Source: Maricaulis sp. (GTDB lineage Bacteria; Pseudomonadota; Alphaproteobacteria; Caulobacterales; Maricaulaceae). From it: a DNA stretch of 64,000 bases. The position numbers and the translations under genes were made by a program. Under the pieces are notes generated by a model that saw only the letters and a program-made list of their open reading frames with translations, was not told where the DNA came from and ran no database searches. The first letter of the stretch is position 1, and every line of letters begins with the position of its first letter. Shown piece after piece: positions 1-64,000 of the stretch. The stretch spans positions 1-64,000 of the forward strand of contig NZ_JADFAJ010000043.1 in the NCBI RefSeq assembly GCF_015665295.1, given 5' to 3'.

Positions 1-29
1 TCCCCATCGCTCAAATCAAAACGGGCCAT
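1..29 (-). CDS. Possible IS5-family transposase, N-terminal fragment only
   Basis: On the minus strand a strong Shine-Dalgarno (GGAGGAG) lies 7 nt before an ATG at position 29. The nine codons visible before the window edge read MARFDLSDG. From memory, MARFDLSD is a common beginning of IS5-family transposases, which suggests an insertion sequence whose body lies outside the window. The roughly 70 bases between this start and the end of trxA would then hold an IS end, but I could not identify a terminal inverted repeat. Nine residues are little evidence, so the start is well supported and the family is a guess. Confidence 0.4.
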
Positions 30-99
30 GATCCAACTCCTCCAAGAAGCTTGAATCACGGCCGGAGTGATTTGGGAATCCGGTTTATGGGTACAGTAC

Positions 100-420
100 C
101 TAGAGCGTTTCCTGAACCCATTCGGCGATCTTGCCCTTGGCCATGGCACCGATCTTGGTCGCGACGACCTGGCCGTCCTTGAAGATCATCAGGGTCGGGA
201 TGCCGCGCACGCCGTACTTGCCCGGCGTCATCGGATGATCGTCGATATTCACCTTGGCGACCGTCAGCGCACCGGACATTTCTTCGGCAATTTCCTCGAG
301 CGCCGGGGAGATTTGTTTGCACGGACCGCACCACTCTGCCCAGAAGTCCACGAGGACCGGGCCGGAGGCATTGATCACGTCATTCTCGAAGGATTCATCG
401 CTGACCGCTTTGGTCGCCAT
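100..420 (-). CDS. trxA: Thioredoxin
   Basis: Thioredoxin of 106 residues, the usual length for the family. It reduces protein disulfides in the cytoplasm using electrons from thioredoxin reductase. The active site WCGPC is at residues 30-34 and the cis-proline (GIPT) at about residue 75, both in their expected places. It is the last gene of the minus-strand run amgK-murU-addB-addA-trxA, separated from addA by about 80 bases, so it may also have its own promoter. The stop is TAG. Confidence 0.97.
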   Translation of the reverse strand: MATKAVSDESFENDVINASGPVLVDFWAEWCGPCKQISPALEEIAEEMSGALTVAKVNIDDHPMTPGKYGVRGIPTLMIFKDGQVVATKIGAMAKGKIAEWVQETL

Positions 421-500
421 GGGAAACTCCTTTGCTGGAACGAATCCGCGGGGGCGGACTCAACTGATGGCGCGTGAGGTAAGGAGGGCAGGCCCTCCCG

Positions 501-3500
501 TCAAGCCGCTCCCGCGTCGAACATGTCGTCGAGAACCGCGTCAGGAAGCGCCATCAATCGCGCCGCGTCGGTCCAGAGCAGCGCACAACGCACGGATTTT
601 TCGGGATGAACCGCGCGCAGCAGGGCCCGATAGGTCGCCATCTGGCCGAGATAGACTTTCGCCACTGCAGCAACATCTGCGGGCGGCGGACGATTGGTCT
701 TGTAGTCTATGATCAGGACTTCGTGATCGGTCACCACAAGCCGGTCAACCTGGCCGCGGATAATCGTGTTGGCTGCCAGGCCCGGCGCCTGACCGACCAG
801 CGCAACCTCGGCCCGGCTTCCCGGCCCGAAGAGCGGCGCAAAGTCGGGATGGTCCAGAATTGCGAGGGTTTCGGTGACGATCTGCGCCTTGTCGGCCTCG
901 GGAATATCCGGCTGCGCGGCGACAAACCTCCGCGCGACGGCGTCGCGCCGGTCGGCGGGAAGGTCGGGCAGGGTCTGCAGGAGCTTGTGGATCACATTGC
1001 CGCGCCGATAGCGATGGCCACCGGGATCGGCCAGCGGCGACAGGACGGCCGGCTCACTGTCCTCATCACTGACCAGGCTCGATGGTGCGGCGCTGAGTAT
1101 CTGGCCTGTCTCCGCCCGCGCCGGCACCTCGGCCCAGTCCGGGATCGCGACCCGGGCAGCCCGGGCATCGCTGGCCAGACCCAGCCTCACCGGCGCGGGG
1201 CCAAATCGCAAGCCGTCCTCGGCCCCGTCGATGATCGCCGATACCGGCGAAGCGAAGCTTTCCCAGCCCTCGCCCTGCCAGGCCTCGGCGAGCTGGGCAT
1301 ACCAGCTGTCGTCGGAAATCTGCCCGAGGTCGCCTTGCCCCTGCCGCCATCCGCACACGATCAGCCGGTCGCGGGCCCGGGTGAGGGCGACGTAAAGCAG
1401 ACGGCCATGCTCGGCGAGCAGCTTGTTCTGCGCGGTCGTTCGCAGACGCTCCACCACTGCCGGGTCCTCCGCCTTGCGCGGCGACCACAGAAGACCGCAT
1501 TCATCATGCGAAAAGATGGGATCCATCTTGCCGGTCAGCGGACTGCGGGTGGTGTCGGGCAGGATGATAACGGGCCGTTCCAGCCCCTTGGAGGCATGCA
1601 CCGTCATGACCTGGACCTCATTGCGATCCGGGCTCATCTCGCGCTTGATCTGGGTTTCCTCGCCGTCGATGCGGGCAATGAAACTGGCCAGCGCACCGCC
1701 GCTCTCGCGCTCATGCTGCAGGGCACGGGCGAGAAATTCCTGCAGCGGATCGCGAGCCTCTTCGCCCAGCCGAGCATACATGCGCGCCCAGCGCGTCTCA
1801 CCGGTCGGCGTGCGGGCATTGAGGAAGCCGGCGAAGAGATCATAGAGGCGGGCCTTGTCGGCCTGGTTGCGCAGCTCGATCAGGGCCTGCCGGGCATCGG
1901 CAAAGCGCGCATCCTCGCTGGTGAAGAGCGCATTCCACAACGTGCCGCGGCGTTTCAGGTCGGTACGGGATCGGGCCAGATCATAGAGCGCCTGCTCATC
2001 GACACCGGGCAGGTCCGGATCAACCGGGTCGAACAGGGGCGAGCGCAACAATTCCGCCAGCGCCAGGTCATCGCCCGGCGTCATCGCGAAACGGCCCAGC
2101 GCCAGCATGTCCTTCACCGCGGTCTGTTCCCGCAGGACCATGCGGTCGGCCCCGGCGACCGGGACGCCCTTGAGCTTGAGCTGCCGGATCACTTCCTCGA
2201 AGAAGCCGCCGGTCCGGCGCCAGACGAGGATGGCGATATCGGACGGCCGGACCGGGCGCGCGACAAATCCTTCGGGCGCCTCCTCCCAGATCGCGTCGCC
2301 GCGCGTGATCATGTCGGCAATCTCGGTCGCCACCGTGGCAGCCAGCAAATCCCGGGATGTACCCCGGGCCCGCTGGTCGACCGGGTCAAAGATCGAGCCT
2401 TCCTCGACCCTTTCGGGTTTGGGGATCGCCGGCCAGATCTCGACACAACCCGGCATGCCCGACCGGGCCGCCCGGTGGCGCTGATAGCGCGCGAACGGCA
2501 GGGCCGTTGCGCCGGCGAGGAATTTGGTTTCCGGCGCCGGTATCCTGGCCGCAAAGGCCTGGTCGACAGCGGCCAGGATTTCCGGGGCAGAGCGGAAGGA
2601 CACATCAAGCCCCGGTCGCTCGAAGGGCAGCTCCACCGCGGCCGCCGAAGCGGCCAGATGATCGCCTTCGGCCAGGAAACGGGCCGGTTCAGCGCCCTGG
2701 AAGGAATAGATCGACTGCTTCTCGTCGCCGACCACGAACAGGGTGCGCCCCAGATCCTGCGCGCCTTCGCCGGCAAAGAACTCCGCTGTCAGGCCGCGGA
2801 TCATGTCCCATTGGCGCGGCGCCGTGTCCTGGGCCTCGTCGATCAGGGCGTGGGCCAGCATGCCGTCCAGCTTGTAGCCAACCCAGCCGGAGAACGGGTT
2901 CTCGGGCGCCAGCAACAGGCCCGCGAGACGCACGAGATCATCAAAGTCCAGGGCGCGAGCCTGCTGCAGCGCCGCGCCATAGGCCCGGATGAAACGATCG
3001 GCGACGACAAGCGCCACCGCACTGGCGCGGGCGAGCCTCGCGCGCTGGATCAGGTCACGCACGGTCTCCAGCCGCTCGGCCTCGGCTTCCAGCAGGTCGA
3101 GCACATGCGGGCAGGCCTTCTTGATCGCGGCCGTCGCCAGGCGGGCAATGCGCGAGCCCTTGCCCTTGTCCGTGAAGTACGCCGTCAGGAAGGTGTCAAA
3201 GGCCAGCGCCGGATCCGCGCTCGCAAGGGCGCGCTTCAGGATCTCGCCGCGCGTCACGTCGGTCTTTGACCCTTCGTCGCACAGGGCGTGCGCAGCGGCC
3301 TCGATTTCAGCGCGCGGGACCGCTGCCACAGCGTCCGACTTGAGCTGGTCCGGATGGGCACCCTGCGGCAGTTCGAGCACCGGCCAGAGCCGCTCAACCA
3401 GTACCTCAACCCCACCGGCCCTTTCGCAGGTCTCGCTGAAATCATGCCGGTTGCCGCGCGCCCAGCGCAGGATGGCGTCGATGGCCTCGGGACCGCCGGT

Positions 3501-4052
3501 CTCGATCAGAATGTTGACCTCGCCCGGTGTCAGGGCGGCCAGCACGGCCCGCCGGGCCGTCTCCATCGCCTTGCCGGCGGCTGCATCATCGAGCGTCTCG
3601 AAACCCGGCGGAGCACCGGCTTCCAGCGGGAAGCGGCGCAGCAGGTTCTCGCAAAAGGCGTGGATCGTCTGGATCTTCAGCCCGCCCGGCGTCTCCAGCG
3701 CCTGGGCGAAGAGCTTGCGGGCCCGGTTTGCATCGCCCGGCTTCAGCGGTCGGCCGAGAAGTTTGCTGAGGTCCTTGTCGAGCATCGCGTCGGGGGTCAC
3801 CGACCAGTCGCCGAGACGCTTGAACAGACGATCCTTCATCTCGGCCGCGGCAGCCTTTGTATAAGTCACGCAGAGAATGGTCTCGGGCCTGTGGCCGGCG
3901 AGGAGCAGGTTGATCACCCGGTCAACGAGAACACGCGTCTTGCCGGAACCGGCATTGGCTTCCACGAAAACGCTGGCCTCGGGCCGGGCCGCGCGCTGCT
4001 GCGCCGCCGTCGCGGCCTGCTTGATCGCCGGGTCGAAACAGGCTTCGCTCAT
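501..4052 (-). CDS. addA: Double-strand break repair helicase-nuclease AddA
   Basis: AddA subunit (1183 residues) of the AddAB helicase-nuclease, which resects double-strand ends for RecA loading. The UvrD/Rep-type helicase motifs are visible: Walker A (NAGSGKT, about residues 33-39), a DEAQD Walker B, GDEKQSIYSFQGA, TVHASKGLE and YVALTRARDRL. The C-terminus carries the RecB-type nuclease motif (IIDYKTNR). The start at 4052 is chosen over upstream in-frame codons because its ATG overlaps the addB stop as ATGA, the usual arrangement for translational coupling. It works with AddB, encoded just upstream. Confidence 0.95.
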   Translation of the reverse strand: MSEACFDPAIKQAATAAQQRAARPEASVFVEANAGSGKTRVLVDRVINLLLAGHRPETILCVTYTKAAAAEMKDRLFKRLGDWSVTPDAMLDKDLSKLLGRPLKPGDANRARKLFAQALETPGGLKIQTIHAFCENLLRRFPLEAGAPPGFETLDDAAAGKAMETARRAVLAALTPGEVNILIETGGPEAIDAILRWARGNRHDFSETCERAGGVEVLVERLWPVLELPQGAHPDQLKSDAVAAVPRAEIEAAAHALCDEGSKTDVTRGEILKRALASADPALAFDTFLTAYFTDKGKGSRIARLATAAIKKACPHVLDLLEAEAERLETVRDLIQRARLARASAVALVVADRFIRAYGAALQQARALDFDDLVRLAGLLLAPENPFSGWVGYKLDGMLAHALIDEAQDTAPRQWDMIRGLTAEFFAGEGAQDLGRTLFVVGDEKQSIYSFQGAEPARFLAEGDHLAASAAAVELPFERPGLDVSFRSAPEILAAVDQAFAARIPAPETKFLAGATALPFARYQRHRAARSGMPGCVEIWPAIPKPERVEEGSIFDPVDQRARGTSRDLLAATVATEIADMITRGDAIWEEAPEGFVARPVRPSDIAILVWRRTGGFFEEVIRQLKLKGVPVAGADRMVLREQTAVKDMLALGRFAMTPGDDLALAELLRSPLFDPVDPDLPGVDEQALYDLARSRTDLKRRGTLWNALFTSEDARFADARQALIELRNQADKARLYDLFAGFLNARTPTGETRWARMYARLGEEARDPLQEFLARALQHERESGGALASFIARIDGEETQIKREMSPDRNEVQVMTVHASKGLERPVIILPDTTRSPLTGKMDPIFSHDECGLLWSPRKAEDPAVVERLRTTAQNKLLAEHGRLLYVALTRARDRLIVCGWRQGQGDLGQISDDSWYAQLAEAWQGEGWESFASPVSAIIDGAEDGLRFGPAPVRLGLASDARAARVAIPDWAEVPARAETGQILSAAPSSLVSDEDSEPAVLSPLADPGGHRYRRGNVIHKLLQTLPDLPADRRDAVARRFVAAQPDIPEADKAQIVTETLAILDHPDFAPLFGPGSRAEVALVGQAPGLAANTIIRGQVDRLVVTDHEVLIIDYKTNRPPPADVAAVAKVYLGQMATYRALLRAVHPEKSVRCALLWTDAARLMALPDAVLDDMFDAGAA

Positions 4053-7000
4053 CGCTCGCCCTCCGACCCTTCGCCACCGGCGGAGGCCCACTCGCCGCGT
4101 CGCGCGAGATGGTCGAAATCCCCGTAATCATTCATGTACTGGACACGAATCTGGCTCTCATATGCGGTCGTTTCGAGATCGAAATGAGCAATCCAGCCGC
4201 TTAGGTCCTCGAGCGCCATCTGCGCAAATTCGCCGGCCTCCGGGTTCGCCTTGCCATCGATCCGGACTTCGCGCCCGCCATCAGCATTGCCGGGAAGGGC
4301 GATGTAGTAGAGGCCGGCGGGGTCGCCGGGCGCCATATCCTCAAAGGCACCGGCGCTCGCCATGGCGGCGGTCAGCGGCAATTGCGGATCAAAACCGGCC
4401 TTGATCGCCTTGGCCGAAGAATTGCCGCCGGTCTTGTAATCGATAATGTCGAGCCGGCCGTCCGGATGCCGGTCAAAGCGGTCGGAACGCCCGGTCAGCG
4501 TCCAGCTGCCAGCCGGCCCGTCCAGCGTCATTGCCCCCTTGATCTCCACCTGGTCGAGACGGATGCCGCGGGCGCGTCGTTCCCGCTCCCAAGCGACAAG
4601 CCAGCGCGCGGCTCGTTCGAAGCGGGCGCGTTCCAGCACGCGCTCGGCCGATGCGAAGCCGGCGGCAGCCAGGCGCGGCTCGACGGCCGCCAGAAGCTGC
4701 GCAACGGCATCGTCCGGCACATCGTCGCCCCATCGCGGGACCACCGCCTCGAGCGCGTCGTGCAGGGCCGAACCGCGCTCGCGGGGACCAGGTGGCATGT
4801 CGGCCGGATCGAGGCGGCGCAGGCCGAGCACATGGCGGGCATAGATCGAATAGGGATCGCGCACCCAGGTGCTGATCTCGGTGATCGACATGCGGCGTGG
4901 TCGAACCTCGACTGGCGGACAGGGCGATGGACGGGGCGCGGCCTGCGGCGCCTGCCCCGGATCATCGAGCGCGCGGGCGATGCCGACATAATCGGTCGCG
5001 GTGGCGAAGATCCGCCCGGCGGCATCGCCCAGTGCACCGCGCGCCAGGGTCTTGAGGCGCCAGAGCCAGCGTGAGGCCACGGTCGGCGCGCCTTCGGATT
5101 TCTCCGACCGCGTCATCACGACCTCCCGCGCTGCCGCCAGCTGGACGAAATCATGCGCGGCCAGCCCATAGCGACGCTCCGGCGCGCCCAGACCCACCGC
5201 ACGCCGCATGCCCGCCGACAACCAGGGATCAGCCCCCGGGCCCGGCGGCCAGACGCCTTCATTGAGACCGGCGAGGATGACCCGGTCAGCGGTGATCAGG
5301 CGCGCTTCGAGCGGACCAAGGACCTGTAGTCGCGGGTGCACACCGACACGCGGCGCGACCCGCCGCGACCGGCACATTTCCGCAAAGGCTGCCGCATAAT
5401 CCGTCAGGGTCATGACGGGAAGGCTGTCGCTTTCCTCGATCAGGGAGCGCAACAATCCGGCCGCCGCCTCGCCGCCTTCGCCGCTCCAGACACTGTCGGA
5501 CCCGTGCGCACTGCCATCGCTGGCGAGGGCCTCGGCGGCAACGGCATGGGCCCGGGCCCAGTCACGGGCCGGCCGGCGCGCATCGGTCAGGAGACCGTCA
5601 AGCGCGCTCTCGAGGACGTCGAGAATGGCCAGGATGCCGGCCCTGTCTTCGGGGAAGAGCTTGACCCGTTCGCCATCGATACGCGCCCGGATCGACGCCA
5701 GGTCGTGCCCGGGCCGCGCGCCGCGCAGGGCTTCCGCCTCGAACTTGGCGAGCACGCCGTGGGCCTGGCCGCGACGCCCGCCGGCGCGAAACAGGGGCGA
5801 GCCCCATAATGCGGTCAGAGCGACCACGCCACCGCAATCAAGCGCCACATCAAGCAGCCGGGTCAGGAAGGCACCCGGCGGGGTTTCCGCCAGCGCCGCA
5901 CCGCCTGAATCATCCAGCCGGACACCAAAGCGCGTCATTTCGGCCGAGACGCGTCGCGCCAGCATCCGGTCCGAGGTCACCAGGATCGCGGTCTCGCCCT
6001 CGGTCTCGAGGGTCTCGCGCAGCATCAGGGCACAGGCCCGCGCCTCGCTGATCTCGTCCGGTGTTTCCACCAGGCTCAGCCCGGCGAGGCCATCGGAGAA
6101 GAAATCCGCACCATACTGGTCTTGCAAGGTCGCGATCCGGGTCAGCCATTCATCCGTGGTATCGGCCGGACGCAGGGCTTCCGCGAGGATGCGTCGACGA
6201 CGGGCTGCGGCACCGCTTTCGGACGCGCCAGGCCAGGCCGTGACCGAGTCCCGGTCCAGCCCCAACTCTTCCACGAAGGTCTTCATCGCCCATTGCGGGT
6301 GATCTTCGCTGACCGCCCCCCAGGCCTTGTCGTCCGCATCCCAGTCGAAGCCTGGCAGAACAACCGCGCCTTCGGGGAGATTGGCAATCACGCCCATCAA
6401 TTTGCGGGCAGCGGGGATGGAACCGGTGGAACCGACCGCCAGCACCGGATGACCCGGCGCCTCGCGGCTCCAGCGCCCGACCAGCGCGTGCAGGACCCGG
6501 GAACGACGTGCGGCGCCATCGGACAGGCCCAGCTCGGCCAGGCGGGCCGGCCAGACACTCTGCACGATGTCGAGAAATTCGACCGCCTCGCGCCGGTCGG
6601 CGGGCAGATAGCTCGCGACCGCCTCATGCAGGGCCGACAGGTCGCTGACATCCTCGGTCGCCAGATCATCCAGCAGGGCCGCGAGGGAATCGGCCAGCGA
6701 CAGGGCGCCGCCGACGCCGATCGGCCGACCGAGAGCGGTTTCCTTGGCGAGGATCAGGCGGGCCAGCTCATAGCGCCGGCGCTCCGGCGAGATGGCCGGC
6801 GCGGCAAGACCGGCCAGCTCACCCGGTTCGAACGGCGGATCATCGACATCGACATCGCCGATCGGCCGGATCAGCGGCAGGAGGGCGACACCGTTTCCGG
6901 CCAGTTCGGCAAAGACATCGCCCAACGCCTTGGCGGCGCGCCGGGTCGGCGTGAGGATGAGCAGGCGCGTCAGCGCGTCCGGATTGGCGGCCGCGTCAAA

Positions 7001-7099
7001 CTCCTCGCGCAGGGTGGTGGCGATGGCGCGAAGGAAATCCGTTTGGGGCGGTATGGTGAAAAGGCTGGGCCCGGACGTATCGAACAGTCGCGCGCTCAC
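4049..7099 (-). CDS. addB: Double-strand break repair protein AddB
   Basis: AddB subunit (1016 residues) of the AddAB complex, of the type found in alphaproteobacteria. The C-terminal PD-(D/E)XK nuclease motif is clear (LDIIDYKTGG, about residue 900). The segment that precedes the nuclease (WVRDPYSIYARHVLGL) is typical of alphaproteobacterial AddB. I see no flanking cysteines of the iron-sulfur staple known in Firmicutes AddB. The start is GTG and overlaps the murU stop as GTGA; it is followed by addA with an ATGA overlap. Confidence 0.93.
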   Translation of the reverse strand: MSARLFDTSGPSLFTIPPQTDFLRAIATTLREEFDAAANPDALTRLLILTPTRRAAKALGDVFAELAGNGVALLPLIRPIGDVDVDDPPFEPGELAGLAAPAISPERRRYELARLILAKETALGRPIGVGGALSLADSLAALLDDLATEDVSDLSALHEAVASYLPADRREAVEFLDIVQSVWPARLAELGLSDGAARRSRVLHALVGRWSREAPGHPVLAVGSTGSIPAARKLMGVIANLPEGAVVLPGFDWDADDKAWGAVSEDHPQWAMKTFVEELGLDRDSVTAWPGASESGAAARRRRILAEALRPADTTDEWLTRIATLQDQYGADFFSDGLAGLSLVETPDEISEARACALMLRETLETEGETAILVTSDRMLARRVSAEMTRFGVRLDDSGGAALAETPPGAFLTRLLDVALDCGGVVALTALWGSPLFRAGGRRGQAHGVLAKFEAEALRGARPGHDLASIRARIDGERVKLFPEDRAGILAILDVLESALDGLLTDARRPARDWARAHAVAAEALASDGSAHGSDSVWSGEGGEAAAGLLRSLIEESDSLPVMTLTDYAAAFAEMCRSRRVAPRVGVHPRLQVLGPLEARLITADRVILAGLNEGVWPPGPGADPWLSAGMRRAVGLGAPERRYGLAAHDFVQLAAAREVVMTRSEKSEGAPTVASRWLWRLKTLARGALGDAAGRIFATATDYVGIARALDDPGQAPQAAPRPSPCPPVEVRPRRMSITEISTWVRDPYSIYARHVLGLRRLDPADMPPGPRERGSALHDALEAVVPRWGDDVPDDAVAQLLAAVEPRLAAAGFASAERVLERARFERAARWLVAWERERRARGIRLDQVEIKGAMTLDGPAGSWTLTGRSDRFDRHPDGRLDIIDYKTGGNSSAKAIKAGFDPQLPLTAAMASAGAFEDMAPGDPAGLYYIALPGNADGGREVRIDGKANPEAGEFAQMALEDLSGWIAHFDLETTAYESQIRVQYMNDYGDFDHLARRGEWASAGGEGSEGER

Positions 7100-7809
7100 C
7101 CGGTCAGCCGCGCTTCGGCCTCGGCGAGCGCCCCGGGATCGCCGACATGCATCCAGAACGACTGCAGGACGACGCCGTGCAGGCGCCCGGCTGCGGCCAG
7201 TTCACGCCAGACCTCCATCATCGAGAAGCGGCGGACCGTGCGCCCCTCGAGCGCGCGCGGATGCAGGATCTGGACACCGGCATAGGCATAGGGCGCCCGG
7301 TCCGCCTCGCCGCGAAACCGGACCTGTCCGTCGGGATCGAGGAAAGCGTCGCCCGGACCGTCAAAGCCCAGGGTCGCCGCCATCGGGGCAAGCAGGAGGA
7401 GCGCGTCCATGCGATCACCATCCCAGGCGGCGCGCAGACTGTCGAGCGAGGCGGCGCCCGCTTCTTCCCAGATCGCATCGATATTGGCGATGAAGACGGG
7501 ATCCGGGCCGAGCTCGGGCAGGGCCTTGACCACACCGCCACCGGTTTCCAGCACTTCGTCGCGCTCATCGGACACGGTGATCGCCGGGCCCCCGGCCCGC
7601 CGCGCCAGATGCACTTCCATCCGGTCCGCGAAATGGTGGACATTGACCACGCAGCGTTCGATCCCGCCAGCGGCATAACGATCCAGCGCCCAGTCGAGCA
7701 AGGTCTTGCCACCCACCTCGACCAGCGCCTTGGGGCGGTCATTCGTGACCGGACGCATGCGCGTCCCCAGTCCGGCGGCAAGTGCCATGGCGTGGCGGAT
7801 TTCAATCAT
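7096..7809 (-). CDS. murU: Nucleotidyltransferase, probable N-acetylmuramate-1-phosphate uridylyltransferase MurU
   Basis: Sugar-nucleotide pyrophosphorylase-type protein of 237 residues. The signature LAAGLGTRMRP is near the N-terminus, followed by DRPKALVEVGGKTLLDW, as in GlmU/RfbA-like nucleotidyltransferases. MurU makes UDP-MurNAc from MurNAc-1-phosphate in the fosfomycin-tolerant peptidoglycan recycling route described in Pseudomonas. That specific role is inferred from the adjacent sugar-kinase-like gene (amgK), the standard MurU partner. The start at 7809 overlaps the amgK stop as ATGA; an upstream in-frame codon would lie inside amgK without need. Confidence 0.82.
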   Translation of the reverse strand: MIEIRHAMALAAGLGTRMRPVTNDRPKALVEVGGKTLLDWALDRYAAGGIERCVVNVHHFADRMEVHLARRAGGPAITVSDERDEVLETGGGVVKALPELGPDPVFIANIDAIWEEAGAASLDSLRAAWDGDRMDALLLLAPMAATLGFDGPGDAFLDPDGQVRFRGEADRAPYAYAGVQILHPRALEGRTVRRFSMMEVWRELAAAGRLHGVVLQSFWMHVGDPGALAEAEARLTG

Positions 7810-8906
7810 TTGTGCGCTTCCGCGAAAACCTGCGGCGCGTTTGACTTCACCCACATGTGCAGGGGCATCAGGGCAGGATGCTGGAGATCGGCCACGAAAT
7901 GGCGCGCCACCCGCGGCAAAAGCTCAAGATAACGCTGCTTGCCGTCGCGCACCGCGAGCCGCACGAAAATTCCCAGAATCTTGGCATTGCGCTGGGCGCC
8001 GAGCACCGCATAGGCCGCATCAAACCCGGCGGCATCGGTGATCCCGGCCTGTTCCACGAAGCGCGCTTTCAGTGGCACTGCCAGCTTGCGTTCCACATTG
8101 CGCCGCGCGTCCTCGATCAAGGAGACGAGATCATAGGCCGGATGACCGATCAGCGCGTCCTGGAAGTCCAGCAGGCCGATCTCGGCCTCGCCCTTCCGGT
8201 CCGGCAGATAGATCAGGTTCTCGGCATGGAAATCGCGCAGGACAAGTCCCGGCGCACAATGCTGCAGCCGCTCGAAGGCGCGGCCCCAGATCGCGTGCCA
8301 GTCGGCCCGGGCCGTCTCGTCCAGCTCGACACCGGCATGCCGTGTCAGGAACCAGTCCAGGAACAGGTCGGCCTCGGCCATCAGGGCCGTGTCGTCATAG
8401 GCCAGGAGCGGCCAGCTTTCGCCCTCGCGCTCGACTTGCGGCGGCAGGCTGGAGCGATAGATCGCGGCCAGCACGTCGACGGCCTTGGCATAGAGCGTGC
8501 CTTCGTGCAGATCGCCCGGCAGGAGCCTTGCGAACAGATCATCACCAAGATCTTCCAGGAGGAGGAAGCCCGCCGCTATATCGCTGGCGAGGACGCGCGG
8601 TGCCGAGAAGCCGCGCTCGCACAGTGCGTCAGCCAGGCCGGCGAAGGCAACCAGATTGGATCCGGCAAGCCGGGCCACGGCATTGTAGCCCAGGGCGGCC
8701 CGCTCGGACGGGCTTGCCTCGGGCGGGCAGACCGGCGCTTCTGATGCAGCCGGCGCATCCATCAGCATGGCCCGGTCGCCGCCCTTTTCAAGCCGGATAT
8801 AGCGCCGGGTCGAGGCATCGCCGGGCAAGGGGTGCTGGTGCGCATCGCCCCATCCGGCCGATGTCAGGAAAGCGGCCATGGCCGCGTTTCGATCAGATGT
8901 CGTCAA
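7806..8906 (-). CDS. amgK: Aminoglycoside phosphotransferase-family kinase, probable N-acetylmuramate/N-acetylglucosamine kinase AmgK
   Basis: Kinase of the aminoglycoside phosphotransferase fold, 366 residues. The catalytic loop is LRDFHAENL (Asp225) and the metal-binding motif LLDFQDAL (Asp247). AmgK phosphorylates the anomeric position of MurNAc or GlcNAc recovered from peptidoglycan, feeding MurU next door; this assignment rests on fold plus neighbour. The best start is TTG at 8906, because GGGAG lies 7 nt upstream, inside the 3' end of tsaE (14-base overlap). The alternative ATG at 8879 has no clear ribosome binding site. Confidence 0.8.
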   Translation of the reverse strand: MTTSDRNAAMAAFLTSAGWGDAHQHPLPGDASTRRYIRLEKGGDRAMLMDAPAASEAPVCPPEASPSERAALGYNAVARLAGSNLVAFAGLADALCERGFSAPRVLASDIAAGFLLLEDLGDDLFARLLPGDLHEGTLYAKAVDVLAAIYRSSLPPQVEREGESWPLLAYDDTALMAEADLFLDWFLTRHAGVELDETARADWHAIWGRAFERLQHCAPGLVLRDFHAENLIYLPDRKGEAEIGLLDFQDALIGHPAYDLVSLIEDARRNVERKLAVPLKARFVEQAGITDAAGFDAAYAVLGAQRNAKILGIFVRLAVRDGKQRYLELLPRVARHFVADLQHPALMPLHMWVKSNAPQVFAEAHK

Positions 8907-9369
8907 GGCGTGTCTCCCACTGCCCGAACCCTGTTAAGCGCGCCTGACGCGGCCTGTCCATGGCCTCGCCAACGCTATCCTCAACCATTTCGAGATGCAG
9001 CTCCAGCCGGTCATCCGGAACCAGGCCAAACAGGCGGTCGGGCCATTCAACCAGCATGATGACATCCCCGAAGGCATCGTCGAAGCCCAGTTCGTCGAGC
9101 TCGGCCGGATCCTCGATCCGGTAGAGGTCGGCATGCCAGAGTTCACCGCCGCCGGTGTCATAGGTCTGGATCAGGGTGTAGGTCGGGCTGGGCGCGTCCT
9201 CGACGCCGCAAAGCGCCTTGATAACCGTCCGGGCGAGCGTGGTCTTGCCGGCGCCGAGATCACCGGTCAGGAAGACGGTGTCTCCCGCACGCAGGACGCC
9301 GGCAAGGCGGAGCGCCAAGGCTTGCGTCGCTGCCAGATCAGGCAAGGAAACAGTATTCGAATTCGCCAT
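8893..9369 (-). CDS. tsaE: tRNA threonylcarbamoyladenosine biosynthesis ATPase TsaE
   Basis: TsaE (158 residues) is the ATPase that drives the TsaB-TsaD-TsaE cycle for t6A37 in ANN-decoding tRNAs. The P-loop GDLGAGKT spans residues 36-43 and the family motif HADLYRIEDPAEL follows the Walker B region. Its partner gene tsaD is also in this window, at 50.8 kb. The gene overlaps the amgK start by 14 bases. In Caulobacter-like genomes tsaE sits beside divL, as here, except that a divergent ferredoxin gene lies between them. Confidence 0.94.
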   Translation of the reverse strand: MANSNTVSLPDLAATQALALRLAGVLRAGDTVFLTGDLGAGKTTLARTVIKALCGVEDAPSPTYTLIQTYDTGGGELWHADLYRIEDPAELDELGFDDAFGDVIMLVEWPDRLFGLVPDDRLELHLEMVEDSVGEAMDRPRQARLTGFGQWETRLDDI

Positions 9370-9424
9370 GGATTGCGCTTAGCGAAGCCCGTCGCGGACG
9401 GCAAGCGGTGAGGCTGAATCTTGA

Positions 9425-9793
<369 letters not shown>

Positions 9794-9841
9794 TCCGGTC
9801 GGCGCCTGCAGGCGCCAACGCGTCCCGGGGTCATGATATCG

Positions 9842-12331
9842 CTATTCGACGCGCGCCCGGTCACCGGCCAGGCGTGTCGCCGGTCGGCTGGCAAAATCCA
9901 GCTCGGGCGGCACGGCTGAACTGCGCGGCTCGATCGGCAGATGGCAGGATACCAGGGTCCCCTGCCGGGGCTCGGACTGCAGCTCGACCCAGCCGCCGTG
10001 CAGCTCGGCAATTTCCTTGACCAGAGACAGGCCGAGCCCGGCCCCGCCGCGCTCGCCGCGCGAGAAACGGTCAAACACGCTGGCCTGTTTTTCCGGCGCA
10101 ATACCCTCGCCATCATCCTTGACCCAAAGCGTCAGGTCCTCGCCATTGCGACGGGCGCCGATCGTGACGGCACCACCGGTCGCGACATGACGAATGGCGT
10201 TGGACAACAGATTCATCGAGACCTGTTTCAGACGATTGCGGTCCGCCCGCAGCAAGCCGAGCCCGTCCTCGATCGCGACATCCAGCTTGATGGCGTGATG
10301 GTCCGCCCGCGCCGCGACCAGCTCTGCCGCTTCGCGCGCCACCTCGCCGAGATCGACATCGCCAAGTTCCAGCTCAAGCTGGCCGGCATCGATCGCGGCC
10401 ACGTCGAGAATGTCGTCGATCAGCTTGGCGAGATGAGCGGCGGCTGACTGGATCGCGGACATCGGCTCTTTCTGCCGGTCCGACAGCTCGCCGGCAAAAC
10501 CCTGGGCCAGCATGTCGGCATAACCGCCGATCGTGGTCAGCGGCGTGCGCAGCTGATAGCTCACATGTTCGACAAATTCGGTCTTGATCCGCTCGGAGGT
10601 TTCCAGCGCCTCGGCCCGTTCACGCAGGGCTTCCTCGATGCGGCGGCTGTCGGTCACGTCATCCCAGCAGATCAGCGTCGCACCATCGGGCAGCGGACGG
10701 GTGAGATAGGTCAGCACGCGGCCGTCCGAACGACGCATCTCGCCAGTGACCTGTTTGCGCGCCTGCGGGCTGGGATCGGTGACGCGGGCCTTGATGTCGG
10801 TCCACACCCGGTCGTCGGTGAACAGGGCCGCGCAGGTCTCCGACACGGCATCGAAGTCGGGCTGTCCATCGAGCTCGTCAGCCTCGAAGCCCCACAGGTC
10901 CTCGAAAGCGGAATTGTTCAGCTGGAGACGGCCATTGGCGCCGAACACGGCAACCGCCTCGTGCAGCTTGTCGAGTGTGGCGCGCTGGACATTGATGAGT
11001 GTGTTGTAGCGGGCCCGCAGGGCCAGCTCGTCGGTCTTGTCCTCGAAAATCATCATCAGACCGCCCAGCGGGTGCCGCTGGCGGGCGATGCGCAGGGTGC
11101 GGCCGTCGGGCAGCGGCCACAGCTCGTCCGGCGTTTCCTCGTTCGGCGGCGCGTCATAGCGCGCCAGCTCCTCACTCTTCCAGGCGCCGAAATCAGCCTG
11201 CTCCGGCAGCAGGCGCTTCTCGCGCATCCGGTCAAGGAATTGCGCGTGGCCGGGACGGTCATTGAGCCAGGCATCGTCCAGCTTGAACAGGTTGGAGAAG
11301 GCCTTGTTGTGGAAGTTCAGACGCTTGGAGCGATCGAACACCACGACAGCCTCGGCCATGTGGTTCAGCGTGTCATCATGGGCCCGGCGGAAGCGGGCGA
11401 GGGCGGCCTTGGCCTCCTCGCCATCGGTCACATCGAGCGCAAAGCCGGCAGCGCCACCGGAGACCGGGAAGACCAGGAATCTGAGACCGCGGCGGGCGCC
11501 ATCGACCACGACGACCCGCATCTCGTCGACCGGAGCGCCAGCGGCGGTCGCCCGTGCGGCAAGCTCGGTCATGGCCGTATCGAGCAGGGTCTGCCTGTCG
11601 AGTGTCGCATCAATCGTGCCACCCTCGACGGCCGTCACATAGGCCTGGTTGGCCCATTCGATACGGCCACCCGCATTCATGCGCCAGGCCGGAACCGGGG
11701 CCCGGCCGAGCATGTCGAGGAAGGCGAGCGGGTCCTTGGAAACCAGACGGCGGGCTTCCTCGATCCGGCCGCGGGCGCCGGATTCTTCCAGGCCGCGGAT
11801 CGTCGCGTCCGACAGCCACACCACAAGCTGGGTGCCGGCCGCGCGACCATCAACTTCCAGGAAACGGCCACTGGGACCAAGAATGGTCAGGGAGAAGGGC
11901 TGGCCCTTCTGGGACAGGTCATGGAACCGGCGACGCAGCGTCGTCTCCTCGCCACCCGCCGACCGGGCTTCATAATCAGCCAGGCCTTCCATGAGGATAC
12001 CGGCAGGATTGGGGCCATCACTGGCCTCGGCAAAGCGCAACAAAGAGGCGAGCGCGACGGAGGATCCGAAAATCCGCGGGGCGCCCCAGCTGGCGTCATT
12101 TTCGTCCAGGGGCGGTTGGTCCCAGACCAGCACCAGCCCCGGATGGGCGCCGAACACACTGTCGGCGCGGGCAATCTTGTCTTCCAGCTCGGCCAGTCGG
12201 CGGCGCCATATCACCTGGGCGCCGCGCGCGCCTGAGGTCAGGCGGAACGCCCAGAGACCGACAGCGAGCGCGAAAGCCACGGCGCCGACAGTGACGACAA
12301 GGGTCACGATCTGAAATGTCTGTCCGGTCAT
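9842..12331 (-). CDS. divL: DivL-like PAS sensor kinase with tyrosine at the phospho-acceptor site
   Basis: Multi-PAS histidine-kinase-like protein (829 residues from the chosen start) with one N-terminal membrane segment (about residues 7-30), PAS-like segments and an intact kinase domain with N box (NLLSNAIRH), G1 (DDGEGIAP) and G2 (GAGLGLSL). The DHp box reads VSYQLRTPL, so Tyr592 replaces the usual histidine. This is the hallmark of DivL in Caulobacter, which controls CckA and hence CtrA in the cell cycle. Position next to tsaE agrees. The ATG at 12331 is preferred because it immediately precedes the membrane segment; an upstream in-frame start would add 19 residues. Confidence 0.87.
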   Translation of the reverse strand: MTGQTFQIVTLVVTVGAVAFALAVGLWAFRLTSGARGAQVIWRRRLAELEDKIARADSVFGAHPGLVLVWDQPPLDENDASWGAPRIFGSSVALASLLRFAEASDGPNPAGILMEGLADYEARSAGGEETTLRRRFHDLSQKGQPFSLTILGPSGRFLEVDGRAAGTQLVVWLSDATIRGLEESGARGRIEEARRLVSKDPLAFLDMLGRAPVPAWRMNAGGRIEWANQAYVTAVEGGTIDATLDRQTLLDTAMTELAARATAAGAPVDEMRVVVVDGARRGLRFLVFPVSGGAAGFALDVTDGEEAKAALARFRRAHDDTLNHMAEAVVVFDRSKRLNFHNKAFSNLFKLDDAWLNDRPGHAQFLDRMREKRLLPEQADFGAWKSEELARYDAPPNEETPDELWPLPDGRTLRIARQRHPLGGLMMIFEDKTDELALRARYNTLINVQRATLDKLHEAVAVFGANGRLQLNNSAFEDLWGFEADELDGQPDFDAVSETCAALFTDDRVWTDIKARVTDPSPQARKQVTGEMRRSDGRVLTYLTRPLPDGATLICWDDVTDSRRIEEALRERAEALETSERIKTEFVEHVSYQLRTPLTTIGGYADMLAQGFAGELSDRQKEPMSAIQSAAAHLAKLIDDILDVAAIDAGQLELELGDVDLGEVAREAAELVAARADHHAIKLDVAIEDGLGLLRADRNRLKQVSMNLLSNAIRHVATGGAVTIGARRNGEDLTLWVKDDGEGIAPEKQASVFDRFSRGERGGAGLGLSLVKEIAELHGGWVELQSEPRQGTLVSCHLPIEPRSSAVPPELDFASRPATRLAGDRARVE

Positions 12332-12600
12332 CAATGTCGCCCTGGGTGCGGACCGCCCCCATTGCCTGCGGCCCTCACGAATCACCATGATACCGGGCTG
12401 CGGACTCGCGGGCGATGCCCGGCCCGGTAAAAATCCTAATATCTTATATACCCGGTCACACCCGGCCGGGGAAAAATCCCGCCTTCAGGCCGGGCTTGTC
12501 GACGGGGATGCCTTGCTGACGCGCCGCATCGCCCGGCCCGGCGGGCAGTCTGGGCGACGCAAAAGCGCGCTGCCTCAGCTTGTGGATATTTGCGCCGCGC

Positions 12601-13047
12601 TCAGCGGATATGCACTTCGCCGGCGCGGAACTCGAACATGACCACGCAGTTTTCGAGCACATCGACACCCTCAAGCGGAGCAAATTGCCAGCTCGAGACC
12701 GCTCGTTCCGTGGCCCGGTTGAACGGTCCATCCGGGACGGCGCGATGAACGCGGGCCCGGTGCACGCTGCCGTCGGAATAAACGTGGAAACGGACCACGA
12801 CCCAGCCCTGCCTCCCCCGATCCCAGGCCCGGGCCGGATAGTCAGGGATGCTTGCGGACATCGCCGCCAGGGTGGAGCCGCGGCAGTCCTCCGGCCCCAT
12901 CATCCGCTCGACATTCGGTGGGACCGGCAATTCATCACGCGGCATGAATGGTCCGCGGCCCGCTTGCGGCAGGCCGGGCAGATCCAGCGAGGGCATGCCG
13001 CCACAGGCAGTCAGGACGAGGCAGAGAAAAGGGAAAAAGCAACGCAT
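12601..13047 (-). CDS. Lipoprotein with a TonB C-terminal-like domain
   Basis: A 148-residue predicted lipoprotein: a short hydrophobic signal ends in a lipobox (LTAC, lipidated Cys15). The rest resembles the TonB C-terminal domain, with YPARAWDRGRQGWVVVRFHVYSDGSV and WQFAPL as the recognisable segments. It lacks the transmembrane anchor and proline-rich linker of a real TonB, so it may bind envelope partners rather than transduce energy. It is alone between divL and the divergent acidic membrane protein; no ExbB/ExbD genes are nearby. Confidence 0.75.
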   Translation of the reverse strand: MRCFFPFLCLVLTACGGMPSLDLPGLPQAGRGPFMPRDELPVPPNVERMMGPEDCRGSTLAAMSASIPDYPARAWDRGRQGWVVVRFHVYSDGSVHRARVHRAVPDGPFNRATERAVSSWQFAPLEGVDVLENCVVMFEFRAGEVHIR

Positions 13048-13250
13048 CCCGGCAAGCTAGCGGCTCGTCCTGCCGGGCGGAAGCCTGCTTTCAGCGAGCC
13101 AGGCCGGAACGGATGTTGAACATTTCGTAAAGAATGCCCTTGGCCCGTTCTATTTCCGGCATCAAACTTGTAGAGTTCACGGGAAATGGGTGAGGGCCTG
13201 CCGATTTGGGACAATCGGTCAGGCATTTGTTGTTAGAGGTGCGTCAAGCC

Positions 13251-15290
13251 ATGTCTTTGTTACCGACCGCGCATGCCGGGCAGTCTTTCGGGGCCCGCCG
13301 GATCGATTTCTATACGGTGTCGGGTGAGGTTTCCGTCTCCGATGACGGCACCGGACGCGTAACCGACACCGACGGAATGAGCCATGATGTCCGCCTGCTT
13401 GAACGCTCGAACGCGCTGGCACCGGGGGATACGGCCAGTGTGCTTCGCGTCCAGGCCGGACCGAACCGTCGATCGCGACCCGCCGCCATCATCAACCATT
13501 CGCGCGGCACCTGGATGCGCGCCGCTCCGGATGCGACCGGTCTGCTGTCGCGCTCCGGTGTGACCCGCGGCTTCAATTGGTGGCTGTCCGTGCTCGCCCT
13601 GGCCCTGGTTGGAATCGCGGCCGTCTGGCCTGCAGTTCATGGTTTCCTGACCGAAGTGAATGGCGGGCTTATGGCCTCTGTTCCAGCCTTTGACGTCTTT
13701 GCCGAGATGAACGCCCTGATGCCGGCCCTTGCCGGCTGGCGCCTCGAAGCGGCCTTGCCGACAGGCCTGCTCGACACGATCGCCTCGCTGGGTTTTGTCC
13801 CGATGGGCCAGCTGACCGAATGGGGTTTGGCCGGTGCCGCCAGCCTGCTGGCCCTGCTGGCTTTCCTGGGACGCTCCTGGCGGCTGGTCTACATCCCGGC
13901 CCTGGCGCTGCTGGCGCTGGCCACCGGCACGATTCTCGCTTCCGCCCTTGCCACGCTGGCCGTGGTTGGCGGCAGCCTTGTGCTCTTCATGCTTGGCGGG
14001 CTGGTCAATCGCATCCGCGATGGCGGGCGCTTCAATGCCCGTGTCGCCCGCCTGGCTGAACACGCCCTTCGCAATCCGCCGCATGAGGGCGTGCGCCAGT
14101 CCAATGACGCCGCAGTGGCCGGTGTGACGGCGTCTGCCGCGATCGCGGCCGCGACCGCTGCGGCTCATGGCGAGAATGGTTTGGACGCGGAGAATGCGGT
14201 GGCTGCCACCGCCGAGACCGATGCTGCCGGTGATTCCGGTGATGCCGGCGATTTCGGTGACACCAGCGATGCCGGTGGCGCGCTCGAAACAGCCGCCACC
14301 GAAGCCGAAACCAGCGATGGCGAAATTGATCACGCCTCAGGCGAGGCCGAGGCGCCGTCGCAGGACGACCTCCTGCCAGCCGCCCCCACAGCCGCCGAGG
14401 ACGAGCGGGCCGAACTGGCTGAAACCGCAGCAGCGGCCACCCTCGAGGACTCCGGTGAAACGGAAGCGGCGGCCGACACGGCCCCGAACGAGGGCGTCAC
14501 GGACCAGGCCGCAAATGACGACGGCACCGCTCCCGGCAACGCGGCCGGCGAAGACGACGCAATCAAGGCTGCCGCCCGGGCACCGGGCGAAGGCGACGAC
14601 ACCGTCGCGAGCAGCGAGATCGCAAATGACCAGCAAGACGCGCCCGCCGAGCCTGCCATGGGCGCGACGCAGGATGTCGGGGCTCCGGAGACAGCTGCAA
14701 GCGCCGCAGAGCGCGAAGAAGAAACCGCCGAAGCGGCGGTCGCCGACGCGGGTGATGTCGCGGATGCCCGCGACCCGGCCGCCGCGGTGGAACTGGATGA
14801 CGACCTGCCAAGTCTCGATGATGTGGCGGCCGCTGCCGCGTTGACAGCGGCGGAAACCGGAGAATCCGAGACGACGGCTGGCGCCGAACCGGCACCCCGC
14901 TCCGCAGTCGATCTCGACGATGAGCGAACCATGCCGGTTGCCCCGCCACCGCCAATGCCGGGCAATGATGCGCCCGATCCGGTGACCGAAACGACCGCCG
15001 AGCAAGGCCCGGAAGGCGTTGACCCGGGCGCCGCCGACAATGGTGGGGATGGCGGCGGGACAACGGACCCGTCCGCTGCTTTGCAAGCGGTCGAGACTCC
15101 GGGCGAGACTCCGGCCGACACTCCGGCCGACACTCCGGTCGGGATAACGGCAATGACGGCCGAAGACAGTGCTCCGATCGTCGACGATCCGATGATGGAT
15201 ATGGGTGATGATCCGATGATGTCTTCAGAGGGGCAGTCCGACTACGCGCCCGGCGCTCCGGAAGTGGATCTCGACCGGACCCCGGCCTGA
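13251..15290 (+). CDS. Membrane protein with long acidic Ala/Glu/Asp/Thr-rich C-terminal tail, unknown function
   Basis: Unrecognised protein of 679 residues. After a short N-terminal domain (about 110 residues) come several hydrophobic segments, then a tail of roughly 390 residues made almost entirely of Ala, Glu, Asp, Thr, Gly and Pro with very few aromatic residues. The tail has short repeats (ETPG/ETPA/DTPA) and a Met-Asp-rich end. It should be disordered and strongly negative. The start at 13251 is chosen because AGAGGT precedes it; an in-frame codon at 13206 is possible. A strong terminator follows. Function unknown. Confidence 0.8.
   Translation: MSLLPTAHAGQSFGARRIDFYTVSGEVSVSDDGTGRVTDTDGMSHDVRLLERSNALAPGDTASVLRVQAGPNRRSRPAAIINHSRGTWMRAAPDATGLLSRSGVTRGFNWWLSVLALALVGIAAVWPAVHGFLTEVNGGLMASVPAFDVFAEMNALMPALAGWRLEAALPTGLLDTIASLGFVPMGQLTEWGLAGAASLLALLAFLGRSWRLVYIPALALLALATGTILASALATLAVVGGSLVLFMLGGLVNRIRDGGRFNARVARLAEHALRNPPHEGVRQSNDAAVAGVTASAAIAAATAAAHGENGLDAENAVAATAETDAAGDSGDAGDFGDTSDAGGALETAATEAETSDGEIDHASGEAEAPSQDDLLPAAPTAAEDERAELAETAAAATLEDSGETEAAADTAPNEGVTDQAANDDGTAPGNAAGEDDAIKAAARAPGEGDDTVASSEIANDQQDAPAEPAMGATQDVGAPETAASAAEREEETAEAAVADAGDVADARDPAAAVELDDDLPSLDDVAAAAALTAAETGESETTAGAEPAPRSAVDLDDERTMPVAPPPPMPGNDAPDPVTETTAEQGPEGVDPGAADNGGDGGGTTDPSAALQAVETPGETPADTPADTPVGITAMTAEDSAPIVDDPMMDMGDDPMMSSEGQSDYAPGAPEVDLDRTPA
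15091..15138 (+). repeat. Four tandem 12-bp units inside the acidic-tail gene
   Basis: Four consecutive 12-base units of the type NCGANACTCCGG (15091, 15103, 15115, 15127) encode ETPG, ETPA, DTPA and DTPV near the end of the acidic protein. The last two units are identical. Copy number changes would keep the reading frame. Confidence 0.85.
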
Positions 15291-15323
15291 TCGGCCCGGC
15301 GTCCGCCTGAAAACCCGAACGAG

Positions 15324-15352
15324 AAAAGCCCGCCTCACCGGCGGGCTTTTTT
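15324..15352. terminator. Rho-independent terminator, usable in both directions
   Basis: Perfect 11-bp stem (AAAAGCCCGCC / GGCGGGCTTTT) with a 5-nt loop and a T run on the plus strand and A run before it. It lies between the convergent ends of the acidic-tail gene and ptsH, so it can stop transcription from both sides. Confidence 0.9.
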
Positions 15353-15395
15353 ATGCGGCTTGACCGCCAGACCGGCTGCCCACCCTTGCAGCAGG

Positions 15396-15671
15396 CTATT
15401 CGTCTTCGTGGAAACGCGCCTCGACCAGCTCGGTCAGCCTGTCGGCGGCCTGCTCGGCGTCCGGGCCCTCGGACTCGATGGCGATCACCGAGCCCTTGGC
15501 CGCAGCCAGCATCAACAATTCCATGATCGAATCGGCATTTACCGTCTCGCCATCGCGCGAAACATGGATCGTGGCATCAAATCCCTGGGCCAGTTCGACG
15601 AATTTCGCAGCCGCACGGGCGTGAAGGCCGCGCGCATTGCAGATTGTGACCTTGCGCGCGACTTTCGTCAC
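15396..15671 (-). CDS. ptsH: Phosphocarrier protein HPr of the regulatory PTS
   Basis: HPr-family protein of 91 residues. The phosphorylatable histidine is His17 in GLHARAAAKF, and a serine in SIMELLML (Ser48) matches the regulatory serine targeted by HPr kinase in other bacteria. With the EIIA gene it forms the incomplete, non-transporting PTS typical of alphaproteobacteria, thought to report carbon or nitrogen status. The start is GTG and overlaps the EIIA stop as GTGA. No sugar permease (EIIBC) is present. Confidence 0.93.
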   Translation of the reverse strand: MTKVARKVTICNARGLHARAAAKFVELAQGFDATIHVSRDGETVNADSIMELLMLAAAKGSVIAIESEGPDAEQAADRLTELVEARFHEDE

Positions 15672-16075
15672 TTGCCGGCACCTTCAAGCACATCGGATGC
15701 GATCGCGATATAGCGCTTGCCGGCGTCCTCGCCCATCCGCGAAAGGCTGTCGAGATCCGCTCGCGAGCGGGCTTCCGCCAGCTTGATCAGCATCGGCAGG
15801 TTCACGCCGGCGATCACTTCGACCTTGCCCGGTTCGAGCAGCGAGATGGCGAGATTGGAGGGGGTGCCGCCGAACATGTCGGTCAGGATCAGCACGCCCT
15901 CGCCGCGATCGGCATCCTCGATTGCCTGCTTGATGTCATCACGGCGCTTTTCCATGTCATCGTCCGGCCCAATGCATACAGCAAGGAACGCATCCATGGG
16001 GCCCACCACGTGCTCCGTGGCAGCGACAAATTCATCGGCCAAACGGCCATGACTGACGACGACGACTCCGATCAT
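15668..16075 (-). CDS. PTS EIIA component, mannose family
   Basis: EIIA-Man-type protein (135 residues) with the phosphorylation site His9 in VVVSHGRLADEF, and FGGTPSNLA in the second half. It accepts phosphate from HPr; without EIIB/EIIC partners nearby it is probably regulatory. It lies upstream of ptsH with a 4-base overlap, and downstream of chvG in the same direction. In many relatives hprK stands between chvG and this gene; here only 65 bases separate them. Confidence 0.92.
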   Translation of the reverse strand: MIGVVVVSHGRLADEFVAATEHVVGPMDAFLAVCIGPDDDMEKRRDDIKQAIEDADRGEGVLILTDMFGGTPSNLAISLLEPGKVEVIAGVNLPMLIKLAEARSRADLDSLSRMGEDAGKRYIAIASDVLEGAGK

Positions 16076-16109
16076 GCTGTCATCTAAACGCGGCTTGAGT
16101 TGGGGGGGA

Positions 16110-16133
16110 AGCGTCTTTTTGCAACGAGACGCT
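16110..16133. other. Hairpin in the chvG-EIIA gap
   Basis: A 7-bp inverted repeat (AGCGTCT / AGACGCT) with a 10-nt loop fills much of the 65-base gap between chvG and the EIIA gene. There is no U tract after it in the minus-strand transcript, so it is not a classic terminator. It could be an mRNA processing or attenuation element, or simply a remnant. Confidence 0.45.
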
Positions 16134-16140
16134 CAATTTG

Positions 16141-17760
16141 TCAGTCGGGCTCGGCCGCCGGCAGCTCGACAGTGAAGCGGGCACCGATCACCTCGCCTGC
16201 CTGGTTGCGGCGGTTCCGCGCCACCACGGTGCCACCGTGCGCCTTGACGATCTGCCGCGAGATCGCCAGCCCGAGGCCGGAATGCGTACCGAAGGCGGCG
16301 CCTTTCGGGCGGTCAGTATAGAAACGATCGAACACGGCCTCGAGATTGTCCTCGGGAATTCCCGGCCCCTGGTCGTCGACATGAATCTTGAGGCTGGGTC
16401 GCCCCTCCATCTGGCCGCGCCGCAGGGAGACCAGGATCTCGGCGCCGTCCGGCGAGAAGGTCAGCGCATTGTCGAGGAGGTTGCGGAAGACCTGGCCCAG
16501 CGGATCGCCCCGGCCGATGACGAGCGCAGAGCGAAGCTGGCGGTCGACGCGGATCGAGGCCGGCTTGTCGCCCGCCTCATTATACGACATGGCGAGATCA
16601 CCGAGCAATTCGGCGAGATCGAAGCGACTGACATCCTCGCGCGCCAGTTCGGCGTCAACCCGGGACGCCCGGGAGATATCGGTGATCAACCGATCAAGAC
16701 GACCAACATCAGCGCTGATCACCGCGAGAAGGCGGTCGCGCCGTTCGTCATCCTTCGCCTTGGGCAGGACTTCAACGGCGGAGCGGATCGATGTCAGCGG
16801 ATTCTTGAGCTCATGGGCAACATCGGCCGCGAAGCGCTCGATGGCGTCGAGCCGGTCATAGAGCGCCTCGGTCATGTCCGACAGGGCGACGCCGAGCTCG
16901 CCAATCTCGTCATTGCGGCTGCGCAGGTCCGGCATGGTCACGCGTCGGCCACCGGCCCGGCGCGCCTCGCGCGCGGCCCGGGCCAGCCGCCGGATCGGCC
17001 GGGCGATGAAGACGGTCAGCGCCAGCGAGGACATGGCCGTCACCAGCGCCGCAATGATCATGAAAGGCAGGAGGGCGCGTCGTTCGGCCTCGATCAGCGT
17101 GTCGAGATCATAACTCTCGATTGTCACCACGCCGACGATGGCCCGCACCGGCTGGATCGGCAGTGAAACCGAGACGACCCGGCGACCATCGGCCTCGCGT
17201 CGGACTCCGCCCACGGTCCCGCCATTGATCACCTGTCGGACTTCATCCCGCAGGTTCCGGCCCATCGCCTCGCGCTCTTCCGATGACCGCAACAGATTGG
17301 CCAGGGCATCGAGAAGCTGTACCGGGAGCGAACGGGCACCGTCGGCGATCGGCGCACGCTGGGTGCCGGGCGGCGGCAATTGTGTGGTCTCGAACACATC
17401 CGCCAGCAGATGGCTGTCGGCGACAATGGCGGCGCCCTTGTCAAAGACGATGACGCGGGATTCCTCTGGCACATAGAGCTGGCGCAGGATGGCTCGGGCA
17501 TCCTCATTGCGCAGGGCGGGCGCCGGCGCGCCGTCCGATGCGCCTTCGGCCAGCACATTGGCGATCAGCTCGCCCTGGGCCCGCAGGGAATCCAGCTTGG
17601 CATTGACCAGGCCGCGGCGGGTTTCCGTCAGCGCCAGCATGCCCACGACGAGCACGCCCAAGGCGACGAAATTCGCCATCAGGATCAGCTGGGCCAGACG
17701 CGAAGACGGGCGGGGCGCCAGACTGCGCAGCCGGGCACCGATACGCCGCAGACCCGTCAT
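16141..17760 (-). CDS. chvG: Sensor histidine kinase ChvG
   Basis: Membrane sensor kinase of 539 residues that phosphorylates ChvI. It has an N-terminal transmembrane segment (about residues 24-44), a periplasmic region of about 200 residues, a second membrane segment, HAMP, then the H box (DVAHELKNPLTSIRSA), G1 (DDQGPGIPEDN) and G2 (GLGLAISRQIV). In rhizobia and Caulobacter the ChvG-ChvI pair senses cell-envelope or acid stress. The ATG at 17760 leaves a 13-base gap to chvI; the longer in-frame reading would lie inside chvI and is rejected. Confidence 0.92.
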   Translation of the reverse strand: MTGLRRIGARLRSLAPRPSSRLAQLILMANFVALGVLVVGMLALTETRRGLVNAKLDSLRAQGELIANVLAEGASDGAPAPALRNEDARAILRQLYVPEESRVIVFDKGAAIVADSHLLADVFETTQLPPPGTQRAPIADGARSLPVQLLDALANLLRSSEEREAMGRNLRDEVRQVINGGTVGGVRREADGRRVVSVSLPIQPVRAIVGVVTIESYDLDTLIEAERRALLPFMIIAALVTAMSSLALTVFIARPIRRLARAAREARRAGGRRVTMPDLRSRNDEIGELGVALSDMTEALYDRLDAIERFAADVAHELKNPLTSIRSAVEVLPKAKDDERRDRLLAVISADVGRLDRLITDISRASRVDAELAREDVSRFDLAELLGDLAMSYNEAGDKPASIRVDRQLRSALVIGRGDPLGQVFRNLLDNALTFSPDGAEILVSLRRGQMEGRPSLKIHVDDQGPGIPEDNLEAVFDRFYTDRPKGAAFGTHSGLGLAISRQIVKAHGGTVVARNRRNQAGEVIGARFTVELPAAEPD

Positions 17761-17773
17761 CGCGGAGCTGGTC

Positions 17774-18484
17774 TCAGTCTTCTTTATAGCGGTAACCCAC
17801 GCCGTAGAGCGTCTCGATTGCGTCGAAACGCTTGTCGGATTCCCGGAATTTCTTTCGGATGCGCTTGATGTGGCTGTCGATCGTCCGGTCGTCGACATAG
17901 ACCTGGTCGTCATAGGCCGCGTCCATCAGGTTGTCGCGGCTTTTCACATAGCCCGGACGGGTCGCCAGGGCCTGCAGGATCAGGAATTCCGTAACGGTCA
18001 GGCGAACCGGCTCGCCCTTCCAGGAACAGGCATGGCGGTTTGGATCGAGCAACAGGCTGCCACGTTCCAGCGGTTTGCTGTCGCCGGGCTCCAGGCCGAT
18101 CGTGCCGACCGGATCACCGGACAGGCGGGCGCGGCGAAGCACGGCCTTGACCCGCTCGCCCAGAAGGCGCTGGGAGAAGGGCTTGGCGATATAGTCATCG
18201 GCACCGAGATTGAGTCCGAGCGCTTCGTCGAACTCGTCATCCTTGGAGGTCAGGAAGATGACCGGCAGGTTGGAGGACTGACGCAGGCGGCGCAGCAGTT
18301 CCAGACCGTCCATGCGCGGCATCTTGATGTCGAAAATCCCAAGGTCCGGCGGATCCTCGGTCAGGGCGGTCAGCGCGGAGGCCCCGTCATTATAGGTCCG
18401 CACATGATATCCCTCTCCTTCGAGAAAGATCGAAACCGATGTGATGATGTTTTCATCATCATCCACGAGTGCAATCGTTGCCAT
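17774..18484 (-). CDS. chvI: Response regulator ChvI
   Basis: OmpR/PhoB-type regulator of 236 residues. The receiver has the acidic pocket LVDDDE, phospho-acceptor Asp52 ([11 protein letters not shown]) and a conserved lysine in DYIAKPFS. The C-terminal winged helix ([17 protein letters not shown] and [17 protein letters not shown]) is typical. It is cotranscribed with chvG. The ATG at 18484 has GGAG 6 nt upstream; further in-frame upstream codons would add residues not seen in the family. The gene that diverges from it is not pckA, the usual neighbour in rhizobia. Confidence 0.94.
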
Positions 18485-18652
18485 GCCATCTCCGCGCGTT
18501 GGCCTGAACAAATCGGGCCGGAATTGATCCGCGTGCAGGAACCATAGCCGCGGCCGGGCCGACACGCCAAGCTCCCTTGATGAATCAGGAGCATGGTTCA
18601 CCCGGTTTTAAGCCTCTTTGTGCCATGAATAAGGCTCCAGGGGAGTTGGTGC

Positions 18653-20353
18653 ATGTCCGGCGACGTCCATTACGAAGTCTTTTTCAAGAAAAACCGCAAG
18701 TCAGGCTGGGCCCTCAGCGAGGCGCGTGATGAGCGCGACCCAGCCATCCGCCTGGCCCATTCGCTGATCGCCAAGAACAAGGATGCCTCGGTCCGAGTCA
18801 CCAAGGAAACCTTCGACAAGGAACACCGCAAATTCCGCTCCGTGCCGATTTTCGAAGGCGGCGCCGAGACCATGGGTGTCGAAAAGGAAAAGACCGGCGA
18901 GGCGCGCCTGCCCTGCCTCACCCCGGATGACCTGTCCAAGCCCCATGCCCGCGACACGATCCGCCGGGTGCTGACCGGCTGGCTGGAGCGGGTCCAGGCG
19001 ATCCCGATGGAGCTCCTGCACCGCCCCGATCTGGTGGAAAGCCTGGAAGCTTCGGGGACGGAATTGCAGCACGCCGTCCAGAAGGTCGCCATCGCGTCGG
19101 CCAATGACAGCGATGCCGGCGTGCATGGCTATGTCAAACAGCTCAACGAGCTGGTCCAGAAATCGCTCAACCGGATCTATCAGGACGGCCGCAACAGCAA
19201 GCTGCCCGAATATCCCGAGAAGGCGAAATTCGCGGATATCGCCTCCGAAATCCACCAGAGCGACCGCCGTGCCTATTCGCTTCGCGCCGCCATGGCCGAC
19301 CGGCTGCGCCATGAAAAGAAGTATGGCGACAAGCTGGAAGCCCTGCTCGACATGGGCGACAGCCTGCCCGAGGACGCCGAGGTCCGCAGCTTCGCACTTG
19401 ATGAGGTCGATCACTATATCGCCGAGGTCATCGCCTTTGATGCCGGCCGCGAAGCCCTGCTTGGCAGCTGCAAGGATCTCGGCGAGACACTGGAACGCCT
19501 CGCCTGCCTGTTCGATGGCGACCATTCCGCCGATGCCCTCAGTCTGGCCCCCAGCGCCGCGAAGCGCCTTGCCCGCAAGATCCATGGCCGGGAATTTCCG
19601 GCCTGCCGCGCGATCATCGCGACCAATATCCTCAAGGGGCTTGAGCGCCCCAAGCGCCTGCGCCCAACAAGCGTCCGCGACGAGGTCCGCCTCGCCCGTG
19701 ACCTGGCGAGCCGCCTCGTCATCTGCGCCGACAGCACCCTGCCGGCTGACGCGCTGATCAAGGCCTTCGCCTCGCGCTCGGCCCGCCTGTTGCAGCCGGA
19801 AATCATCGACGAATTGCTGCGCCATTCGCGCGGCGCCGACGAGGATCTCGACCGCCTGATCGCGCTTGAGGAAAACCTGGTCGGCGAGGCCAACAAGCAG
19901 AAGCTGGCCGGCTATATCCGCTCGACACTTGGTTCGAACCAGGCCGACGCCTGGTATGTCCGCGGCGATGCCAAGCCGCTGGAACGCCTGGCCAAACTGG
20001 CCGCCCAACAAGCCCGAATTCTCAAGGGATCATACCCGGCCCGCGACAAGCTGGAGCTGGCGGCCAGTTTCGACACGCTCGGCATGAAGATCGTCGACGA
20101 CAGCAAGATCCTCAACCTGGTCGAAGCCGGCGACCGGCCGGCGCTCGACAAGGCGACCGGGCTCTTGCGCCTGGCAACCGGCGGCGCCCTGCCAATCGGC
20201 AATTGCTCGGCCGATGCCCAGGCTCGCGCCCTGCGCCATCTGAAATCCGCCGTCGGACTTTCCGAGGCCCAGGCCGAGGATGGTCGCGCCAAGCTGCGCC
20301 AGATCCAGGGCATGCTGCAGGAACTCACCCACATGCACGCCAAGGCCGCCTGA
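18653..20353 (+). CDS. Conserved-looking hypothetical protein, 566 residues
   Basis: I do not recognise this protein. It is highly charged, has no signal peptide or membrane segment, and looks mainly alpha-helical and cytoplasmic. The N-terminus (VHYEVFFKKNRKSGWAL) looks like a small beta domain. A run of AGGGGAG precedes the ATG. It is divergent from chvI with 168 bases between, the position taken by pckA in rhizobia, so it may share control with ChvI. Codon use matches its neighbours. Nothing indicates an enzyme active site. Confidence 0.85.
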   Translation: MSGDVHYEVFFKKNRKSGWALSEARDERDPAIRLAHSLIAKNKDASVRVTKETFDKEHRKFRSVPIFEGGAETMGVEKEKTGEARLPCLTPDDLSKPHARDTIRRVLTGWLERVQAIPMELLHRPDLVESLEASGTELQHAVQKVAIASANDSDAGVHGYVKQLNELVQKSLNRIYQDGRNSKLPEYPEKAKFADIASEIHQSDRRAYSLRAAMADRLRHEKKYGDKLEALLDMGDSLPEDAEVRSFALDEVDHYIAEVIAFDAGREALLGSCKDLGETLERLACLFDGDHSADALSLAPSAAKRLARKIHGREFPACRAIIATNILKGLERPKRLRPTSVRDEVRLARDLASRLVICADSTLPADALIKAFASRSARLLQPEIIDELLRHSRGADEDLDRLIALEENLVGEANKQKLAGYIRSTLGSNQADAWYVRGDAKPLERLAKLAAQQARILKGSYPARDKLELAASFDTLGMKIVDDSKILNLVEAGDRPALDKATGLLRLATGGALPIGNCSADAQARALRHLKSAVGLSEAQAEDGRAKLRQIQGMLQELTHMHAKAA

Positions 20354-20399
20354 CCAATTTGGCTTTGGCTGAGCCCGGCAATCTGTCTAGGCTTGCGGC

Positions 20400-20972
20400 A
20401 TGACATTGCGCCATCTCATCACCTTCTTTCTCGGACTGATCGCCGGGGCCGTCATGGCGGTCGCACTGGCCTTCAGCCCCGGCGAGATTGGCGGCGTCCA
20501 TAACGGGGCCTGGGTCAGCAATCCGAATATCGGCTCGCCCGACGCCAATCCGCTTGTTCGCTCACTGGTGGCCCGCCGCGGCCTGCTGGCCCTGAGCCGG
20601 GAGGAAGCGGTCTATTTCACTGCCACACGCGACAGTGAGGGACATAACCTCACCGAGCGATGTGCCTACGAGGTGGTCGGCGCGATGCCGCCGACGCGCT
20701 GGTGGTCGCTCACCATATATGACGAGGACAGCTTCCTGCCGCGCAACGGACGAAACCGCCATGCCGTCAGCCAGACGACGGCCCGCACCGATGCGAGCGG
20801 CCACGTCATCATCCCGGTGGGACAGGATGAAACCGGCGCAATCGTCACCAACAATGCCGGTCTCTTCTCCCTGACCCTGCGCCTCTATCATCCCGACCCC
20901 GTCGTGCTGGATGATCTGGACACCCTGACCTTCCCCCGGATTGACCGCATCAGCTGCGAGGGCGAGACATGA
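20400..20972 (+). CDS. DUF1214-domain protein, membrane anchored
   Basis: Protein of 190 residues with an N-terminal hydrophobic anchor (about residues 5-26) and a DUF1214-like domain; recognisable parts are RWWSLTIYDEDSFLPRN and NNAGLFSLTLRLYHPD. The catalytic role of the family is unknown. It overlaps the next gene (DUF1254-like) as ATGA. In many bacteria one longer protein contains DUF1254 followed by DUF1214; here they are separate and in reversed order. Confidence 0.75.
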   Translation: MTLRHLITFFLGLIAGAVMAVALAFSPGEIGGVHNGAWVSNPNIGSPDANPLVRSLVARRGLLALSREEAVYFTATRDSEGHNLTERCAYEVVGAMPPTRWWSLTIYDEDSFLPRNGRNRHAVSQTTARTDASGHVIIPVGQDETGAIVTNNAGLFSLTLRLYHPDPVVLDDLDTLTFPRIDRISCEGET

Positions 20973-21508
20973 CGCGGCGCGGCCTGCCCTTTTTGCCCTT
21001 TGTCCTCGGTCTCATCCTCGGTCTGGGCATCACCCTGACCGTCATGCCCGGCGTGATCATGTCGCGCGCCATGGATCGGATCGAAGCCCTCGGCGGTGCG
21101 ACCGGGATGGTCCGTCATGCCCCGCCGGTCACGGCCGAAAACCAGACAATCGTCCGCGCCAGCCCGGATATTTTGTACTCGGTCTGCCTTTATGACCTGT
21201 CTGACGGCCCGCTGCGCATTGATGCGCCCTGGCCGGATGACGGGAATTATGCCTCGGTCAGTTTTTACGATGCCAACACGAATAACTTCGCGGCGGTGAG
21301 TGACCGGGATGTCGGAAGCGCAGCAACTTCGATCGCGCTCATCGAACGTTTCGAGTCTTATGTCCCGGAAGACGCGGACCTGAGCTTTGTGGCCCCGACC
21401 CGAACCGGTCTCATCCTCTATCGCCGCGTGATCGACGCGAACACAGATCTTGCGGCCGCCGAAGCCGAACGTCAGGGCTTCACCTGTTCGCAGCTGTCCG
21501 ATCAGTAA
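20969..21508 (+). CDS. DUF1254-like protein, membrane anchored
   Basis: Protein of 179 residues with an N-terminal hydrophobic segment (about residues 7-30). The central part (IVRASPDILYSVCLYDLSDGPLRID) resembles the start of DUF1254 proteins, which often begin with the line about no sooner touched than possessed-type motif NRDTLYS. It is translationally coupled to the DUF1214 gene before it (ATGA), so the two probably form one complex on the outer face of the inner membrane. Function unknown. Confidence 0.7.
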   Translation: MTRRGLPFLPFVLGLILGLGITLTVMPGVIMSRAMDRIEALGGATGMVRHAPPVTAENQTIVRASPDILYSVCLYDLSDGPLRIDAPWPDDGNYASVSFYDANTNNFAAVSDRDVGSAATSIALIERFESYVPEDADLSFVAPTRTGLILYRRVIDANTDLAAAEAERQGFTCSQLSDQ

Positions 21509-21565
21509 CTTGCCTCGCACGTACCGCTTGGCGAGGCTGACGCCCGAGTAAAGCTGGGGAGCCCC

Positions 21566-22069
21566 ATGAAACAGACCATCCTCGCGGCATTTGCCGCATC
21601 TGCCGCCATTATCGCCCCCGCGACGGCGCAGACTGACGAGACCGCCGCCATCGAGGCCCGGATCGACGCGCTCTATGCGGTGATTTCCGGACCGGTCGGC
21701 GAGGCCCGCGATTTCGACGCCATGCGCGAGCTTTTCATGGAGGGCGCCGCGATGGGCGCCGTGGGCGCCGGCCAGAGCGGCAATGGTGCCGGCAGCGTGA
21801 TCACGCTGGATGATTATATCGAGCGCTCCGGCCCCTGGCTGGTCGAAAACGGCTTCACCGAACGCGCCACCCGCACCGACATCACCCAATGGGGCGAGAT
21901 CGCCTATGCCCGCTCGGCCTATGAAGGTGTCAACGGGGTCACCGGCGAGGTTTTCCTGATCGGGGTCAACTTCATCACCCTGTTCAAGATCGACGGCGCG
22001 TGGAAGATCGCCGCCATCCTGTGGCGGACTGAAAGCGAGGACTGGCCGGTCGAAGCAGCGTTTGATTGA
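21566..22069 (+). CDS. Secreted SnoaL/NTF2-like protein
   Basis: Protein of 167 residues with a clear signal peptide (ends ATAQ at about residue 22). The mature part has the pattern of an NTF2-like fold: an N-terminal helix with IEARIDALYAVISG, then VITLDDYIERS and a C-terminal FITLFKIDGAWKIAAILWRTE. Such proteins bind small ligands or act as cyclases or isomerases; no substrate can be proposed. GGGGAG precedes the ATG. No operon partner is close. Confidence 0.7.
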   Translation: MKQTILAAFAASAAIIAPATAQTDETAAIEARIDALYAVISGPVGEARDFDAMRELFMEGAAMGAVGAGQSGNGAGSVITLDDYIERSGPWLVENGFTERATRTDITQWGEIAYARSAYEGVNGVTGEVFLIGVNFITLFKIDGAWKIAAILWRTESEDWPVEAAFD

Positions 22070-22187
22070 ACAGGACTCCCGTCTCATCCTACCCGGAGGC
22101 GCGCCGCGCCGTCCGGGACCGACGGGAGCCAAACCGCTCGCCGGATGGGTCGGCAAGTCCCGTCTGTCCGCCCCGCTCTTGCGGGGC

Positions 22188-22430
22188 TGCGGCGGGGAAA
22201 ATGTGTTTGGGACGGTGAGGTGTGGCGCGCAGTGGCCGGCACGTCCTTTCCTCCCCACATCGTGGGGAAGAAAAGGGGGCGTTAATCCCGTTTGTGCCCT
22301 CCTTCCTTCTCCTCGGGCGGCGGTGGCCCGAAGGGTTGGATGAGGGGGATTTGTTCGGCCGCCACCGGGATTTACCCCTCACCCTGACCCTCTCCCGGGG
22401 GAGAGGGAAATGCGCTTGATCAAAAAAATG
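22188..22430. repeat. Intergenic palindromic element in a 485-base gene-free stretch
   Basis: The 485 bases between the SnoaL-like gene and the transporter hold no credible gene. They contain two strong inverted repeats: TCCCCA/TGGGGA at 22252-22268 and CCCTCTCCC/GGGAGAGGG at 22388-22407, the latter preceded by CCTCACCCTGA. From memory, CCTCACCCTGACCCTCTCCC is the edge of a dispersed intergenic repeat seen in several proteobacteria, so this is probably a member of a REP-like or MITE-like family. Extent is approximate. Confidence 0.55.
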
Positions 22431-22554
22431 CACCAAACTTGTCCGCACCCCCTCGGCCATGCCCGATGATGCTCATGGTTTTCGGGACGGGAGGCACGAA
22501 CCCGGTCACGTGTGCCCGGAAGGGTGCGGAGCCTGTCCGCGCCTCGGGAGTGGC

Positions 22555-24114
22555 TCAGCCCAGCAGGACCGACAATCCGGCGATGATCGCGATGGCGAGG
22601 AAATTGATGCGGACACCGGTTTTCATCATCTGCAGCTGGGTCACGGCGCCGGAGGCATAGACGATGGCGTTGGGAGCGGTCGCGACGGGCAGCATGAAGG
22701 CGGTCGAGGCGGCGATCGCGACCGGGACGACGAGATGCTCGGGCGGCACACCGGCTTCGACCGCGATCACGCCGAGCACGGGCAGGAAGGCGGTGGTGGT
22801 GGCGACATTGGAGGTCAGCTCGGTCAGGAAGACCACCAGCGTCACGAAGACCAGCAGGAGGAGCGGGACCGGCATGTCGGTGAGAAAGCCCATCTGTCCG
22901 CCCAGCCAGTCGGCCAGGCCTGTCGAGGACAGGGCCGCCGCGAGCGAAAGCCCGCCGCCGAACAGGATGACGACATTCCAGGGCAGGCGGGCAAGGCCTT
23001 CCCAGTTCATCAGCATCTCGCCCCTGCGCGCGCCACGATCGCCGGCCGGTACCAGGAAAGTCGCCAGCGCGCCCATGACCGCGATCTGTGTATTGCCGAG
23101 CGACAGGGTGACCGGCATGTCGAGCGCGTCAGCCAGCCAGGCGAGCAGCGGATTCCAGCCCCAATCCATGCCAGGTTGGCCGATCAGTTCGCCGGGCAGG
23201 ACCCGGCCCATCCACAGGATGGCGACGGTGCCGAAAAGGAGGGCGACCCGCCATTCCGGACGGGTCATGCGGCCAAGGCCGGCGAGCTCGGTGCGGACCA
23301 GGTCCCTGGCGGCCCGGCTGTCGCCGTCGCCCTTCAGGTCGAAGGCAAGCCGCGTCAGCACGAACCAGGCGGCCGGGATCAGCAGGATGACGATCGGCAG
23401 ACCGATGCCCATCCAGGTCGCGAAATCGATGGAAATCCCGAACTCGTTCTGCAGATAGCCGATGCCAATGAGATTGGTCGGCGTGCCCACCGGGGTCGCC
23501 ATGCCGCCGATCGAAGCGGCGTAGGCGACACCCAGCGCCAGGGCCGGAGCAAAGAATTTCGAGCTGACGCCCTCACGCTCGACCTCTTTGGCCACGCGCA
23601 GGGCGATCGGGATCATCATCAGCGTGGTCGCGGTGTTGGAGATCCACATCGACAACAGGGCCGAGGCGATCATGAAGCCGGCAATCAGGGCTGCCGGTCG
23701 GCCGCCGAAGCCGCCGACAATATTGAGCGCGATCCGGGTGTGCAGGTTCCAGCGCTCGATCGACAGGGCGACGATGAAGCCGCCGAGCAACAGCATGACA
23801 ATGGTGCTGGCATAGGGCGCCGTCGAGGCGCCCTGGCTGGCAATGCCGAGCAGCGGAAAAAGTGCCATCGGGATAAGGGCGGTGGCGGCAATCGGGATGG
23901 CTTCGGTCGCCCACCACACCGCCATCAGCACGGCCAGCGAGGCGAGCAGCCAGGCTTCCCGGCTCAACCCCTCGGGCAGCGGCAGGACCTGCAGGAGGAC
24001 CGCCAGGGCGATCCCGAGGAAGAGCCCGATGATCTGGGACAGTGACTTGCCGCCGCTGTCGGGCGGGTTTTCGTTGTCTGGCGTGTCAATGTCTGGCGTG
24101 TCAGTGTCTGGCAC
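22555..24114 (-). CDS. SLC13/DASS-family sodium:dicarboxylate-type anion symporter
   Basis: Integral membrane transporter of 519 residues with about 11-12 hydrophobic segments. The two SNT-type signatures of the DASS family are present: SNTATTLMMIPIAL in the first half and TSNVATTTAFLPVL in the second. Family members import di- and tricarboxylates, or sulfate, with sodium. The substrate cannot be read from the sequence. The first 20 residues before the membrane part are an acidic repeat (see the tandem repeat entry). It appears to be transcribed alone. Confidence 0.9.
   Translation of the reverse strand: MPDTDTPDIDTPDNENPPDSGGKSLSQIIGLFLGIALAVLLQVLPLPEGLSREAWLLASLAVLMAVWWATEAIPIAATALIPMALFPLLGIASQGASTAPYASTIVMLLLGGFIVALSIERWNLHTRIALNIVGGFGGRPAALIAGFMIASALLSMWISNTATTLMMIPIALRVAKEVEREGVSSKFFAPALALGVAYAASIGGMATPVGTPTNLIGIGYLQNEFGISIDFATWMGIGLPIVILLIPAAWFVLTRLAFDLKGDGDSRAARDLVRTELAGLGRMTRPEWRVALLFGTVAILWMGRVLPGELIGQPGMDWGWNPLLAWLADALDMPVTLSLGNTQIAVMGALATFLVPAGDRGARRGEMLMNWEGLARLPWNVVILFGGGLSLAAALSSTGLADWLGGQMGFLTDMPVPLLLLVFVTLVVFLTELTSNVATTTAFLPVLGVIAVEAGVPPEHLVVPVAIAASTAFMLPVATAPNAIVYASGAVTQLQMMKTGVRINFLAIAIIAGLSVLLG
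24076..24113 (-). repeat. 15-bp tandem repeat at the transporter N-terminus
   Basis: Two near-identical 15-base units (24076-24090, 24091-24105) plus part of a third encode the beginning of the DASS transporter (TDTPD, IDTPD). The unit length keeps frame, so strains may differ in copy number. Confidence 0.8.
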
Positions 24115-24166
24115 AGAACGCCTCCCCAGCCGTCTGCTCTGAACTCCGAAGCCCTGGCGCGGTGCG

Positions 24167-24364
24167 TCAGGCCTTGGGGTCTTCGGCCGAACCGGCCCTC
24201 ACGAAGCGGCGGTCGCAATAGGGGCATTCCACGAAGTCATCCTGGCCCATTTCCAGATAGACGCGCGGATGTCCCAGCGCCCCGCCGCCGCCATCGCAAG
24301 CCAAGCGATGCTGATCGGTGACGATGATTTCGGACGGCGGTATCGAATTGGCGGCGTCGGCCAT
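24167..24364 (-). CDS. Small zinc-finger (zf-CHCC type) protein
   Basis: A 65-residue protein with the ligand pattern of the zf-CHCC family (the bacterial relatives of the NDUFS6 complex I subunit): Cys in RLACDGG, His in LGHPRVYL, then CPYCDRRF. Family members in alphaproteobacteria are small zinc proteins linked to complex I or of unknown role. The ATG at 24364 is preferred over the TTG two codons upstream because GAGGG lies 7 nt before it. Confidence 0.82.
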   Translation of the reverse strand: MADAANSIPPSEIIVTDQHRLACDGGGGALGHPRVYLEMGQDDFVECPYCDRRFVRAGSAEDPKA

Positions 24365-24455
24365 GGACAAGCCCTCATGGACAGGATGAATGACGATCCC
24401 TAAGTGTGGGGCCTAGTTATGGCCTTTGGCCCTCATCCGTCAATTCCGAGGCGAC

Positions 24456-25415
24456 ATGTCCGACAGCTCCTCCCTCCCTGATTACGCGCTCGAAGCCATC
24501 GGCCTGAAGAAGACCTATCGCGGTTCCAAGCTCGCTGAGCCGAAAGTCGCGCTGAAGGGCATTGATCTGAAAGTGCCGCGCGGCTCGATCTTCGGCCTCC
24601 TGGGTCCCAACGGGGCCGGCAAGTCGACCTTCATCAACATCTTTGCCGGTCTGGTGAAAAAGACCGGCGGGACTGCCCGGACCTGGGGTATCGACATCGA
24701 CCAGGACAGCCGCGCCGCGCGTGCCGCCATCGGGGTGGTGCCGCAGGAAATCAACATGGATGTCTTCTTCACGCCCCATGAGACGCTGGAACTGATGGCC
24801 GGCTTCTATGGCGTGCCCAAGGCCGAGCGGAAAACGGACGAGCTGCTCGAAGCGGTCGGCCTCACCGACAAGCGAAATGCCTATGTCCGCCAGCTTTCCG
24901 GCGGCATGAAGCGGCGCCTGCTGGTGGCCAAGGCCATGGTCCACACGCCACCCATCCTGGTGCTCGACGAACCGACCGCCGGGGTGGACATCGAACTGCG
25001 CCGCCAGCTCTGGGACTATGTGCGCGAGCTTCATGCACGCGGCACCACCATCGTCCTGACCACGCACTATCTCGAGGAGGCGCAGGAGTTGTGCGACCAG
25101 ATCGCCATTATCGATCACGGTCAGGTCATTGCCTGCGAACCCAAGGAAACCCTCCTGAAACGCATGGATTCCAAGACGCTGGTGATCGAGCCAGCCGAGC
25201 CCCTGACTGCCGTGCCGGCTGAGTTGTCCGAATATGATGCGGAGATCCGGGCCGACGGGGCGCTGGCGATCACCTATCGATATGGACAGCAATCGGTCGC
25301 CGAGATGATCGAGAAATTCCGCGCCGCCGGGGGCCGTATCGAGGACTTGCGCACCGAGGAAGCCGATCTGGAGGATGTCTTCCTTGCGCTGACCTATAAC
25401 CGTCAGGATGCCTGA
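24456..25415 (+). CDS. ABC transporter ATP-binding protein, ABC-2/NodI-DrrA type
   Basis: ATPase subunit of 319 residues. It has Walker A GPNGAGKST (residues 50-58), signature LSGGMKRRLLVAKA, Walker B ILVLDEP and H-loop TTHYLEEAQE. The sequence resembles the YadG/NodI/DrrA class, which energises ABC-2 exporters. The C-terminal 70 residues are the usual extension. The ATG at 24456 has GAGG upstream and is preferred to the TTG at 24426. No permease gene is next to it, so the partner must be elsewhere. Confidence 0.92.
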   Translation: MSDSSSLPDYALEAIGLKKTYRGSKLAEPKVALKGIDLKVPRGSIFGLLGPNGAGKSTFINIFAGLVKKTGGTARTWGIDIDQDSRAARAAIGVVPQEINMDVFFTPHETLELMAGFYGVPKAERKTDELLEAVGLTDKRNAYVRQLSGGMKRRLLVAKAMVHTPPILVLDEPTAGVDIELRRQLWDYVRELHARGTTIVLTTHYLEEAQELCDQIAIIDHGQVIACEPKETLLKRMDSKTLVIEPAEPLTAVPAELSEYDAEIRADGALAITYRYGQQSVAEMIEKFRAAGGRIEDLRTEEADLEDVFLALTYNRQDA

Positions 25416-25553
25416 CCGGACGAAGCCTGTCAGCCGGGACGGGTGGCTGTGCGGTCCCGCCCGGCCTGCCCCTTTTTGGGCATGATTTCAGGGCAATCTG
25501 TCGGTGGCCAAAGGAGGGCCGGCAGTCACGAAATCAAACCCAGGGGGGTCATC

Positions 25554-25928
25554 ATGCGCACTCACTTCATCCGCAGGTTCTTCGCCATTTCGGTGAGCGC
25601 GCCTTTGTTCGTTGCCCTTGCCTGGTTTTTCGGCATTTTCCTGCACCCGCAAGGTGAAACGGGCGCCGGCTTTGCCCTCATCCTGATTCTTGTCAGCGCC
25701 ATCGCGTCGATCTGGCTCTATGGCTGGCTGATGCGCCCGGGCCGCAAGGTCCGGTTCCGCAATCGCGGGGTCGACGGATTCGATCGCGACTGGGGCGTCG
25801 GGCTGACCGGGTACTCCCAGGCCAAGGATGGCCGCCGCCGCCGTGACGATACAGACGGCGATGATCTTGGCGGACGCCGTAATTCCGGCGACATGGATGA
25901 CGGGGCTGACGACATCGGTCTCGCCTGA
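25554..25928 (+). CDS. Small membrane protein with charged tail, unknown function
   Basis: A 124-residue protein with two hydrophobic segments (about residues 6-28 and 36-58) followed by a hydrophilic tail rich in Arg, Asp and Gly (DGRRRRDDTDGDDLGGRR). The family is not recognised. The ATG at 25554 has a strong AGGGGGG upstream; the longer in-frame reading from 25443 lacks one. It lies between the orphan ABC ATPase and the ArsR operon, about 140 bases after the former, so it could be its cotranscribed partner, but it is too small to be an ABC-2 permease. Confidence 0.7.
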   Translation: MRTHFIRRFFAISVSAPLFVALAWFFGIFLHPQGETGAGFALILILVSAIASIWLYGWLMRPGRKVRFRNRGVDGFDRDWGVGLTGYSQAKDGRRRRDDTDGDDLGGRRNSGDMDDGADDIGLA

Positions 25929-26009
25929 GCCGGGCATTCAACCCACAAGCAGGCCACCCACAAACAGGGCGCTCCGGATCCCGTCCTGAGCGCATTTCCA
26001 TCTCTGCCA

Positions 26010-26040
26010 TTGACATTAGTTTGATGATTAGCTAATTATC
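26010..26040 (+). promoter_or_regulatory. Promoter with overlapping palindromic operator for the ArsR gene
   Basis: TTGACA (26010-26015) and TAATTA (26033-26038) are spaced by 17 bases, a textbook sigma-70-type promoter. An 18-bp near-perfect palindrome, GATGATTAGCTAATTATC (26023-26040), covers the -10 box, with a single mismatched pair. The ArsR gene starts 6 bases later, so autorepression by the ArsR-type protein is likely. Confidence 0.75.
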
Positions 26041-26045
26041 TTTTC

Positions 26046-26351
26046 ATGACGGATATCTTCAAAGCCCTGTCCGACCCGACCCGCCGGGAAGTCCTGCGAA
26101 TCCTGAAGTCAGGACCACGCTCGGCGGGCGATCTGGCCGAGGCCTTTCCGGTCTCGAAACCAACCATGTCGGCGCATTTCAGCGTGTTGCGCACCGCAGG
26201 ACTGGTCTCGACCCAAAAAACGGGCAAGTCGGTCATCTACCATCTCAATGTCTCCGTTCTCGAAGAGGCCCTGCTCGGCTTTGCCAGCGCGTTCGGCTTC
26301 GGCGAAAACCGGGCGTCCGGGCGTCCCGCGAAAGAAAAGGAATTGCCATGA
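26046..26351 (+). CDS. ArsR/SdpR-type winged-helix repressor
   Basis: DNA-binding protein of 101 residues with an ArsR-type winged helix: DIFKALSDPTRREVLRIL at the start, recognition helix in VSKPTMSAHFSVLRTAGLV. It has no metal-binding CxC motif, so it resembles SdpR, whose activity is controlled by a membrane partner. The next gene, overlapping by 4 bases, encodes a four-helix membrane protein, which matches the SdpR-SdpI arrangement. The operator just upstream suggests autoregulation. Confidence 0.9.
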   Translation: MTDIFKALSDPTRREVLRILKSGPRSAGDLAEAFPVSKPTMSAHFSVLRTAGLVSTQKTGKSVIYHLNVSVLEEALLGFASAFGFGENRASGRPAKEKELP

Positions 26352-26758
26352 TCACCCGCTCGATCAAAGGATCGCTGGCCCTCGCCGCCATTCTCCTCAT
26401 CACCGCTTACGGGCTGTCGCTTCTGGCCGGTTTCGACTGGGTCGGGCCGGAAATGCCGGACCGGGTGGTCCAGGCCCTGATCGGACTGGTTCTGGTCCTG
26501 TTTGGCAATGCGACCGGCAAGCGTCCGGCCGACGCCGATCCGGCCTGCGAGGGCAATCCCGGATTGATGGCCGCGCAGCGCTTCTTCGGATTGGCCCTGG
26601 TGATCGGTGGCCTTGTCCATGCCGGGGCCTGGCTCGTCGCGCCGCTCGACCTGGCCAGCACGCTGTCGATGGCGGCTGTGATTGCGGCCCTGATTGCCGG
26701 ACTGGTCCGGGTCGCCTATGCCATTGTCGCCCGGCGCGAGACCCCGGATCAGGGCTGA
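26348..26758 (+). CDS. Four-helix membrane protein, SdpI-like partner of the ArsR repressor
   Basis: A 136-residue protein with four hydrophobic segments and short loops. It overlaps the repressor gene as ATGA. In Bacillus the SdpI membrane protein gives immunity to a killing factor and sequesters SdpR; an equivalent role here is inferred from gene order and topology only, since the sequence similarity I can judge is weak. No toxin gene is visible nearby. Confidence 0.65.
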
Positions 26759-26855
26759 CGCCCTCTGCCGCCTGCAAGCGGCCCGCCTCGCTGAACCGCA
26801 GGCGCAAAGCCGCGTTGCGCACCGCAACCGCATCGGCTATGGGTTCGCGTTCAAC

Positions 26856-26932
26856 GCACCCATAGCTCAGCTGGATAGAGCGCTGCCCTCCGAAGGCAGA
26901 GGTCAGAGGTTCGAATCCTCTTGGGTGCGCCA
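26856..26932 (+). tRNA. tRNA-Arg (anticodon CCG)
   Basis: A 77-base cloverleaf. The acceptor arm GCACCCA pairs with TGGGTGC, the D arm AGCTCAGCTGGATAGAGC and T arm AGAGGTTCGAATCCTCT are canonical, and the anticodon loop CTCCGAA gives CCG. CCA is encoded. The 3' end reads GGGTGCGCCA, and the string GTGCGCC recurs twice in the repeat array that follows directly. Confidence 0.97.
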
Positions 26933-27043
26933 TTTCCTTGATCTCACGGCAACTCGCTTCGCTCGCGCCTCCGATGGGGCGGCCTGGCCGGCCGGCGCGC
27001 AGTCGCGCTTGCGAACCCGTTGGGTTCGAAATGGCGCCTCTAA
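26933..27043 (+). repeat. tRNA-trailing repeat, family I, copy a
   Basis: Begins at the base after the tRNA-Arg CCA. Shared landmarks of family I, in order: TTCC-TGATCTCACGGCA, a GC-rich segment with CGCCTCCGA, GGCGGCCTG-CCGG, and the hairpin CGAACCC-GTT-GGGTTCG (27012-27028). The GGGTTCGAA part resembles a tRNA T arm. No gene is credible here. Confidence 0.8.
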
Positions 27044-27150
27044 GGTGCGCCGTTTTTCCCTTGTTCCCGTTCCGCTCGACCCGAGCCGGATACCGTCTTC
27101 GGTGCCGGGGTCGATGCTCACATGGAACGCGCTCAGGGCTGCAGGGTGTG
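27044..27150 (+). repeat. tRNA-trailing repeat, family II, first tandem copy
   Basis: Starts with GTGCGCC, a copy of the tRNA-Arg 3' end, then TTTTTCCCTTGTTCCC and GTTCCGCTCGACCC. Nearly identical to the copy that starts 122 bases later; the 107-base core differs at only a handful of positions. Confidence 0.88.
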
Positions 27151-27165
27151 GATCTGATCCCGCGA

Positions 27166-27272
27166 GGTGCGCCATTTTTCCCTTGTTCCCGTTCCGCTCG
27201 ACCCGCGCCGGATGCCGTCTTCGGTGCCGGGGTCGATGCTCACATGGAACGCGCTCAGGGCTGCGGGGTGTG
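27166..27272 (+). repeat. tRNA-trailing repeat, family II, second tandem copy
   Basis: Second copy of the 107-base core at a period of 122 bases, again beginning with GTGCGCC and here followed by ATTTTTCCC so that GTGCGCCA exactly matches the tRNA 3' terminus. The spacer between cores (15 bases) is not conserved. Confidence 0.88.
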
Positions 27273-27288
27273 AAGTCTCGCCTTCAAG

Positions 27289-27400
27289 TTGCCCGGTTTT
27301 CCTTGTTTCACGGCAGTCCAGGCGGCGGACGCCTCCATCCGGGCGGGCTGACCGCCCGGCGTGCGGCCGTGCTTGCGAACCCCGCGGGTTCGAACTGGCA
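27289..27400 (+). repeat. tRNA-trailing repeat, family I, copy b
   Basis: A second family I element closes the array. It shares TTCCTTG, TCACGGCAGTCC, GGACGCCTCC and CGTGCTTGCGAACCC with the other copies. Its hairpin is CGAACCC-CGC-GGGTTCG (27376-27392): same arms, different loop. The start boundary reads TTGCCCG, a degenerate form of GTGCGCC. Confidence 0.75.
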
Positions 27401-27439
27401 CCGCTGTCGGACGTCGGCCCTTGACTGCCCTGAGACTTG

Positions 27440-27919
27440 TTATTCCATACCGCTCGCATGGCGAGCCTGCCAGGTGTCGGCGTATTGCTGGAAAGCGATG
27501 GCCTGGCCGCCCTGGACGGTCCAGATGTGGACGAACTGGGCATCCATGGGCTCGCCCGTGGCCAGGAAGGTGCCGGTATAGCGGCCGGTGACGGCGACGC
27601 GATTGCCCTGGGCAATCATGCTGTCCGGCGTGGCGGAGAAGCCCTCCCATTCGGTCACCGCGCGACCGATGACGCCGCTCAGGACAGCATCCGGGCCGAT
27701 ATAGGGATTGTTGTCGGCATAGGGGTAATTCTCGGCCTCATTCCAGACGATTTCCGGATGGAGCAAGGCGGCAAAGGCGGGAACATCGCCGGCTGCGAAT
27801 GCCGTGTAAATGGCTTCCGCAACCGCGGTCGATTCTGCGGCCGCCTGATCCGTTGAGGCAGGTGCCGGTGTGCAGGCGGCGATCGCAAGGACGGACAGCG
27901 CTGCCAGAATGTGTTTCAT
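27440..27919 (-). CDS. SnoaL-like lipoprotein
   Basis: A 159-residue predicted lipoprotein: signal sequence with lipobox AIAAC (Cys at about residue 15), then an NTF2/SnoaL-like domain (AEAIYTAFAAGDVPAFAALLHPEIVWNEAE and FVHIWTVQGGQAIAFQQYADT). Related ketosteroid-isomerase-like domains bind small hydrophobic ligands; the substrate is unknown. The ATG at 27919 has GGGGAG upstream; the upstream in-frame extension would have no signal peptide and is rejected. Confidence 0.82.
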   Translation of the reverse strand: MKHILAALSVLAIAACTPAPASTDQAAAESTAVAEAIYTAFAAGDVPAFAALLHPEIVWNEAENYPYADNNPYIGPDAVLSGVIGRAVTEWEGFSATPDSMIAQGNRVAVTGRYTGTFLATGEPMDAQFVHIWTVQGGQAIAFQQYADTWQARHASGME

Positions 27920-28011
27920 GATATTCTCCCCCAGAGATTTTCGGCGCTCAATCAAGCACGCACCGGTCCGGCTGTCGTGCGAAATCGGTGCATCATGGTG
28001 CTGTGACCGCG

Positions 28012-28194
28012 CTAGTGGAGGCACCACAGGCCGGTGCAAACCCCGAACACGAGCTGCATGGCCAGGTCAAGAAGGCCCGTAATCACCAGCAGCGGGACGC
28101 CGACATAGAGGAAGCAGAGCCAGACCGCCATCAGCGTCGGACGCGGTTCTGCGATGCGGTGCCCCATCACGGTCTGTGGTCGTTTGCCGAACAT
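28012..28194 (-). CDS. Small single-span membrane protein, 60 residues
   Basis: Short protein with one long hydrophobic stretch (about residues 22-45: LMAVWLCFLYVGVPLLVITG) and a hydrophilic start (MFGKRPQTVMGHR). A strong GGGAGG lies 5 nt before the ATG at 28194, which makes translation likely. It diverges from the FemAB-like gene, and a CtrA-like box lies between them. Function unknown. Confidence 0.7.
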   Translation of the reverse strand: MFGKRPQTVMGHRIAEPRPTLMAVWLCFLYVGVPLLVITGLLDLAMQLVFGVCTGLWCLH

Positions 28195-28216
28195 CACAGC
28201 CTCCCTTGCGCCATGC

Positions 28217-28231
28217 TTAACTCTCGTTAAC
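28217..28231. promoter_or_regulatory. CtrA-like box with 6-base spacing
   Basis: TTAA-N6-TTAAC in the 61-base gap between two divergent genes. The known CtrA site is TTAA-N7-TTAA(C), so spacing is one base short. Presence of divL in this window implies that CtrA exists in the organism. Binding is unproven. Confidence 0.35.
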
Positions 28232-28255
28232 CGGATTTCCCTAACGCTTCGTCTC

Positions 28256-29164
28256 ATGCAGATCGATCTCGACATCCCTCGGCCGACCTGGGACCTGGCG
28301 CTGACGGCTCATCCCGCCGCGCTTCAGCAGGACTGGAGTTACGGCGAGGCCGTTGAGCGTCTGGGTGGACGGGTGATCCGGGCCGGCCTGGTCGAGGACG
28401 GGGTCCTCATCGCGCTTGCCCAGTTCACGGCTCGCAAGATTGGCGGGCTGGTAAGCATGGCTTTGTGCACACGCGGGCCCGTGTGGCTGGAGGCCGTGTC
28501 CGAGACGACCCGTGCCGCTTCTTATGCCGCGCTCAAGCGGGGTCTCGGTCAGGGCTGGCCGCGGGTCGTGATGTTCACGCCGGACGCCGAGACCGATGCC
28601 GGTGCGCGCAGGATGAGCCGGGTCATGACCGGGTATTCCACCGTGATCCTCGACCTGGACCAACCCCTCGAGGCCATCCGGGCTGGTCTGGAGCAGAAAT
28701 GGCGCAATGCCCTCAACACGGCAGAAAAGCGGGGCGTTGAAGCGGTTCTGGGCGGCACCAAGCCGGCGCAGTACCGCTGGCTGCTCGACAGCGAGGAAGG
28801 CCAGCGCGCGGCCCGTGGGTATCGCGCCACACCGGCCGCGCTGGTCCCGGAATATGTCGCCGCGCGGCAGGACCGCGACAGCCTCATGGTCCTGCGGGTC
28901 GATGCCGGCAAGCAGAGGCAGGCGGCGATGCTGTTTCTCGTGCATGGATGCGCAGCGACCTACCAGATTGGCTGGCTGGACCATGAGGCTGCCCCGCGCG
29001 GCGCCCATAACCGCCTGCTCTGGGAGGCGGTCGTCCGCCTGCGCGAGCGCGGTGTCCGGCAGCTCGACCTGGGCGGCGTCAACACCGTGCATGGCGCCGG
29101 CATTGCCCGCTTCAAGATCGGCACAGGCGGACGGGTGACGACATTGGCCGGCACCTTCCTGTAG
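28256..29164 (+). CDS. FemAB/GNAT-like aminoacyl- or acyltransferase
   Basis: A 302-residue protein with the two-lobed GNAT pattern of FemAB-type proteins (lipid II aminoacyltransferase family): ALQQDWSYGEAVERLGGRV near the start, EQKWRNALNTAEKRGVE in the middle, and AHNRLLWEAVVRLRERGVRQLDLGGVN towards the end. Relatives add amino acids to peptidoglycan or lipids using aminoacyl-tRNA, but many alphaproteobacterial members have unknown substrates. The ATG at 28256 is chosen because family similarity begins there. Confidence 0.75.
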   Translation: MQIDLDIPRPTWDLALTAHPAALQQDWSYGEAVERLGGRVIRAGLVEDGVLIALAQFTARKIGGLVSMALCTRGPVWLEAVSETTRAASYAALKRGLGQGWPRVVMFTPDAETDAGARRMSRVMTGYSTVILDLDQPLEAIRAGLEQKWRNALNTAEKRGVEAVLGGTKPAQYRWLLDSEEGQRAARGYRATPAALVPEYVAARQDRDSLMVLRVDAGKQRQAAMLFLVHGCAATYQIGWLDHEAAPRGAHNRLLWEAVVRLRERGVRQLDLGGVNTVHGAGIARFKIGTGGRVTTLAGTFL

Positions 29165-29214
29165 GCTGAGGCGCGCAAACCGATACTGCCATTACCACGC
29201 CCGGAGAGCTGGCC

Positions 29215-29769
29215 ATGCCTTTCAAGTGGATGACCCCTTTCGCTGTGCTCGCCGTCATGGCCTGCCAGCCGACGCCGACTGCCGCGCCTCGCGGACCCGA
29301 CCTCGTGACCGTCTTCGGAGCGATCACCCAAACGGATCGCGGCGCGCTCGACGCCACGGCCGAACCGCTGTTTGCCTCCTACGGCCTGACGTTCGAGCGC
29401 GCGCTCGGCCTCTCGGCGGACGAGCTGGCAAGGTTCGAAACGCTTGTCATGACGACCGATTTTCCCGCGGAAGGGCCGCTTCATGCCTTTGCCGGCCCAC
29501 GCTTGCGCGACGTGCTCGGCTTTGCCGGAGGTGCCGCGCAGACCATCCGGGTGACGGCGCTGGACGGTTATCAGCGGGATATCCCGGCCGAGGCCTACAT
29601 GCAGCACAACGCCATCCTGGCGCTTTACCAGGATGATCAGCCGCTGGGGATCGGGGGCCGCGGGCCGGCCATGCTGGTCTGGCCTCGCGGCACCGATCCG
29701 GCGCTTGACGCGATGAGCGATGACGACTGGGTCTTCGGGGTCTTCGCGATCGAGGTCCTGCCCGACTGA
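29215..29769 (+). CDS. Lipoprotein with a molybdopterin-oxidoreductase-like domain
   Basis: A 184-residue predicted lipoprotein (lipobox VMAC at about residue 17). The mature part resembles the sulfite-oxidase-type molybdopterin domain in short, cofactor-poor form: TTDFPAEGPLHAFAGPRLRDVLG, VTALDGYQRDIPAE and RGPAMLVWPR. I see no conserved cysteine that could bind molybdenum in the mature protein, so it may be a non-catalytic binding module. It converges with the S41 peptidase gene, touching end to end. Confidence 0.65.
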   Translation: MPFKWMTPFAVLAVMACQPTPTAAPRGPDLVTVFGAITQTDRGALDATAEPLFASYGLTFERALGLSADELARFETLVMTTDFPAEGPLHAFAGPRLRDVLGFAGGAAQTIRVTALDGYQRDIPAEAYMQHNAILALYQDDQPLGIGGRGPAMLVWPRGTDPALDAMSDDDWVFGVFAIEVLPD

Positions 29770-31107
29770 TCAGTCGGTGCGGGCATTGCCCAGCACCCGG
29801 CCATCGCCGAGATGCAGGTCCAAGCGGCTGGCCGGTCCGGATCCGTCCACCACGAAGACAAAGCGGGCATTGTCGTCCCCGGCAAGCCGGAAACGATGGT
29901 CGCCGAGGGGTTGCAGGGCAGCGCCCGGCCGACCGTCCCGGCTGTACATCAGCCGGCCGTCCTCGATGGTGAAACCGCGAATGCCGTAGCTGCCGACATA
30001 GCGGGCCAGCTCCGCCTCGGAGAGGCTGACCGGCGCGGCATTGGCATTCAGCGCCTCAAGCGCCCAGCTCAGCGTGCGCCGGGCGCCTTCATCCACATCG
30101 CGCTCCAGCAGGGCGCCATAGGCATGGGCCAGCGCGGTATCGAGAGCCGTATCAGCGGAGGTTTCGATGTGCGGGGTGACGCCCGTGCCTTCCCAGTTTG
30201 TCCCGGTGATCGGATTGCGCGCCGAACCCGTCGACACGAAGATCGAGAAGCCGCTTTCGGTGAGGAAGGTCCCGCCGGGATTGCCGGCGCCGTAGGTTGT
30301 CTCCCCGATCAGCGTCGCCCGTTCAAGCGCCTGCAGGTGATAGGGAAAGGCCTCGCCGGCCGAGCCGGTGCGGGCGCTGGTCAGCACGTAGAGTGGCACG
30401 TCGGGTCGGTGACCGGCGGGGTGAGACGGCAGGGACCAGAGCTGGTTGGGATAGTCCAGGTCACGTGAGACGAAGGTATTGATCAGCGTATCGCCCCCCG
30501 GCTCGAGAAAATGGCTGATGAGATACTGCACCATCGAGGGGGCGCCGCCGCCATTCTGGCGCACGTCGAAGATCACGGCGTCAGTACCGGCGACGAATTC
30601 GAGGGCGGCGCGTGCGGTCTGTTCCGCCCCTTCGATAGGGGCAAACATGCGCAGGTCGATATAGCCGATATTGCCTGCCAGGATCTCCACCTTGGCAAAG
30701 CCGAAATTCTGCCGGCGCAAGGGCGCCCACCGGTCCGCCGGTCGCTCCCTGCGCTCGCCGGCCTGCGGGTCTCGCGGACCGGACATGGCTGCGGCGGCGG
30801 CCTCCGGGCCGATATAATTGACCCCGAAATGCCGGTCCTCTTCGGCCAACCGCGCGGTCAGCGCAGTGGCGAGCGCTTCATGGTCGGACAGCGCCGAGAA
30901 CGCGCCATCGTCCTGTGCAGCCCGCAATCCGGCGGCAATCGCGGCCGCACGCTCGGCGTCGAAGAACTCGTCCTCGATAATCTGCGCCAGATCGTTGACC
31001 GCAACTTCCCGCGCAGACGCCGCGATCGGTGTTTGTGCTGTGGCGGGAAGAGAAAAGCCAGCGAGTGCAAGGCTGACAACCAGGCTCGTCAGGATGGATT
31101 TGATCAT
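29770..31107 (-). CDS. Secreted S41-family (tail-specific-like) serine peptidase
   Basis: Exported protein of 445 residues with a signal peptide (ends ATAQ at about residue 24). The S41 core is visible: NIGYIDLRMFAP, DAVIFDVRQNGGGAPSMVQYLI, and TSARTGSAGEAFPYHLQ, which holds the catalytic serine. No PDZ domain is obvious between signal and core, so it resembles the C-terminal-processing-like group found in scavenging periplasmic peptidases. A beta-rich C-terminal domain of about 100 residues follows. ATG at 31107 has GGAG at a good distance. Confidence 0.87.
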   Translation of the reverse strand: MIKSILTSLVVSLALAGFSLPATAQTPIAASAREVAVNDLAQIIEDEFFDAERAAAIAAGLRAAQDDGAFSALSDHEALATALTARLAEEDRHFGVNYIGPEAAAAAMSGPRDPQAGERRERPADRWAPLRRQNFGFAKVEILAGNIGYIDLRMFAPIEGAEQTARAALEFVAGTDAVIFDVRQNGGGAPSMVQYLISHFLEPGGDTLINTFVSRDLDYPNQLWSLPSHPAGHRPDVPLYVLTSARTGSAGEAFPYHLQALERATLIGETTYGAGNPGGTFLTESGFSIFVSTGSARNPITGTNWEGTGVTPHIETSADTALDTALAHAYGALLERDVDEGARRTLSWALEALNANAAPVSLSEAELARYVGSYGIRGFTIEDGRLMYSRDGRPGAALQPLGDHRFRLAGDDNARFVFVVDGSGPASRLDLHLGDGRVLGNARTD

Positions 31108-31262
31108 AACAATGCTCCGCATCTTCGCGTGCAAGCTTTGTGCAAACGCGCGGCGGCTCAACTTAATTCCTGCTCATGATGCTGACATCCAGGCGCAGAA
31201 AACCCTTTCCACACCCCGCGACAACTTCCTAATGTGCGCCCAGCAATCAAATGGGGAACGGC

Positions 31263-32714
31263 ATGGACGTCATTTCTGGGTACGTCGATTTGGTCAACGG
31301 CTTCGTGTGGGGGCCGCCGATGTTGCTGCTTCTGCTCGGCACCGGCGTGTATTTGACCATCGGCTTGGGCTTCATGCCCCTGCGCAAGATCGGTTTCGCC
31401 TTCGGCGAGCTGATGAAGGGGCGCAAGGCGGAAGGCGAGGGGGATGTGACGCCTTTCCAGGCCTTGATGACGGCCCTGTCCTCAACCATCGGTACCGGCA
31501 ATATCGCCGGTGTTGCGGTGGCCATCGCGATCGGTGGTCCCGGCGCCCTGTTCTGGATGTGGATGACCGCGCTGGTCGGCATGGCCACCAAGTTTTCCGA
31601 AGGCGTTCTCGCGGTTAAGTTCCGGGAAGTCGATGCGGATGGCCGGCGGGTCGGTGGACCGATGTATTACATCAAGAACGGCATGGGCAAGAAGTGGATC
31701 TGGCTGGGTGGCCTGTTTGCCTTCTTCGGTGTCATGGCAGGCCTGGGCACCGGCAATGCGATCCAGACCGCCGAGGTCGTTCGCACGGTCGGCGACACCT
31801 ATGGCGTCGAATACTACATCACCGGTGGTGTGATCGCCCTCCTGGCCGGCATGGTCATCCTGGGCGGCATCAAGCGGATCGCCAGCGTGGCCGAGAAGGT
31901 CGTGCCGGCCATGGCGATCACCTATATCGCCCTCGGCCTGGTGGTTGTCATCATCAATATCGAGGCGGTTCCCGCCGCATTTGCCAGCATTTTTTCGCAT
32001 GCTTTCGGCTTCGGTGCCGCGGCCGGCGGCTTTTCGGGCGCGCTCCTCATGCTGGCCATGCAACGCGGCGTGGCGCGTGGCATCTTCTCGAACGAGGCCG
32101 GTCAGGGATCGGCGCCGATCGCCCATGCTGCGGCCCAGAACAATGATCCGGTTGATCAGGGCATCATTGCCATGCTGGGCACCTTTATCGACACCATCAT
32201 GGTGTGTTCGATCACGGGCCTGGCCATTCTCACCTCGGGCGTCATTCCGACCGAATGTGATGCCGGGCTGATCGCCATGGGCGGCAATGTTCCGGAAATC
32301 TGCGATACCGGCGCCCGCATCACAACGGCAGCCTTTGCCGACGCGCTGCCGGGCTTCGGCGATCACTTCGTGACCTGGGCCCTGGCCCTGTTCGCCTTCA
32401 CCACCATTCTCGGCTGGTCCTACTATGGCGAGCGCTGTGCGGAGTATCTGTTGGGCGAGAAGATCATTCTTCCCTTCCGCCTGGCCTGGATCGCGATGAT
32501 CCTGGGCGCCACCTTCCTGCTCTATGCCGGTGATAACGTCACCCAGCTGATGAACACGGTCTGGCTCACAACGGACACGCTGACCGGACTCATGGCTGCG
32601 CCGAACCTCATCGCGCTGCTCGTGCTTTCACCCTTGGTCTTCAAGATGACCAAGGCCTATTTCGACAAGCTGGAAAAGGGTGCCGAGACCAGTGGCGAGA
32701 CATCGTCGAGCTGA
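31263..32714 (+). CDS. Alanine or glycine:cation symporter (AGCS family)
   Basis: Integral membrane protein of 483 residues. Family hallmarks include ALMTALSSTIGTGNIAGVAVAIAIGGPGALFWMW near the N-terminus, GPMYYIKNGMGKKW, and the RGIFSNEAGQGSAPIAHAAA signature. It takes up alanine or glycine with sodium or protons. The ATG at 31263 is preferred over 31251 because GGGGA lies just before it. A strong terminator follows the gene, and it is transcribed alone. Confidence 0.94.
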   Translation: MDVISGYVDLVNGFVWGPPMLLLLLGTGVYLTIGLGFMPLRKIGFAFGELMKGRKAEGEGDVTPFQALMTALSSTIGTGNIAGVAVAIAIGGPGALFWMWMTALVGMATKFSEGVLAVKFREVDADGRRVGGPMYYIKNGMGKKWIWLGGLFAFFGVMAGLGTGNAIQTAEVVRTVGDTYGVEYYITGGVIALLAGMVILGGIKRIASVAEKVVPAMAITYIALGLVVVIINIEAVPAAFASIFSHAFGFGAAAGGFSGALLMLAMQRGVARGIFSNEAGQGSAPIAHAAAQNNDPVDQGIIAMLGTFIDTIMVCSITGLAILTSGVIPTECDAGLIAMGGNVPEICDTGARITTAAFADALPGFGDHFVTWALALFAFTTILGWSYYGERCAEYLLGEKIILPFRLAWIAMILGATFLLYAGDNVTQLMNTVWLTTDTLTGLMAAPNLIALLVLSPLVFKMTKAYFDKLEKGAETSGETSSS

Positions 32715-32733
32715 ATCGGCTGATCCGAACGGG

Positions 32734-32763
32734 AAAGGGCCCTGCCTTGGCAGGGCCCTTTTT
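32734..32763 (+). terminator. Rho-independent terminator after the AGCS symporter
   Basis: Inverted repeat AAAGGGCCCTG / CAGGGCCCTTT with a 6-nt loop and a following T run. The A run on the other side allows use by the convergent VanZ-like gene. Confidence 0.9.
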
Positions 32764-32773
32764 GTTTGCACCG

Positions 32774-33124
32774 TCAGTGCCGCGGGTTGCGGCCGGCCAG
32801 CCGGGCCAGTCCGAGGCCGGCCAGAACGCCGATCGTATCGGCCACCAGGTCGGCCAGCGAAGCGGTGCGGCCGGCGTCGCCCTGCCCCTGCAGCCATTCG
32901 ATGGCACCGCCATATCCGACCAGAATCAACAGCCCGACCCATCGGGGCAGTTCTGGCCAGGCGATGCGGGCGAGCACGGCAAGCACCAGAAAGGCGCCGA
33001 AATGCTCGACCTTGTCCGAACCGAACAGGCGCGGCGGCAAAGCGCTTCCCGGTTGCAGCGCGAGGTCGGTGATGAGCACAATGGCAACCACAAACAGGAT
33101 GCGGGCAGCCCAGCGCAGTGTCAT
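32774..33124 (-). CDS. VanZ-like membrane protein
   Basis: Membrane protein of 116 residues from the chosen start, with three to four hydrophobic segments. The VanZ-like motif is visible: DKVEHFGAFLVLAVLARIAW and GAIEWLQGQGDAGRTASLADLVADTIGVLAG. VanZ-family proteins have unclear functions in Gram-negatives. The start is uncertain: longer in-frame starts at 33166 and 33187 exist, the latter with GAGAAGG upstream but overlapping the bioB start on the other strand. Confidence 0.82.
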   Translation of the reverse strand: MTLRWAARILFVVAIVLITDLALQPGSALPPRLFGSDKVEHFGAFLVLAVLARIAWPELPRWVGLLILVGYGGAIEWLQGQGDAGRTASLADLVADTIGVLAGLGLARLAGRNPRH

Positions 33125-33185
33125 GTCTGGACGCGGCGCGCCGGTCTTCCTAGTTTCCGGTGACATTTTTCGGGACTGATCTTCC

Positions 33186-34190
33186 ATGAGCCTTCTCAAC
33201 GATATCGACCAACTGACGCAGGTCCGTACAGACTGGACCCGCGAAAGCGCGGGTGAAATCTATCGCGCGCCGTTCAATGATCTCATCTTCGCGGCGCAGT
33301 CCGTGCACAGGCGATGCCACCCGGCCAACCAGGTGCAGACCAGCCAGCTCCTGTCGATCAAGACGGGGGGCTGTGCAGAGGACTGCGGCTATTGCAACCA
33401 GTCGGCCCATTTCGACACCGGGCTGGCGGCCTCCAAGCTGATGCCGCTGGATGATGTCATGAGTGCGGCAAAAAAGGCCAAGGATGGCGGCGCGACGCGG
33501 TTCTGCATGGGCGCGGCCTGGCGCGAGCTGAAGCCGCGTGACGAGGACAAGGTCTGTGCCATGATCGAGGGCGTCAAATCGCTCGGCATGGAAACCTGTG
33601 TCACGCTCGGCATGCTGGGTGATGGCCAGGCGGAACGCCTGCGCGATGCCGGCCTCGACTATTACAACCACAATCTCGACACCGCACCGGAAGATTATGG
33701 CCGCGTCATCTCGACCCGGACCTATCAGGACCGTCTCGACACGCTGTCCCGCGTCCGCGGCGCCGGCATCCATGTCTGCACCGGCGGGATTGTCGGCATG
33801 GGCGAGGACGAGGCGGCGCGGATCGGCCTGCTCACCGAGCTCGCCTCGATGGACCCGCATCCCGAAAGCGTGCCGATCAACCATCTCGTTGCCGTGCCGG
33901 ACACGCCGCTGGGCGACAGCAAGCCGCTCGACGGGATCGACTTTGTCCGCACCATCGCGACCGCCCGCATCCTGATGCCGCGTTCCATGGTCCGCCTGTC
34001 AGCCGGGCGCGAGGGCATGAGCCGCGAGCTGCAGGCGCTGTGCTTCCTGGCAGGCGCCAATTCGATTTTCGTCGGCGAGGAATTGCTGACCACGCCGAAT
34101 CCGGAGCGGCATGAGGATTTTGACCTGTTCAAGGCGCTCGGCATCGAGCCGATGACCCTGGGCGCCACCGGTTCGGTTCCGGCGGAATAG
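33186..34190 (+). CDS. bioB: Biotin synthase
   Basis: Radical SAM enzyme of 334 residues that inserts sulfur into dethiobiotin. The SAM cluster cysteines are Cys63, Cys67 and Cys70 ([13 protein letters not shown]), and the YNHNLDT and RLSAGRE motifs are as in other BioB proteins. No other bio genes are adjacent, so the pathway is split across the genome. It is followed by phhB after 14 bases, probably in the same transcript. Confidence 0.97.
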
Positions 34191-34204
34191 GCAGGGGCAG
34201 AGCG

Positions 34205-34489
34205 ATGACAATGGAACGGATCGGAGCCCAGGCTGCCTTGGCGAAGCTGTCAGGCTGGCAGGCCGTGGATGGCCGCGATGCCATTTGCAAGACCTTTGAG
34301 TTCGCCGATTTCAACCAGGCCTGGGGCTTCATGAGCCGTGTCGCGGTCAGGGCAGAGGCGATGAATCATCACCCTGAATGGTTCAATGTCTGGAACAAGG
34401 TCGATGTCACGCTTGCCACGCATGATGCCGGCGGGGTGACGGGTCTTGATCTGGAACTGGCCGGCTTCATGGATTCCATCGCCGGCTAG
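34205..34489 (+). CDS. phhB: Pterin-4a-carbinolamine dehydratase
   Basis: Small protein of 94 residues with the family motif [32 protein letters not shown]. It dehydrates 4a-hydroxytetrahydrobiopterin, regenerating the cofactor of phenylalanine hydroxylase; it can also act as a transcriptional cofactor (DCoH). The 14-base gap after bioB suggests cotranscription, though the two share no obvious pathway. No phenylalanine hydroxylase gene is in the window. Confidence 0.93.
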
Positions 34490-34502
34490 CGGTCAGGCCG
34501 GG

Positions 34503-34952
34503 TCAGTCGCCGTGGATGATGATCATGCCGATCAGGATGTCGGCGCCCTCCTGGCCCAGCGTCATGTCGGTTGCTTCCTGCAGTATCTGGGAAATCCGGT
34601 CGGCGTCCGGCACGTCGCCATAGCGGTAATGCATGCCGGTATAGATCGACAGGGCCGAGAGATAGGCGTTGCGCAGGCGCGGCATGTACATCTCGACGCG
34701 ACGCCGCAACCGGGTATCGGAAATTTCCAGCCCGGCTTCGATCTGCATCAATCCCTGCGCCCGGTTATTGGACTGCACGGTCGCGGTCAGCGGCGGCAGC
34801 GGCATATAGGTATCCGACGAGGTGAGCGAGCGGTGGCGACTTTCGTCCGACGACTCTTCGGCCGGCGGTGAGGCCAGGGCCGGCGTGACCGGCAGGGCGA
34901 TGGCCAGAAGCAGGCCGAGCAGTCCAGGCAGGAAAAGCGCGTATCGTGTCAT
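34503..34952 (-). CDS. Secreted protein of unknown function, weakly FliL-like
   Basis: A 149-residue protein with a signal peptide (cleavage after ALA, about residue 27). The mature part has MPLPPLTATVQSNNRAQGLMQIEAGLEI followed by RLRRRVEMYMPRLRNAYLSALSIY, an arrangement that recalls the periplasmic domain of FliL-type proteins, but there is no membrane anchor. The assignment is weak. It converges with phhB with 13 bases between. No flagellar genes are adjacent. Confidence 0.7.
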   Translation of the reverse strand: MTRYALFLPGLLGLLLAIALPVTPALASPPAEESSDESRHRSLTSSDTYMPLPPLTATVQSNNRAQGLMQIEAGLEISDTRLRRRVEMYMPRLRNAYLSALSIYTGMHYRYGDVPDADRISQILQEATDMTLGQEGADILIGMIIIHGD

Positions 34953-35011
34953 CCCATCGTGATAGCAGGCGGCGGTAAAGGAAGCGTTCCTGCTGCATCG
35001 GGTGATGGCAC

Positions 35012-35623
35012 TCAGTGGAGCGTGTGCAGGACCAGCGGCGTCTCGCGGTTTGCCAGCAGGTCGGCATAGGCGTCGGCATCAAGCGCCTTCATGGCGCAGT
35101 GCAGATACCAGCCGCCCTCGGCAGACCGGATTGGCGTCATGATGCCTTGCCAATGATTGTGATGCTGGTCGGTCTCGGTGATCCAGACCGCATCAATGGC
35201 CGTGATCTCGCCATCGAATATGCCGGATCCAATGGTGTCGAGCAAAAGGACCTCGCCGTTCCGGCTGGCGTCCTTGCGAACAGTCTGCCCGACTTCGATG
35301 CGGCGGAATTGCGGGTGTTCGCGAAATCCGCGCGACAGCGCGACATAGCGGACATTGTCGCCGGCCAGCTGGACGAGACAGATCACATGCGGGCTGAATT
35401 GTATGGCCGCCATCAGTCCGTCGAACAGGCTGCGATTGTTCGGGCGTTCCAGCAGGGCGCGGATAGCGCTGGTCACATCGTCGCGCGGCTCCGCCGTGCC
35501 GGCCTCGATCCGCGAGACCTGCGGCTGGCTGATACCGAGTTGATCGGCCAGGCTTTGTTGATTGATGCCCGTGCGCGCCCGATGGGCCCGCAATGCCTTG
35601 CCCCAGTCCAAAATCGTCCCCAT
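35012..35623 (-). CDS. XRE-family regulator with C-terminal ligand-sensing-like domain
   Basis: A 203-residue protein. The N-terminal Cro/CI-type helix-turn-helix is clear (WGKALRAHRARTGINQQSLADQLGISQPQVSRIEAGTAEP, about residues 6-45). The C-terminal 140 residues look like a PAS-like fold (VICLVQLAGDNVRYVALSRGFREHP and WQGIMTPIRSAEGGWYLHCAMKALD). A regulator with an internal sensor is a reasonable reading; ligand unknown. The ATG at 35623 places the HTH at the usual distance. It diverges from the response regulator across a G-rich repeat. Confidence 0.82.
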   Translation of the reverse strand: MGTILDWGKALRAHRARTGINQQSLADQLGISQPQVSRIEAGTAEPRDDVTSAIRALLERPNNRSLFDGLMAAIQFSPHVICLVQLAGDNVRYVALSRGFREHPQFRRIEVGQTVRKDASRNGEVLLLDTIGSGIFDGEITAIDAVWITETDQHHNHWQGIMTPIRSAEGGWYLHCAMKALDADAYADLLANRETPLVLHTLH

Positions 35624-35771
35624 CCGACCAAGCCTTTTCGGAATCAGATCTAAATCGGTGCGGCCGGCAGGCAAGGCAAAAATCCCGCCGGGTGTGAGCT
35701 GGAACACAGGCGCACCTCCGTCAATCGTGGCAACCTCAAGCTCAAACGCTGCACGCGACGGCGCCGGTCGC

Positions 35772-35795
35772 GGGAACGGGAACGGGAAAGGGAAA
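35772..35795 (+). repeat. GGGAAC/GGGAAA hexamer repeat with G-quadruplex pattern
   Basis: Four tandem hexamers, two GGGAAC then two GGGAAA, in the gap between the divergent XRE and response-regulator genes. Four GGG runs with 3-nt loops match the canonical G3N3 quadruplex pattern. It lies 56 bases before the response-regulator start, so it is in the promoter or leader region. Confidence 0.8.
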
Positions 35796-35850
35796 GGTCC
35801 GGGAACGATCTGGCAGTGGTCAGGCGGGTCCGGGGAGCAGGGGCGTCGGC

Positions 35851-36267
35851 ATGAAGACCGTATTGCTGGTCGAGGACTGCGAGGATGATGTCGAACTGGT
35901 CCGGTCCGCTTTCGAGCGCTATTCCGGGGAAGTCCGGCTTGAGGTGGCCCGTTCCGGCGAGGCGGCGCTCGATCTGCTGCGGTGCCGCCAGGTTGGTGAT
36001 CCGCCCAAGCTGCCGGTTTGCATCCTGCTCGACATGTGCATGAGCCCGGGCGACGGGATCTGGTTGCTGCGCGGACTCGATGACACGCCCGGCCTGCGCA
36101 ATATCCCCGTCATGGTGATGAGCGAGACCGGCGACATGCTGGGTCCGGCACGGGCGTTCGGGAGTGTGGTCGGCGCCGTCGAGAAACCGGCCCGTCAACA
36201 GGATTTCCGCAAACTCGTCCAAGACCTCGCCCGCCTCGCCGGCGCCATGCCGCAGCTCATTGGGTGA
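35851..36267 (+). CDS. Single-domain response regulator
   Basis: Receiver-only protein of 138 residues, of the Rcp1-like type. The acidic pair is VEDCEDD (residues 7-13), the phospho-acceptor Asp61 (CILLDMCMSP), and the conserved lysine Lys112 (AVEKPA). There is no output domain, so it likely works by phosphotransfer or by binding a partner. No kinase gene is adjacent. An XRE gene diverges from it across a G-rich repeat. Confidence 0.9.
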   Translation: MKTVLLVEDCEDDVELVRSAFERYSGEVRLEVARSGEAALDLLRCRQVGDPPKLPVCILLDMCMSPGDGIWLLRGLDDTPGLRNIPVMVMSETGDMLGPARAFGSVVGAVEKPARQQDFRKLVQDLARLAGAMPQLIG

Positions 36268-36356
36268 GTGCGGCTGCCTGCGGCCAGATCGCCCGGCCGG
36301 CCAAGCGCGCCGAGCAGGCTGCGGCGTGATCAAGGTGAAAGGGAACCCGGCACGCG

Positions 36357-36457
36357 AGCCCCGAACCCGCAGGGTTCGCAAGCGCGACCGCGCGCCGGCC
36401 GGTCAGGCCGCCCCGTCGGAGGCGTCCGCGAAGCGGACTGCCGTGAGATCGGGAAGA
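36357..36457 (-). repeat. tRNA-trailing repeat, family I, copy c (after tRNA-Ala)
   Basis: Read on the minus strand, it starts at the base after the tRNA-Ala CCA with TCTTCCCGATCTCACGGCA, then GTCCGC-TTC-GCGGAC, GGGCGGCCTGACCGG and the hairpin CGAACCC-TGC-GGGTTCG (36362-36378). It clearly belongs to the same family as the element after tRNA-Arg, ten kilobases away and on the other strand. Confidence 0.82.
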
Positions 36458-36533
<76 letters not shown>

Positions 36534-36646
36534 GAACCAAGCAGGCAGGTACTTTTCCGGTGCTGCACTGTCAAGCATCCACATCTGGACCTATCCGGAC
36601 GGCTCGCGCTACACAGGACCAAACGCGGAACGCAAGCGAGAGCGCA

Positions 36647-36952
36647 ATGAACCAGTCCCTCGGACAAGCCCTGATCACCTATTTCGTCGATCCAATTCTC
36701 TTTCTCTTCTACATCGTCATCATCCTCGGAATCATCCTGAGCTGGCTTGTGAATTTCAACGTCGTGAACACCAGCAACCAGCTGGTGAGCATGATCTGGC
36801 GGTTGACGCATTCCCTGACCGAACCGGTCCTGCGCCCGATCCGGCGCGTCCTGCCGCCGATCGGCGGGATGGATTTCTCGCCACTCGTCCTGCTCCTGGC
36901 GCTGATGTTCATCCGTGGCTGGCTGCTGCCGCGGATCTATGTGGCTCTCTGA
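36647..36952 (+). CDS. YggT-family membrane protein
   Basis: A 101-residue protein with two hydrophobic segments and the YggT pattern: [21 protein letters not shown], then [37 protein letters not shown]. YggT proteins are small inner membrane proteins, linked in some bacteria to cell shape or osmotic tolerance. The ATG at 36647 is chosen because family similarity begins there. It precedes the YggU gene by 3 bases, a common pairing. Confidence 0.9.
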
Positions 36953-36955
36953 CGG

Positions 36956-37282
36956 GTGTTCGACCGGGTTCCGGGCGGGCTGCTGCTGCGGGTCCGGTTG
37001 ACCCCGGGCGCGTCCCGGGACGGTCTGGATGCCTGGCAAGGTGATGCCGCAGGGCAGGTTCATCTGGCGGCGCGTGTGCGCGCCGTGCCCGAGAAGGGCA
37101 AGGCGAATACAGCCCTTGTTGCGCTGCTGGCCAAGCAATTGGCTATTCCCAAGCGCGATATCGATGTGATACGCGGCGCGACATCGCGCCTGAAGACCGT
37201 TCGGCTCACCGCTGATGAAGTGGTTCAGGCCCGGATCGTCGCGCAGCTGGAGGCCTTTTCGGATGAGCGCAAACCTGATTGA
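36956..37282 (+). CDS. YggU/DUF167-family protein
   Basis: A 108-residue protein of the DUF167/UPF0235 family: LLLRVRLTPGASRDGLDAW, AQVHLAARVRAVPEKGKANTALVALLAKQLAIPKRDIDVIRGATSRLKTVRL. Function is unknown although the fold is known. The start is GTG. It overlaps the folD start by 20 bases. It likely forms one transcript with yggT and folD. Confidence 0.88.
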   Translation: MFDRVPGGLLLRVRLTPGASRDGLDAWQGDAAGQVHLAARVRAVPEKGKANTALVALLAKQLAIPKRDIDVIRGATSRLKTVRLTADEVVQARIVAQLEAFSDERKPD

Positions 37283-38159
37283 CGGCAAGGCTGTCGCCGC
37301 CGAGATCGATGCCCGGGCCGGCGAAGCCGGTGCCGAACTTGCCCAATCCCTTGGCCGTGCCCCCTGCCTGGCAGTGGTGCTGATCGGTGAGGATCCGGCC
37401 AGCGATGTTTATGTCCGCAACAAGGTTCGCCGCACCGAGGCTGCCGGGCTGACCTCGATCGAGATCCGCCGACCGGCCGATATCAGCGAAGCCGACGTCG
37501 TCCGGATCGTCGAGCGCCTCAATCAGGATGACAGTGTCGACGGCATCCTGGTCCAGATGCCCTTGCCGGCTCATATCAATGCCAATCGGGTCATCCGCCA
37601 CATCGACCCCGACAAGGATGTCGACGGGCTGACAGAAATCAGCGCCGGGCGCCTTGTCCTTGGCCAGCCGGGCCTGCGTCCCTGCACGCCTGCCGGCTGT
37701 GTGTTGCTGGCGGAACGCGCGCTGGGTGAGCTGTCGGGCAAGTCCGTTGTCGTGATCGGCCGGTCGATCCTGGTGGGCAAGCCTGCCGCCCTGCTCTTCC
37801 TGGAAAAGAACGCGACCGTCACCATCGCGCATTCGCGCACCGCCGACCTGCAGGCCCTGTGCCGCACCGCCGACATTCTGGTCCCTGCCGTCGGGCGACC
37901 GGAAATGGTGCGTGGCGACTGGGTCAAGCCGGGCGCCTGTGTGCTGGATGTCGGCATCAACCGGATCGAAGCGCCGGAGCGCGGCGAGGGCAAGACGCGG
38001 CTCGTTGGCGATGCCGCATTTGATGAAATTGTCGGTCATGCCGGCTGGATTACCCCGGTTCCAGGCGGAATCGGGCCCATGACCATTGCGATGTTGCTAC
38101 GGAATACCGTTATTGCGGCGGCACTTAGGGCGAAACTAGCCATGCCCGACAACTTCTGA
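37263..38159 (+). CDS. folD: Methylenetetrahydrofolate dehydrogenase/cyclohydrolase FolD
   Basis: Bifunctional enzyme of 298 residues, converting 5,10-methylene-THF to 10-formyl-THF with NADP. Characteristic segments include YVRNKVRRTEAAG, VDGILVQMPLPAHIN, GKSVVVIGRSILVGKPAA and TPVPGGIGPMTIAMLL. The ATG at 37263 has GGAGG 9 nt upstream and lies inside the end of the YggU gene, so coupling is likely. The C-terminus (about residue 285 on) is slightly longer than the E. coli protein. Confidence 0.97.
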   Translation: MSANLIDGKAVAAEIDARAGEAGAELAQSLGRAPCLAVVLIGEDPASDVYVRNKVRRTEAAGLTSIEIRRPADISEADVVRIVERLNQDDSVDGILVQMPLPAHINANRVIRHIDPDKDVDGLTEISAGRLVLGQPGLRPCTPAGCVLLAERALGELSGKSVVVIGRSILVGKPAALLFLEKNATVTIAHSRTADLQALCRTADILVPAVGRPEMVRGDWVKPGACVLDVGINRIEAPERGEGKTRLVGDAAFDEIVGHAGWITPVPGGIGPMTIAMLLRNTVIAAALRAKLAMPDNF

Positions 38160-38229
38160 TCCAACTTGCCTGGCTTTGTAAACGGTTCGATAACGCAACC
38201 TGCATAGAATATGAGTCAGGGAGAGATTC

Positions 38230-38646
38230 ATGAGCAACCACGCGCTGCGCGTTCTGCATGTTGAAGACGATTTCGCTGACGCGATGCTGGTACAGCACGC
38301 CGTTTGCGAAGCGGGTGATCTGGACATTGAATTCGAGGTGGCGCGCACCCTGAAAGACGCCAAGCGCTGTCTCGCCCGGTCGGAATACGACCTCATCCTG
38401 CTGGACCTGCGCCTGCCGGACTCGATCCATCCGACCGATACGCTCGAGACGGCCCAGGCATGTGCCGGTGACACACCGCTGATGATCCTGTCCGGCTCGA
38501 TGATCATTGACGAGGATCACCTGCCCGACAGTATCGCCCGCATGGACAAGAATTCCAGCTTCCGCAATCACAAGGGCGAAATGCCCCTGCATATCGCCCA
38601 CATGATCCGCGAAGCTGCCGAATCCGCCGACATTCAGACGATCTGA
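38230..38646 (+). CDS. Single-domain response regulator, divergent receiver
   Basis: Receiver-only protein of 138 residues. Acidic pair HVEDDFAD near residues 10-17, phospho-acceptor Asp59 (LILLDLRLPDS), Ser/Thr position in MILSGS. The lysine expected before a proline near the C-terminus is not in a KP motif; the only candidate is Lys107 in RMDKNSSF. Phosphorylation may still occur, but signalling could differ. No kinase is adjacent. Confidence 0.85.
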   Translation: MSNHALRVLHVEDDFADAMLVQHAVCEAGDLDIEFEVARTLKDAKRCLARSEYDLILLDLRLPDSIHPTDTLETAQACAGDTPLMILSGSMIIDEDHLPDSIARMDKNSSFRNHKGEMPLHIAHMIREAAESADIQTI

Positions 38647-38745
38647 CCGTTCGTCCGAGGCGGGGCAGGGTCTGCTCTCTTTCCGCTTGTACATGCGGCG
38701 ACCGCCGTTACCCTTGCGCCACCATTCAGCGACAGGGAGAGCGCA

Positions 38746-39537
38746 ATGAGCCAGGCGGACGTGATCGATTTCGAGATCGGCGGGGAAGACATCCAGTATG
38801 TCGAGATCGAGCTGGATCCGGGTGAAAGCGTGGTGTCCGAAGCCGGCGCGATGATGTTCAAGGCGCCGAGCATCTCCATGGAAGCGGTGTTCGGCGACGG
38901 ATCCCAGAAGAACAAGGGTGTCTGGGGCGCGCTGGCAGGGGCCGGCAAACGGCTTCTGACGGGCGAGAGCCTGTTCATGACCGTCTTCACCCATGGCGGA
39001 CAGGGCAAGGCCAAGGTGGCCTTTGCGGCGCCTTATCCCGGAACGATCATTCCGGTCCACCTGCCCGATCTCGGCGGCGAGCTGATCTGCCAGAAGGACA
39101 GCTTCCTGGCTGCAGCGAAAGGGGTTTCGGTCGGCATTGCGCTGCAGAAGCGCATCATGACAGGCCTGTTCGGCGGCGAGGGCTTCATCATGCAACGCCT
39201 CGAAGGCACGGGCTGGGTTTTCGTGCATGCGGGCGGAACCCTCATCGAGCGCGAGCTGGCTGCCGGCGAGGAACTCCATGTCGATACCGGCTGCGTCGTG
39301 GCCTATACGCCAAGTGTCGATTTCGAGATCGAGCGGGCTGGCAATATCAAGTCGATGATCTTTGGTGGCGAGGGCGTCTTCTTCGCCCGCCTGCGAGGTC
39401 CGGGGAAAGTGTGGATCCAGTCCATGCCCTTCTCGCGGCTCGCCGGTCGAATCCTGGCCAATGTTCCGGTTGCCGGTTCCGGCCAGGGCGAGGGCTCGGT
39501 CCTCGGCCCGCTCGGATCGATCATGCGCGGCAATTGA
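38746..39537 (+). CDS. TIGR00266/AIM24-family protein
   Basis: A 263-residue protein of the AIM24-like family, a beta-rich trimer-forming fold. Recognisable stretches are IEIGGEDIQYVEIELDPGESVVSEAGAMMF near the start, GLFGGEGFIMQRLEGTGWVFVHAGG and FGGEGVFFARLRGPGKVWIQSMPFSRLA near the end. Bacterial members have no proven function; the mitochondrial relative affects inner membrane organisation. It seems to be transcribed alone with AGGGAGA upstream of the ATG. Confidence 0.92.
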   Translation: MSQADVIDFEIGGEDIQYVEIELDPGESVVSEAGAMMFKAPSISMEAVFGDGSQKNKGVWGALAGAGKRLLTGESLFMTVFTHGGQGKAKVAFAAPYPGTIIPVHLPDLGGELICQKDSFLAAAKGVSVGIALQKRIMTGLFGGEGFIMQRLEGTGWVFVHAGGTLIERELAAGEELHVDTGCVVAYTPSVDFEIERAGNIKSMIFGGEGVFFARLRGPGKVWIQSMPFSRLAGRILANVPVAGSGQGEGSVLGPLGSIMRGN

Positions 39538-39654
39538 GCGCCTGAAACAAGGCGCGCGCCGGGCGGGCGACCGTCCGGCGCATCAATTATACAGTTGACA
39601 GTCATTCGCATTCGCGGGAGGTTTGCGAAAGATTATCAGGAAGCGACGTCCCGC

Positions 39655-39852
39655 ATGTTTGTCTGCATCTGCAACGCACTCCGTGATCGCGAGCTGGAAG
39701 CCGCCGCTGCAGAGCCATCCGTTCGGACTGCGGCCTGCGTCTTCAAGCGCTGCGATGCCAAGCCGAAATGCGGCCGTTGCCTGCCCGATATTGCCGGCAT
39801 GATCGCCGCGACCCGCCTGCAAACGGACGAGCTGGCTGCCGCGGCGGAGTAG
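39655..39852 (+). CDS. bfd: Bacterioferritin-associated ferredoxin
   Basis: A 65-residue [2Fe-2S] protein with the Bfd pattern: MFVCICNALRD at the start (Cys4, Cys6) and KPKCGRCLPDI later (Cys39, Cys42). Bfd gives electrons to bacterioferritin to release stored iron. The bfr gene follows about 1.2 kb later in the same direction, with a divergent secreted protein in between. An AT-richer stretch with TTGACA (39595) may hold the promoter; no convincing Fur or Irr box could be set. Confidence 0.92.
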   Translation: MFVCICNALRDRELEAAAAEPSVRTAACVFKRCDAKPKCGRCLPDIAGMIAATRLQTDELAAAAE

Positions 39853-39864
39853 GCGCGGTTGGGT

Positions 39865-40914
39865 CTACTTGCTGGCGATTGGCTGAATCATCGATGACGC
39901 CTGCAAGACCAGTGTTGTGCTGCCGGTGCTGGATGACGGCGAATAGGTTCCCACAAATATCTGCCAAGTCTCGCCTGATCCGATCGAGAGTTCGAGTCCG
40001 GCATTGAAGCCGACGGCGCCATCATCATTGCACAACCAGCGGCCGTCAGGCGCGCGTGCGAAGATGACCGTATCCAGTCCACCCTCCGTGTAGAGGTCGA
40101 CCCGGTTACCGACCTGGGCGGTCAGGGCCATCACCGGGCTGGGCTCGACATAGCCGGTACAGCTCGTATCGCCGCGCAGATTGATCCGTTCGCCAGGTGA
40201 CAGAATATGGTTCCAGCGGACAGGCGCATTCATTGCCTGCCAGATGTCGACGGTTCCAAGGGCAGGCCGTGCATCAATCCGGACGCGGTCGCTGAGCGTG
40301 ATATTCGAGGAGGGTGAAACCTGTCGCAGGGTGCGGCCCTGACTGCCGCCCATGCTGTGCTCGGAGATCGTCAGCTCACCACTGACAAGCTGATCGGGTT
40401 CGTCGCGGACCAGCCAGATCCGGTAGCTGCCACTGCCTGGCGCGCCGAATGTCGTCTGGGGCGATGTTGGCGCCCGGCCTTGTCGAGCGCAGGAAATCTC
40501 GCCGGACGGGGTCTCGACCAACAGCGACGCGGCATTGCCGCTCGCCGAGAGGAAGAGCGGCAGGCCGGACGCGACATAGGTCATGGTGAGTTGCGGAATG
40601 TCTGACACAAATCCACGACATCCACGTTCGAGGCTCGCCGCTTCCACCGATGTCCGGCCGCGGACACGAACCCGTTGCGGGTCAGGCTCAAAGCGTTCCG
40701 GAAGGTCGATCCGGGCCGTCCTGAAGCGCTCGGGAGGCAGCGAGACGGGCGTGTCAGCGGACGGTTCCGGCCGCGGCGCGCGCGGCCGCGCTTCCCGCTC
40801 TGGCACAATCACCGCATCCGGATCGGGTTGATAGGTTCGGATGACATCCTGGGCCGATGCGAGGGGCACCGGTCCGACAAGCAGAACCAGACAGGCAGCA
40901 AGGCGTTGTTTCAT
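39865..40914 (-). CDS. Secreted protein with two related Cys-pair domains, unknown function
   Basis: An exported protein of 349 residues (signal peptide ends ASAQ, about residue 22). A proline-rich spacer is followed by two similar modules, each starting C-x-G-[FY]-V (GCRGFVSDIP and SCTGYVEPSP) and ending in a second cysteine (ISCARQG and LCNDDG), probably from duplication, with the beta-sandwich look of pre-peptidase C-terminal domains. The start at 40914 has GGGGAGG upstream. It is antisense to the bfd-bfr pair. The family is not recognised. Confidence 0.8.
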   Translation of the reverse strand: MKQRLAACLVLLVGPVPLASAQDVIRTYQPDPDAVIVPEREARPRAPRPEPSADTPVSLPPERFRTARIDLPERFEPDPQRVRVRGRTSVEAASLERGCRGFVSDIPQLTMTYVASGLPLFLSASGNAASLLVETPSGEISCARQGRAPTSPQTTFGAPGSGSYRIWLVRDEPDQLVSGELTISEHSMGGSQGRTLRQVSPSSNITLSDRVRIDARPALGTVDIWQAMNAPVRWNHILSPGERINLRGDTSCTGYVEPSPVMALTAQVGNRVDLYTEGGLDTVIFARAPDGRWLCNDDGAVGFNAGLELSIGSGETWQIFVGTYSPSSSTGSTTLVLQASSMIQPIASK

Positions 40915-41052
40915 GGCAATAATCCTCCCCGTCAATGCAGCCAAGTCAACGGCTTTTCCGTCATCGCGACCGATTGCCAGTCGCAAAGATTGGGCTTGGA
41001 CAACCAGCGGACATGCCTAGACTGGCCACCAAATCAGAACGGGAGACATGCC

Positions 41053-41532
41053 ATGAAGGGCGACGCCAAGGTCATCGACTATCTCAACGGTGCGCTCCGG
41101 CTCGAGCTGGCCGCCGTGAACCAGTATTTCCTGCATGCGCGCATGTTCAAGGATTGGGGCTTCGCGAAGATCGCCAAGGTCGAGTATGAAGAGTCAATCG
41201 ACGAGATGAAGCATGCCGACATGCTGATCGAGCGCATTCTCTTCCTCGAGGGTCTGCCGAACGTCCAGGACCTCGCCAAGATCTATATCGGCGAAACACT
41301 CAAGGAATGTCTGGAGTGTGACCTCAAGGTCGAGCAGCGCGCCCATCCTTTCTACAAGGAGGCCATCGCCTATTGCGAGCAGGCCGGCGACTATGTCTCG
41401 CGCAAGATCTTCACCGATATTCTCGACAGCGAGGAGGAGCATATCGACTTCCTCGAGACCCAGCTGGGCCTGATCGCGAAGATCGGCGAGGAGCGCTATA
41501 TGCAGTCGCAAATGTCGCCCGGAGACGGCTAG
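41053..41532 (+). CDS. bfr: Bacterioferritin
   Basis: Heme-binding ferritin of 159 residues that stores iron in a 24-mer cage. All ferroxidase ligands align with E. coli numbering: Glu18, Glu51, His54, Glu94, Glu127 and His130; the heme ligand is Met52. The ATG at 41053 gives this exact register and is therefore chosen. Its electron partner bfd is encoded 1.2 kb upstream. Confidence 0.97.
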   Translation: MKGDAKVIDYLNGALRLELAAVNQYFLHARMFKDWGFAKIAKVEYEESIDEMKHADMLIERILFLEGLPNVQDLAKIYIGETLKECLECDLKVEQRAHPFYKEAIAYCEQAGDYVSRKIFTDILDSEEEHIDFLETQLGLIAKIGEERYMQSQMSPGDG

Positions 41533-41624
41533 GCTCCGGCCTGGCCCGCGACACACGGCATTCCCAGCGCGCGCAGGCATGTTTACAATCCTCGCACGCC
41601 GGATTGTCCGGCGCCGGGGAAATC

Positions 41625-42347
41625 ATGATTCGACTCGCTGTTCCTGCCGCGCTTGCCGCCTGCCTGTCCGCCGCGGCAGCGCTCGCCGCAGACCCGCCCA
41701 TCTTCCAGCCGGGCGCTCCGGGCTCGCCGTCACGGGCCCTCTCGCCGGAACAATCGGTGGGACTGGCCGGCAGCGGCTATTCGACCGCCGATGTCGCCTT
41801 CATGCAGCACATGATCGTCCATCACGGACAGGCGGTCGAAATGGGCGCTTTGATTGCCGGGCGTACCGACAATCGCGATATCGCGCTGATGGGCGACCGT
41901 ATCGCCCGTTCGCAGGCCTCCGAGATTGACATGATGCAGGCCTGGCTGGTCCGGCGCGGTCGGTCGACCCAAATGCAGCATCCCGTGGATGAAGGCCAAG
42001 ACAGGCCGCCGGCTCCGTCCGGGCATGCGATGGCGCATCACGGGTCGCACCAGGCCCTGTCGGACGTTCCCCTCATGCCGGGCATGCTGTCGCCGGCGCA
42101 GATGGGCGCGCTGGCAGCGTCGTCAGGGGACGGCTTCGACCGGCTCTATCTTACCGGCATGATCCACCACCATCAGGGCGCCATCGACATGGTTGATCGC
42201 CTTCTGGCCGATCCGGGCAATGGCGAGGATCCGCAACTTTCTGAATTCCTGTCATCCATCATCGCAGACCAATCGGCCGAGATCGCGCGCATGCGTGGCA
42301 TTCTCGCCGGCGTCCAGATTCACGACGTCCGAGGGGGACATCCATGA
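41625..42347 (+). CDS. Secreted DUF305-family protein
   Basis: A 240-residue exported protein (signal peptide ends LAA, about residue 21) with two copies of the His/Met-rich DUF305 motif: DVAFMQHMIVHHGQAVEMGALIAG and LYLTGMIHHHQGAIDMVDRLL. DUF305 proteins are ferritin-like helical bundles, often in copper or metal contexts. It overlaps the LVIVD gene as ATGA, so the two products likely act together in the periplasm or at the surface. Confidence 0.9.
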   Translation: MIRLAVPAALAACLSAAAALAADPPIFQPGAPGSPSRALSPEQSVGLAGSGYSTADVAFMQHMIVHHGQAVEMGALIAGRTDNRDIALMGDRIARSQASEIDMMQAWLVRRGRSTQMQHPVDEGQDRPPAPSGHAMAHHGSHQALSDVPLMPGMLSPAQMGALAASSGDGFDRLYLTGMIHHHQGAIDMVDRLLADPGNGEDPQLSEFLSSIIADQSAEIARMRGILAGVQIHDVRGGHP

Positions 42348-44263
42348 GAACGACCGTCAAATCCGTGGTTTCGCTGGCGGCCCTGGGCGCCGCGCTCGCC
42401 GCCTGCTCGCCGCAGGCCGAACCCGTGGCCGAAGGACCACCTTCGCGCGCCGACCTGGCGCCCGGCCTGTTCGACGCCGGCTCGGTTATCTGGAATCTCG
42501 AGCGGACCGCCTCAGTGCCACCGCCGGACGGGTTTTTCGACCTGGATACGGCCATGATCGCGCTCTCCGTCCCGGCGGTCACCGCTGACGAAGCGGGAGA
42601 CGCTGTCACAGCGGCCGATGACGCTGAAGAAGAGCCCCCCCAGGATGACGCGGCCGTTGAAGCGGCTGAATCCGGCGAGGCGCCGGCCGACGAGCAGGAG
42701 GGCCGCGGCCCGGGCCTGCTGTCCTTCGCCAATTCCGATCTCGCCTTTACGGGTGATCGTGTCATCGTTGGCGGATTTCACGGATTCAATGTTTTCGACG
42801 CCGCCAATCCGGACGACCCGCAACACATCCTCTCGGTTGTCTGCCCCGGTGGACAGGGCGATGTGTCGGTGCATGGCGACCTGGTCTTCTTCTCGACAGA
42901 ACAGAATCGCGGCCGCCTCGACTGCGGCAATGGCGGGGTGGATGCGGCGTCCAGCCCGGAACGCTTTCTGGGGGTCCGGATTTTCGACATCAGCGACCTC
43001 GACGCACCGCGCCAGGTCGCGGCCGTGCAGACCTGCCGCGGGTCACACACCCACACCTTCGTGCCGCACCCGAGCGATGACCGAACGGCCTACATCTATG
43101 TCCAGGGCACCAGCAGTGTCCGTCCGGCCAGCGAGCTGGCCGGCTGCAGCGGCGGTGAGCCGGACGAGAATCCCGAGACCGCGCTCTACAGCATTGATGT
43201 GATCGAGGTCCCGCTGGATGCGCCGGAACAGGCGGCCATTGTCAGCCGTCCGCGCATTTTCACCGATTATGCGACCGGCGAGATCGCCGGCCTGTGGGCG
43301 GGCGGCGCGATGGAAGACGGCGCCCAGACGGCTGCGTCAACCGTGTCCTGCCACGATATCACGGTCTATCCGGAAATGAATCTTGCGGGCGGCGCCTGTG
43401 GCGGGAACGGGATCCTTCTGGATATTTCCGACCCGGTGAATCCGCGCCGGATATCCGATCTCGCCGACCCGAACATGGCCTATTGGCACTCGGCCACCTT
43501 CTCGAATGACGCCTCGAAGCTCCTGTTCACCGACGAATGGGGTGGCGGGCTGGGTGCGCGTTGCCAGGCGGATGATCCAGCCGACTGGGGGGCAGACCTG
43601 ATCGCCGACATCGTCGACGGCGAGCTGCAGCTCCGCGGCTTCTTCAAGATCCCGGGCGAACAGTCCGCGATCGAGAATTGCGTCGCCCACAACGGCAATA
43701 TCATTCCCGTTCCGGGCCGCGATATCATGGTCCAGGGCTGGTATAGCGGAGGCCTGTCGATCATCGACTTCACCGACAGCAACAACCCGTTCGAGATTGC
43801 CTTCTTCGACCAGGGCCCGCTTGGCCCGGACGCCCTGCGGGTCGCGGGCTATTGGGCTGCCTACTGGCACAATGGCCGTATCTGGGCGCCGGAACTCGTA
43901 CGCGGCATGGATGTTTTCCGTCTGCAGGCCAGCGAGCATCTGACCGCCAACGAGATCGCGGCAGCGGAGCTGATCCGCTTCGACGAAGCGAACACGCAGA
44001 CCCAATTGCACATCACCTGGCCCGATGAACCGGTTGTGGCGCTCGCCCTGCTGGACCAGGTCGCGCGTGGCGGGGCAATGGATGCCGTTGTGCTGGGCGG
44101 TGTCCGTGACGCTGTGCAGGGCTGGTCGGACGGCAATGCCGACGCGAATGCCATGGCCGCCGCGCTCGCGAGTGTGACCGATGCATCAAGCCGGCCCGGC
44201 CTGTCATCCGCCGATGCGGGCCGGTTGTCCGATCTGGGCGCGATGCTGGAGCGTGTTCACTAG
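42344..44263 (+). CDS. LVIVD-repeat lipoprotein
   Basis: A 639-residue predicted lipoprotein (lipobox LAAC, Cys21). After an acidic linker (about residues 65-125) comes a beta-propeller-like region with LVIVD-type repeats: GFHGFNVFDAANPDDPQHILSV, LGVRIFDISDLDAPRQVAAV, GILLDISDPVNPRRISDL and GLSIIDFTDSNNPFEIAFF. Such proteins are exported and of unknown function, often with DUF305 partners, as here. A hairpin follows the stop. Confidence 0.9.
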   Translation: MRTTVKSVVSLAALGAALAACSPQAEPVAEGPPSRADLAPGLFDAGSVIWNLERTASVPPPDGFFDLDTAMIALSVPAVTADEAGDAVTAADDAEEEPPQDDAAVEAAESGEAPADEQEGRGPGLLSFANSDLAFTGDRVIVGGFHGFNVFDAANPDDPQHILSVVCPGGQGDVSVHGDLVFFSTEQNRGRLDCGNGGVDAASSPERFLGVRIFDISDLDAPRQVAAVQTCRGSHTHTFVPHPSDDRTAYIYVQGTSSVRPASELAGCSGGEPDENPETALYSIDVIEVPLDAPEQAAIVSRPRIFTDYATGEIAGLWAGGAMEDGAQTAASTVSCHDITVYPEMNLAGGACGGNGILLDISDPVNPRRISDLADPNMAYWHSATFSNDASKLLFTDEWGGGLGARCQADDPADWGADLIADIVDGELQLRGFFKIPGEQSAIENCVAHNGNIIPVPGRDIMVQGWYSGGLSIIDFTDSNNPFEIAFFDQGPLGPDALRVAGYWAAYWHNGRIWAPELVRGMDVFRLQASEHLTANEIAAAELIRFDEANTQTQLHITWPDEPVVALALLDQVARGGAMDAVVLGGVRDAVQGWSDGNADANAMAAALASVTDASSRPGLSSADAGRLSDLGAMLERVH

Positions 44264-44277
44264 ACCGCAAACAGAAT

Positions 44278-44308
44278 GGGGCGGGCTGGATGATGCCCAA
44301 CCCGCCCC
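44278..44308. terminator. Hairpin between convergent genes, probable terminator
   Basis: GGGGCGGG pairs with CCCGCCCC across a 15-base loop that can pair further (TGG/CCA). It lies between the convergent LVIVD and yghU genes. No T run follows, so strength is uncertain. Confidence 0.55.
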
Positions 44309-44328
44309 GTCGGCATGCGAGGTTCTGC

Positions 44329-45180
44329 TCAGCCCTTGGCGTCCAGGTCGGCAGCGCTGTGGCGCTCAGGCACCTGGTTGGCGTCCTCGCCCCAGACACG
44401 GTTCACCTTGATGCCGCGCCTGACGGCCGGACGGTCGGCGATTTCCGCGGCCCAACGCTGGACGTGGCTGTAATCCTGCACCGACAGGAACTCGCCGGCT
44501 TCGTAGAGGACGCCACGGGCAAGCGCGCCATACCAGGCCCAGACCGCCATGTCGGCAATCGAGTACTCGGCGCCGGCCAGGTAGGGGCGATCTGCCAGGG
44601 TCCGGTCGAGCACATCCATCTGGCGTTTCACCTCCATGGCGAACCGATCGATCGGATATTCCCATTTCTCCGGCGCATAAGCGTAGAAATGGCCGAATCC
44701 GCCGCCCAGATAGGGCGCGGAGCCCATCTGCCAGAACAGCCAGTTCAGCGCCTCGGTGCGACCGGCATGATCGGACGGGAGGAAGGCGTCGAACTTCTCG
44801 GCCAGATACAGGAGGATCGCGCCGGACTCAAAAACACGGGTCGGAATCTCGGTGCTGCGGTCCAGCAGGGCCGGAATTTTGGAGTTTGGGTTGATCGAGA
44901 CGAAGCCGCTCGAGAACTGGTCGCCCTCGGTGATCCGGATCAGCCAGGCATCATATTCGGCCTCGCTGTGGCCCAGCGCCAGCAGCTCTTCCAGCATGAT
45001 CGTGACCTTCACGCCATTGGGCGTGGCCAGTGAATAAAGCTGGAGCGGATGCTTGCCGACTGGCAGCGCCTTGTCATGGGTGGAGCCGGACACCGGTCGA
45101 TTGATGTTGGCGAAGCGACCACCGCTCTCGCTGTCCCAGGTCCACACTTTCGGCGGCACATATGCGCTGGTCTCGGTCAT
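44329..45180 (-). CDS. yghU: YghU-type glutathione S-transferase
   Basis: Glutathione transferase-like protein of 283 residues in the Nu class (YghU/YfcG), which reduces disulfides with two bound glutathiones. Recognisable parts are FANINRPVSGSTHDKALPVGKHPLQLYSLATPNGVKVTIMLEEL near the start, and AGAEYSIADMAVWAWY in the helical domain. The ATG at 45180 has GAGGG 7 nt upstream; the in-frame extension to 45279 is rejected. It is transcribed alone. Confidence 0.93.
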   Translation of the reverse strand: MTETSAYVPPKVWTWDSESGGRFANINRPVSGSTHDKALPVGKHPLQLYSLATPNGVKVTIMLEELLALGHSEAEYDAWLIRITEGDQFSSGFVSINPNSKIPALLDRSTEIPTRVFESGAILLYLAEKFDAFLPSDHAGRTEALNWLFWQMGSAPYLGGGFGHFYAYAPEKWEYPIDRFAMEVKRQMDVLDRTLADRPYLAGAEYSIADMAVWAWYGALARGVLYEAGEFLSVQDYSHVQRWAAEIADRPAVRRGIKVNRVWGEDANQVPERHSAADLDAKG

Positions 45181-45389
45181 GAAGACACCCTCTTTGCTTG
45201 GCCGGAATGTAGGGTGCCGTGTGCGCAGCACAAGACACGGACATGTCCAATGATCAATCATGGCGTCCCGGATCCGCAAACATGATCGTGCCTCGGTGGC
45301 GGATGGCCCTCCCGCAGGAGGCCTTCAGGCATTGCCTTGTCGTCCGACACGTGAGGTGGCGCAAACGGGGTCAATGACGTCGACGCCGA

Positions 45390-45480
45390 GAGCCCTGAGC
45401 CCATTCCGTGCCGATAACGCCTCCGGTACCGCCAGCCGGATCGGGCCTGGGTCGAGCGGAGCGGGAATGATGAAAGCAAG
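45390..45480 (-). repeat. tRNA-trailing repeat, diverged family II copy (after tRNA-Thr)
   Basis: Read on the minus strand after the tRNA-Thr CCA, it shares TTCCCG-TCCGCTCGACCC, CGG-GGTACCGG and GGAA-G-GCTCAGGGCT with the family II units behind tRNA-Arg, with mismatches and small gaps. The 300 bases between yghU and this tRNA contain no credible gene. Confidence 0.65.
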
Positions 45481-45556
<76 letters not shown>

Positions 45557-45646
45557 CCACATGAGGCCTCCCGTCCTTCACCGGTCGAGAGGCGGCGGAA
45601 ACTAACCGCGAAAGCGACTGTCGGCAAGCCTTTCGTCATCGCAAAT

Positions 45647-46306
45647 TCAGCAACTCAAATCCCGTTCGCGAAGTCGTTCAATGACCGGTTCGGCGAGGCA
45701 GTCGAAATCCGGCGGGCCCATATTCGTGATGATGATATCGGCGAGCGGCTTTTGTGGTTCCACGTGCAGCATGTGCATGGGTTCAACGATCGAGTCGAAC
45801 TGCCGTTTGACCGATTCCGGCGTCCGCCCGCGCTCGGCGACATCGCGCCTCAGGCGCCGTTCAAACCGTACAGGCCGGGTGGCGGAGACATAGATGATCA
45901 GGTCAAACAGTTCGGCCAGCTCGGGTGAGGCGACCGCGTGCAGGCCTTCGACAATGATCACTGGCGCCGGGTCGCAATGACGCGTTGCGGCTTTGCGGGA
46001 ATGGGTTGCGAAATCATATTGCGGGATGTCGACACCATGCCCTGCCTTCAGCGACAAGAGATGCTGCACGAGCAGATCGTGTTGCTTGGAGGCCGGTTCG
46101 TCGAAATTGAACGTCGACGGATCGAAGTTCTCCAACTGCTTGGCGTCGAGGTAATAATCATCTTCCTTGATGACATAGGCGCCGGGTATGGCATCGGCGA
46201 TGGCGTAGGCGAGGCGCGTCTTGCCGGACGCCGATCCGCCGACTATCGCGACCAGGGTCACGTCCGTACCGTTCACCGTCTTCCCGCCCATTTTCGTCCC
46301 GGTCAC
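45647..46306 (-). CDS. udk: Uridine kinase-like P-loop kinase
   Basis: A 219-residue nucleoside kinase-like protein. Walker A GGSASGKT (residues 23-30), DDYYLD near residue 49 and VEGLHAV in the middle are typical of uridine kinases and phosphoribulokinases; the closing RRDVAERGRTPESVKRQF matches uridine kinases. It phosphorylates uridine and cytidine in salvage. The start is GTG and overlaps the hemY stop as GTGA, so it is the last gene of the minus-strand heme run. Confidence 0.85.
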   Translation of the reverse strand: MTGTKMGGKTVNGTDVTLVAIVGGSASGKTRLAYAIADAIPGAYVIKEDDYYLDAKQLENFDPSTFNFDEPASKQHDLLVQHLLSLKAGHGVDIPQYDFATHSRKAATRHCDPAPVIIVEGLHAVASPELAELFDLIIYVSATRPVRFERRLRRDVAERGRTPESVKRQFDSIVEPMHMLHVEPQKPLADIIITNMGPPDFDCLAEPVIERLRERDLSC

Positions 46307-47769
46307 CGTCGGCGCCCGCTGTCAGCCTCGTCCTCGTCCGTCACGCCCGGATCATCGGGCATGCGAACTGGCGTGTCAGCGAAGCTGGTTGTTCGTGAGC
46401 CGGCGGCCCTGACCGGGCGGGGGGCGTCGAGCAAGGCGGTTTCGGGGACGGCCCCGGCAGCGCGTTCATAGCGCTCATAACGTGGGTGGGTCAGGCGGTT
46501 CTCGTCGCCGTACACATAGACCATGCGTTTCCAGTCGTCCGGCGTATAGGCGAACAAGCGACCTTCCGGATCAATATCGGACCAGTCGGCATCGGCGCCG
46601 GCATGGGAGGCGCGGGTCATCCAGCGCCGGGCCAGCTCGTCCTTGCCATCAAGCCTTGCCAGGCGGGCAGACAGGGCGCACAGGCGTGACGAGGGCTGAC
46701 CATCTTCCATCAAGGGGTCAAGCAGCGACCGCGCGGTCGGGGCATCGCCCTCCTCCAGCGCGGCCTGGATCAGGATCAGGCGGCTCTCGCGGTGTTCGGG
46801 ATTAAGCTCGGCCAATGCCTTGAGTCGCTCCAGGCGCTTGGCCTTGGTGTCGGACTTGCGCAGATCCTGGAATGCCCGGGCAAGCGCCGGGTGCGGCGCT
46901 GATGCCCAGGACGCCTCCAGAACTTCCGACGCGCGTTTGTGGCGACGGCCATCGGCGAGCAGGCGCGCTGCCAAGGCTGCCGCCGGCGCGAAGCCCGGCG
47001 CTGCACGATGGGCCGAGACCGCAAGTTCCCGGGCGTTTTCAGAGTCGGTGCCTTCGGTTTCCAGCGCGGCGGCCGTGAGCAGGACGGCGCGGCGGCGACG
47101 GGCAATGTCAGGCGCAACATGTTTGCGGCGCTCGCCTTCGGCCAGCGTGGTCAGCGCGTCCTGCCAGCGCGCCTTGGCGACCTGGGCATCGAACAGGGCA
47201 TCGAAGGCCCAGCGGGCGCCCCTGGCCTGCTGGAAGGCGTCGGTCGCGTGCTCGATCGTGGCGCCCAGATCACCGCGTTCACTGGACAATTGGGTCAGGC
47301 CGCGGCGGGCAACGACGCGGGTGCGCTGATCCTCCAGAAGGGCCTCATAGTGGGTTTGCGCGCCATCGAGATTGCCGGCTGCCTCGGCAGCGCGCGCTGC
47401 GAGCAGGCGTGACAGGGCCGGGCGATCGAGCAGCGCGTCGGCGCGCGCGGCCTGTCGCACGGCGGCCTCGCCATCGCCGGCGGCCGAAGCAATCAGCGCC
47501 TTCTCGAGCGCGTCATAGCCTTGTTCACGCCGGCGGCGGCCGATGAAACCCTTCACCTTGTCCGGCGAGGTCCACAACAGATAGATGCCCCACCATACAA
47601 CCAGCATGAGGAAGGCGAACAGGATCACGCCGCCTGCGGCCACGACAAAGGGCATTTCGGTCTGCACGCCAAGAAATTCGAAGGAGGCGTGTCCGGGGTT
47701 GAGCGCCAGGAAGGCCCCCAGTGCGGCAGTCAGCAGCGCAAAGACAACGGCCAGGATGAGGCGAATCAT
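46303..47769 (-). CDS. hemY: HemY-like TPR membrane protein
   Basis: Membrane protein of 488 residues of the alphaproteobacterial HemY type: two N-terminal membrane segments (residues 4-24 and 42-67), then helical TPR-like repeats. It is not the coproporphyrinogen oxidase also called HemY in Firmicutes; its role is unclear, with a link to heme synthesis only through gene order. The final 60 residues are disordered and acidic. It overlaps mic60 (ATGA) and udk (GTGA). Confidence 0.88.
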   Translation of the reverse strand: MIRLILAVVFALLTAALGAFLALNPGHASFEFLGVQTEMPFVVAAGGVILFAFLMLVVWWGIYLLWTSPDKVKGFIGRRRREQGYDALEKALIASAAGDGEAAVRQAARADALLDRPALSRLLAARAAEAAGNLDGAQTHYEALLEDQRTRVVARRGLTQLSSERGDLGATIEHATDAFQQARGARWAFDALFDAQVAKARWQDALTTLAEGERRKHVAPDIARRRRAVLLTAAALETEGTDSENARELAVSAHRAAPGFAPAAALAARLLADGRRHKRASEVLEASWASAPHPALARAFQDLRKSDTKAKRLERLKALAELNPEHRESRLILIQAALEEGDAPTARSLLDPLMEDGQPSSRLCALSARLARLDGKDELARRWMTRASHAGADADWSDIDPEGRLFAYTPDDWKRMVYVYGDENRLTHPRYERYERAAGAVPETALLDAPRPVRAAGSRTTSFADTPVRMPDDPGVTDEDEADSGRRR

Positions 47770-49010
47770 GTCGGGTCGCCTCCCTGTTCTGCAGCCTCGG
47801 CTGCCAGCGCGTCGCGCAGCGACTGCAGGCGCCGGTTGAGATCGAGCCTGGCCCGGGCCTGGAACAACCAGTCTCGACAGGTTTCAAGCGCCTCACCTTC
47901 AAGCCGCTCCGCAATCGTGACGGCGCCGACAAGATCATTCTCAGCCAGTCGGCGCTCGGCCAGGGCCGTCATGGCGAGAGGCCCGGTGTCACCATCGCTC
48001 CCGTCCGTGCGTCGGACTTCGATCAGGCCAAAGAAAACCCGGCCGGGTCCGGCCGCTTCGCGGATTTCATCACCGGGAAATTCAGCTGTGAGTTCCGACA
48101 GCGTCGGCACGCCGGCGCGGGAATAATCCGCCATCGCGGCAAGATCGGTCTGACCACGCCAGAGCCGGGCGAGCGCAGCGCGCTCGGCTTCAAATCCGTC
48201 GCCGGTCCCGGCAATCTCTCGCAGCGCGGTCAGGGCAAGCGCCCGAGCCGCCAGCTGGCGTGAGGCCTGACCGGTGTCGGCGGGCTGACTGGATGCTGTT
48301 TGCGTGGCCGCATTGGCCTGATCGCTGGCCGTCTGCGCGAGGCCGCGCACCGCCTCGACCTCGGCCTGAAGGCCGGCCAGGTCCTGTTGCAGTCGCATAA
48401 TGGCCGGGTCGGGTCCGGACGGCACGGCAAGCGTGTCGACCGATGTTTCGATGGCGATGATACGATCCGTCAGCGCTTGCAGGATCTGCGGGTCAATGGC
48501 GCTCGCTCCCTGCGCGGATTCGAGCGTCGCGAGCCGGGATTCCAATCCTGTGGGGTCGAATGTCGCGGGTGCGATTTCGGGCGCAGCCTCAAGTTCATCG
48601 AGGCGCGCCTCGATCACGGACAAATCGACGGGCTCCCCTGCAGGGGCCGCAGGCTCCTGCGCCTCCAGCGCCAGTAATCTTCGCTCCAGCGATCCAAGCT
48701 CGCCGGCAATGCCGGCGGCGGGGTCGTCGGCCTCCAGAGCAGCCAGTCGGGTTTCGAGACCGGTGAGTTCGCTGGTCAGCGCTGCGCGTTCGGCTGCAGC
48801 CCCGACATCCGGCGTTTGCGCGGCAGGCACATAGCGCGAGGCCGCGAATCCGATAACGCCCCCGGCAACCGAGGCCAGCAGGAAGACGAGAATATGGCCC
48901 AGCGCCCCGCCGCGTTTGCGGGCAGGCTTGGCCGCCGCGCGGCTTTCATCAGCCGGCTCGAACTCGGCATCGACGGGTTCGGGATCGAGAGTGTCGTTGG
49001 GATCAGCCAT
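47766..49010 (-). CDS. Alphaproteobacterial Mic60/mitofilin homologue
   Basis: A 414-residue protein with a charged disordered N-terminus, a membrane segment (about residues 36-60), a long coiled-coil region of LE-rich heptads, and a C-terminal mitofilin-like helical segment (LAENDLVGAVTIAERLEG). Mic60 shapes crista junctions in mitochondria, and alphaproteobacterial homologues deform membranes and are encoded between hemD and hemY, exactly as here. It overlaps the hemY start as ATGA. Confidence 0.85.
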   Translation of the reverse strand: MADPNDTLDPEPVDAEFEPADESRAAAKPARKRGGALGHILVFLLASVAGGVIGFAASRYVPAAQTPDVGAAAERAALTSELTGLETRLAALEADDPAAGIAGELGSLERRLLALEAQEPAAPAGEPVDLSVIEARLDELEAAPEIAPATFDPTGLESRLATLESAQGASAIDPQILQALTDRIIAIETSVDTLAVPSGPDPAIMRLQQDLAGLQAEVEAVRGLAQTASDQANAATQTASSQPADTGQASRQLAARALALTALREIAGTGDGFEAERAALARLWRGQTDLAAMADYSRAGVPTLSELTAEFPGDEIREAAGPGRVFFGLIEVRRTDGSDGDTGPLAMTALAERRLAENDLVGAVTIAERLEGEALETCRDWLFQARARLDLNRRLQSLRDALAAEAAEQGGDPT

Positions 49011-49043
49011 GACGGCCCATGATTCGTGCGAATTTGGGCCAGC

Positions 49044-49781
49044 TTAGGACGCGTGGCCTGCCGAAGCCAGTTCCGATGAATCATCGAGCAGCGCCAGAAG
49101 GGCGTCTTCATTCGGCGAGGCGGCTGCAACAAGGGCGCGGAAACCGGCGCCCTCGAGCGGTGCCAGGGAATTGCTGGAAATTCCGAGTGCCGTGACCGAG
49201 CCGAGCCAGTGATGCAGTCCGAATTTGCGCAACAGGTCGAGGAAGGTCTTGGCGCCGCGTGCCGAGTGGATCAGCACCGAGACCGGGGCGCCGGAAATGA
49301 TGGCGGCAATCGCCTCTTCGCCGAGCGCATCGACCGCGACGGCCCCGTAGCCAATCGCATCGCGCACCTTGAAGCCGTCCGGCTTCAGCGCGCCCGACAG
49401 GTCACCGGAGACATGGATGCCGCGGACATGCAGAAGCGAGCCCTTCTCGGGATTGAGCTTGCGTCGGATGAGCGCGGCCAGCGAATGAACGTCGCCCCGC
49501 GCAGAATGAACTTTCTTGAAGCCGATATCGCGCGCCGCCTGGGCGGTTGTATCGGCGACGGCGAATACCGGCAGGTCGCGTTCCGTTCTGCGCGGGCCCC
49601 AGGCACGAACGCCATTGGCGGAGGTGAAGACGAGCGCCTGGACGCCGTCCAGGCTGGCATCGATCCGGGCGCGGAAGTTGATGTCGAGAACGGGCGATAT
49701 GATGGGGTCGATCCCCATCCGCCGCAGCCCGGATGCAGTCCGTTCGGCTCCGGGCCAGCCCCGTGTGACCAGGACTGTCAC
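49044..49781 (-). CDS. hemD: Uroporphyrinogen-III synthase
   Basis: A 245-residue HemD-like protein (TVLVTRGWPGAERTASGLRRMG, ALVFTSANGVRAWG, VLIHSARGAKTFLDLL). HemD closes hydroxymethylbilane with ring D inversion; family sequences are poorly conserved but the position directly after hemC confirms identity. The start is GTG at 49781 and overlaps the hemC stop as GTGA; the longer in-frame reading inside hemC is rejected. Confidence 0.9.
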   Translation of the reverse strand: MTVLVTRGWPGAERTASGLRRMGIDPIISPVLDINFRARIDASLDGVQALVFTSANGVRAWGPRRTERDLPVFAVADTTAQAARDIGFKKVHSARGDVHSLAALIRRKLNPEKGSLLHVRGIHVSGDLSGALKPDGFKVRDAIGYGAVAVDALGEEAIAAIISGAPVSVLIHSARGAKTFLDLLRKFGLHHWLGSVTALGISSNSLAPLEGAGFRALVAAASPNEDALLALLDDSSELASAGHAS

Positions 49782-50743
49782 GCGCCCACCAGGGCGGCGG
49801 CCAGACCGTCGCCAGCTGCCTTGCGTACGGCGCGACCGAGGGCAAGGCCGGCCTCGCGGGCGCTTTCGGGTGTCGCGGTGGTCATGTCGAATCGAATCTG
49901 CTTCCGCCAGCACTGCTGGCCATCAGGAGTCAAAACTTCACCGGTGAAGTCCATGGATACCTTATTCACATGGGCCGCGATCGGCGTTCTGCAAGAGCCG
50001 TCGAGTTCGGCCAGGAAGGCCCGCTCGGCAGTGACGGCCAGTTCCGTGGCGCTGTGATGCAGGGCGGCGAGATAGCCGGCGGCCTCTGTGTCCCCGTCAC
50101 GAATGGCCACGCCGACGGCGCCCTGCGCAGCGGCGGGCAGCATCTCGTCAGCTTCCAGCGGATCGCGACGCGCCTCCGCTCGGCCCAGCCGGTTGAGGCC
50201 GGCAAGGGCCAGAAAGGTCGCGTAGACCTCGCCTTCGGCCAGCTTGCCGAGGCGGGTGTCGACATTGCCGCGCAGCGGTATGACAGTGAGGTCAGGACGC
50301 TTGTGGAGCAATTGCGCCTGCCGCCGCAGGCTGGCGGTTCCGATCGTGATACCCTCGGGCAGATCAGCCAGACGCGTCTCGCCGCCGCGGGCGATGAGCA
50401 TGTCGCGCGGATCCTCGCGCTCGAGGAGCGCGCCAAGGACCAGCCCGGCCGGCAGGACGGTCGGAACATCCTTCATCGAGTGGACGGCGAAAGCAGCTCG
50501 CCCATCAAGCTGGGCCTCGTCGATTTCCTTGGTGAAAAGCCCCTTGCCGCCAGCTTCGATCAGGGTCCTGTCCTGGATCATGTCGCCCGTGGAAACGAGG
50601 CCCAGGATCGGGAAATGCGACTCGACAGCCTCGCCGGCCAGGCCGCATAGCGCAGCCAGTCGAGCCTGGACATCGCGGGCCTGCACAAGGGCGAGTGGTG
50701 AGCGGCGGGTGGCAATGGCGAGCGGTCTGGACGGCGGCTTCAC
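49778..50743 (-). CDS. hemC: Porphobilinogen deaminase
   Basis: HemC of 321 residues, which polymerises four porphobilinogens. The dipyrromethane cofactor is attached to Cys251 in ELDGSCRTPIAAH; SMKDVPT and GTASLRRQAQL are also conserved. The start is GTG with AGGA upstream. It begins the minus-strand run hemC-hemD-mic60-hemY-udk and diverges from tsaD with only 37 bases between, a tight two-way promoter region. Confidence 0.96.
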   Translation of the reverse strand: MKPPSRPLAIATRRSPLALVQARDVQARLAALCGLAGEAVESHFPILGLVSTGDMIQDRTLIEAGGKGLFTKEIDEAQLDGRAAFAVHSMKDVPTVLPAGLVLGALLEREDPRDMLIARGGETRLADLPEGITIGTASLRRQAQLLHKRPDLTVIPLRGNVDTRLGKLAEGEVYATFLALAGLNRLGRAEARRDPLEADEMLPAAAQGAVGVAIRDGDTEAAGYLAALHHSATELAVTAERAFLAELDGSCRTPIAAHVNKVSMDFTGEVLTPDGQQCWRKQIRFDMTTATPESAREAGLALGRAVRKAAGDGLAAALVGA

Positions 50744-50780
50744 GTTGCAATCATCCTGGTCTTGGGGCTAGTGGACAGTC

Positions 50781-51914
50781 ATGGACTTAGCGCCCCCTTC
50801 CCCCCAAGCGCAAGCGTGCGCGCTGACCGTGCTCGGTCTCGAATCGAGCTGCGACGAGACGGCGGCCGCCATCCTGCGTCGCGCGCCGGACGGCCGGATC
50901 GAGGTTCTCGCTGACCGCGTGCTCGGCCAGACTGAAGCCCACGCACCCTTTGGCGGTGTCGTGCCTGAGATCGCGGCGCGCGCTCACGCCGAAGCCATGG
51001 ATGGTCTGGTGATCGAGGCGCTGGCCGAGGCTGGCCTGGGTATCGCCGATCTGGACGGAATCGCGGCGACCTCCGGGCCGGGTCTGATCGGTGGTGTCAT
51101 GGCGGCGCTGATGACGGCCAAGGGGCTGGCGCTGGGCGCCGGAAAGCCGCTGATCGCGGTCAATCACCTGGAAGGCCATGCGCTCTCGCCGCGGATCTCC
51201 GATCCGCTTGCCTTTCCCTATCTGTTGCTGCTGGTCTCCGGCGGCCACACCCAATTGCTGATTGCCGAGGATGTCGGTGTCTATCACCGGCTCGGCTCGA
51301 CCCTCGATGATGCTGCGGGCGAGGCGTTCGACAAGACGGCCAAGGTCATGGGGCTGGGCTTCCCCGGCGGGCCAGCGCTGGAACGCATTGCGGCAACAGG
51401 CGATGCCACCCGCTTCGGTCTCCCTGTGCCCCTCAAGGGCAAGCCGGGCTGCGATTTCTCGTTCGCCGGCCTCAAGACGGCGGCACGGCAGATCTGGGAC
51501 ACGCTGGAAAATCCCACTGATCAGGACAAGGCCGATCTGGCTGCCAGCATGCAGGCCGCGATCGCCCGCGCGCTTGCGCGGCGGACGCGACGGGCCCTGA
51601 CAGTTTTCGCCGAGCGCTACCCGGACACGCCCCGACCCATGTCGCTGGTCGTCGCCGGCGGTGTCGCTGCCAACAAGGCCGTTCGCGGGGCGCTCGAGGC
51701 GGAAGCGGAGGCGGCGGGTTTCCGTCTGATCGCGCCGCCGATGAAATGGTGTACCGACAATGCGGCGATGATCGCCCTTGTCGGCATTGAAAAGCTGGCG
51801 CGTGGACAGGTGGACGGGCTTGATGCGCCGGCACGGGCGCGCTGGCCTCTGGACGGCGCATCGGCCAAGGCCGACCCGGCCATCGGCTCCGGACGAAAGG
51901 GACCCAAGGCATGA
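50781..51914 (+). CDS. tsaD: tRNA threonylcarbamoyladenosine transferase TsaD
   Basis: TsaD (377 residues) transfers threonylcarbamoyl to A37 of ANN-decoding tRNAs. Metal ligands are in NHLEGHALS (His129, His133), with [10 protein letters not shown] at the start and CTDNAAMIA near the C-terminus. It pairs functionally with tsaE at 9 kb. The gene overlaps gpsA (ATGA), as in many alphaproteobacteria. Confidence 0.97.
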
Positions 51915-52912
51915 GCGATTATCAGAGCATTGGCGTGATCGGCGCCGGCGCCTGGGGTACGGCCCTGGCGCAAACGGCGGCCAAGGCCGGGCGCGATGTG
52001 ACCCTTTGGTCCTTCGAGCAGGATGTCACCGATGCGGTGAACAGCAAGCACGAAAACACGATCTACCTGCCGGATGTGAAGCTGTCCGAGGCGATCGAGG
52101 CGACCACCTCGATCTCCGATCTTGATGCCTGTGACGCAATCCTGGCCGTCGCGCCGGCCCAGCATCTGCGCCGGGTGCTGGAAGGCTTCCTGCCCTATGC
52201 CCGGCCCGGCCTGCCGATCGTGTTGTGCGCCAAGGGGATCGAACAGTCCTCCCTGTCCATGATGACCCAGGTGCTCCGGGAAACCATACCGGCGGCCATA
52301 CCTGCCGTTCTGTCTGGCCCGAGCTTTGCCATCGATACCGCCCAGGGACTGCCGACCGCGGTGACCTTGGCCTGTGCCGACGAGGTGGTCGGCAATCGCC
52401 TGATCGAGGCGCTCGGCACCAACCGGTTCCGGCCCTATCTCGCCACCGACCTCGTCGGAGCGGAGATTGGCGGCGCTGTGAAGAATGTGCTCGCCATCGG
52501 CTGCGGGATATCCGAGGGCAAGGGCCTGGGCAAGTCGGCCCACGCGGCCCTGATCTCGCGCGGCTTTGCCGAGATGACCCGGCTGGCGATGGCGCTGGGT
52601 GCCCAGCGCGAGACCCTGGCCGGGCTGTGCGGTCTGGGCGATCTGGTACTCACCTGTTCCTCGCCGCAATCGCGCAACATGTCGTGCGGCCTGGCGCTGG
52701 GGCGCGGCGTCTCGCTGGACGACATCATGGCCTCGCGCCGGGCGGTGACCGAAGGCGTGGCCAGCGCACCGGCGGTCGTCGAACTGGCCCGCCGTCACGG
52801 CGTGGAAATGCCGATCTGTGAGGCGGTCAATGAAATCCTTGCCGGCCGGGCCAGCGTTGATGACGCCATCGAGACCCTGCTCGCACGTCCCTTCACGCTG
52901 GAGACCGCCTGA
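51911..52912 (+). CDS. gpsA: Glycerol-3-phosphate dehydrogenase (NAD(P)+)
   Basis: GpsA of 333 residues, which makes sn-glycerol-3-phosphate for phospholipid synthesis. The Rossmann motif is [15 protein letters not shown] near the N-terminus, with GPSFA and the catalytic-lysine segment [17 protein letters not shown]. It lies between tsaD (ATGA overlap) and a YciI-like gene (one-base TGATG overlap). Confidence 0.97.
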
Positions 52913-53205
52913 TGCTCTTTCTGGTCCACACCCGGGACAAGCCCGATGCCCTCGCCATACGCATGGCCAATCGCGACGCCCATATCGCCTGGCTGAAGGC
53001 CGCTGGGGCCAGCGTCAAGGCCGCCGGCCCCTGGCTCGATGAGAGTGGCGACATGGCGGGATCATTGCTGATCATCGAGGCCGAGGACCGCGCTGCCCTT
53101 GATGTCTGGCTGGCCGGGGACCCCTACCAGGCAGCAAGCCTTTTCGAACGGGTCGAAGTCGCGCCCTATCGCTGGGCCATCAATCCGCCGGTCGAGGCGG
53201 GCTGA
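52912..53205 (+). CDS. YciI-like protein
   Basis: A 97-residue protein of the YciI/YCII fold, a dimeric ferredoxin-like barrel with a conserved His-Asp site: FLVHTRDKPDALAIRMANRDAHIAWLKAAGASV and AYPYRWAI-type end (EVAPYRWAINP). Function of this subgroup is unknown. It starts inside the gpsA stop and ends inside the Rieske gene start (TGATG both times). Confidence 0.9.
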   Translation: MLFLVHTRDKPDALAIRMANRDAHIAWLKAAGASVKAAGPWLDESGDMAGSLLIIEAEDRAALDVWLAGDPYQAASLFERVEVAPYRWAINPPVEAG

Positions 53206-53540
53206 TGCGGCCCAAACCGCCACCCGGCACCGTGCTCGCGCGTCTCGATGATCTGCCTGATCCCGGCGCCCGGGCTTCGGGCTGGGAAGGCGGCGCGGTC
53301 GTGTTGATCCGTCGCGGCGCCATCGTCACGGCCTTCACCAATCTCTGCCCGCATGCCGGCCTGCCGCTCTGCCTGCCCGACGGGCGCGGCCTGTTGCACA
53401 AGGGCGAGACGCTGGTTTGTCCGGTTCATGGTGCCAGCTTTGATGTGACGAGCGGCGATTGTACCGGCGGCCCGGCGGCCGGTGACCACCTGATTGCGGT
53501 TCCGGTCGAGCTTGTCGGTTCGGAGATACGCGCGCTGTGA
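53205..53540 (+). CDS. Rieske [2Fe-2S] protein, soluble
   Basis: A 111-residue cytoplasmic Rieske protein. The cluster ligands are Cys48-x-His50 (NLCPHAGLP) and Cys72-x2-His75 (VCPVHGASFD). Proteins of this length serve as electron carriers for oxygenases, or as NirD-like subunits, but no partner oxygenase is adjacent. It is flanked by YciI-like and cupin genes with 1- and 4-base overlaps. Confidence 0.92.
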   Translation: MRPKPPPGTVLARLDDLPDPGARASGWEGGAVVLIRRGAIVTAFTNLCPHAGLPLCLPDGRGLLHKGETLVCPVHGASFDVTSGDCTGGPAAGDHLIAVPVELVGSEIRAL

Positions 53541-53863
53541 CCGGCAATCTTCTGACCGACCTGCCTGATGCCAGCCGCGCCGAGATCACGCAAATCCTCG
53601 CCAAAGGCCGTAACTTGCGTATCGAGCGGATCGTCTCGAAAGGCCAGGCCTCTCCGGACGCCTTCTGGTATGACCAGAGCGAGCATGAATGGGTGGCCCT
53701 GCTGAGCGGATCCGCCCAACTCGAGCTTCAGGACCCGGACGAGTGCCTGACGCTGGGGCCCGGGGACCATGTCCTGATCGCCGCCCATCGCCGCCACCGG
53801 GTCGCCGCAACGGCCGCCGGTGCAGAAACCGTATGGCTGGCGGTCTTTTATTCCGCCGGTTGA
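53537..53863 (+). CDS. Single-domain cupin protein
   Basis: A 108-residue cupin (ESEHEWVALLSGSAQLEL; GPGDHVLIAAHRRHRVAA). The metal-binding pattern is reduced: a His in SEHEW and a late His in RRHRV. Starts with GTG inside the Rieske stop (GTGA). Last gene of the tsaD-gpsA run. Its 3' end overlaps the 3' end of the convergent lipoprotein gene by 16 bases. Confidence 0.85.
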   Translation: MTGNLLTDLPDASRAEITQILAKGRNLRIERIVSKGQASPDAFWYDQSEHEWVALLSGSAQLELQDPDECLTLGPGDHVLIAAHRRHRVAATAAGAETVWLAVFYSAG

Positions 53864-54303
53864 GTCGCAGACGGCAGATTGGTGATTGCCTCGACGAGGG
53901 CGCGACCGGTCGCATCGTCTTTCACGACCGTACAAAACGTGCCGTCAGTTGTGCGGTGATAGATGACCGCGTCCGTCGTGTGCGAGTGCTGCTGGCCGGC
54001 CGCGCTGTAGAAGGCCGCATTCGCGGCGTCCAGAGCGGTCTTCGTCGGCTGGTCGATGTCAGCAATGGAAATCACGAGGTCGCCGGTCTCGCCATCCAGC
54101 GACCAGGAGCCGCGCGTCACACCGGCCGGCCCGGTTTCCAGCAGGGTCTGGCCGGGTTCGAGCAGTGTCGAGGGCGTCTCGGCGAAACAGGCCGCCGACG
54201 TCGCCAGATTGTCCTCGCTGAAGCCGGTATTGATGGTCGAGCCATCTTCGGCTGTGCAGGCGGCCAACAGGGCCAGGGCAGGCAGGGCGATCCAGGCTTT
54301 CAT
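53848..54303 (-). CDS. Lipoprotein of unknown function
   Basis: A 151-residue predicted lipoprotein (lipobox LAAC, Cys at about residue 16) with four further cysteines or so in the mature part, enough for a disulfide. Recognisable only as SWSLDGETGDLVISIADI and TDAVIYHRTTDGTFCTVVKDDATG; no family is known to me. The ATG at 54303 is chosen for the signal peptide. It is convergent with the cupin gene and overlaps it. Confidence 0.78.
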   Translation of the reverse strand: MKAWIALPALALLAACTAEDGSTINTGFSEDNLATSAACFAETPSTLLEPGQTLLETGPAGVTRGSWSLDGETGDLVISIADIDQPTKTALDAANAAFYSAAGQQHSHTTDAVIYHRTTDGTFCTVVKDDATGRALVEAITNLPSATQPAE

Positions 54304-54435
54304 TTCGGCACACTCCGTACAATGCGATACGAGGGGCGTATAGCGAGCGTGCGGGGCGCCGTGAAATGAATGTTTTGTGTCGGGGTTCATCGCCTTGTGG
54401 GACCGGAGGCGCTGCTTGACCCGGGGGCAAACAGC

Positions 54436-55197
54436 CTACTCTGCCGGCTCCCGTGCCGGTTTGACGTTGAAGAAGCCCGTGCATTCCGCGATCAGCGCCT
54501 GTCTGGCAAGGCTGACAATCTCGGCGCCTTTTTCCGGCGTCGCCTGGGAGGGATCGGACCCGATCCGGCCATCCGGGAATTTGCGGCGATAATCGTCCGC
54601 GTCGCTGAACCCGCCGACCGGGGCGATTTTCGGGTTCATCTCCACCTGTTTGATGGCGTGTGGATGGGCGTAATAGGTCACGGAGACCTCGGACGCCGTG
54701 GCGTGCATGCCCTCGCCGACGGGGAAGAGCTTGCGGCAGGTATCCATCACGCCGGACAATTCCCACCAGTTGCGCTGCTTCAGCTGGACCGGGCAGGCGG
54801 TGCCGTCGAGCGAGAAATTGGCATAGTACTCGGCAAAGGCGGCATTGATCGTGGTGATATTGCCGCCATGGCCATTGAGGAAATAGATGCGGTCAAACCC
54901 GTGCCGGGTCAGGCTCTCGATCCAGTCATTGAGGACCGCGATCATGGTCGAGGGCCGCAGCGTCATCGAACCGGCGAAGCCGAGATGATGCTGGGCAATG
55001 CCGACATTGAAGGTCGGGCCGACCAGGAGTCCGGCCTCGGCGCCCGCCTCGGCGGCGATCACTTCCGGACAGATGGCATCGGTGCCCACCAGCCCGTTCG
55101 GGCCGTGCTGCTCTGTCGAACCGATGGGGATGATGATCCCCTTGCAACGTTTGAGATAGGCCTCGACTTCAGGCCAGGACGCGTGATGTAGCAGCAT
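54436..55197 (-). CDS. Creatininase-family amidohydrolase
   Basis: A 253-residue metal-dependent hydrolase of the creatininase family. Signatures are IPIGSTEQHGPNGLVGTDAI near the N-terminus and YFLNGHGGNITTINAAF in the middle, which provide the metal ligands. Members hydrolyse cyclic amides, formamides in riboflavin-type pathways, or mycofactocin peptides; the substrate here is unknown and no mycofactocin genes are nearby. GGAGAGGG lies before the ATG. Confidence 0.92.
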   Translation of the reverse strand: MLLHHASWPEVEAYLKRCKGIIIPIGSTEQHGPNGLVGTDAICPEVIAAEAGAEAGLLVGPTFNVGIAQHHLGFAGSMTLRPSTMIAVLNDWIESLTRHGFDRIYFLNGHGGNITTINAAFAEYYANFSLDGTACPVQLKQRNWWELSGVMDTCRKLFPVGEGMHATASEVSVTYYAHPHAIKQVEMNPKIAPVGGFSDADDYRRKFPDGRIGSDPSQATPEKGAEIVSLARQALIAECTGFFNVKPAREPAE

Positions 55198-55282
55198 GGC
55201 AGCCCTCTCCGGGATAGCGTGTATCCGGGGAGCTAAGCCGTGACGGCGGGTGCGTGCAAGGCCGGCGTGCTGAGGTCGCTGG

Positions 55283-55363
55283 CTAGAGGCGGCGGCTCTC
55301 GCGGTGGTAGAGCCAGGCCGCCAGGGCGGATGCGATTGCGGCGAACGCCAGAATGTAATGCAT
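55283..55363 (-). CDS. Predicted 26-residue membrane peptide
   Basis: A short open frame (ATG at 55363, TAG at 55283) with GGAGGGG 4 nt upstream, a strong site. The product begins MHYILAFAAIASALAAWLY and ends with a charged HRESRRL, that is one membrane span and a basic tail. It lies in the 346-base gap between the creatininase-like gene and the methyltransferase-like gene; the remainder of the gap holds nothing else I can identify. Confidence 0.55.
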   Translation of the reverse strand: MHYILAFAAIASALAAWLYHRESRRL

Positions 55364-55544
55364 GGACCCCTCCAACGCGGCGTCTCGCCGCTTGGGTCCG
55401 TGTCTAGACGCTAAGTCCTTATCAACCGTAAAAGAATTCCGCTTTCTCATGAGCCGTCACGGCTTCGTGAAGCTTGTGTCATGAGCCTGTTGCCCGGCAG
55501 TGCTGTATGAGACCCGACGACATCTTGTTGTGTGAGGGGATATC

Positions 55545-56297
55545 ATGCGCCGAATTTTCATTGCTTCTATTGCCCTGGCTGCCTTGCTTGCAGGGCCTGT
55601 GCTGGCCCAGGACGATCCGATGCCTGAGAGCATCGAGAACGCGATTGCCGATGCGAGCCGTCCGGAGGCAGATCGCCAGCTTGACGCAAATCGTCATCCG
55701 GCCGAGGTCCTGCTTTTCGCCGGCGTTGAGCCAGGCTGGCACATTGCCGATCTGGCGGCCGGCAGTGGCTATTACTCGCGCGTGCTCTCGACCGCTGTCG
55801 GCGCTGATGGCCATGTCTACACGATGAACCCGACCTGGGTCGCCGAACGCTTTGCCGAGACCGATGCGGGTCTGGCGGCCTTTGCCGGCGAGCGCCCGAA
55901 CATGACGCATTTCAGTTCGACCATCGAGACCTTCGGCGAGCATGTCGACGAACCGCTTGATGCTGTTTTCATGGTACTTTTCTACCATGACACCGGCTGG
56001 GATGGCACCGACCGCGCGGCGATGAATACGGAGATCTTTGACGCGCTGCGTCCGGGTGGCGTGTTCATCGTGGTTGATCACCACGCCATTGACGGCGCCG
56101 GCCTCAGCGTCGTCGAAAGCCTGCACCGGATTGAAGAGGCCACGGTGATCGAGGAAATCACCGCAGCCGGCTTCGCGCTCGACGGATCCAGCAACATGCT
56201 GGCCAATGCCGCGGATAGTCGCGAGATCAGCCCGTTCGACCCGTCCATCCGGCGTCAGACGGATCGTTTCGTGCTGCGTTTCCGCAAGCCGGAATAA
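55545..56297 (+). CDS. Secreted methyltransferase-like protein
   Basis: A 250-residue protein with a clear signal peptide (ends VLAQ, about residue 22) and a class I SAM-methyltransferase fold: HIADLAAGSGYYSRVLSTAVG (motif I), DAVFMVLFYHDTGW (post-motif) and LRPGGVFIVVDHHAIDG. Related predicted methyltransferases with signals are known, but how SAM would be available outside the cytoplasm is unclear. No clear partner gene. Divergent from the small peptide gene. Confidence 0.85.
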   Translation: MRRIFIASIALAALLAGPVLAQDDPMPESIENAIADASRPEADRQLDANRHPAEVLLFAGVEPGWHIADLAAGSGYYSRVLSTAVGADGHVYTMNPTWVAERFAETDAGLAAFAGERPNMTHFSSTIETFGEHVDEPLDAVFMVLFYHDTGWDGTDRAAMNTEIFDALRPGGVFIVVDHHAIDGAGLSVVESLHRIEEATVIEEITAAGFALDGSSNMLANAADSREISPFDPSIRRQTDRFVLRFRKPE

Positions 56298-56301
56298 TCG
56301 C

Positions 56302-57759
56302 CTAGGCGGCGTCCAGCTGGGACCGGAAGCGGTTGAGCTCCTCATCGAGGCGGCTCGCCGCTTCTCCCAGCTCGCCGGACGCTCGCGTGAAGGCCTCGGC
56401 CGCGCCATTGGTGCGGGCGGCGGCATCGTTCACCGCCCCCATTGCATGATTGACCTCGGTGGTCTCGGTGGCCGCCCGCTCGGCGAGCGAGGCGATCTCC
56501 TGGGTAGCCTGGTTTTGCTGGGCGAAGGCACCCTGGACACTGTCGGTTGAGCCGCGCAGCTCCGCGATAATTTCGGCAATGCGGCCAAGCGAGCTGGCGG
56601 CGCCACCCGACGCGCCGCGCATGGCTTCGATCTTCTTGCCGATGTCGCTGGAGGCGCTGGTTGTCTGTTCCGCCAGGGCCTTGACCTCGGAAGCCACAAC
56701 CGCGAAGCCCTTGCCCGCCTCGCCGGCGCGGGCTGCCTCGATCGTGGCATTGAGGGCGAGAAGATTGGTCTGTTCGGCGACACCGGCGACCAGGCGCATG
56801 ATGTCCTCGATCTCCTTCGCGGCGGTTTCAAGAGCGTCGATCGACCGACCGGCGCCTTCGGCTTCGGCGGCCGCGCGCTCCGACACATCGCCACTGCTTT
56901 GAAGAATGCGGGCGACTTCGGCGATGGAAGCGGAGAGTTCCTGCGCTGCCGCAGCCACGGATTGAACATTGCTGTTGGTGGTCGACGCGCGCGCCGAGGC
57001 GGCCGATGCCCCTTCGCGGGTCGATTCGGCATCACTGCTCAGGTCGGAGGCGAGCTGGCTGACCTGTGTGGCGGCGCCGGAAATGCCGCCGGAAACGACC
57101 CGAAGGGCTTCTTCGAACTCACGGGCAAGGTCGGCAATTGCGGCCCGCTGGCGCTCTGCATGGTCCTTGGTCGAGGCCTGGGCGTCGGCACTTTCGGCCG
57201 CGGCAGCCTGGGCTTCAGCGGCCTCGGCAGCCTTGCGGTCCGCGCCGTTGAGCGCAGCGGCGGCGTGATAGGTCATCCAGCCTAGGGCAGCCGACTGGCC
57301 GATCACGATCACCGCGTGGAAGACCACGCGGAAGAAATCGGCCCCATCCGGGAAGACGGCCCAGGGCAGAAAGAAATTCAGCGACAGATGGTGGACAGCG
57401 GTGGCAATCGAGGCCGCGACAATGACGCGCCAGTCCAGCATCACGGCCGAGATCGACAGCGCCGCGAAGAACATCATGTGCATGTCGATCTGCCAGGGCG
57501 AACCGCTGAGCACATAGACAAAGAGTGCCGGAAAGCCGATCAGCGCGGTGCCGACCGTGGCACGCGAGGCATCGCTGTTTCGGTCCATGCGCCAGCTTGT
57601 CGCTGCGACGCCGACCAGGACCAGGCCGACTAGGGCGGCCGGCAGGAGGCGCCCGCTGGCAAAGATGGCTGCGGTGGCGATTAGGGCAATCCAGAGGCCA
57701 CCCATGACAAGCAGGGTGACGGTCTGGGCGCGATCACGAATATGGGAAAGGCTTGTCAT
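56302..57759 (-). CDS. Methyl-accepting chemotaxis protein with multi-span membrane sensor
   Basis: Chemoreceptor-like protein of 485 residues. The first 170 residues are about six hydrophobic segments with no large periplasmic domain; the C-terminal signalling domain has the hairpin tip EQTNLLALNATIEAARAGEAGKGFAVVASEVKALAEQT. No HAMP is obvious. It probably senses a membrane or internal signal. It starts at the stop of a small secreted protein gene (one-base overlap). Confidence 0.92.
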   Translation of the reverse strand: MTSLSHIRDRAQTVTLLVMGGLWIALIATAAIFASGRLLPAALVGLVLVGVAATSWRMDRNSDASRATVGTALIGFPALFVYVLSGSPWQIDMHMMFFAALSISAVMLDWRVIVAASIATAVHHLSLNFFLPWAVFPDGADFFRVVFHAVIVIGQSAALGWMTYHAAAALNGADRKAAEAAEAQAAAAESADAQASTKDHAERQRAAIADLAREFEEALRVVSGGISGAATQVSQLASDLSSDAESTREGASAASARASTTNSNVQSVAAAAQELSASIAEVARILQSSGDVSERAAAEAEGAGRSIDALETAAKEIEDIMRLVAGVAEQTNLLALNATIEAARAGEAGKGFAVVASEVKALAEQTTSASSDIGKKIEAMRGASGGAASSLGRIAEIIAELRGSTDSVQGAFAQQNQATQEIASLAERAATETTEVNHAMGAVNDAAARTNGAAEAFTRASGELGEAASRLDEELNRFRSQLDAA

Positions 57760-58103
57760 CAGGCAGGGCTTTCAGGGTTGGGTTGTCGGATTGATCCGGC
57801 AAACGCCGGTGCAGTGAGACAGCCGCGAAACGCATCGGCTGGCAGAATGAGCCAGGCGCCGGCGGCGCGCAGGGCGTCGCGGTCGGATGGCAGTGGCAGA
57901 TCGAAGATGCCGATATTGCCGGTCCGCCCGAAGGTAACGGGGGAATGGTCACGGGCGGCCGAGGCCAGCAGGATGTCGCGGGCTTGCCAACCGGGCGGGA
58001 AGATTGCGGCATAACGACCATCTTCCGGCGGCTCGGTTGCCGCCAGAAAAGGTGTTGTCGCTATGAGCGCAACCAGAAGTATAGTTGGCAGGCTATTCCT
58101 CAT
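57759..58103 (-). CDS. Small exported protein of unknown function, upstream of the chemoreceptor
   Basis: A 114-residue protein with a signal peptide (ends FLAA, about residue 22), mature part with YAAIFPPGWQARDILLASAARD and GIFDLPLPSDRDALRAAGAWLIL. No family recognised. It shares one base with the chemoreceptor start, so the two are translated together; it might be a periplasmic partner of the receptor. Confidence 0.75.
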   Translation of the reverse strand: MRNSLPTILLVALIATTPFLAATEPPEDGRYAAIFPPGWQARDILLASAARDHSPVTFGRTGNIGIFDLPLPSDRDALRAAGAWLILPADAFRGCLTAPAFAGSIRQPNPESPA

Positions 58104-58153
58104 GTCGGCAGAAAGACCTTCGTTCCAGTCTGCCTTTTCTAACCGATTTGTAG

Positions 58154-59047
58154 TTAATCAGTGCTTACGGTTCCGGCTCGACCGTCGACTTGGTCGTTGT
58201 GTGGCGCGCACCAGTCCGATCTGAGAAGGCCGAAAATAAGGCTGTCGCGGACGCCGATATGGGTTTCCCACTGGGCGCGCAGGCGCCCTTCCTCGACGAA
58301 ACCGAGCTTGCTGAGCACGGCGATCGAGCCGGCATTGTCCGGATCTGTATCGGCATAGATGCGGCGCAGGCCGAGCGCTGAAAATCCGTGGTCCAGAACC
58401 CGTCTGACCGCCTCGTTGACATAACCGTGCCGGCGGGTGTCCGGCCGGATGATATAGCCGGTTTCGGCGACGCCGGACTTGCGGTCGATCAGGACCACCC
58501 AGCCGAGCGCATCGTCCGGCGTGGGGGGTCGGGTGATGGCCCAGCAACGGACGGTGGACGACCGTGTCGAGCCAGCCAGATATTCGCGCGCCTCGGCGAG
58601 GCCGTCGACGGGTGCGCGGGACCAGTATTTCATTGTGTCGGCATCCTGCAGTGCCGGCAGGAGCGCGGTCGCATCATCCTGGCGAAGCGGGCGCAGCAGG
58701 AGGCGGTCGGTGGTCAACACCGGGACATCGCAGCCCGGCGTCCGGGCCTGCATCTGGTCACGGGCGACCGACAACGGGATTTCGTCGAAGCGCTCGGCGA
58801 TACAGGCTTGCATCGTCTGGAAGCAGTCCTGTGTAAACCAGTCATGCGCGGCAAAGCATGCCTTGCGGACCGCTTCGCTCGGCCAGGCCGCATAGGACCA
58901 GTAGAGTCCGTCCTCGCCGCAATGCAGGATCGCACCATAGGAACCGCAGGCCTGGTGGATACGGCGCGTGCCTTCCGTCCAGGCAGCCTCGAATTCTGCC
59001 GCGCGACCCGGCTTGAGCTTCCAGCGATAGAGGACGGCGGCGGTCAC
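58154..59047 (-). CDS. ABM-type monooxygenase-like domain fused to a GNAT acetyltransferase
   Basis: A 297-residue two-domain protein. Residues 1-105 resemble an antibiotic biosynthesis monooxygenase (ABM) fold ([28 protein letters not shown]). Residues 108-280 are a RimJ/RimL-type GNAT ([44 protein letters not shown]). The start is GTG and overlaps the rlmN stop as GTGA. Substrates unknown. The domain fusion is unusual as far as I know. Confidence 0.82.
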
Positions 59048-60243
59048 GGCGCGGCGTCAGCTGCGCCTTCACCTTCGGCCAGCCGCTGCTTGCGCAAAAC
59101 GCTGGCCTTCACCTTCTGGCTTTCCGAGCGCAGCTGGCCGCAGGCCGCAAAGATATCGCGACCGCGCGGGGTACGGATCGGCGAGGCGTATCCGGCCTTG
59201 TTGACAACATCCGCAAAGGCTTCGATCCGGTCCCAGTCCGAGCACTCATACGGACTGTTCGGCCACGGATTGAACGGGATGAGATTGATCTTGGCCGGGA
59301 TGCCCTTGAGCAGGCGAACCAGCGCCTTGGCTTCGGCGAGGCTGTCATTGACGCCTTTGAGCATCACGTATTCGAAGGTCACCCGTTTGGAATTGCCCAG
59401 ACCGGGGTAGGCGCGGATCGCATCCATCAGCGCTTTGAGCGGGTATTTCTTGTTCAGCGGCACCAGCTCGTCGCGCAGCGGATCATTGGTCGCGTGCAGC
59501 GAGATCGCCAGCATGGTGCCGGTGAGTTCGCCGAGTTCCTTGATCTTCGGCACGACGCCTGAGGTCGACACCGTCGTCCGGCGGCGCGATATGGCGATGC
59601 CCTCACCGTCGGAGATGATGTCGATGGCGGTCGCAACATGGTCGAGATTATAGAGCGGCTCGCCCATGCCCATGAAGACGATATTGGTGATTTTCCGGTT
59701 CTCGTTCGAGGTCGGCCATTCATCGAGATCGTCACGGGCAATCATCACCTGGGCGACGATCTCGGCGGCCGTGAGATTGCGCACCAGCGCCTGGGTGCCG
59801 GTGTGGCAGAAGGTGCAATTGAGCGTACAGCCAACCTGGCTCGATACGCACAGCGCACCGGACCGGGCAACATCGGGAATAAAGACCGTCTCGCACTCGA
59901 CGCCCGGTGCCAGCTCGATCAGGTATTTGCGGGTTCCGTCGACGGAGACCTGGCGGTCGATCAGCTTGGGGCGGTACAGAGCGTACTTGTCGGCAATGAC
60001 GGCGCGCAAATCCTTGGAGATATTGGTCATCTCGTCGAACGAGGTGACGCCATAATGATAGATCCAGCGCCACAGCTGTTCGGCGCGCATCTTCGCCTTT
60101 TTCTCGTCGACCCCGCAGGCGATCGCCACCTGGCGCAATTCCTCGCGCGTCATGCCGGCCAGCGATGGCAGGGCGCGCGGTGTCGTCTCGTCAATGCGCG
60201 GGGCATTGGCGTTGCGGGCATCGATGTTCAGGGCGTGGTTCAT
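59044..60243 (-). CDS. rlmN: Dual-specificity 23S rRNA/tRNA adenine-C2 methyltransferase RlmN
   Basis: Radical SAM methyltransferase of 399 residues that makes m2A2503 in 23S rRNA and m2A37 in some tRNAs. The cluster cysteines are Cys139, Cys143 and Cys146 (GCTLNCTFC), the motif GMGEPLYN follows, and the catalytic cysteine is in [11 protein letters not shown] near residue 376. Followed by the ABM-GNAT gene with a GTGA overlap. Confidence 0.97.
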
Positions 60244-60326
60244 GGCGCCAGACTATCTCAATTCAAACGAAGCCGCGCGCTCTATCACAAAAGCGCGGCA
60301 AAACCGAATCCTGGCCGGCGAGCGGG

Positions 60327-60851
60327 CTAGTTGCAGAGCGTCTCGGCCCGCTGCAGCGCGGCCGTGACGCCGGACAGCGAGAATTCATAGGCGGTGGCTG
60401 CGCCGTCGAGCGTCGTCGCCGTCACCCGCATGACAGAGCCCCGCTTCATCGAGCTGACAAGGTCATCTTCTTCGTCCAGATCGTCGAGAAAGCCTTCCTG
60501 GCCATCCGCGAACATGTCGAAACGGTCCGAGCCGACCCGAACTTGCGGCGGGCTCGTGGGACGCAGGTCATAGCCGACCAGCAGCGAGGGCTGCGCTTCC
60601 ACGGCGCCCGACTGCCAGGAGGCCACCAGGAAATAGACATTGCCGTGCTCGAGGGCGCGCGGCGTGCTGTCGGTCGGACGGCTGAGCGCATAGCAGGAGA
60701 AGCCGGCCTCGGTATTTCGGGTAAAGACCCGCCAGTCGCTGTACTCGCCGCGAAACTGCGGCTCGTCCTGCGCGAGGGCGGGCGCGCTCAGTCCGGTCAT
60801 CAGGCCAAGCGCCAGGCAAGCATGTCGAAAACGCACGGTGATCATCCTCAT
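60327..60851 (-). CDS. Invasion-associated locus B (IalB)-like periplasmic protein
   Basis: A 174-residue exported protein (signal peptide ends ALAQ, about residue 28) of the IalB family: SDWRVFTRNTEAGFSCYALSRPTDS, VYFLVASWQSGAVEAQPSLLVGYDL. Family members are common in alphaproteobacteria, with unclear roles; IalB is known from Bartonella adhesion to erythrocytes. The start (60851) could be two codons later. A CtrA-like site lies 55 bases upstream. Confidence 0.88.
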   Translation of the reverse strand: MRMITVRFRHACLALGLMTGLSAPALAQDEPQFRGEYSDWRVFTRNTEAGFSCYALSRPTDSTPRALEHGNVYFLVASWQSGAVEAQPSLLVGYDLRPTSPPQVRVGSDRFDMFADGQEGFLDDLDEEDDLVSSMKRGSVMRVTATTLDGAATAYEFSLSGVTAALQRAETLCN

Positions 60852-60905
60852 CGCGAAACAGTCGAACGCCGTCTAGGGCATCCCCATGGCGGTATGATGG
60901 CGGAG

Positions 60906-60921
60906 TTAATCCCGGACTAAC
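60906..60921. promoter_or_regulatory. CtrA-like box upstream of the IalB-like gene
   Basis: TTAA-N7-CTAAC lies 55 bases before the IalB-like start, one mismatch from the TTAA-N7-TTAAC consensus for CtrA. Correct spacing makes it a better candidate than the one at 28.2 kb, yet such short motifs occur by chance. Confidence 0.3.
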
Positions 60922-60941
60922 AGCGTCAATCGATCGTGCGA

Positions 60942-61478
60942 TCAGCGGTGGATACCGGCCTTCCTTGTGGCGTCGGCCAGAGATTCCAGATCCGGCCCGC
61001 CCGGCATCAAAGGACGCTCCGGAAAACCACCGAAATTGATCTGGCGATCATAGAGCGTGATCGCGCAGGCGACCGACACGTTGACGCAGAACTTGGTCGG
61101 GATCTTGACGATATGGCTGCACCGGGCCTGCAGCGCCTCGGACAGCGAGCCGCGCTCACGACCGAAGACATAGGCGGCGCATAGCGGGTGACGGAAGCTG
61201 GGCAGGTCGACAGCGTCATCGGTCAGCTCGACGCCGACCAGCTGACAGTTCGACGGCAGCGCAATCGCCGCCGTGTCATCCCACTCGTAATAAGGCACAT
61301 GATCGACCGATTTGGCCGTATCGGCGCGGTAGACGTCGCGAACCTTGTGATTGGCATTTATCGTGAAGGCAAAGCTCGCTCCGAAGGCATGGGCCGTGCG
61401 CAGGATGGCGCCCAGATTCATCGGCTTGGAAATGCCCTCGGCCCCGACGCCGAAATATCCGCGCTTCATCGTGATCAT
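60942..61478 (-). CDS. TrmH-family (SPOUT) RNA methyltransferase
   Basis: A 178-residue SPOUT methyltransferase: PMNLGAILRTAHAFGASFAF near the start, AAYVFGRERGSLSEALQARCSHIVKIPT and VNVSVACAITLYDRQ towards the end are the TrmH motifs 1-3. It methylates a ribose 2'-OH in tRNA or rRNA; the target cannot be assigned. It starts on the stop of the asparaginase gene (TGATG). Confidence 0.9.
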   Translation of the reverse strand: MITMKRGYFGVGAEGISKPMNLGAILRTAHAFGASFAFTINANHKVRDVYRADTAKSVDHVPYYEWDDTAAIALPSNCQLVGVELTDDAVDLPSFRHPLCAAYVFGRERGSLSEALQARCSHIVKIPTKFCVNVSVACAITLYDRQINFGGFPERPLMPGGPDLESLADATRKAGIHR

Positions 61479-62341
61479 CAGCGCACGCCGGCCGTGATGC
61501 GTCCATCGGGGTGGATCATCGCCTGTTTCATCCCCGGCGAGTTGAACGGAGCAGCCAGATTGCCGTCACGGTCGACGGCAATGATGCCGCCCTCACCGCC
61601 CAGCGCGCCGACATCAGCCAACGCGCCTGCAACGGCGTCAGCCAGCGACTGGCCACCATAGGCCATGCGGGCTGAAACGTCCTTGGCGGTCGCGGTGCGC
61701 AGGAAATACTCACCCTGGCCAGTGCAGGATATGGCGACATGGCCGTCGGCCCAGCAACCGGAACCGATGATCGGACTGTCGCCGACCCGGCCTTCCATCT
61801 TGTTCAGCGTGCCACCGGTCGAGGTGGCGGCTGCAAGACGGCCCTCCAGATCCAGCGCCACGCAGCCCACCGTGCCGGTTGCGATGGCGCGGCTGTCCGG
61901 CGCGGCGGCGGGGGTGTAGTAATCGTTGACGCTCTCGACCCGCTCCAGCCCGGCCTCACCGCAGAAGCGTTCAGCGCCGCGACCGGCGAGCATGACATGG
62001 GGCGTGCTTTCCATGACGGCCCGGGCGGCCGAGATCGGGCTGGTGAAGCCGGTCAGGGCGGCGACCGAACCGGCTCGCCGCGTGGCGCCGTCCATGATCG
62101 CGGCGTCGAGTTCGTAACGGCCTGCCTTGTTTGGAGAAGCGCCCTTGCCGGCAACATAAAGGCCGGAGGCTTCCAGCTCGCGAACGATATCCTGTACGAT
62201 ATCGAGCGCGTTGGCCCCGATGGAAAGACGCGCTTTTGCGGTCTCGGCGAGGCCGCGCATATGCTCGATTTCCTTGGCATAATCGCGATCGGCCAGGGTG
62301 CCGGCGCCACCGTGCAGCAAAAGGGCGTAACGTCCGCTCAT
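61478..62341 (-). CDS. Isoaspartyl peptidase/L-asparaginase, Ntn-hydrolase type
   Basis: A 287-residue plant-type (type 2) asparaginase precursor that autocleaves before a threonine, here in [11 protein letters not shown] (nucleophile Thr about residue 158). LLLHGGAGT near the N-terminus and [20 protein letters not shown] after the cleavage point are family motifs. It removes isoaspartyl residues from peptides. The ATG at 62341 has GGGA 8 nt upstream; 62350 and 62377 are alternatives. Confidence 0.92.
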
Positions 62342-62509
62342 ACCGTCCATCCCGTGTCGGTTTGAAAGTGTGCGCATTGCTCTAGCACCGCTCGCACATG
62401 GCACCCAAGCCGGATTTCCATCGCTGTCGGGCCCGTCGAGCCGTTGCTCCGGATTTTCTTTTGCCGGGCATCACGCTATGTCGCTGGCATCGATAAAGGG
62501 GAGTGTCTC

Positions 62510-63292
62510 ATGAAACTCGACTCATCCATTGCCGCCATTGTCACGGGCGGCGCCTCCGGCCTCGGCGAAGGCACAGCCCGCCGTCTGGCCGCTGATGGCG
62601 CCAAGGTCGCCATTTTCGACATGAACGCCGAACGTGGCGAGTTGGTCGCCAAGGAAATCGGTGGCGTGTTCTGCCAGGTCAATGTGGCCGAGGAAGCCAG
62701 TGTTGATGCCGGTTTTGCCAAGGCCCGTGAAACGCACGGCCAGGAACGTGTCTTCGTCAATTGCGCCGGGATCGGCTGGGCCGAGAAGACGGCGCGCCGC
62801 TCCTCCTCGACCGGCGAGATTTCGCCGCATTCGGTCAAGGGCTTCCAGACAGTGATCGCGGTCAACCTGATCGGCTCCTTCGTGTGTGCCTCCAAGTCGG
62901 CGGCCGGGATGATGTCGCTTGAACCGCTGGGCGGGTCCGGCCGCGGCGTCATCGTCAATACGGCTTCGGTTGCAGCCCAGGACGGCCAGATCGGCCAGGT
63001 TGCCTATGCGGCCTCGAAGGGTGGCATCTATGGCATGACCCTGCCCATGGCGCGCGATCTCGCCAAGGAAGGCATTCGCGTCAATACCATCCTGCCGGGC
63101 TTCTTCGAGACGCCGATCTACCAGCAGATGCCGCCGGAAGTGAAAGTCTCGCTGGCCTCGCACCTGCAATTCCCGCAGCGCTTTGGCACGCCGGAAGAGT
63201 ATGCCGACCTTGTCGCGTTCATGGTCAATTCCGACTACATCAACGCCGAATGCGTCCGCCTGGATGCCGGCGCCCGGATGCCGCCGAAATAG
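62510..63292 (+). CDS. Short-chain dehydrogenase, type II 3-hydroxyacyl-CoA dehydrogenase-like
   Basis: An SDR oxidoreductase of 260 residues resembling HSD17B10-type 3-hydroxyacyl-CoA dehydrogenases. TGGASGLGEG is the cofactor motif (about residues 13-22), NCAGIGWA follows, serine in NTASVAAQDG, and Tyr-x3-Lys in YAASKGG. It reduces or oxidises 3-hydroxyacyl-CoA or related alcohols with NAD. The ATG at 62510 has AAGGGGAG upstream. Followed by a strong terminator. Confidence 0.94.
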   Translation: MKLDSSIAAIVTGGASGLGEGTARRLAADGAKVAIFDMNAERGELVAKEIGGVFCQVNVAEEASVDAGFAKARETHGQERVFVNCAGIGWAEKTARRSSSTGEISPHSVKGFQTVIAVNLIGSFVCASKSAAGMMSLEPLGGSGRGVIVNTASVAAQDGQIGQVAYAASKGGIYGMTLPMARDLAKEGIRVNTILPGFFETPIYQQMPPEVKVSLASHLQFPQRFGTPEEYADLVAFMVNSDYINAECVRLDAGARMPPK

Positions 63293-63317
63293 TCGACGGA
63301 CAGGACGCCAGACAGGC

Positions 63318-63347
63318 AAAAGGCCGGAGGTTTTCCTCCGGCCTTTT
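63318..63347. terminator. Rho-independent terminator, both directions
   Basis: Perfect 13-bp stem AAAAGGCCGGAGG / CCTCCGGCCTTTT with a TTTT loop. Lies between the convergent SDR and TonB-dependent receptor genes. Confidence 0.93.
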
Positions 63348-63368
63348 CCTTGGCGGGTGTCCGCCGGA

Positions 63369-64000
63369 TCAGAAGTCGCGGCGAATCGTCAGACGGGCAT
63401 TCAGCGGCTCGCCGGTCGAGATATTGGTGTTGTTGTGCGCGTCGGGGAAATAGCCCTCGTCGAGCAGGTTCTCGACATTCAGCTGGACCCGGGTCGTCTC
63501 GTCGAGATCATAGTAGAGAGCGGCATCAATCCGCGTATAGGCAGGAATTTCGACCGAATTGTCCTCGAGTACGAAATAGGCGTCCTGATAGGTTGCGCCG
63601 ATGGCGACGCCAAGTTGCTCGCTGACCTGGTATCGATTCCAGACCGACAGCATGTGCTGCGGCGTCTGGCGCGTAGCATTTCCGTCGAAGCCGCCGCCCT
63701 CAACCGTGCCGTCAAGATAGCTGTAACCGGCATTGAGGGTCCAGCTGTCGGTGAGCTCGCCGACCAGTTGGAGCTCGAACCCTTCAGTCGTGCTGCCAGT
63801 CACCGTGGTGACGATGGACGGATCATCCGGGTTGACGGTGGTGAACCGGCCGCGCTCGAGGCGGAACAGTGCAGCGGTGAAGCTGAGCGCGTTCGTGATA
63901 TCCCACTTGGCGCCGATCTCGCGGTTCTCGAAAACCTGCGGGCGAATGTCCTCCGAGGTCGTGCTCAGGGTCAGGAACTGGTCGCCGGCGCTGGGCAGGA
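63369..64000 (-). CDS. TonB-dependent receptor, C-terminal part (runs off the window)
   Basis: The C-terminal 210 residues of a TonB-dependent outer membrane receptor; the frame continues open to the window edge. Visible beta-barrel strands include EIGAKWDITNALSFTAALF, GFELQLVGELTDSWTLNAGYSYLDG, PQHMLSVWNRYQ and the final RLTIRRDF with the C-terminal Phe that guides BAM insertion. QLNVENLLDEGYFP is typical of siderophore receptors, but the ligand is not visible in this part. Confidence 0.92.
   Translation of the reverse strand, partial: LPSAGDQFLTLSTTSEDIRPQVFENREIGAKWDITNALSFTAALFRLERGRFTTVNPDDPSIVTTVTGSTTEGFELQLVGELTDSWTLNAGYSYLDGTVEGGGFDGNATRQTPQHMLSVWNRYQVSEQLGVAIGATYQDAYFVLEDNSVEIPAYTRIDAALYYDLDETTRVQLNVENLLDEGYFPDAHNNTNISTGEPLNARLTIRRDF

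What the first reader, a model, noticed from the sequence alone, without database searches (positions are those of the whole stretch)
26933..27400. Array of two alternating repeat families directly behind tRNA-Arg, with units restarting at a copy of the tRNA 3' end
Seen: the base after tRNA-Arg CCA begins repeat I; then two family II units each start GTGCGCC (27045 and 27167), a copy of the tRNA 3' end GGGTGCGCCA; then another family I unit starting TTGCCCG. Known: E. coli tyrT is followed by 178-bp repeats, each with a copy of the tRNA 3' end, giving rtT RNA. Inference: these units may arise by duplication across the tRNA end, be cotranscribed with the tRNA, and be cut by RNase E/P at each pseudo-3' end. 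I know of no description in this lineage.
Basis: partly seen in the sequence, partly recalled or inferred. Interest (0 to 1): 0.82.

Follow-up and report, generated by a model that had tools for sequence, protein, structure and literature searches.

The report
Roaming repeats behind tRNA genes
Behind a transfer-RNA gene of a marine bacterium lies a row of short hairpin-rich repeats that belongs to a repeat family found in many alphaproteobacteria, usually pressed against the end of a tRNA gene, and that appears to be copied from one tRNA gene to another.

Summary
In detail: behind tRNA-Arg(CCG) lie four units, I-II-II-I (26933-27405), and the inner units start at short copies of the tRNA 3' end. 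Unit II occurs in 17 of 19 genus genomes and rarely beyond. Unit I occurs in 18 of 190 sampled genomes of the class; its four hairpins show compensatory changes. Of 111 arrays in loci not chosen for tRNAs, 71 follow an intact tRNA, 9 a tRNA 3' fragment, 14 an ORF end. Copy number differs at orthologous tRNAs. This array is 326/340 identical to that behind tRNA-Arg(ACG), whereas the tRNAs match 58/77. I read it as non-autonomous repeats spreading between tRNA tails, probably by recombination. An RtT-like RNA role is not shown: the hairpins lack RNA-type wobble bias (G-T 38, A-C 43; tRNA stems 30, 0). The machinery is unknown.

The parts
26856..26932 (+). tRNA-Arg(CCG), host gene of the array; the acceptor end GGTGCGCCA at 26924-26932 is the sequence that is copied
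26933..27042 (+). unit I, first copy: T-rich start and four hairpins
27044..27052 (+). copy of the tRNA 3' end (GGTGCGCCG)
   Evidence: family D3
27053..27164 (+). unit II, first copy
27166..27174 (+). copy of the tRNA 3' end (GGTGCGCCA)
   Evidence: family D3
27175..27286 (+). unit II, second copy
27288..27296 (+). possible degenerate tRNA-end copy (GTTGCCCGG)
   Evidence: read by eye
27297..27405 (+). unit I, second copy in the array
   Evidence: D2; R1 match 27296-27401, 78.7 bits
36353..36457 (-). unit I directly behind tRNA-Ala(CGC) 36458-36533
45391..45467 (-). diverged unit II behind tRNA-Thr(CGT) 45481-45556

Best explanation
The array is made of non-autonomous, palindrome-rich chromosomal repeats (unit I, about 95-110 bp with four hairpins; unit II, about 110 bp) that accumulate directly behind gene 3' ends, above all behind the CCA of tRNA genes and there always in sense orientation. 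They spread by copying between loci, probably through recombination that uses the tRNA 3' end as shared sequence, which leaves tRNA-end copies at the distal edge of some units and builds tandem arrays. Shown: the location, the orientation near tRNAs, the conserved hairpins, the copy-number differences at orthologous tRNAs and the near-identity of arrays behind two different tRNAs. Inferred: that copying or insertion, not only vertical descent, explains the spread, and that the tRNA end is the recombination point. Unknown: the enzyme, if any, and whether a transcript of the units matters to the cell.
For: Own genome: 10 of 10 R1 matches with E below 1e-3 are behind tRNAs. 111 arrays: 71 behind an intact tRNA, 9 behind a tRNA 3' fragment, 3 behind a transposon end that sits between tRNA and unit; in the full set of 121, 73 of 79 tRNA arrays start within 4 nt of CCA. 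No unit of at least 35 bits is antisense within 40 nt behind a tRNA or lies within 60 nt upstream of one. Structure: covariation score 0.229 against shuffled 0.104 (0 of 500) and at most 0.059 in slid controls. Mobility: array 326/340 identical between Arg-CCG and Arg-ACG, tRNAs 58/77, 16 upstream bases 2/16; Arg-CCT carries 2, 2 (second truncated), 1 (plus a truncated start) and 0 units in four species, and Cys 1 and 0 in two; Arg-CCG is I-II-II-I here, I-I-I in G006 and I-II plus a truncated I in G015 with a shared flank; an I/II chimera (L092); identity 0.785 between loci of one genome against 0.746 for pairs sharing neither genome nor tRNA. Boundary: tRNA 10-mers at the distal edge; one unit II framed by an exact copy of at least 16 nt of its own tRNA end (18 nt by eye).
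Against: No recombinase was found: a Y1 (RAYT-type) transposase is absent from this genome and from 13 of the 18 other genus genomes; other recombinase families were not searched. Own-tRNA copies are not general (mean rank 0.50 over 79 arrays). Same-tRNA copies of different species are as alike (0.788) as copies within one genome (0.785), so locus-bound descent is visible too; the nearest neighbour was in the same genome for 23 of 76 copies, at the same tRNA for 14 and neither for 39. No match in phages, plasmids or viral contigs. Filled and empty sites are diverged (71-77% flank identity), so exact insertion edges and any target duplication are not resolved. The survey started from a tRNA-tail unit, so differently placed subfamilies may be under-counted.
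Confidence: 0.55

Rival explanations
1. Functional cotranscribed tRNA trailer: the units are transcribed with the tRNA and released as structured RNA, like E. coli RtT, acting as an sRNA, a sponge or a 3' processing or stability element; the tRNA-end copies serve as extra processing points.
For: Sense orientation and abutment to CCA, T-rich start, conserved hairpins. REP elements of another alphaproteobacterium, S. meliloti, show transcriptional activity (passages of PMC2873474).
Against: In the unit hairpins G-T (38) does not exceed A-C (43), while tRNA acceptor stems show 30 to 0. Folding energy of 9 units is ordinary, z from -1.78 to +0.69. No sigma-70-like promoter and one terminator-like site where 1.1 is expected. 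32 of 39 tRNAs of the genome do without units, and presence is patchy among species. No Rfam match.
Confidence: 0.2
2. Ordinary local slippage: an old, vertically inherited trailer sequence duplicates in tandem with the tRNA end, without moving between loci.
For: Tandem arrays with varying copy number; same-tRNA copies resemble each other between species (0.788).
Against: A nearly identical array behind two different tRNA-Arg genes, copies behind lepA, typA-like and other protein genes (names by eye), orthologous sites without units, a single unit with a distal tRNA-end copy followed by unrelated sequence (L248).
Confidence: 0.12
3. Scars of genomic islands: each unit is what is left of an island that integrated at the tRNA 3' end, and the tRNA-end copies are old att sites.
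For: Islands seem to use these tRNAs: units lie behind tRNA 3' fragments in 9 of 111 arrays, e.g. Leu-CAA in G015.
Against: The same four-hairpin sequence recurs behind many different tRNAs, behind stop codons and across the class, which ends of unrelated islands would not share. Units of 95-122 bp leave no room for genes.
Confidence: 0.08

Closest known systems
E. coli tyrT tandem repeats and RtT RNA (repeat details recalled; RtT described in passages of PMC4986893)
   Same: Tandem repeats directly behind a tRNA, with copies of the tRNA 3' end, in sense orientation.
   Different: No Rfam match; two families, period 95-122 bp; many tRNA species; also behind protein genes; tRNA-end copies only in a minority of units; RNA release unproven.
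REP/BIME palindromic repeats with RAYT transposases (recalled)
   Same: Short intergenic palindromic repeats, patchy between genomes, no coding capacity.
   Different: No Y1/RAYT gene in the host genome, single orientation relative to the tRNA, strong tRNA-tail preference, at most 12 blastn matches per genome in 61 genomes.
tRNA-targeting integrative elements with att duplication (recalled)
   Same: The tRNA 3' end is kept intact and a copy can frame the far edge.
   Different: About 100 bp, no genes, no integrase, tandem multiples.
MITE-like or other small mobile sequences (recalled)
   Same: Non-autonomous and dispersed.
   Different: No terminal inverted repeats or target duplication recognised here (not tested systematically); location at gene ends.

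Membership tests
RtT RNA / tyrT repeats | Match to an Rfam family such as RtT | tested here: not met
   only tRNA reaches threshold; the four other matches listed up to E=5 overlap the tRNA gene and none is RtT.
RtT RNA / tyrT repeats | Tandem repeats behind a tRNA, each with a copy of its 3' end | tested here: inconclusive
   Met for the two inner units here and at some Arg and Ser loci; not general over 79 arrays.
RtT RNA / tyrT repeats | Stable RNA released by tRNA processing | not testable with these tools
   No expression data.
REP/BIME with RAYT | Conserved hairpins | tested here: met
REP/BIME with RAYT | Cognate Y1 transposase in the genome | tested here: not met
   0 in the own genome; 5 of 19 genus genomes have one (G003, G005, G009, G010, G012), and G003 has no unit I blastn match while the other four have.
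tRNA-integrating genomic island | Direct repeat of the tRNA 3' end at the far edge | tested here: inconclusive
   Enriched; exact at one single-unit locus (L248); absent from most units.
tRNA-integrating genomic island | Integrase and cargo genes between the repeats | tested here: not met
   Units are about 95-122 bp.

The most novel reading that the evidence does not exclude
A class-wide family of gene-free DNA hairpin elements that homes to gene 3' ends, chiefly tRNA tails, and uses the tRNA 3' end itself as its recombination site: a mobile element type of about 100 bp moved by a host or island recombinase not yet identified.
Probability: 0.3. Interest if true: 0.82.

Novelty: new variant of a known kind. 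Interest (0 to 1): 0.63.

Why it matters
Small repeats that settle at one precise place, the base after tRNA CCA, in one orientation and in many genomes of a bacterial class are unusual. They offer a natural experiment on how tRNA tails are invaded, how tRNA 3' ends may act as recombination sites without genes being carried, and whether tRNA trailers can become regulatory RNA. Several orthologous tRNA loci with different copy numbers in related species make this testable by strain resequencing and small-RNA sequencing.

Tried and rejected
RAYT link: not supported for this genome. Intrinsic terminator role: no T-run follows hairpin 4 (by eye); my scan found terminator-like sites within 160 nt behind 0 of 7 unit-bearing and 4 of 32 other tRNAs, uninformative; the laxer tool scan found one at 27034-27048, at the edge between unit I and the tRNA-end copy, where 1.1 is expected by chance. 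Single-sequence folding energy: uninformative. General own-tRNA 3'-end duplication: tested and not supported. Carriage by phages, plasmids or viral contigs: none found (the viral scan used one exact pattern). lepA as a clean empty/filled site: unit in 1 of 16 lepA ends fetched (G002; three genus genomes, the own among them, gave no lepA match), but the flank of the nearest relative G005 differs. Arg-ACG of G002 against G005: flank not shared (by eye).

Literature: searches by topic, and 39 and 94 by sequence string. One search listed 20 of 85 papers, all for the one 9-nt string, with six strings of 13-17 nt, found 0 papers. None of the listings showed a description of such repeats. Passages seen: PMC4986893, PMC2267715, PMC2873474. 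PMC2267715 covered two alphaproteobacteria (Brucella, Rickettsia) and removed tRNA-related clusters, so it would have filtered such repeats out. The library is open access only; older or subscription papers could hold a description.

Rows dropped: 23 arrays under 35 bits were left out of the 121 (3 tRNA, 15 other, 4 ORF end, 1 fragment); 10 arrays seen only in loci fetched because of a tRNA were left out of the 111, and one row (L069) was moved by hand from other to tRNA. Alignment A3 used 70 of 80 distinct copies: 8 copies from L065, L169, L178, L158 and L093 (long or odd hairpin 1) and 2 near-duplicates were left out. Searches (79 arrays; 106 and 34 units) include loci fetched because of a tRNA. 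The tRNA list was cut at 150 rows and is used for no count. An earlier count gave 18 of 19; the answer shows 17, corrected.

Full report
What is there. ARAGORN places tRNA-Arg(CCG) at 26856-26932. Directly behind its CCA lie unit I (26933-27042), two copies of unit II (bodies 27053-27164 and 27175-27286; 96% over 108 nt, period 122) and a second unit I (27297-27405; 78% over 76 nt). GGTGCGCC, the tRNA acceptor end, recurs at 27044 and 27166; at 27288 there is only a degenerate form.

Own genome. G000 has 3.16 Mb in 44 contigs and 39 tRNAs over the Rfam cut-off. Blastn with unit I gave 9 places and with unit II 6. A covariance model of unit I (R1) gave 10 matches with E below 1e-3; three more, with E from 0.06 to 0.5, are not next to a listed tRNA and I take them for chance. 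All the confident ones lie in arrays that start directly behind tRNAs: Arg-CCG, Arg-ACG, Arg-TCT, Ala-CGC, Leu-CAA, one Met-CAT and, for unit II, also Thr-CGT. This is 7 of 39 tRNAs.

Relatives. Unit I matches in 27 of 61 genomes, own included, and in 16 of 19 of the genus. Unit II matches in 17 of 19 genus genomes and in 4 genomes of 3 other genera (best E 6.6e-12 in G027). The genus is Maricaulis: contig lengths of G018, G001 and G012 equal those of M. maris DSM 4734, M. parjimensis DSM 16078 and M. alexandrii LZ-16-1; G015 has the size that I recall for M. maris MCS10. A core pattern scan of genome contigs gave 35 stretches, 21 from Maricaulis and 14 from others (Sphingomonadaceae, Erythrobacter, Altererythrobacter, Parapontixanthobacter, Tepidamorphus, Mesorhizobium, Rhizobiaceae, Rhodobium, Robiginitomaculum, Neomegalonema; alphaproteobacteria by recall; several are MAGs, where mis-binning is possible). 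R1 found unit I in 18 of 190 genomes of a class sample, own included. Of the 44 places outside the own genome 28 were handed out as loci; 10 of these 28 (9 arrays) lie behind intact tRNAs (Ser, Arg, Leu, Thr, Met, Phe), two behind what looks like a tRNA-Ser 3' fragment (L207 by eye, L213), and 16 elsewhere, some behind stop codons.

Placement. In the loci held I found 203 distinct units with nhmmer (164 I, 39 II), in 144 arrays, 121 of them with a unit of at least 35 bits. Counting only arrays seen in loci that were not fetched because of a tRNA, 111 remain: 71 behind an intact tRNA, 9 behind a tRNA 3' fragment (probably att sites of islands, e.g. Leu-CAA in G015), 3 behind a transposon end that sits between tRNA-Arg and the units, 14 at an ORF end, 12 other, 2 at a sequence edge. 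Of the 26 that are ORF end or other, 14 have an ORF of at least 100 codons ending within -45 to +15 nt, against 276 of 3000 random positions. Examples, named by eye, are lepA in G002 and G112 and an acetyl-CoA acetyltransferase-like gene in G204. Among units of at least 35 bits none is antisense within 40 nt behind a tRNA and none lies within 60 nt upstream of one; one weaker unit (34.5 bits, L078, G048) is antisense between two tRNAs, further away. Of 79 tRNA arrays 73 begin within 4 nt of the CCA by the model's edge. The survey was seeded with a tRNA-tail unit, which may favour such copies.

Structure. On 70 distinct unit I copies a four-hairpin structure gives 89.0% paired cells, 123 cells with changes on both sides (shuffled 31) and a covariation score of 0.229 (shuffled 0.104, 0 of 500; slid versions at most 0.059); the count of further pair types is less striking (36 against 32.4, 15 of 500). 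Part of the inner hairpin 1 is unpaired in almost half the copies (helix 2: 74.3% paired). The non-Watson-Crick cells are G-T 38, A-C 43 and other 142 of 1675 (16 of the A-C cells come from one column pair), while the acceptor stems of 107 tRNAs show G-T 30 and A-C 0. So the hairpins are kept, but without the wobble tolerance expected of an RNA on this strand; hairpin DNA fits at least as well. Folding energies are ordinary.

tRNA-end copies. The distal edge of units holds an exact 10-mer of some tRNA 3' end in 12 of 106 unit I and 10 of 34 unit II, at a nearly fixed offset; in flank windows it is 3 of 104 and 0 of 103 for unit I and 0 of 34 twice for unit II, in shuffles 3 of 530 and 0 of 170. 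At 9 of 10 the figures are 27 of 106 (controls 8 of 104, 10 of 103) and 15 of 34 (3 of 34 twice), with 0 of 8 for units at ORF ends. In G002 one unit II is framed by an exact copy of its own tRNA-Arg(ACG) end, and in G006 unit I copies by the Arg(CCG) end. Against a general rule: over 79 arrays the host tRNA's own 13-mer ranked at 0.50 among other tRNAs, and only 5 arrays reached 11 of 13. tRNA-Met arrays in G010, G015, G006 and G027 carry an Ala-type end, which I cannot explain.

Movement. The array here and that behind tRNA-Arg(ACG) on contig C2 are 326/340 identical, the tRNAs 58/77, the 16 upstream bases 2/16; the block of near-identity begins at the shared tRNA 3' end. At orthologous loci copy number and composition differ: Arg-CCT has 2, 2 (second truncated), 1 (plus a truncated start) and 0 units in G001, G012, G008 and G017; Cys has 1 in G007 and 0 in this genome; Arg-CCG is I-II-II-I here, I-I-I in G006 and I-II plus a truncated I in G015 with a shared flank. 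One unit is an I/II chimera (L092). Unit I identity is 0.785 between loci of one genome, 0.788 at the same tRNA type between genomes and 0.746 otherwise (76 copies; the permutations ignore kinship). Both within-genome spread and locus-bound descent are thus visible.

Verdict. I take these for non-autonomous repeats that colonise tRNA tails and, less often, other gene ends, copied between loci probably by recombination through the tRNA 3' end (0.55). The RNA-product reading stays open (0.2) and needs expression data. No transposase or recombinase is tied to them; a Y1 gene is absent from this genome and other families were not searched. No description was found in the open-access searches named under Tried and rejected, which is weak evidence of absence. 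Mending the report against the calls changed some counts but none that bears on the odds.

Noticed in passing
L307:265 and L308:11731 (G010:C1, about 21.7-57.7 kb): A Tn7-like transposon (TniB and TniQ proteins and a protein with Mu-transpos_C and a sub-threshold rve match) with matching inverted ends TGTTGGAC...GTCCAACA and a 5-bp duplication TTTCT sits 5 nt behind the CCA of tRNA-Arg(CCG), between the tRNA and the repeat units; the same end precedes units in G016 and G018 (L275, L110).
   Followed up: partly
L098, L115, L135, L112, L141: Units lie behind 3' fragments of tRNA-Leu, tRNA-Met or tRNA-Arg next to unrelated DNA, as expected at the far att site of islands integrated in these tRNAs.
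   Followed up: partly
L064, L097, L182, L072: tRNA-Met arrays of several genomes carry tRNA-Ala-type 3' end copies, not Met ones.
   Followed up: partly
L065, L169, L178: Hairpin 1 of unit I is replaced by a longer hairpin of different sequence in some copies.
   Followed up: no
L202, L203, L215, L218: Related units of distant genomes follow a long inverted repeat near a gene end (by eye).
   Followed up: no
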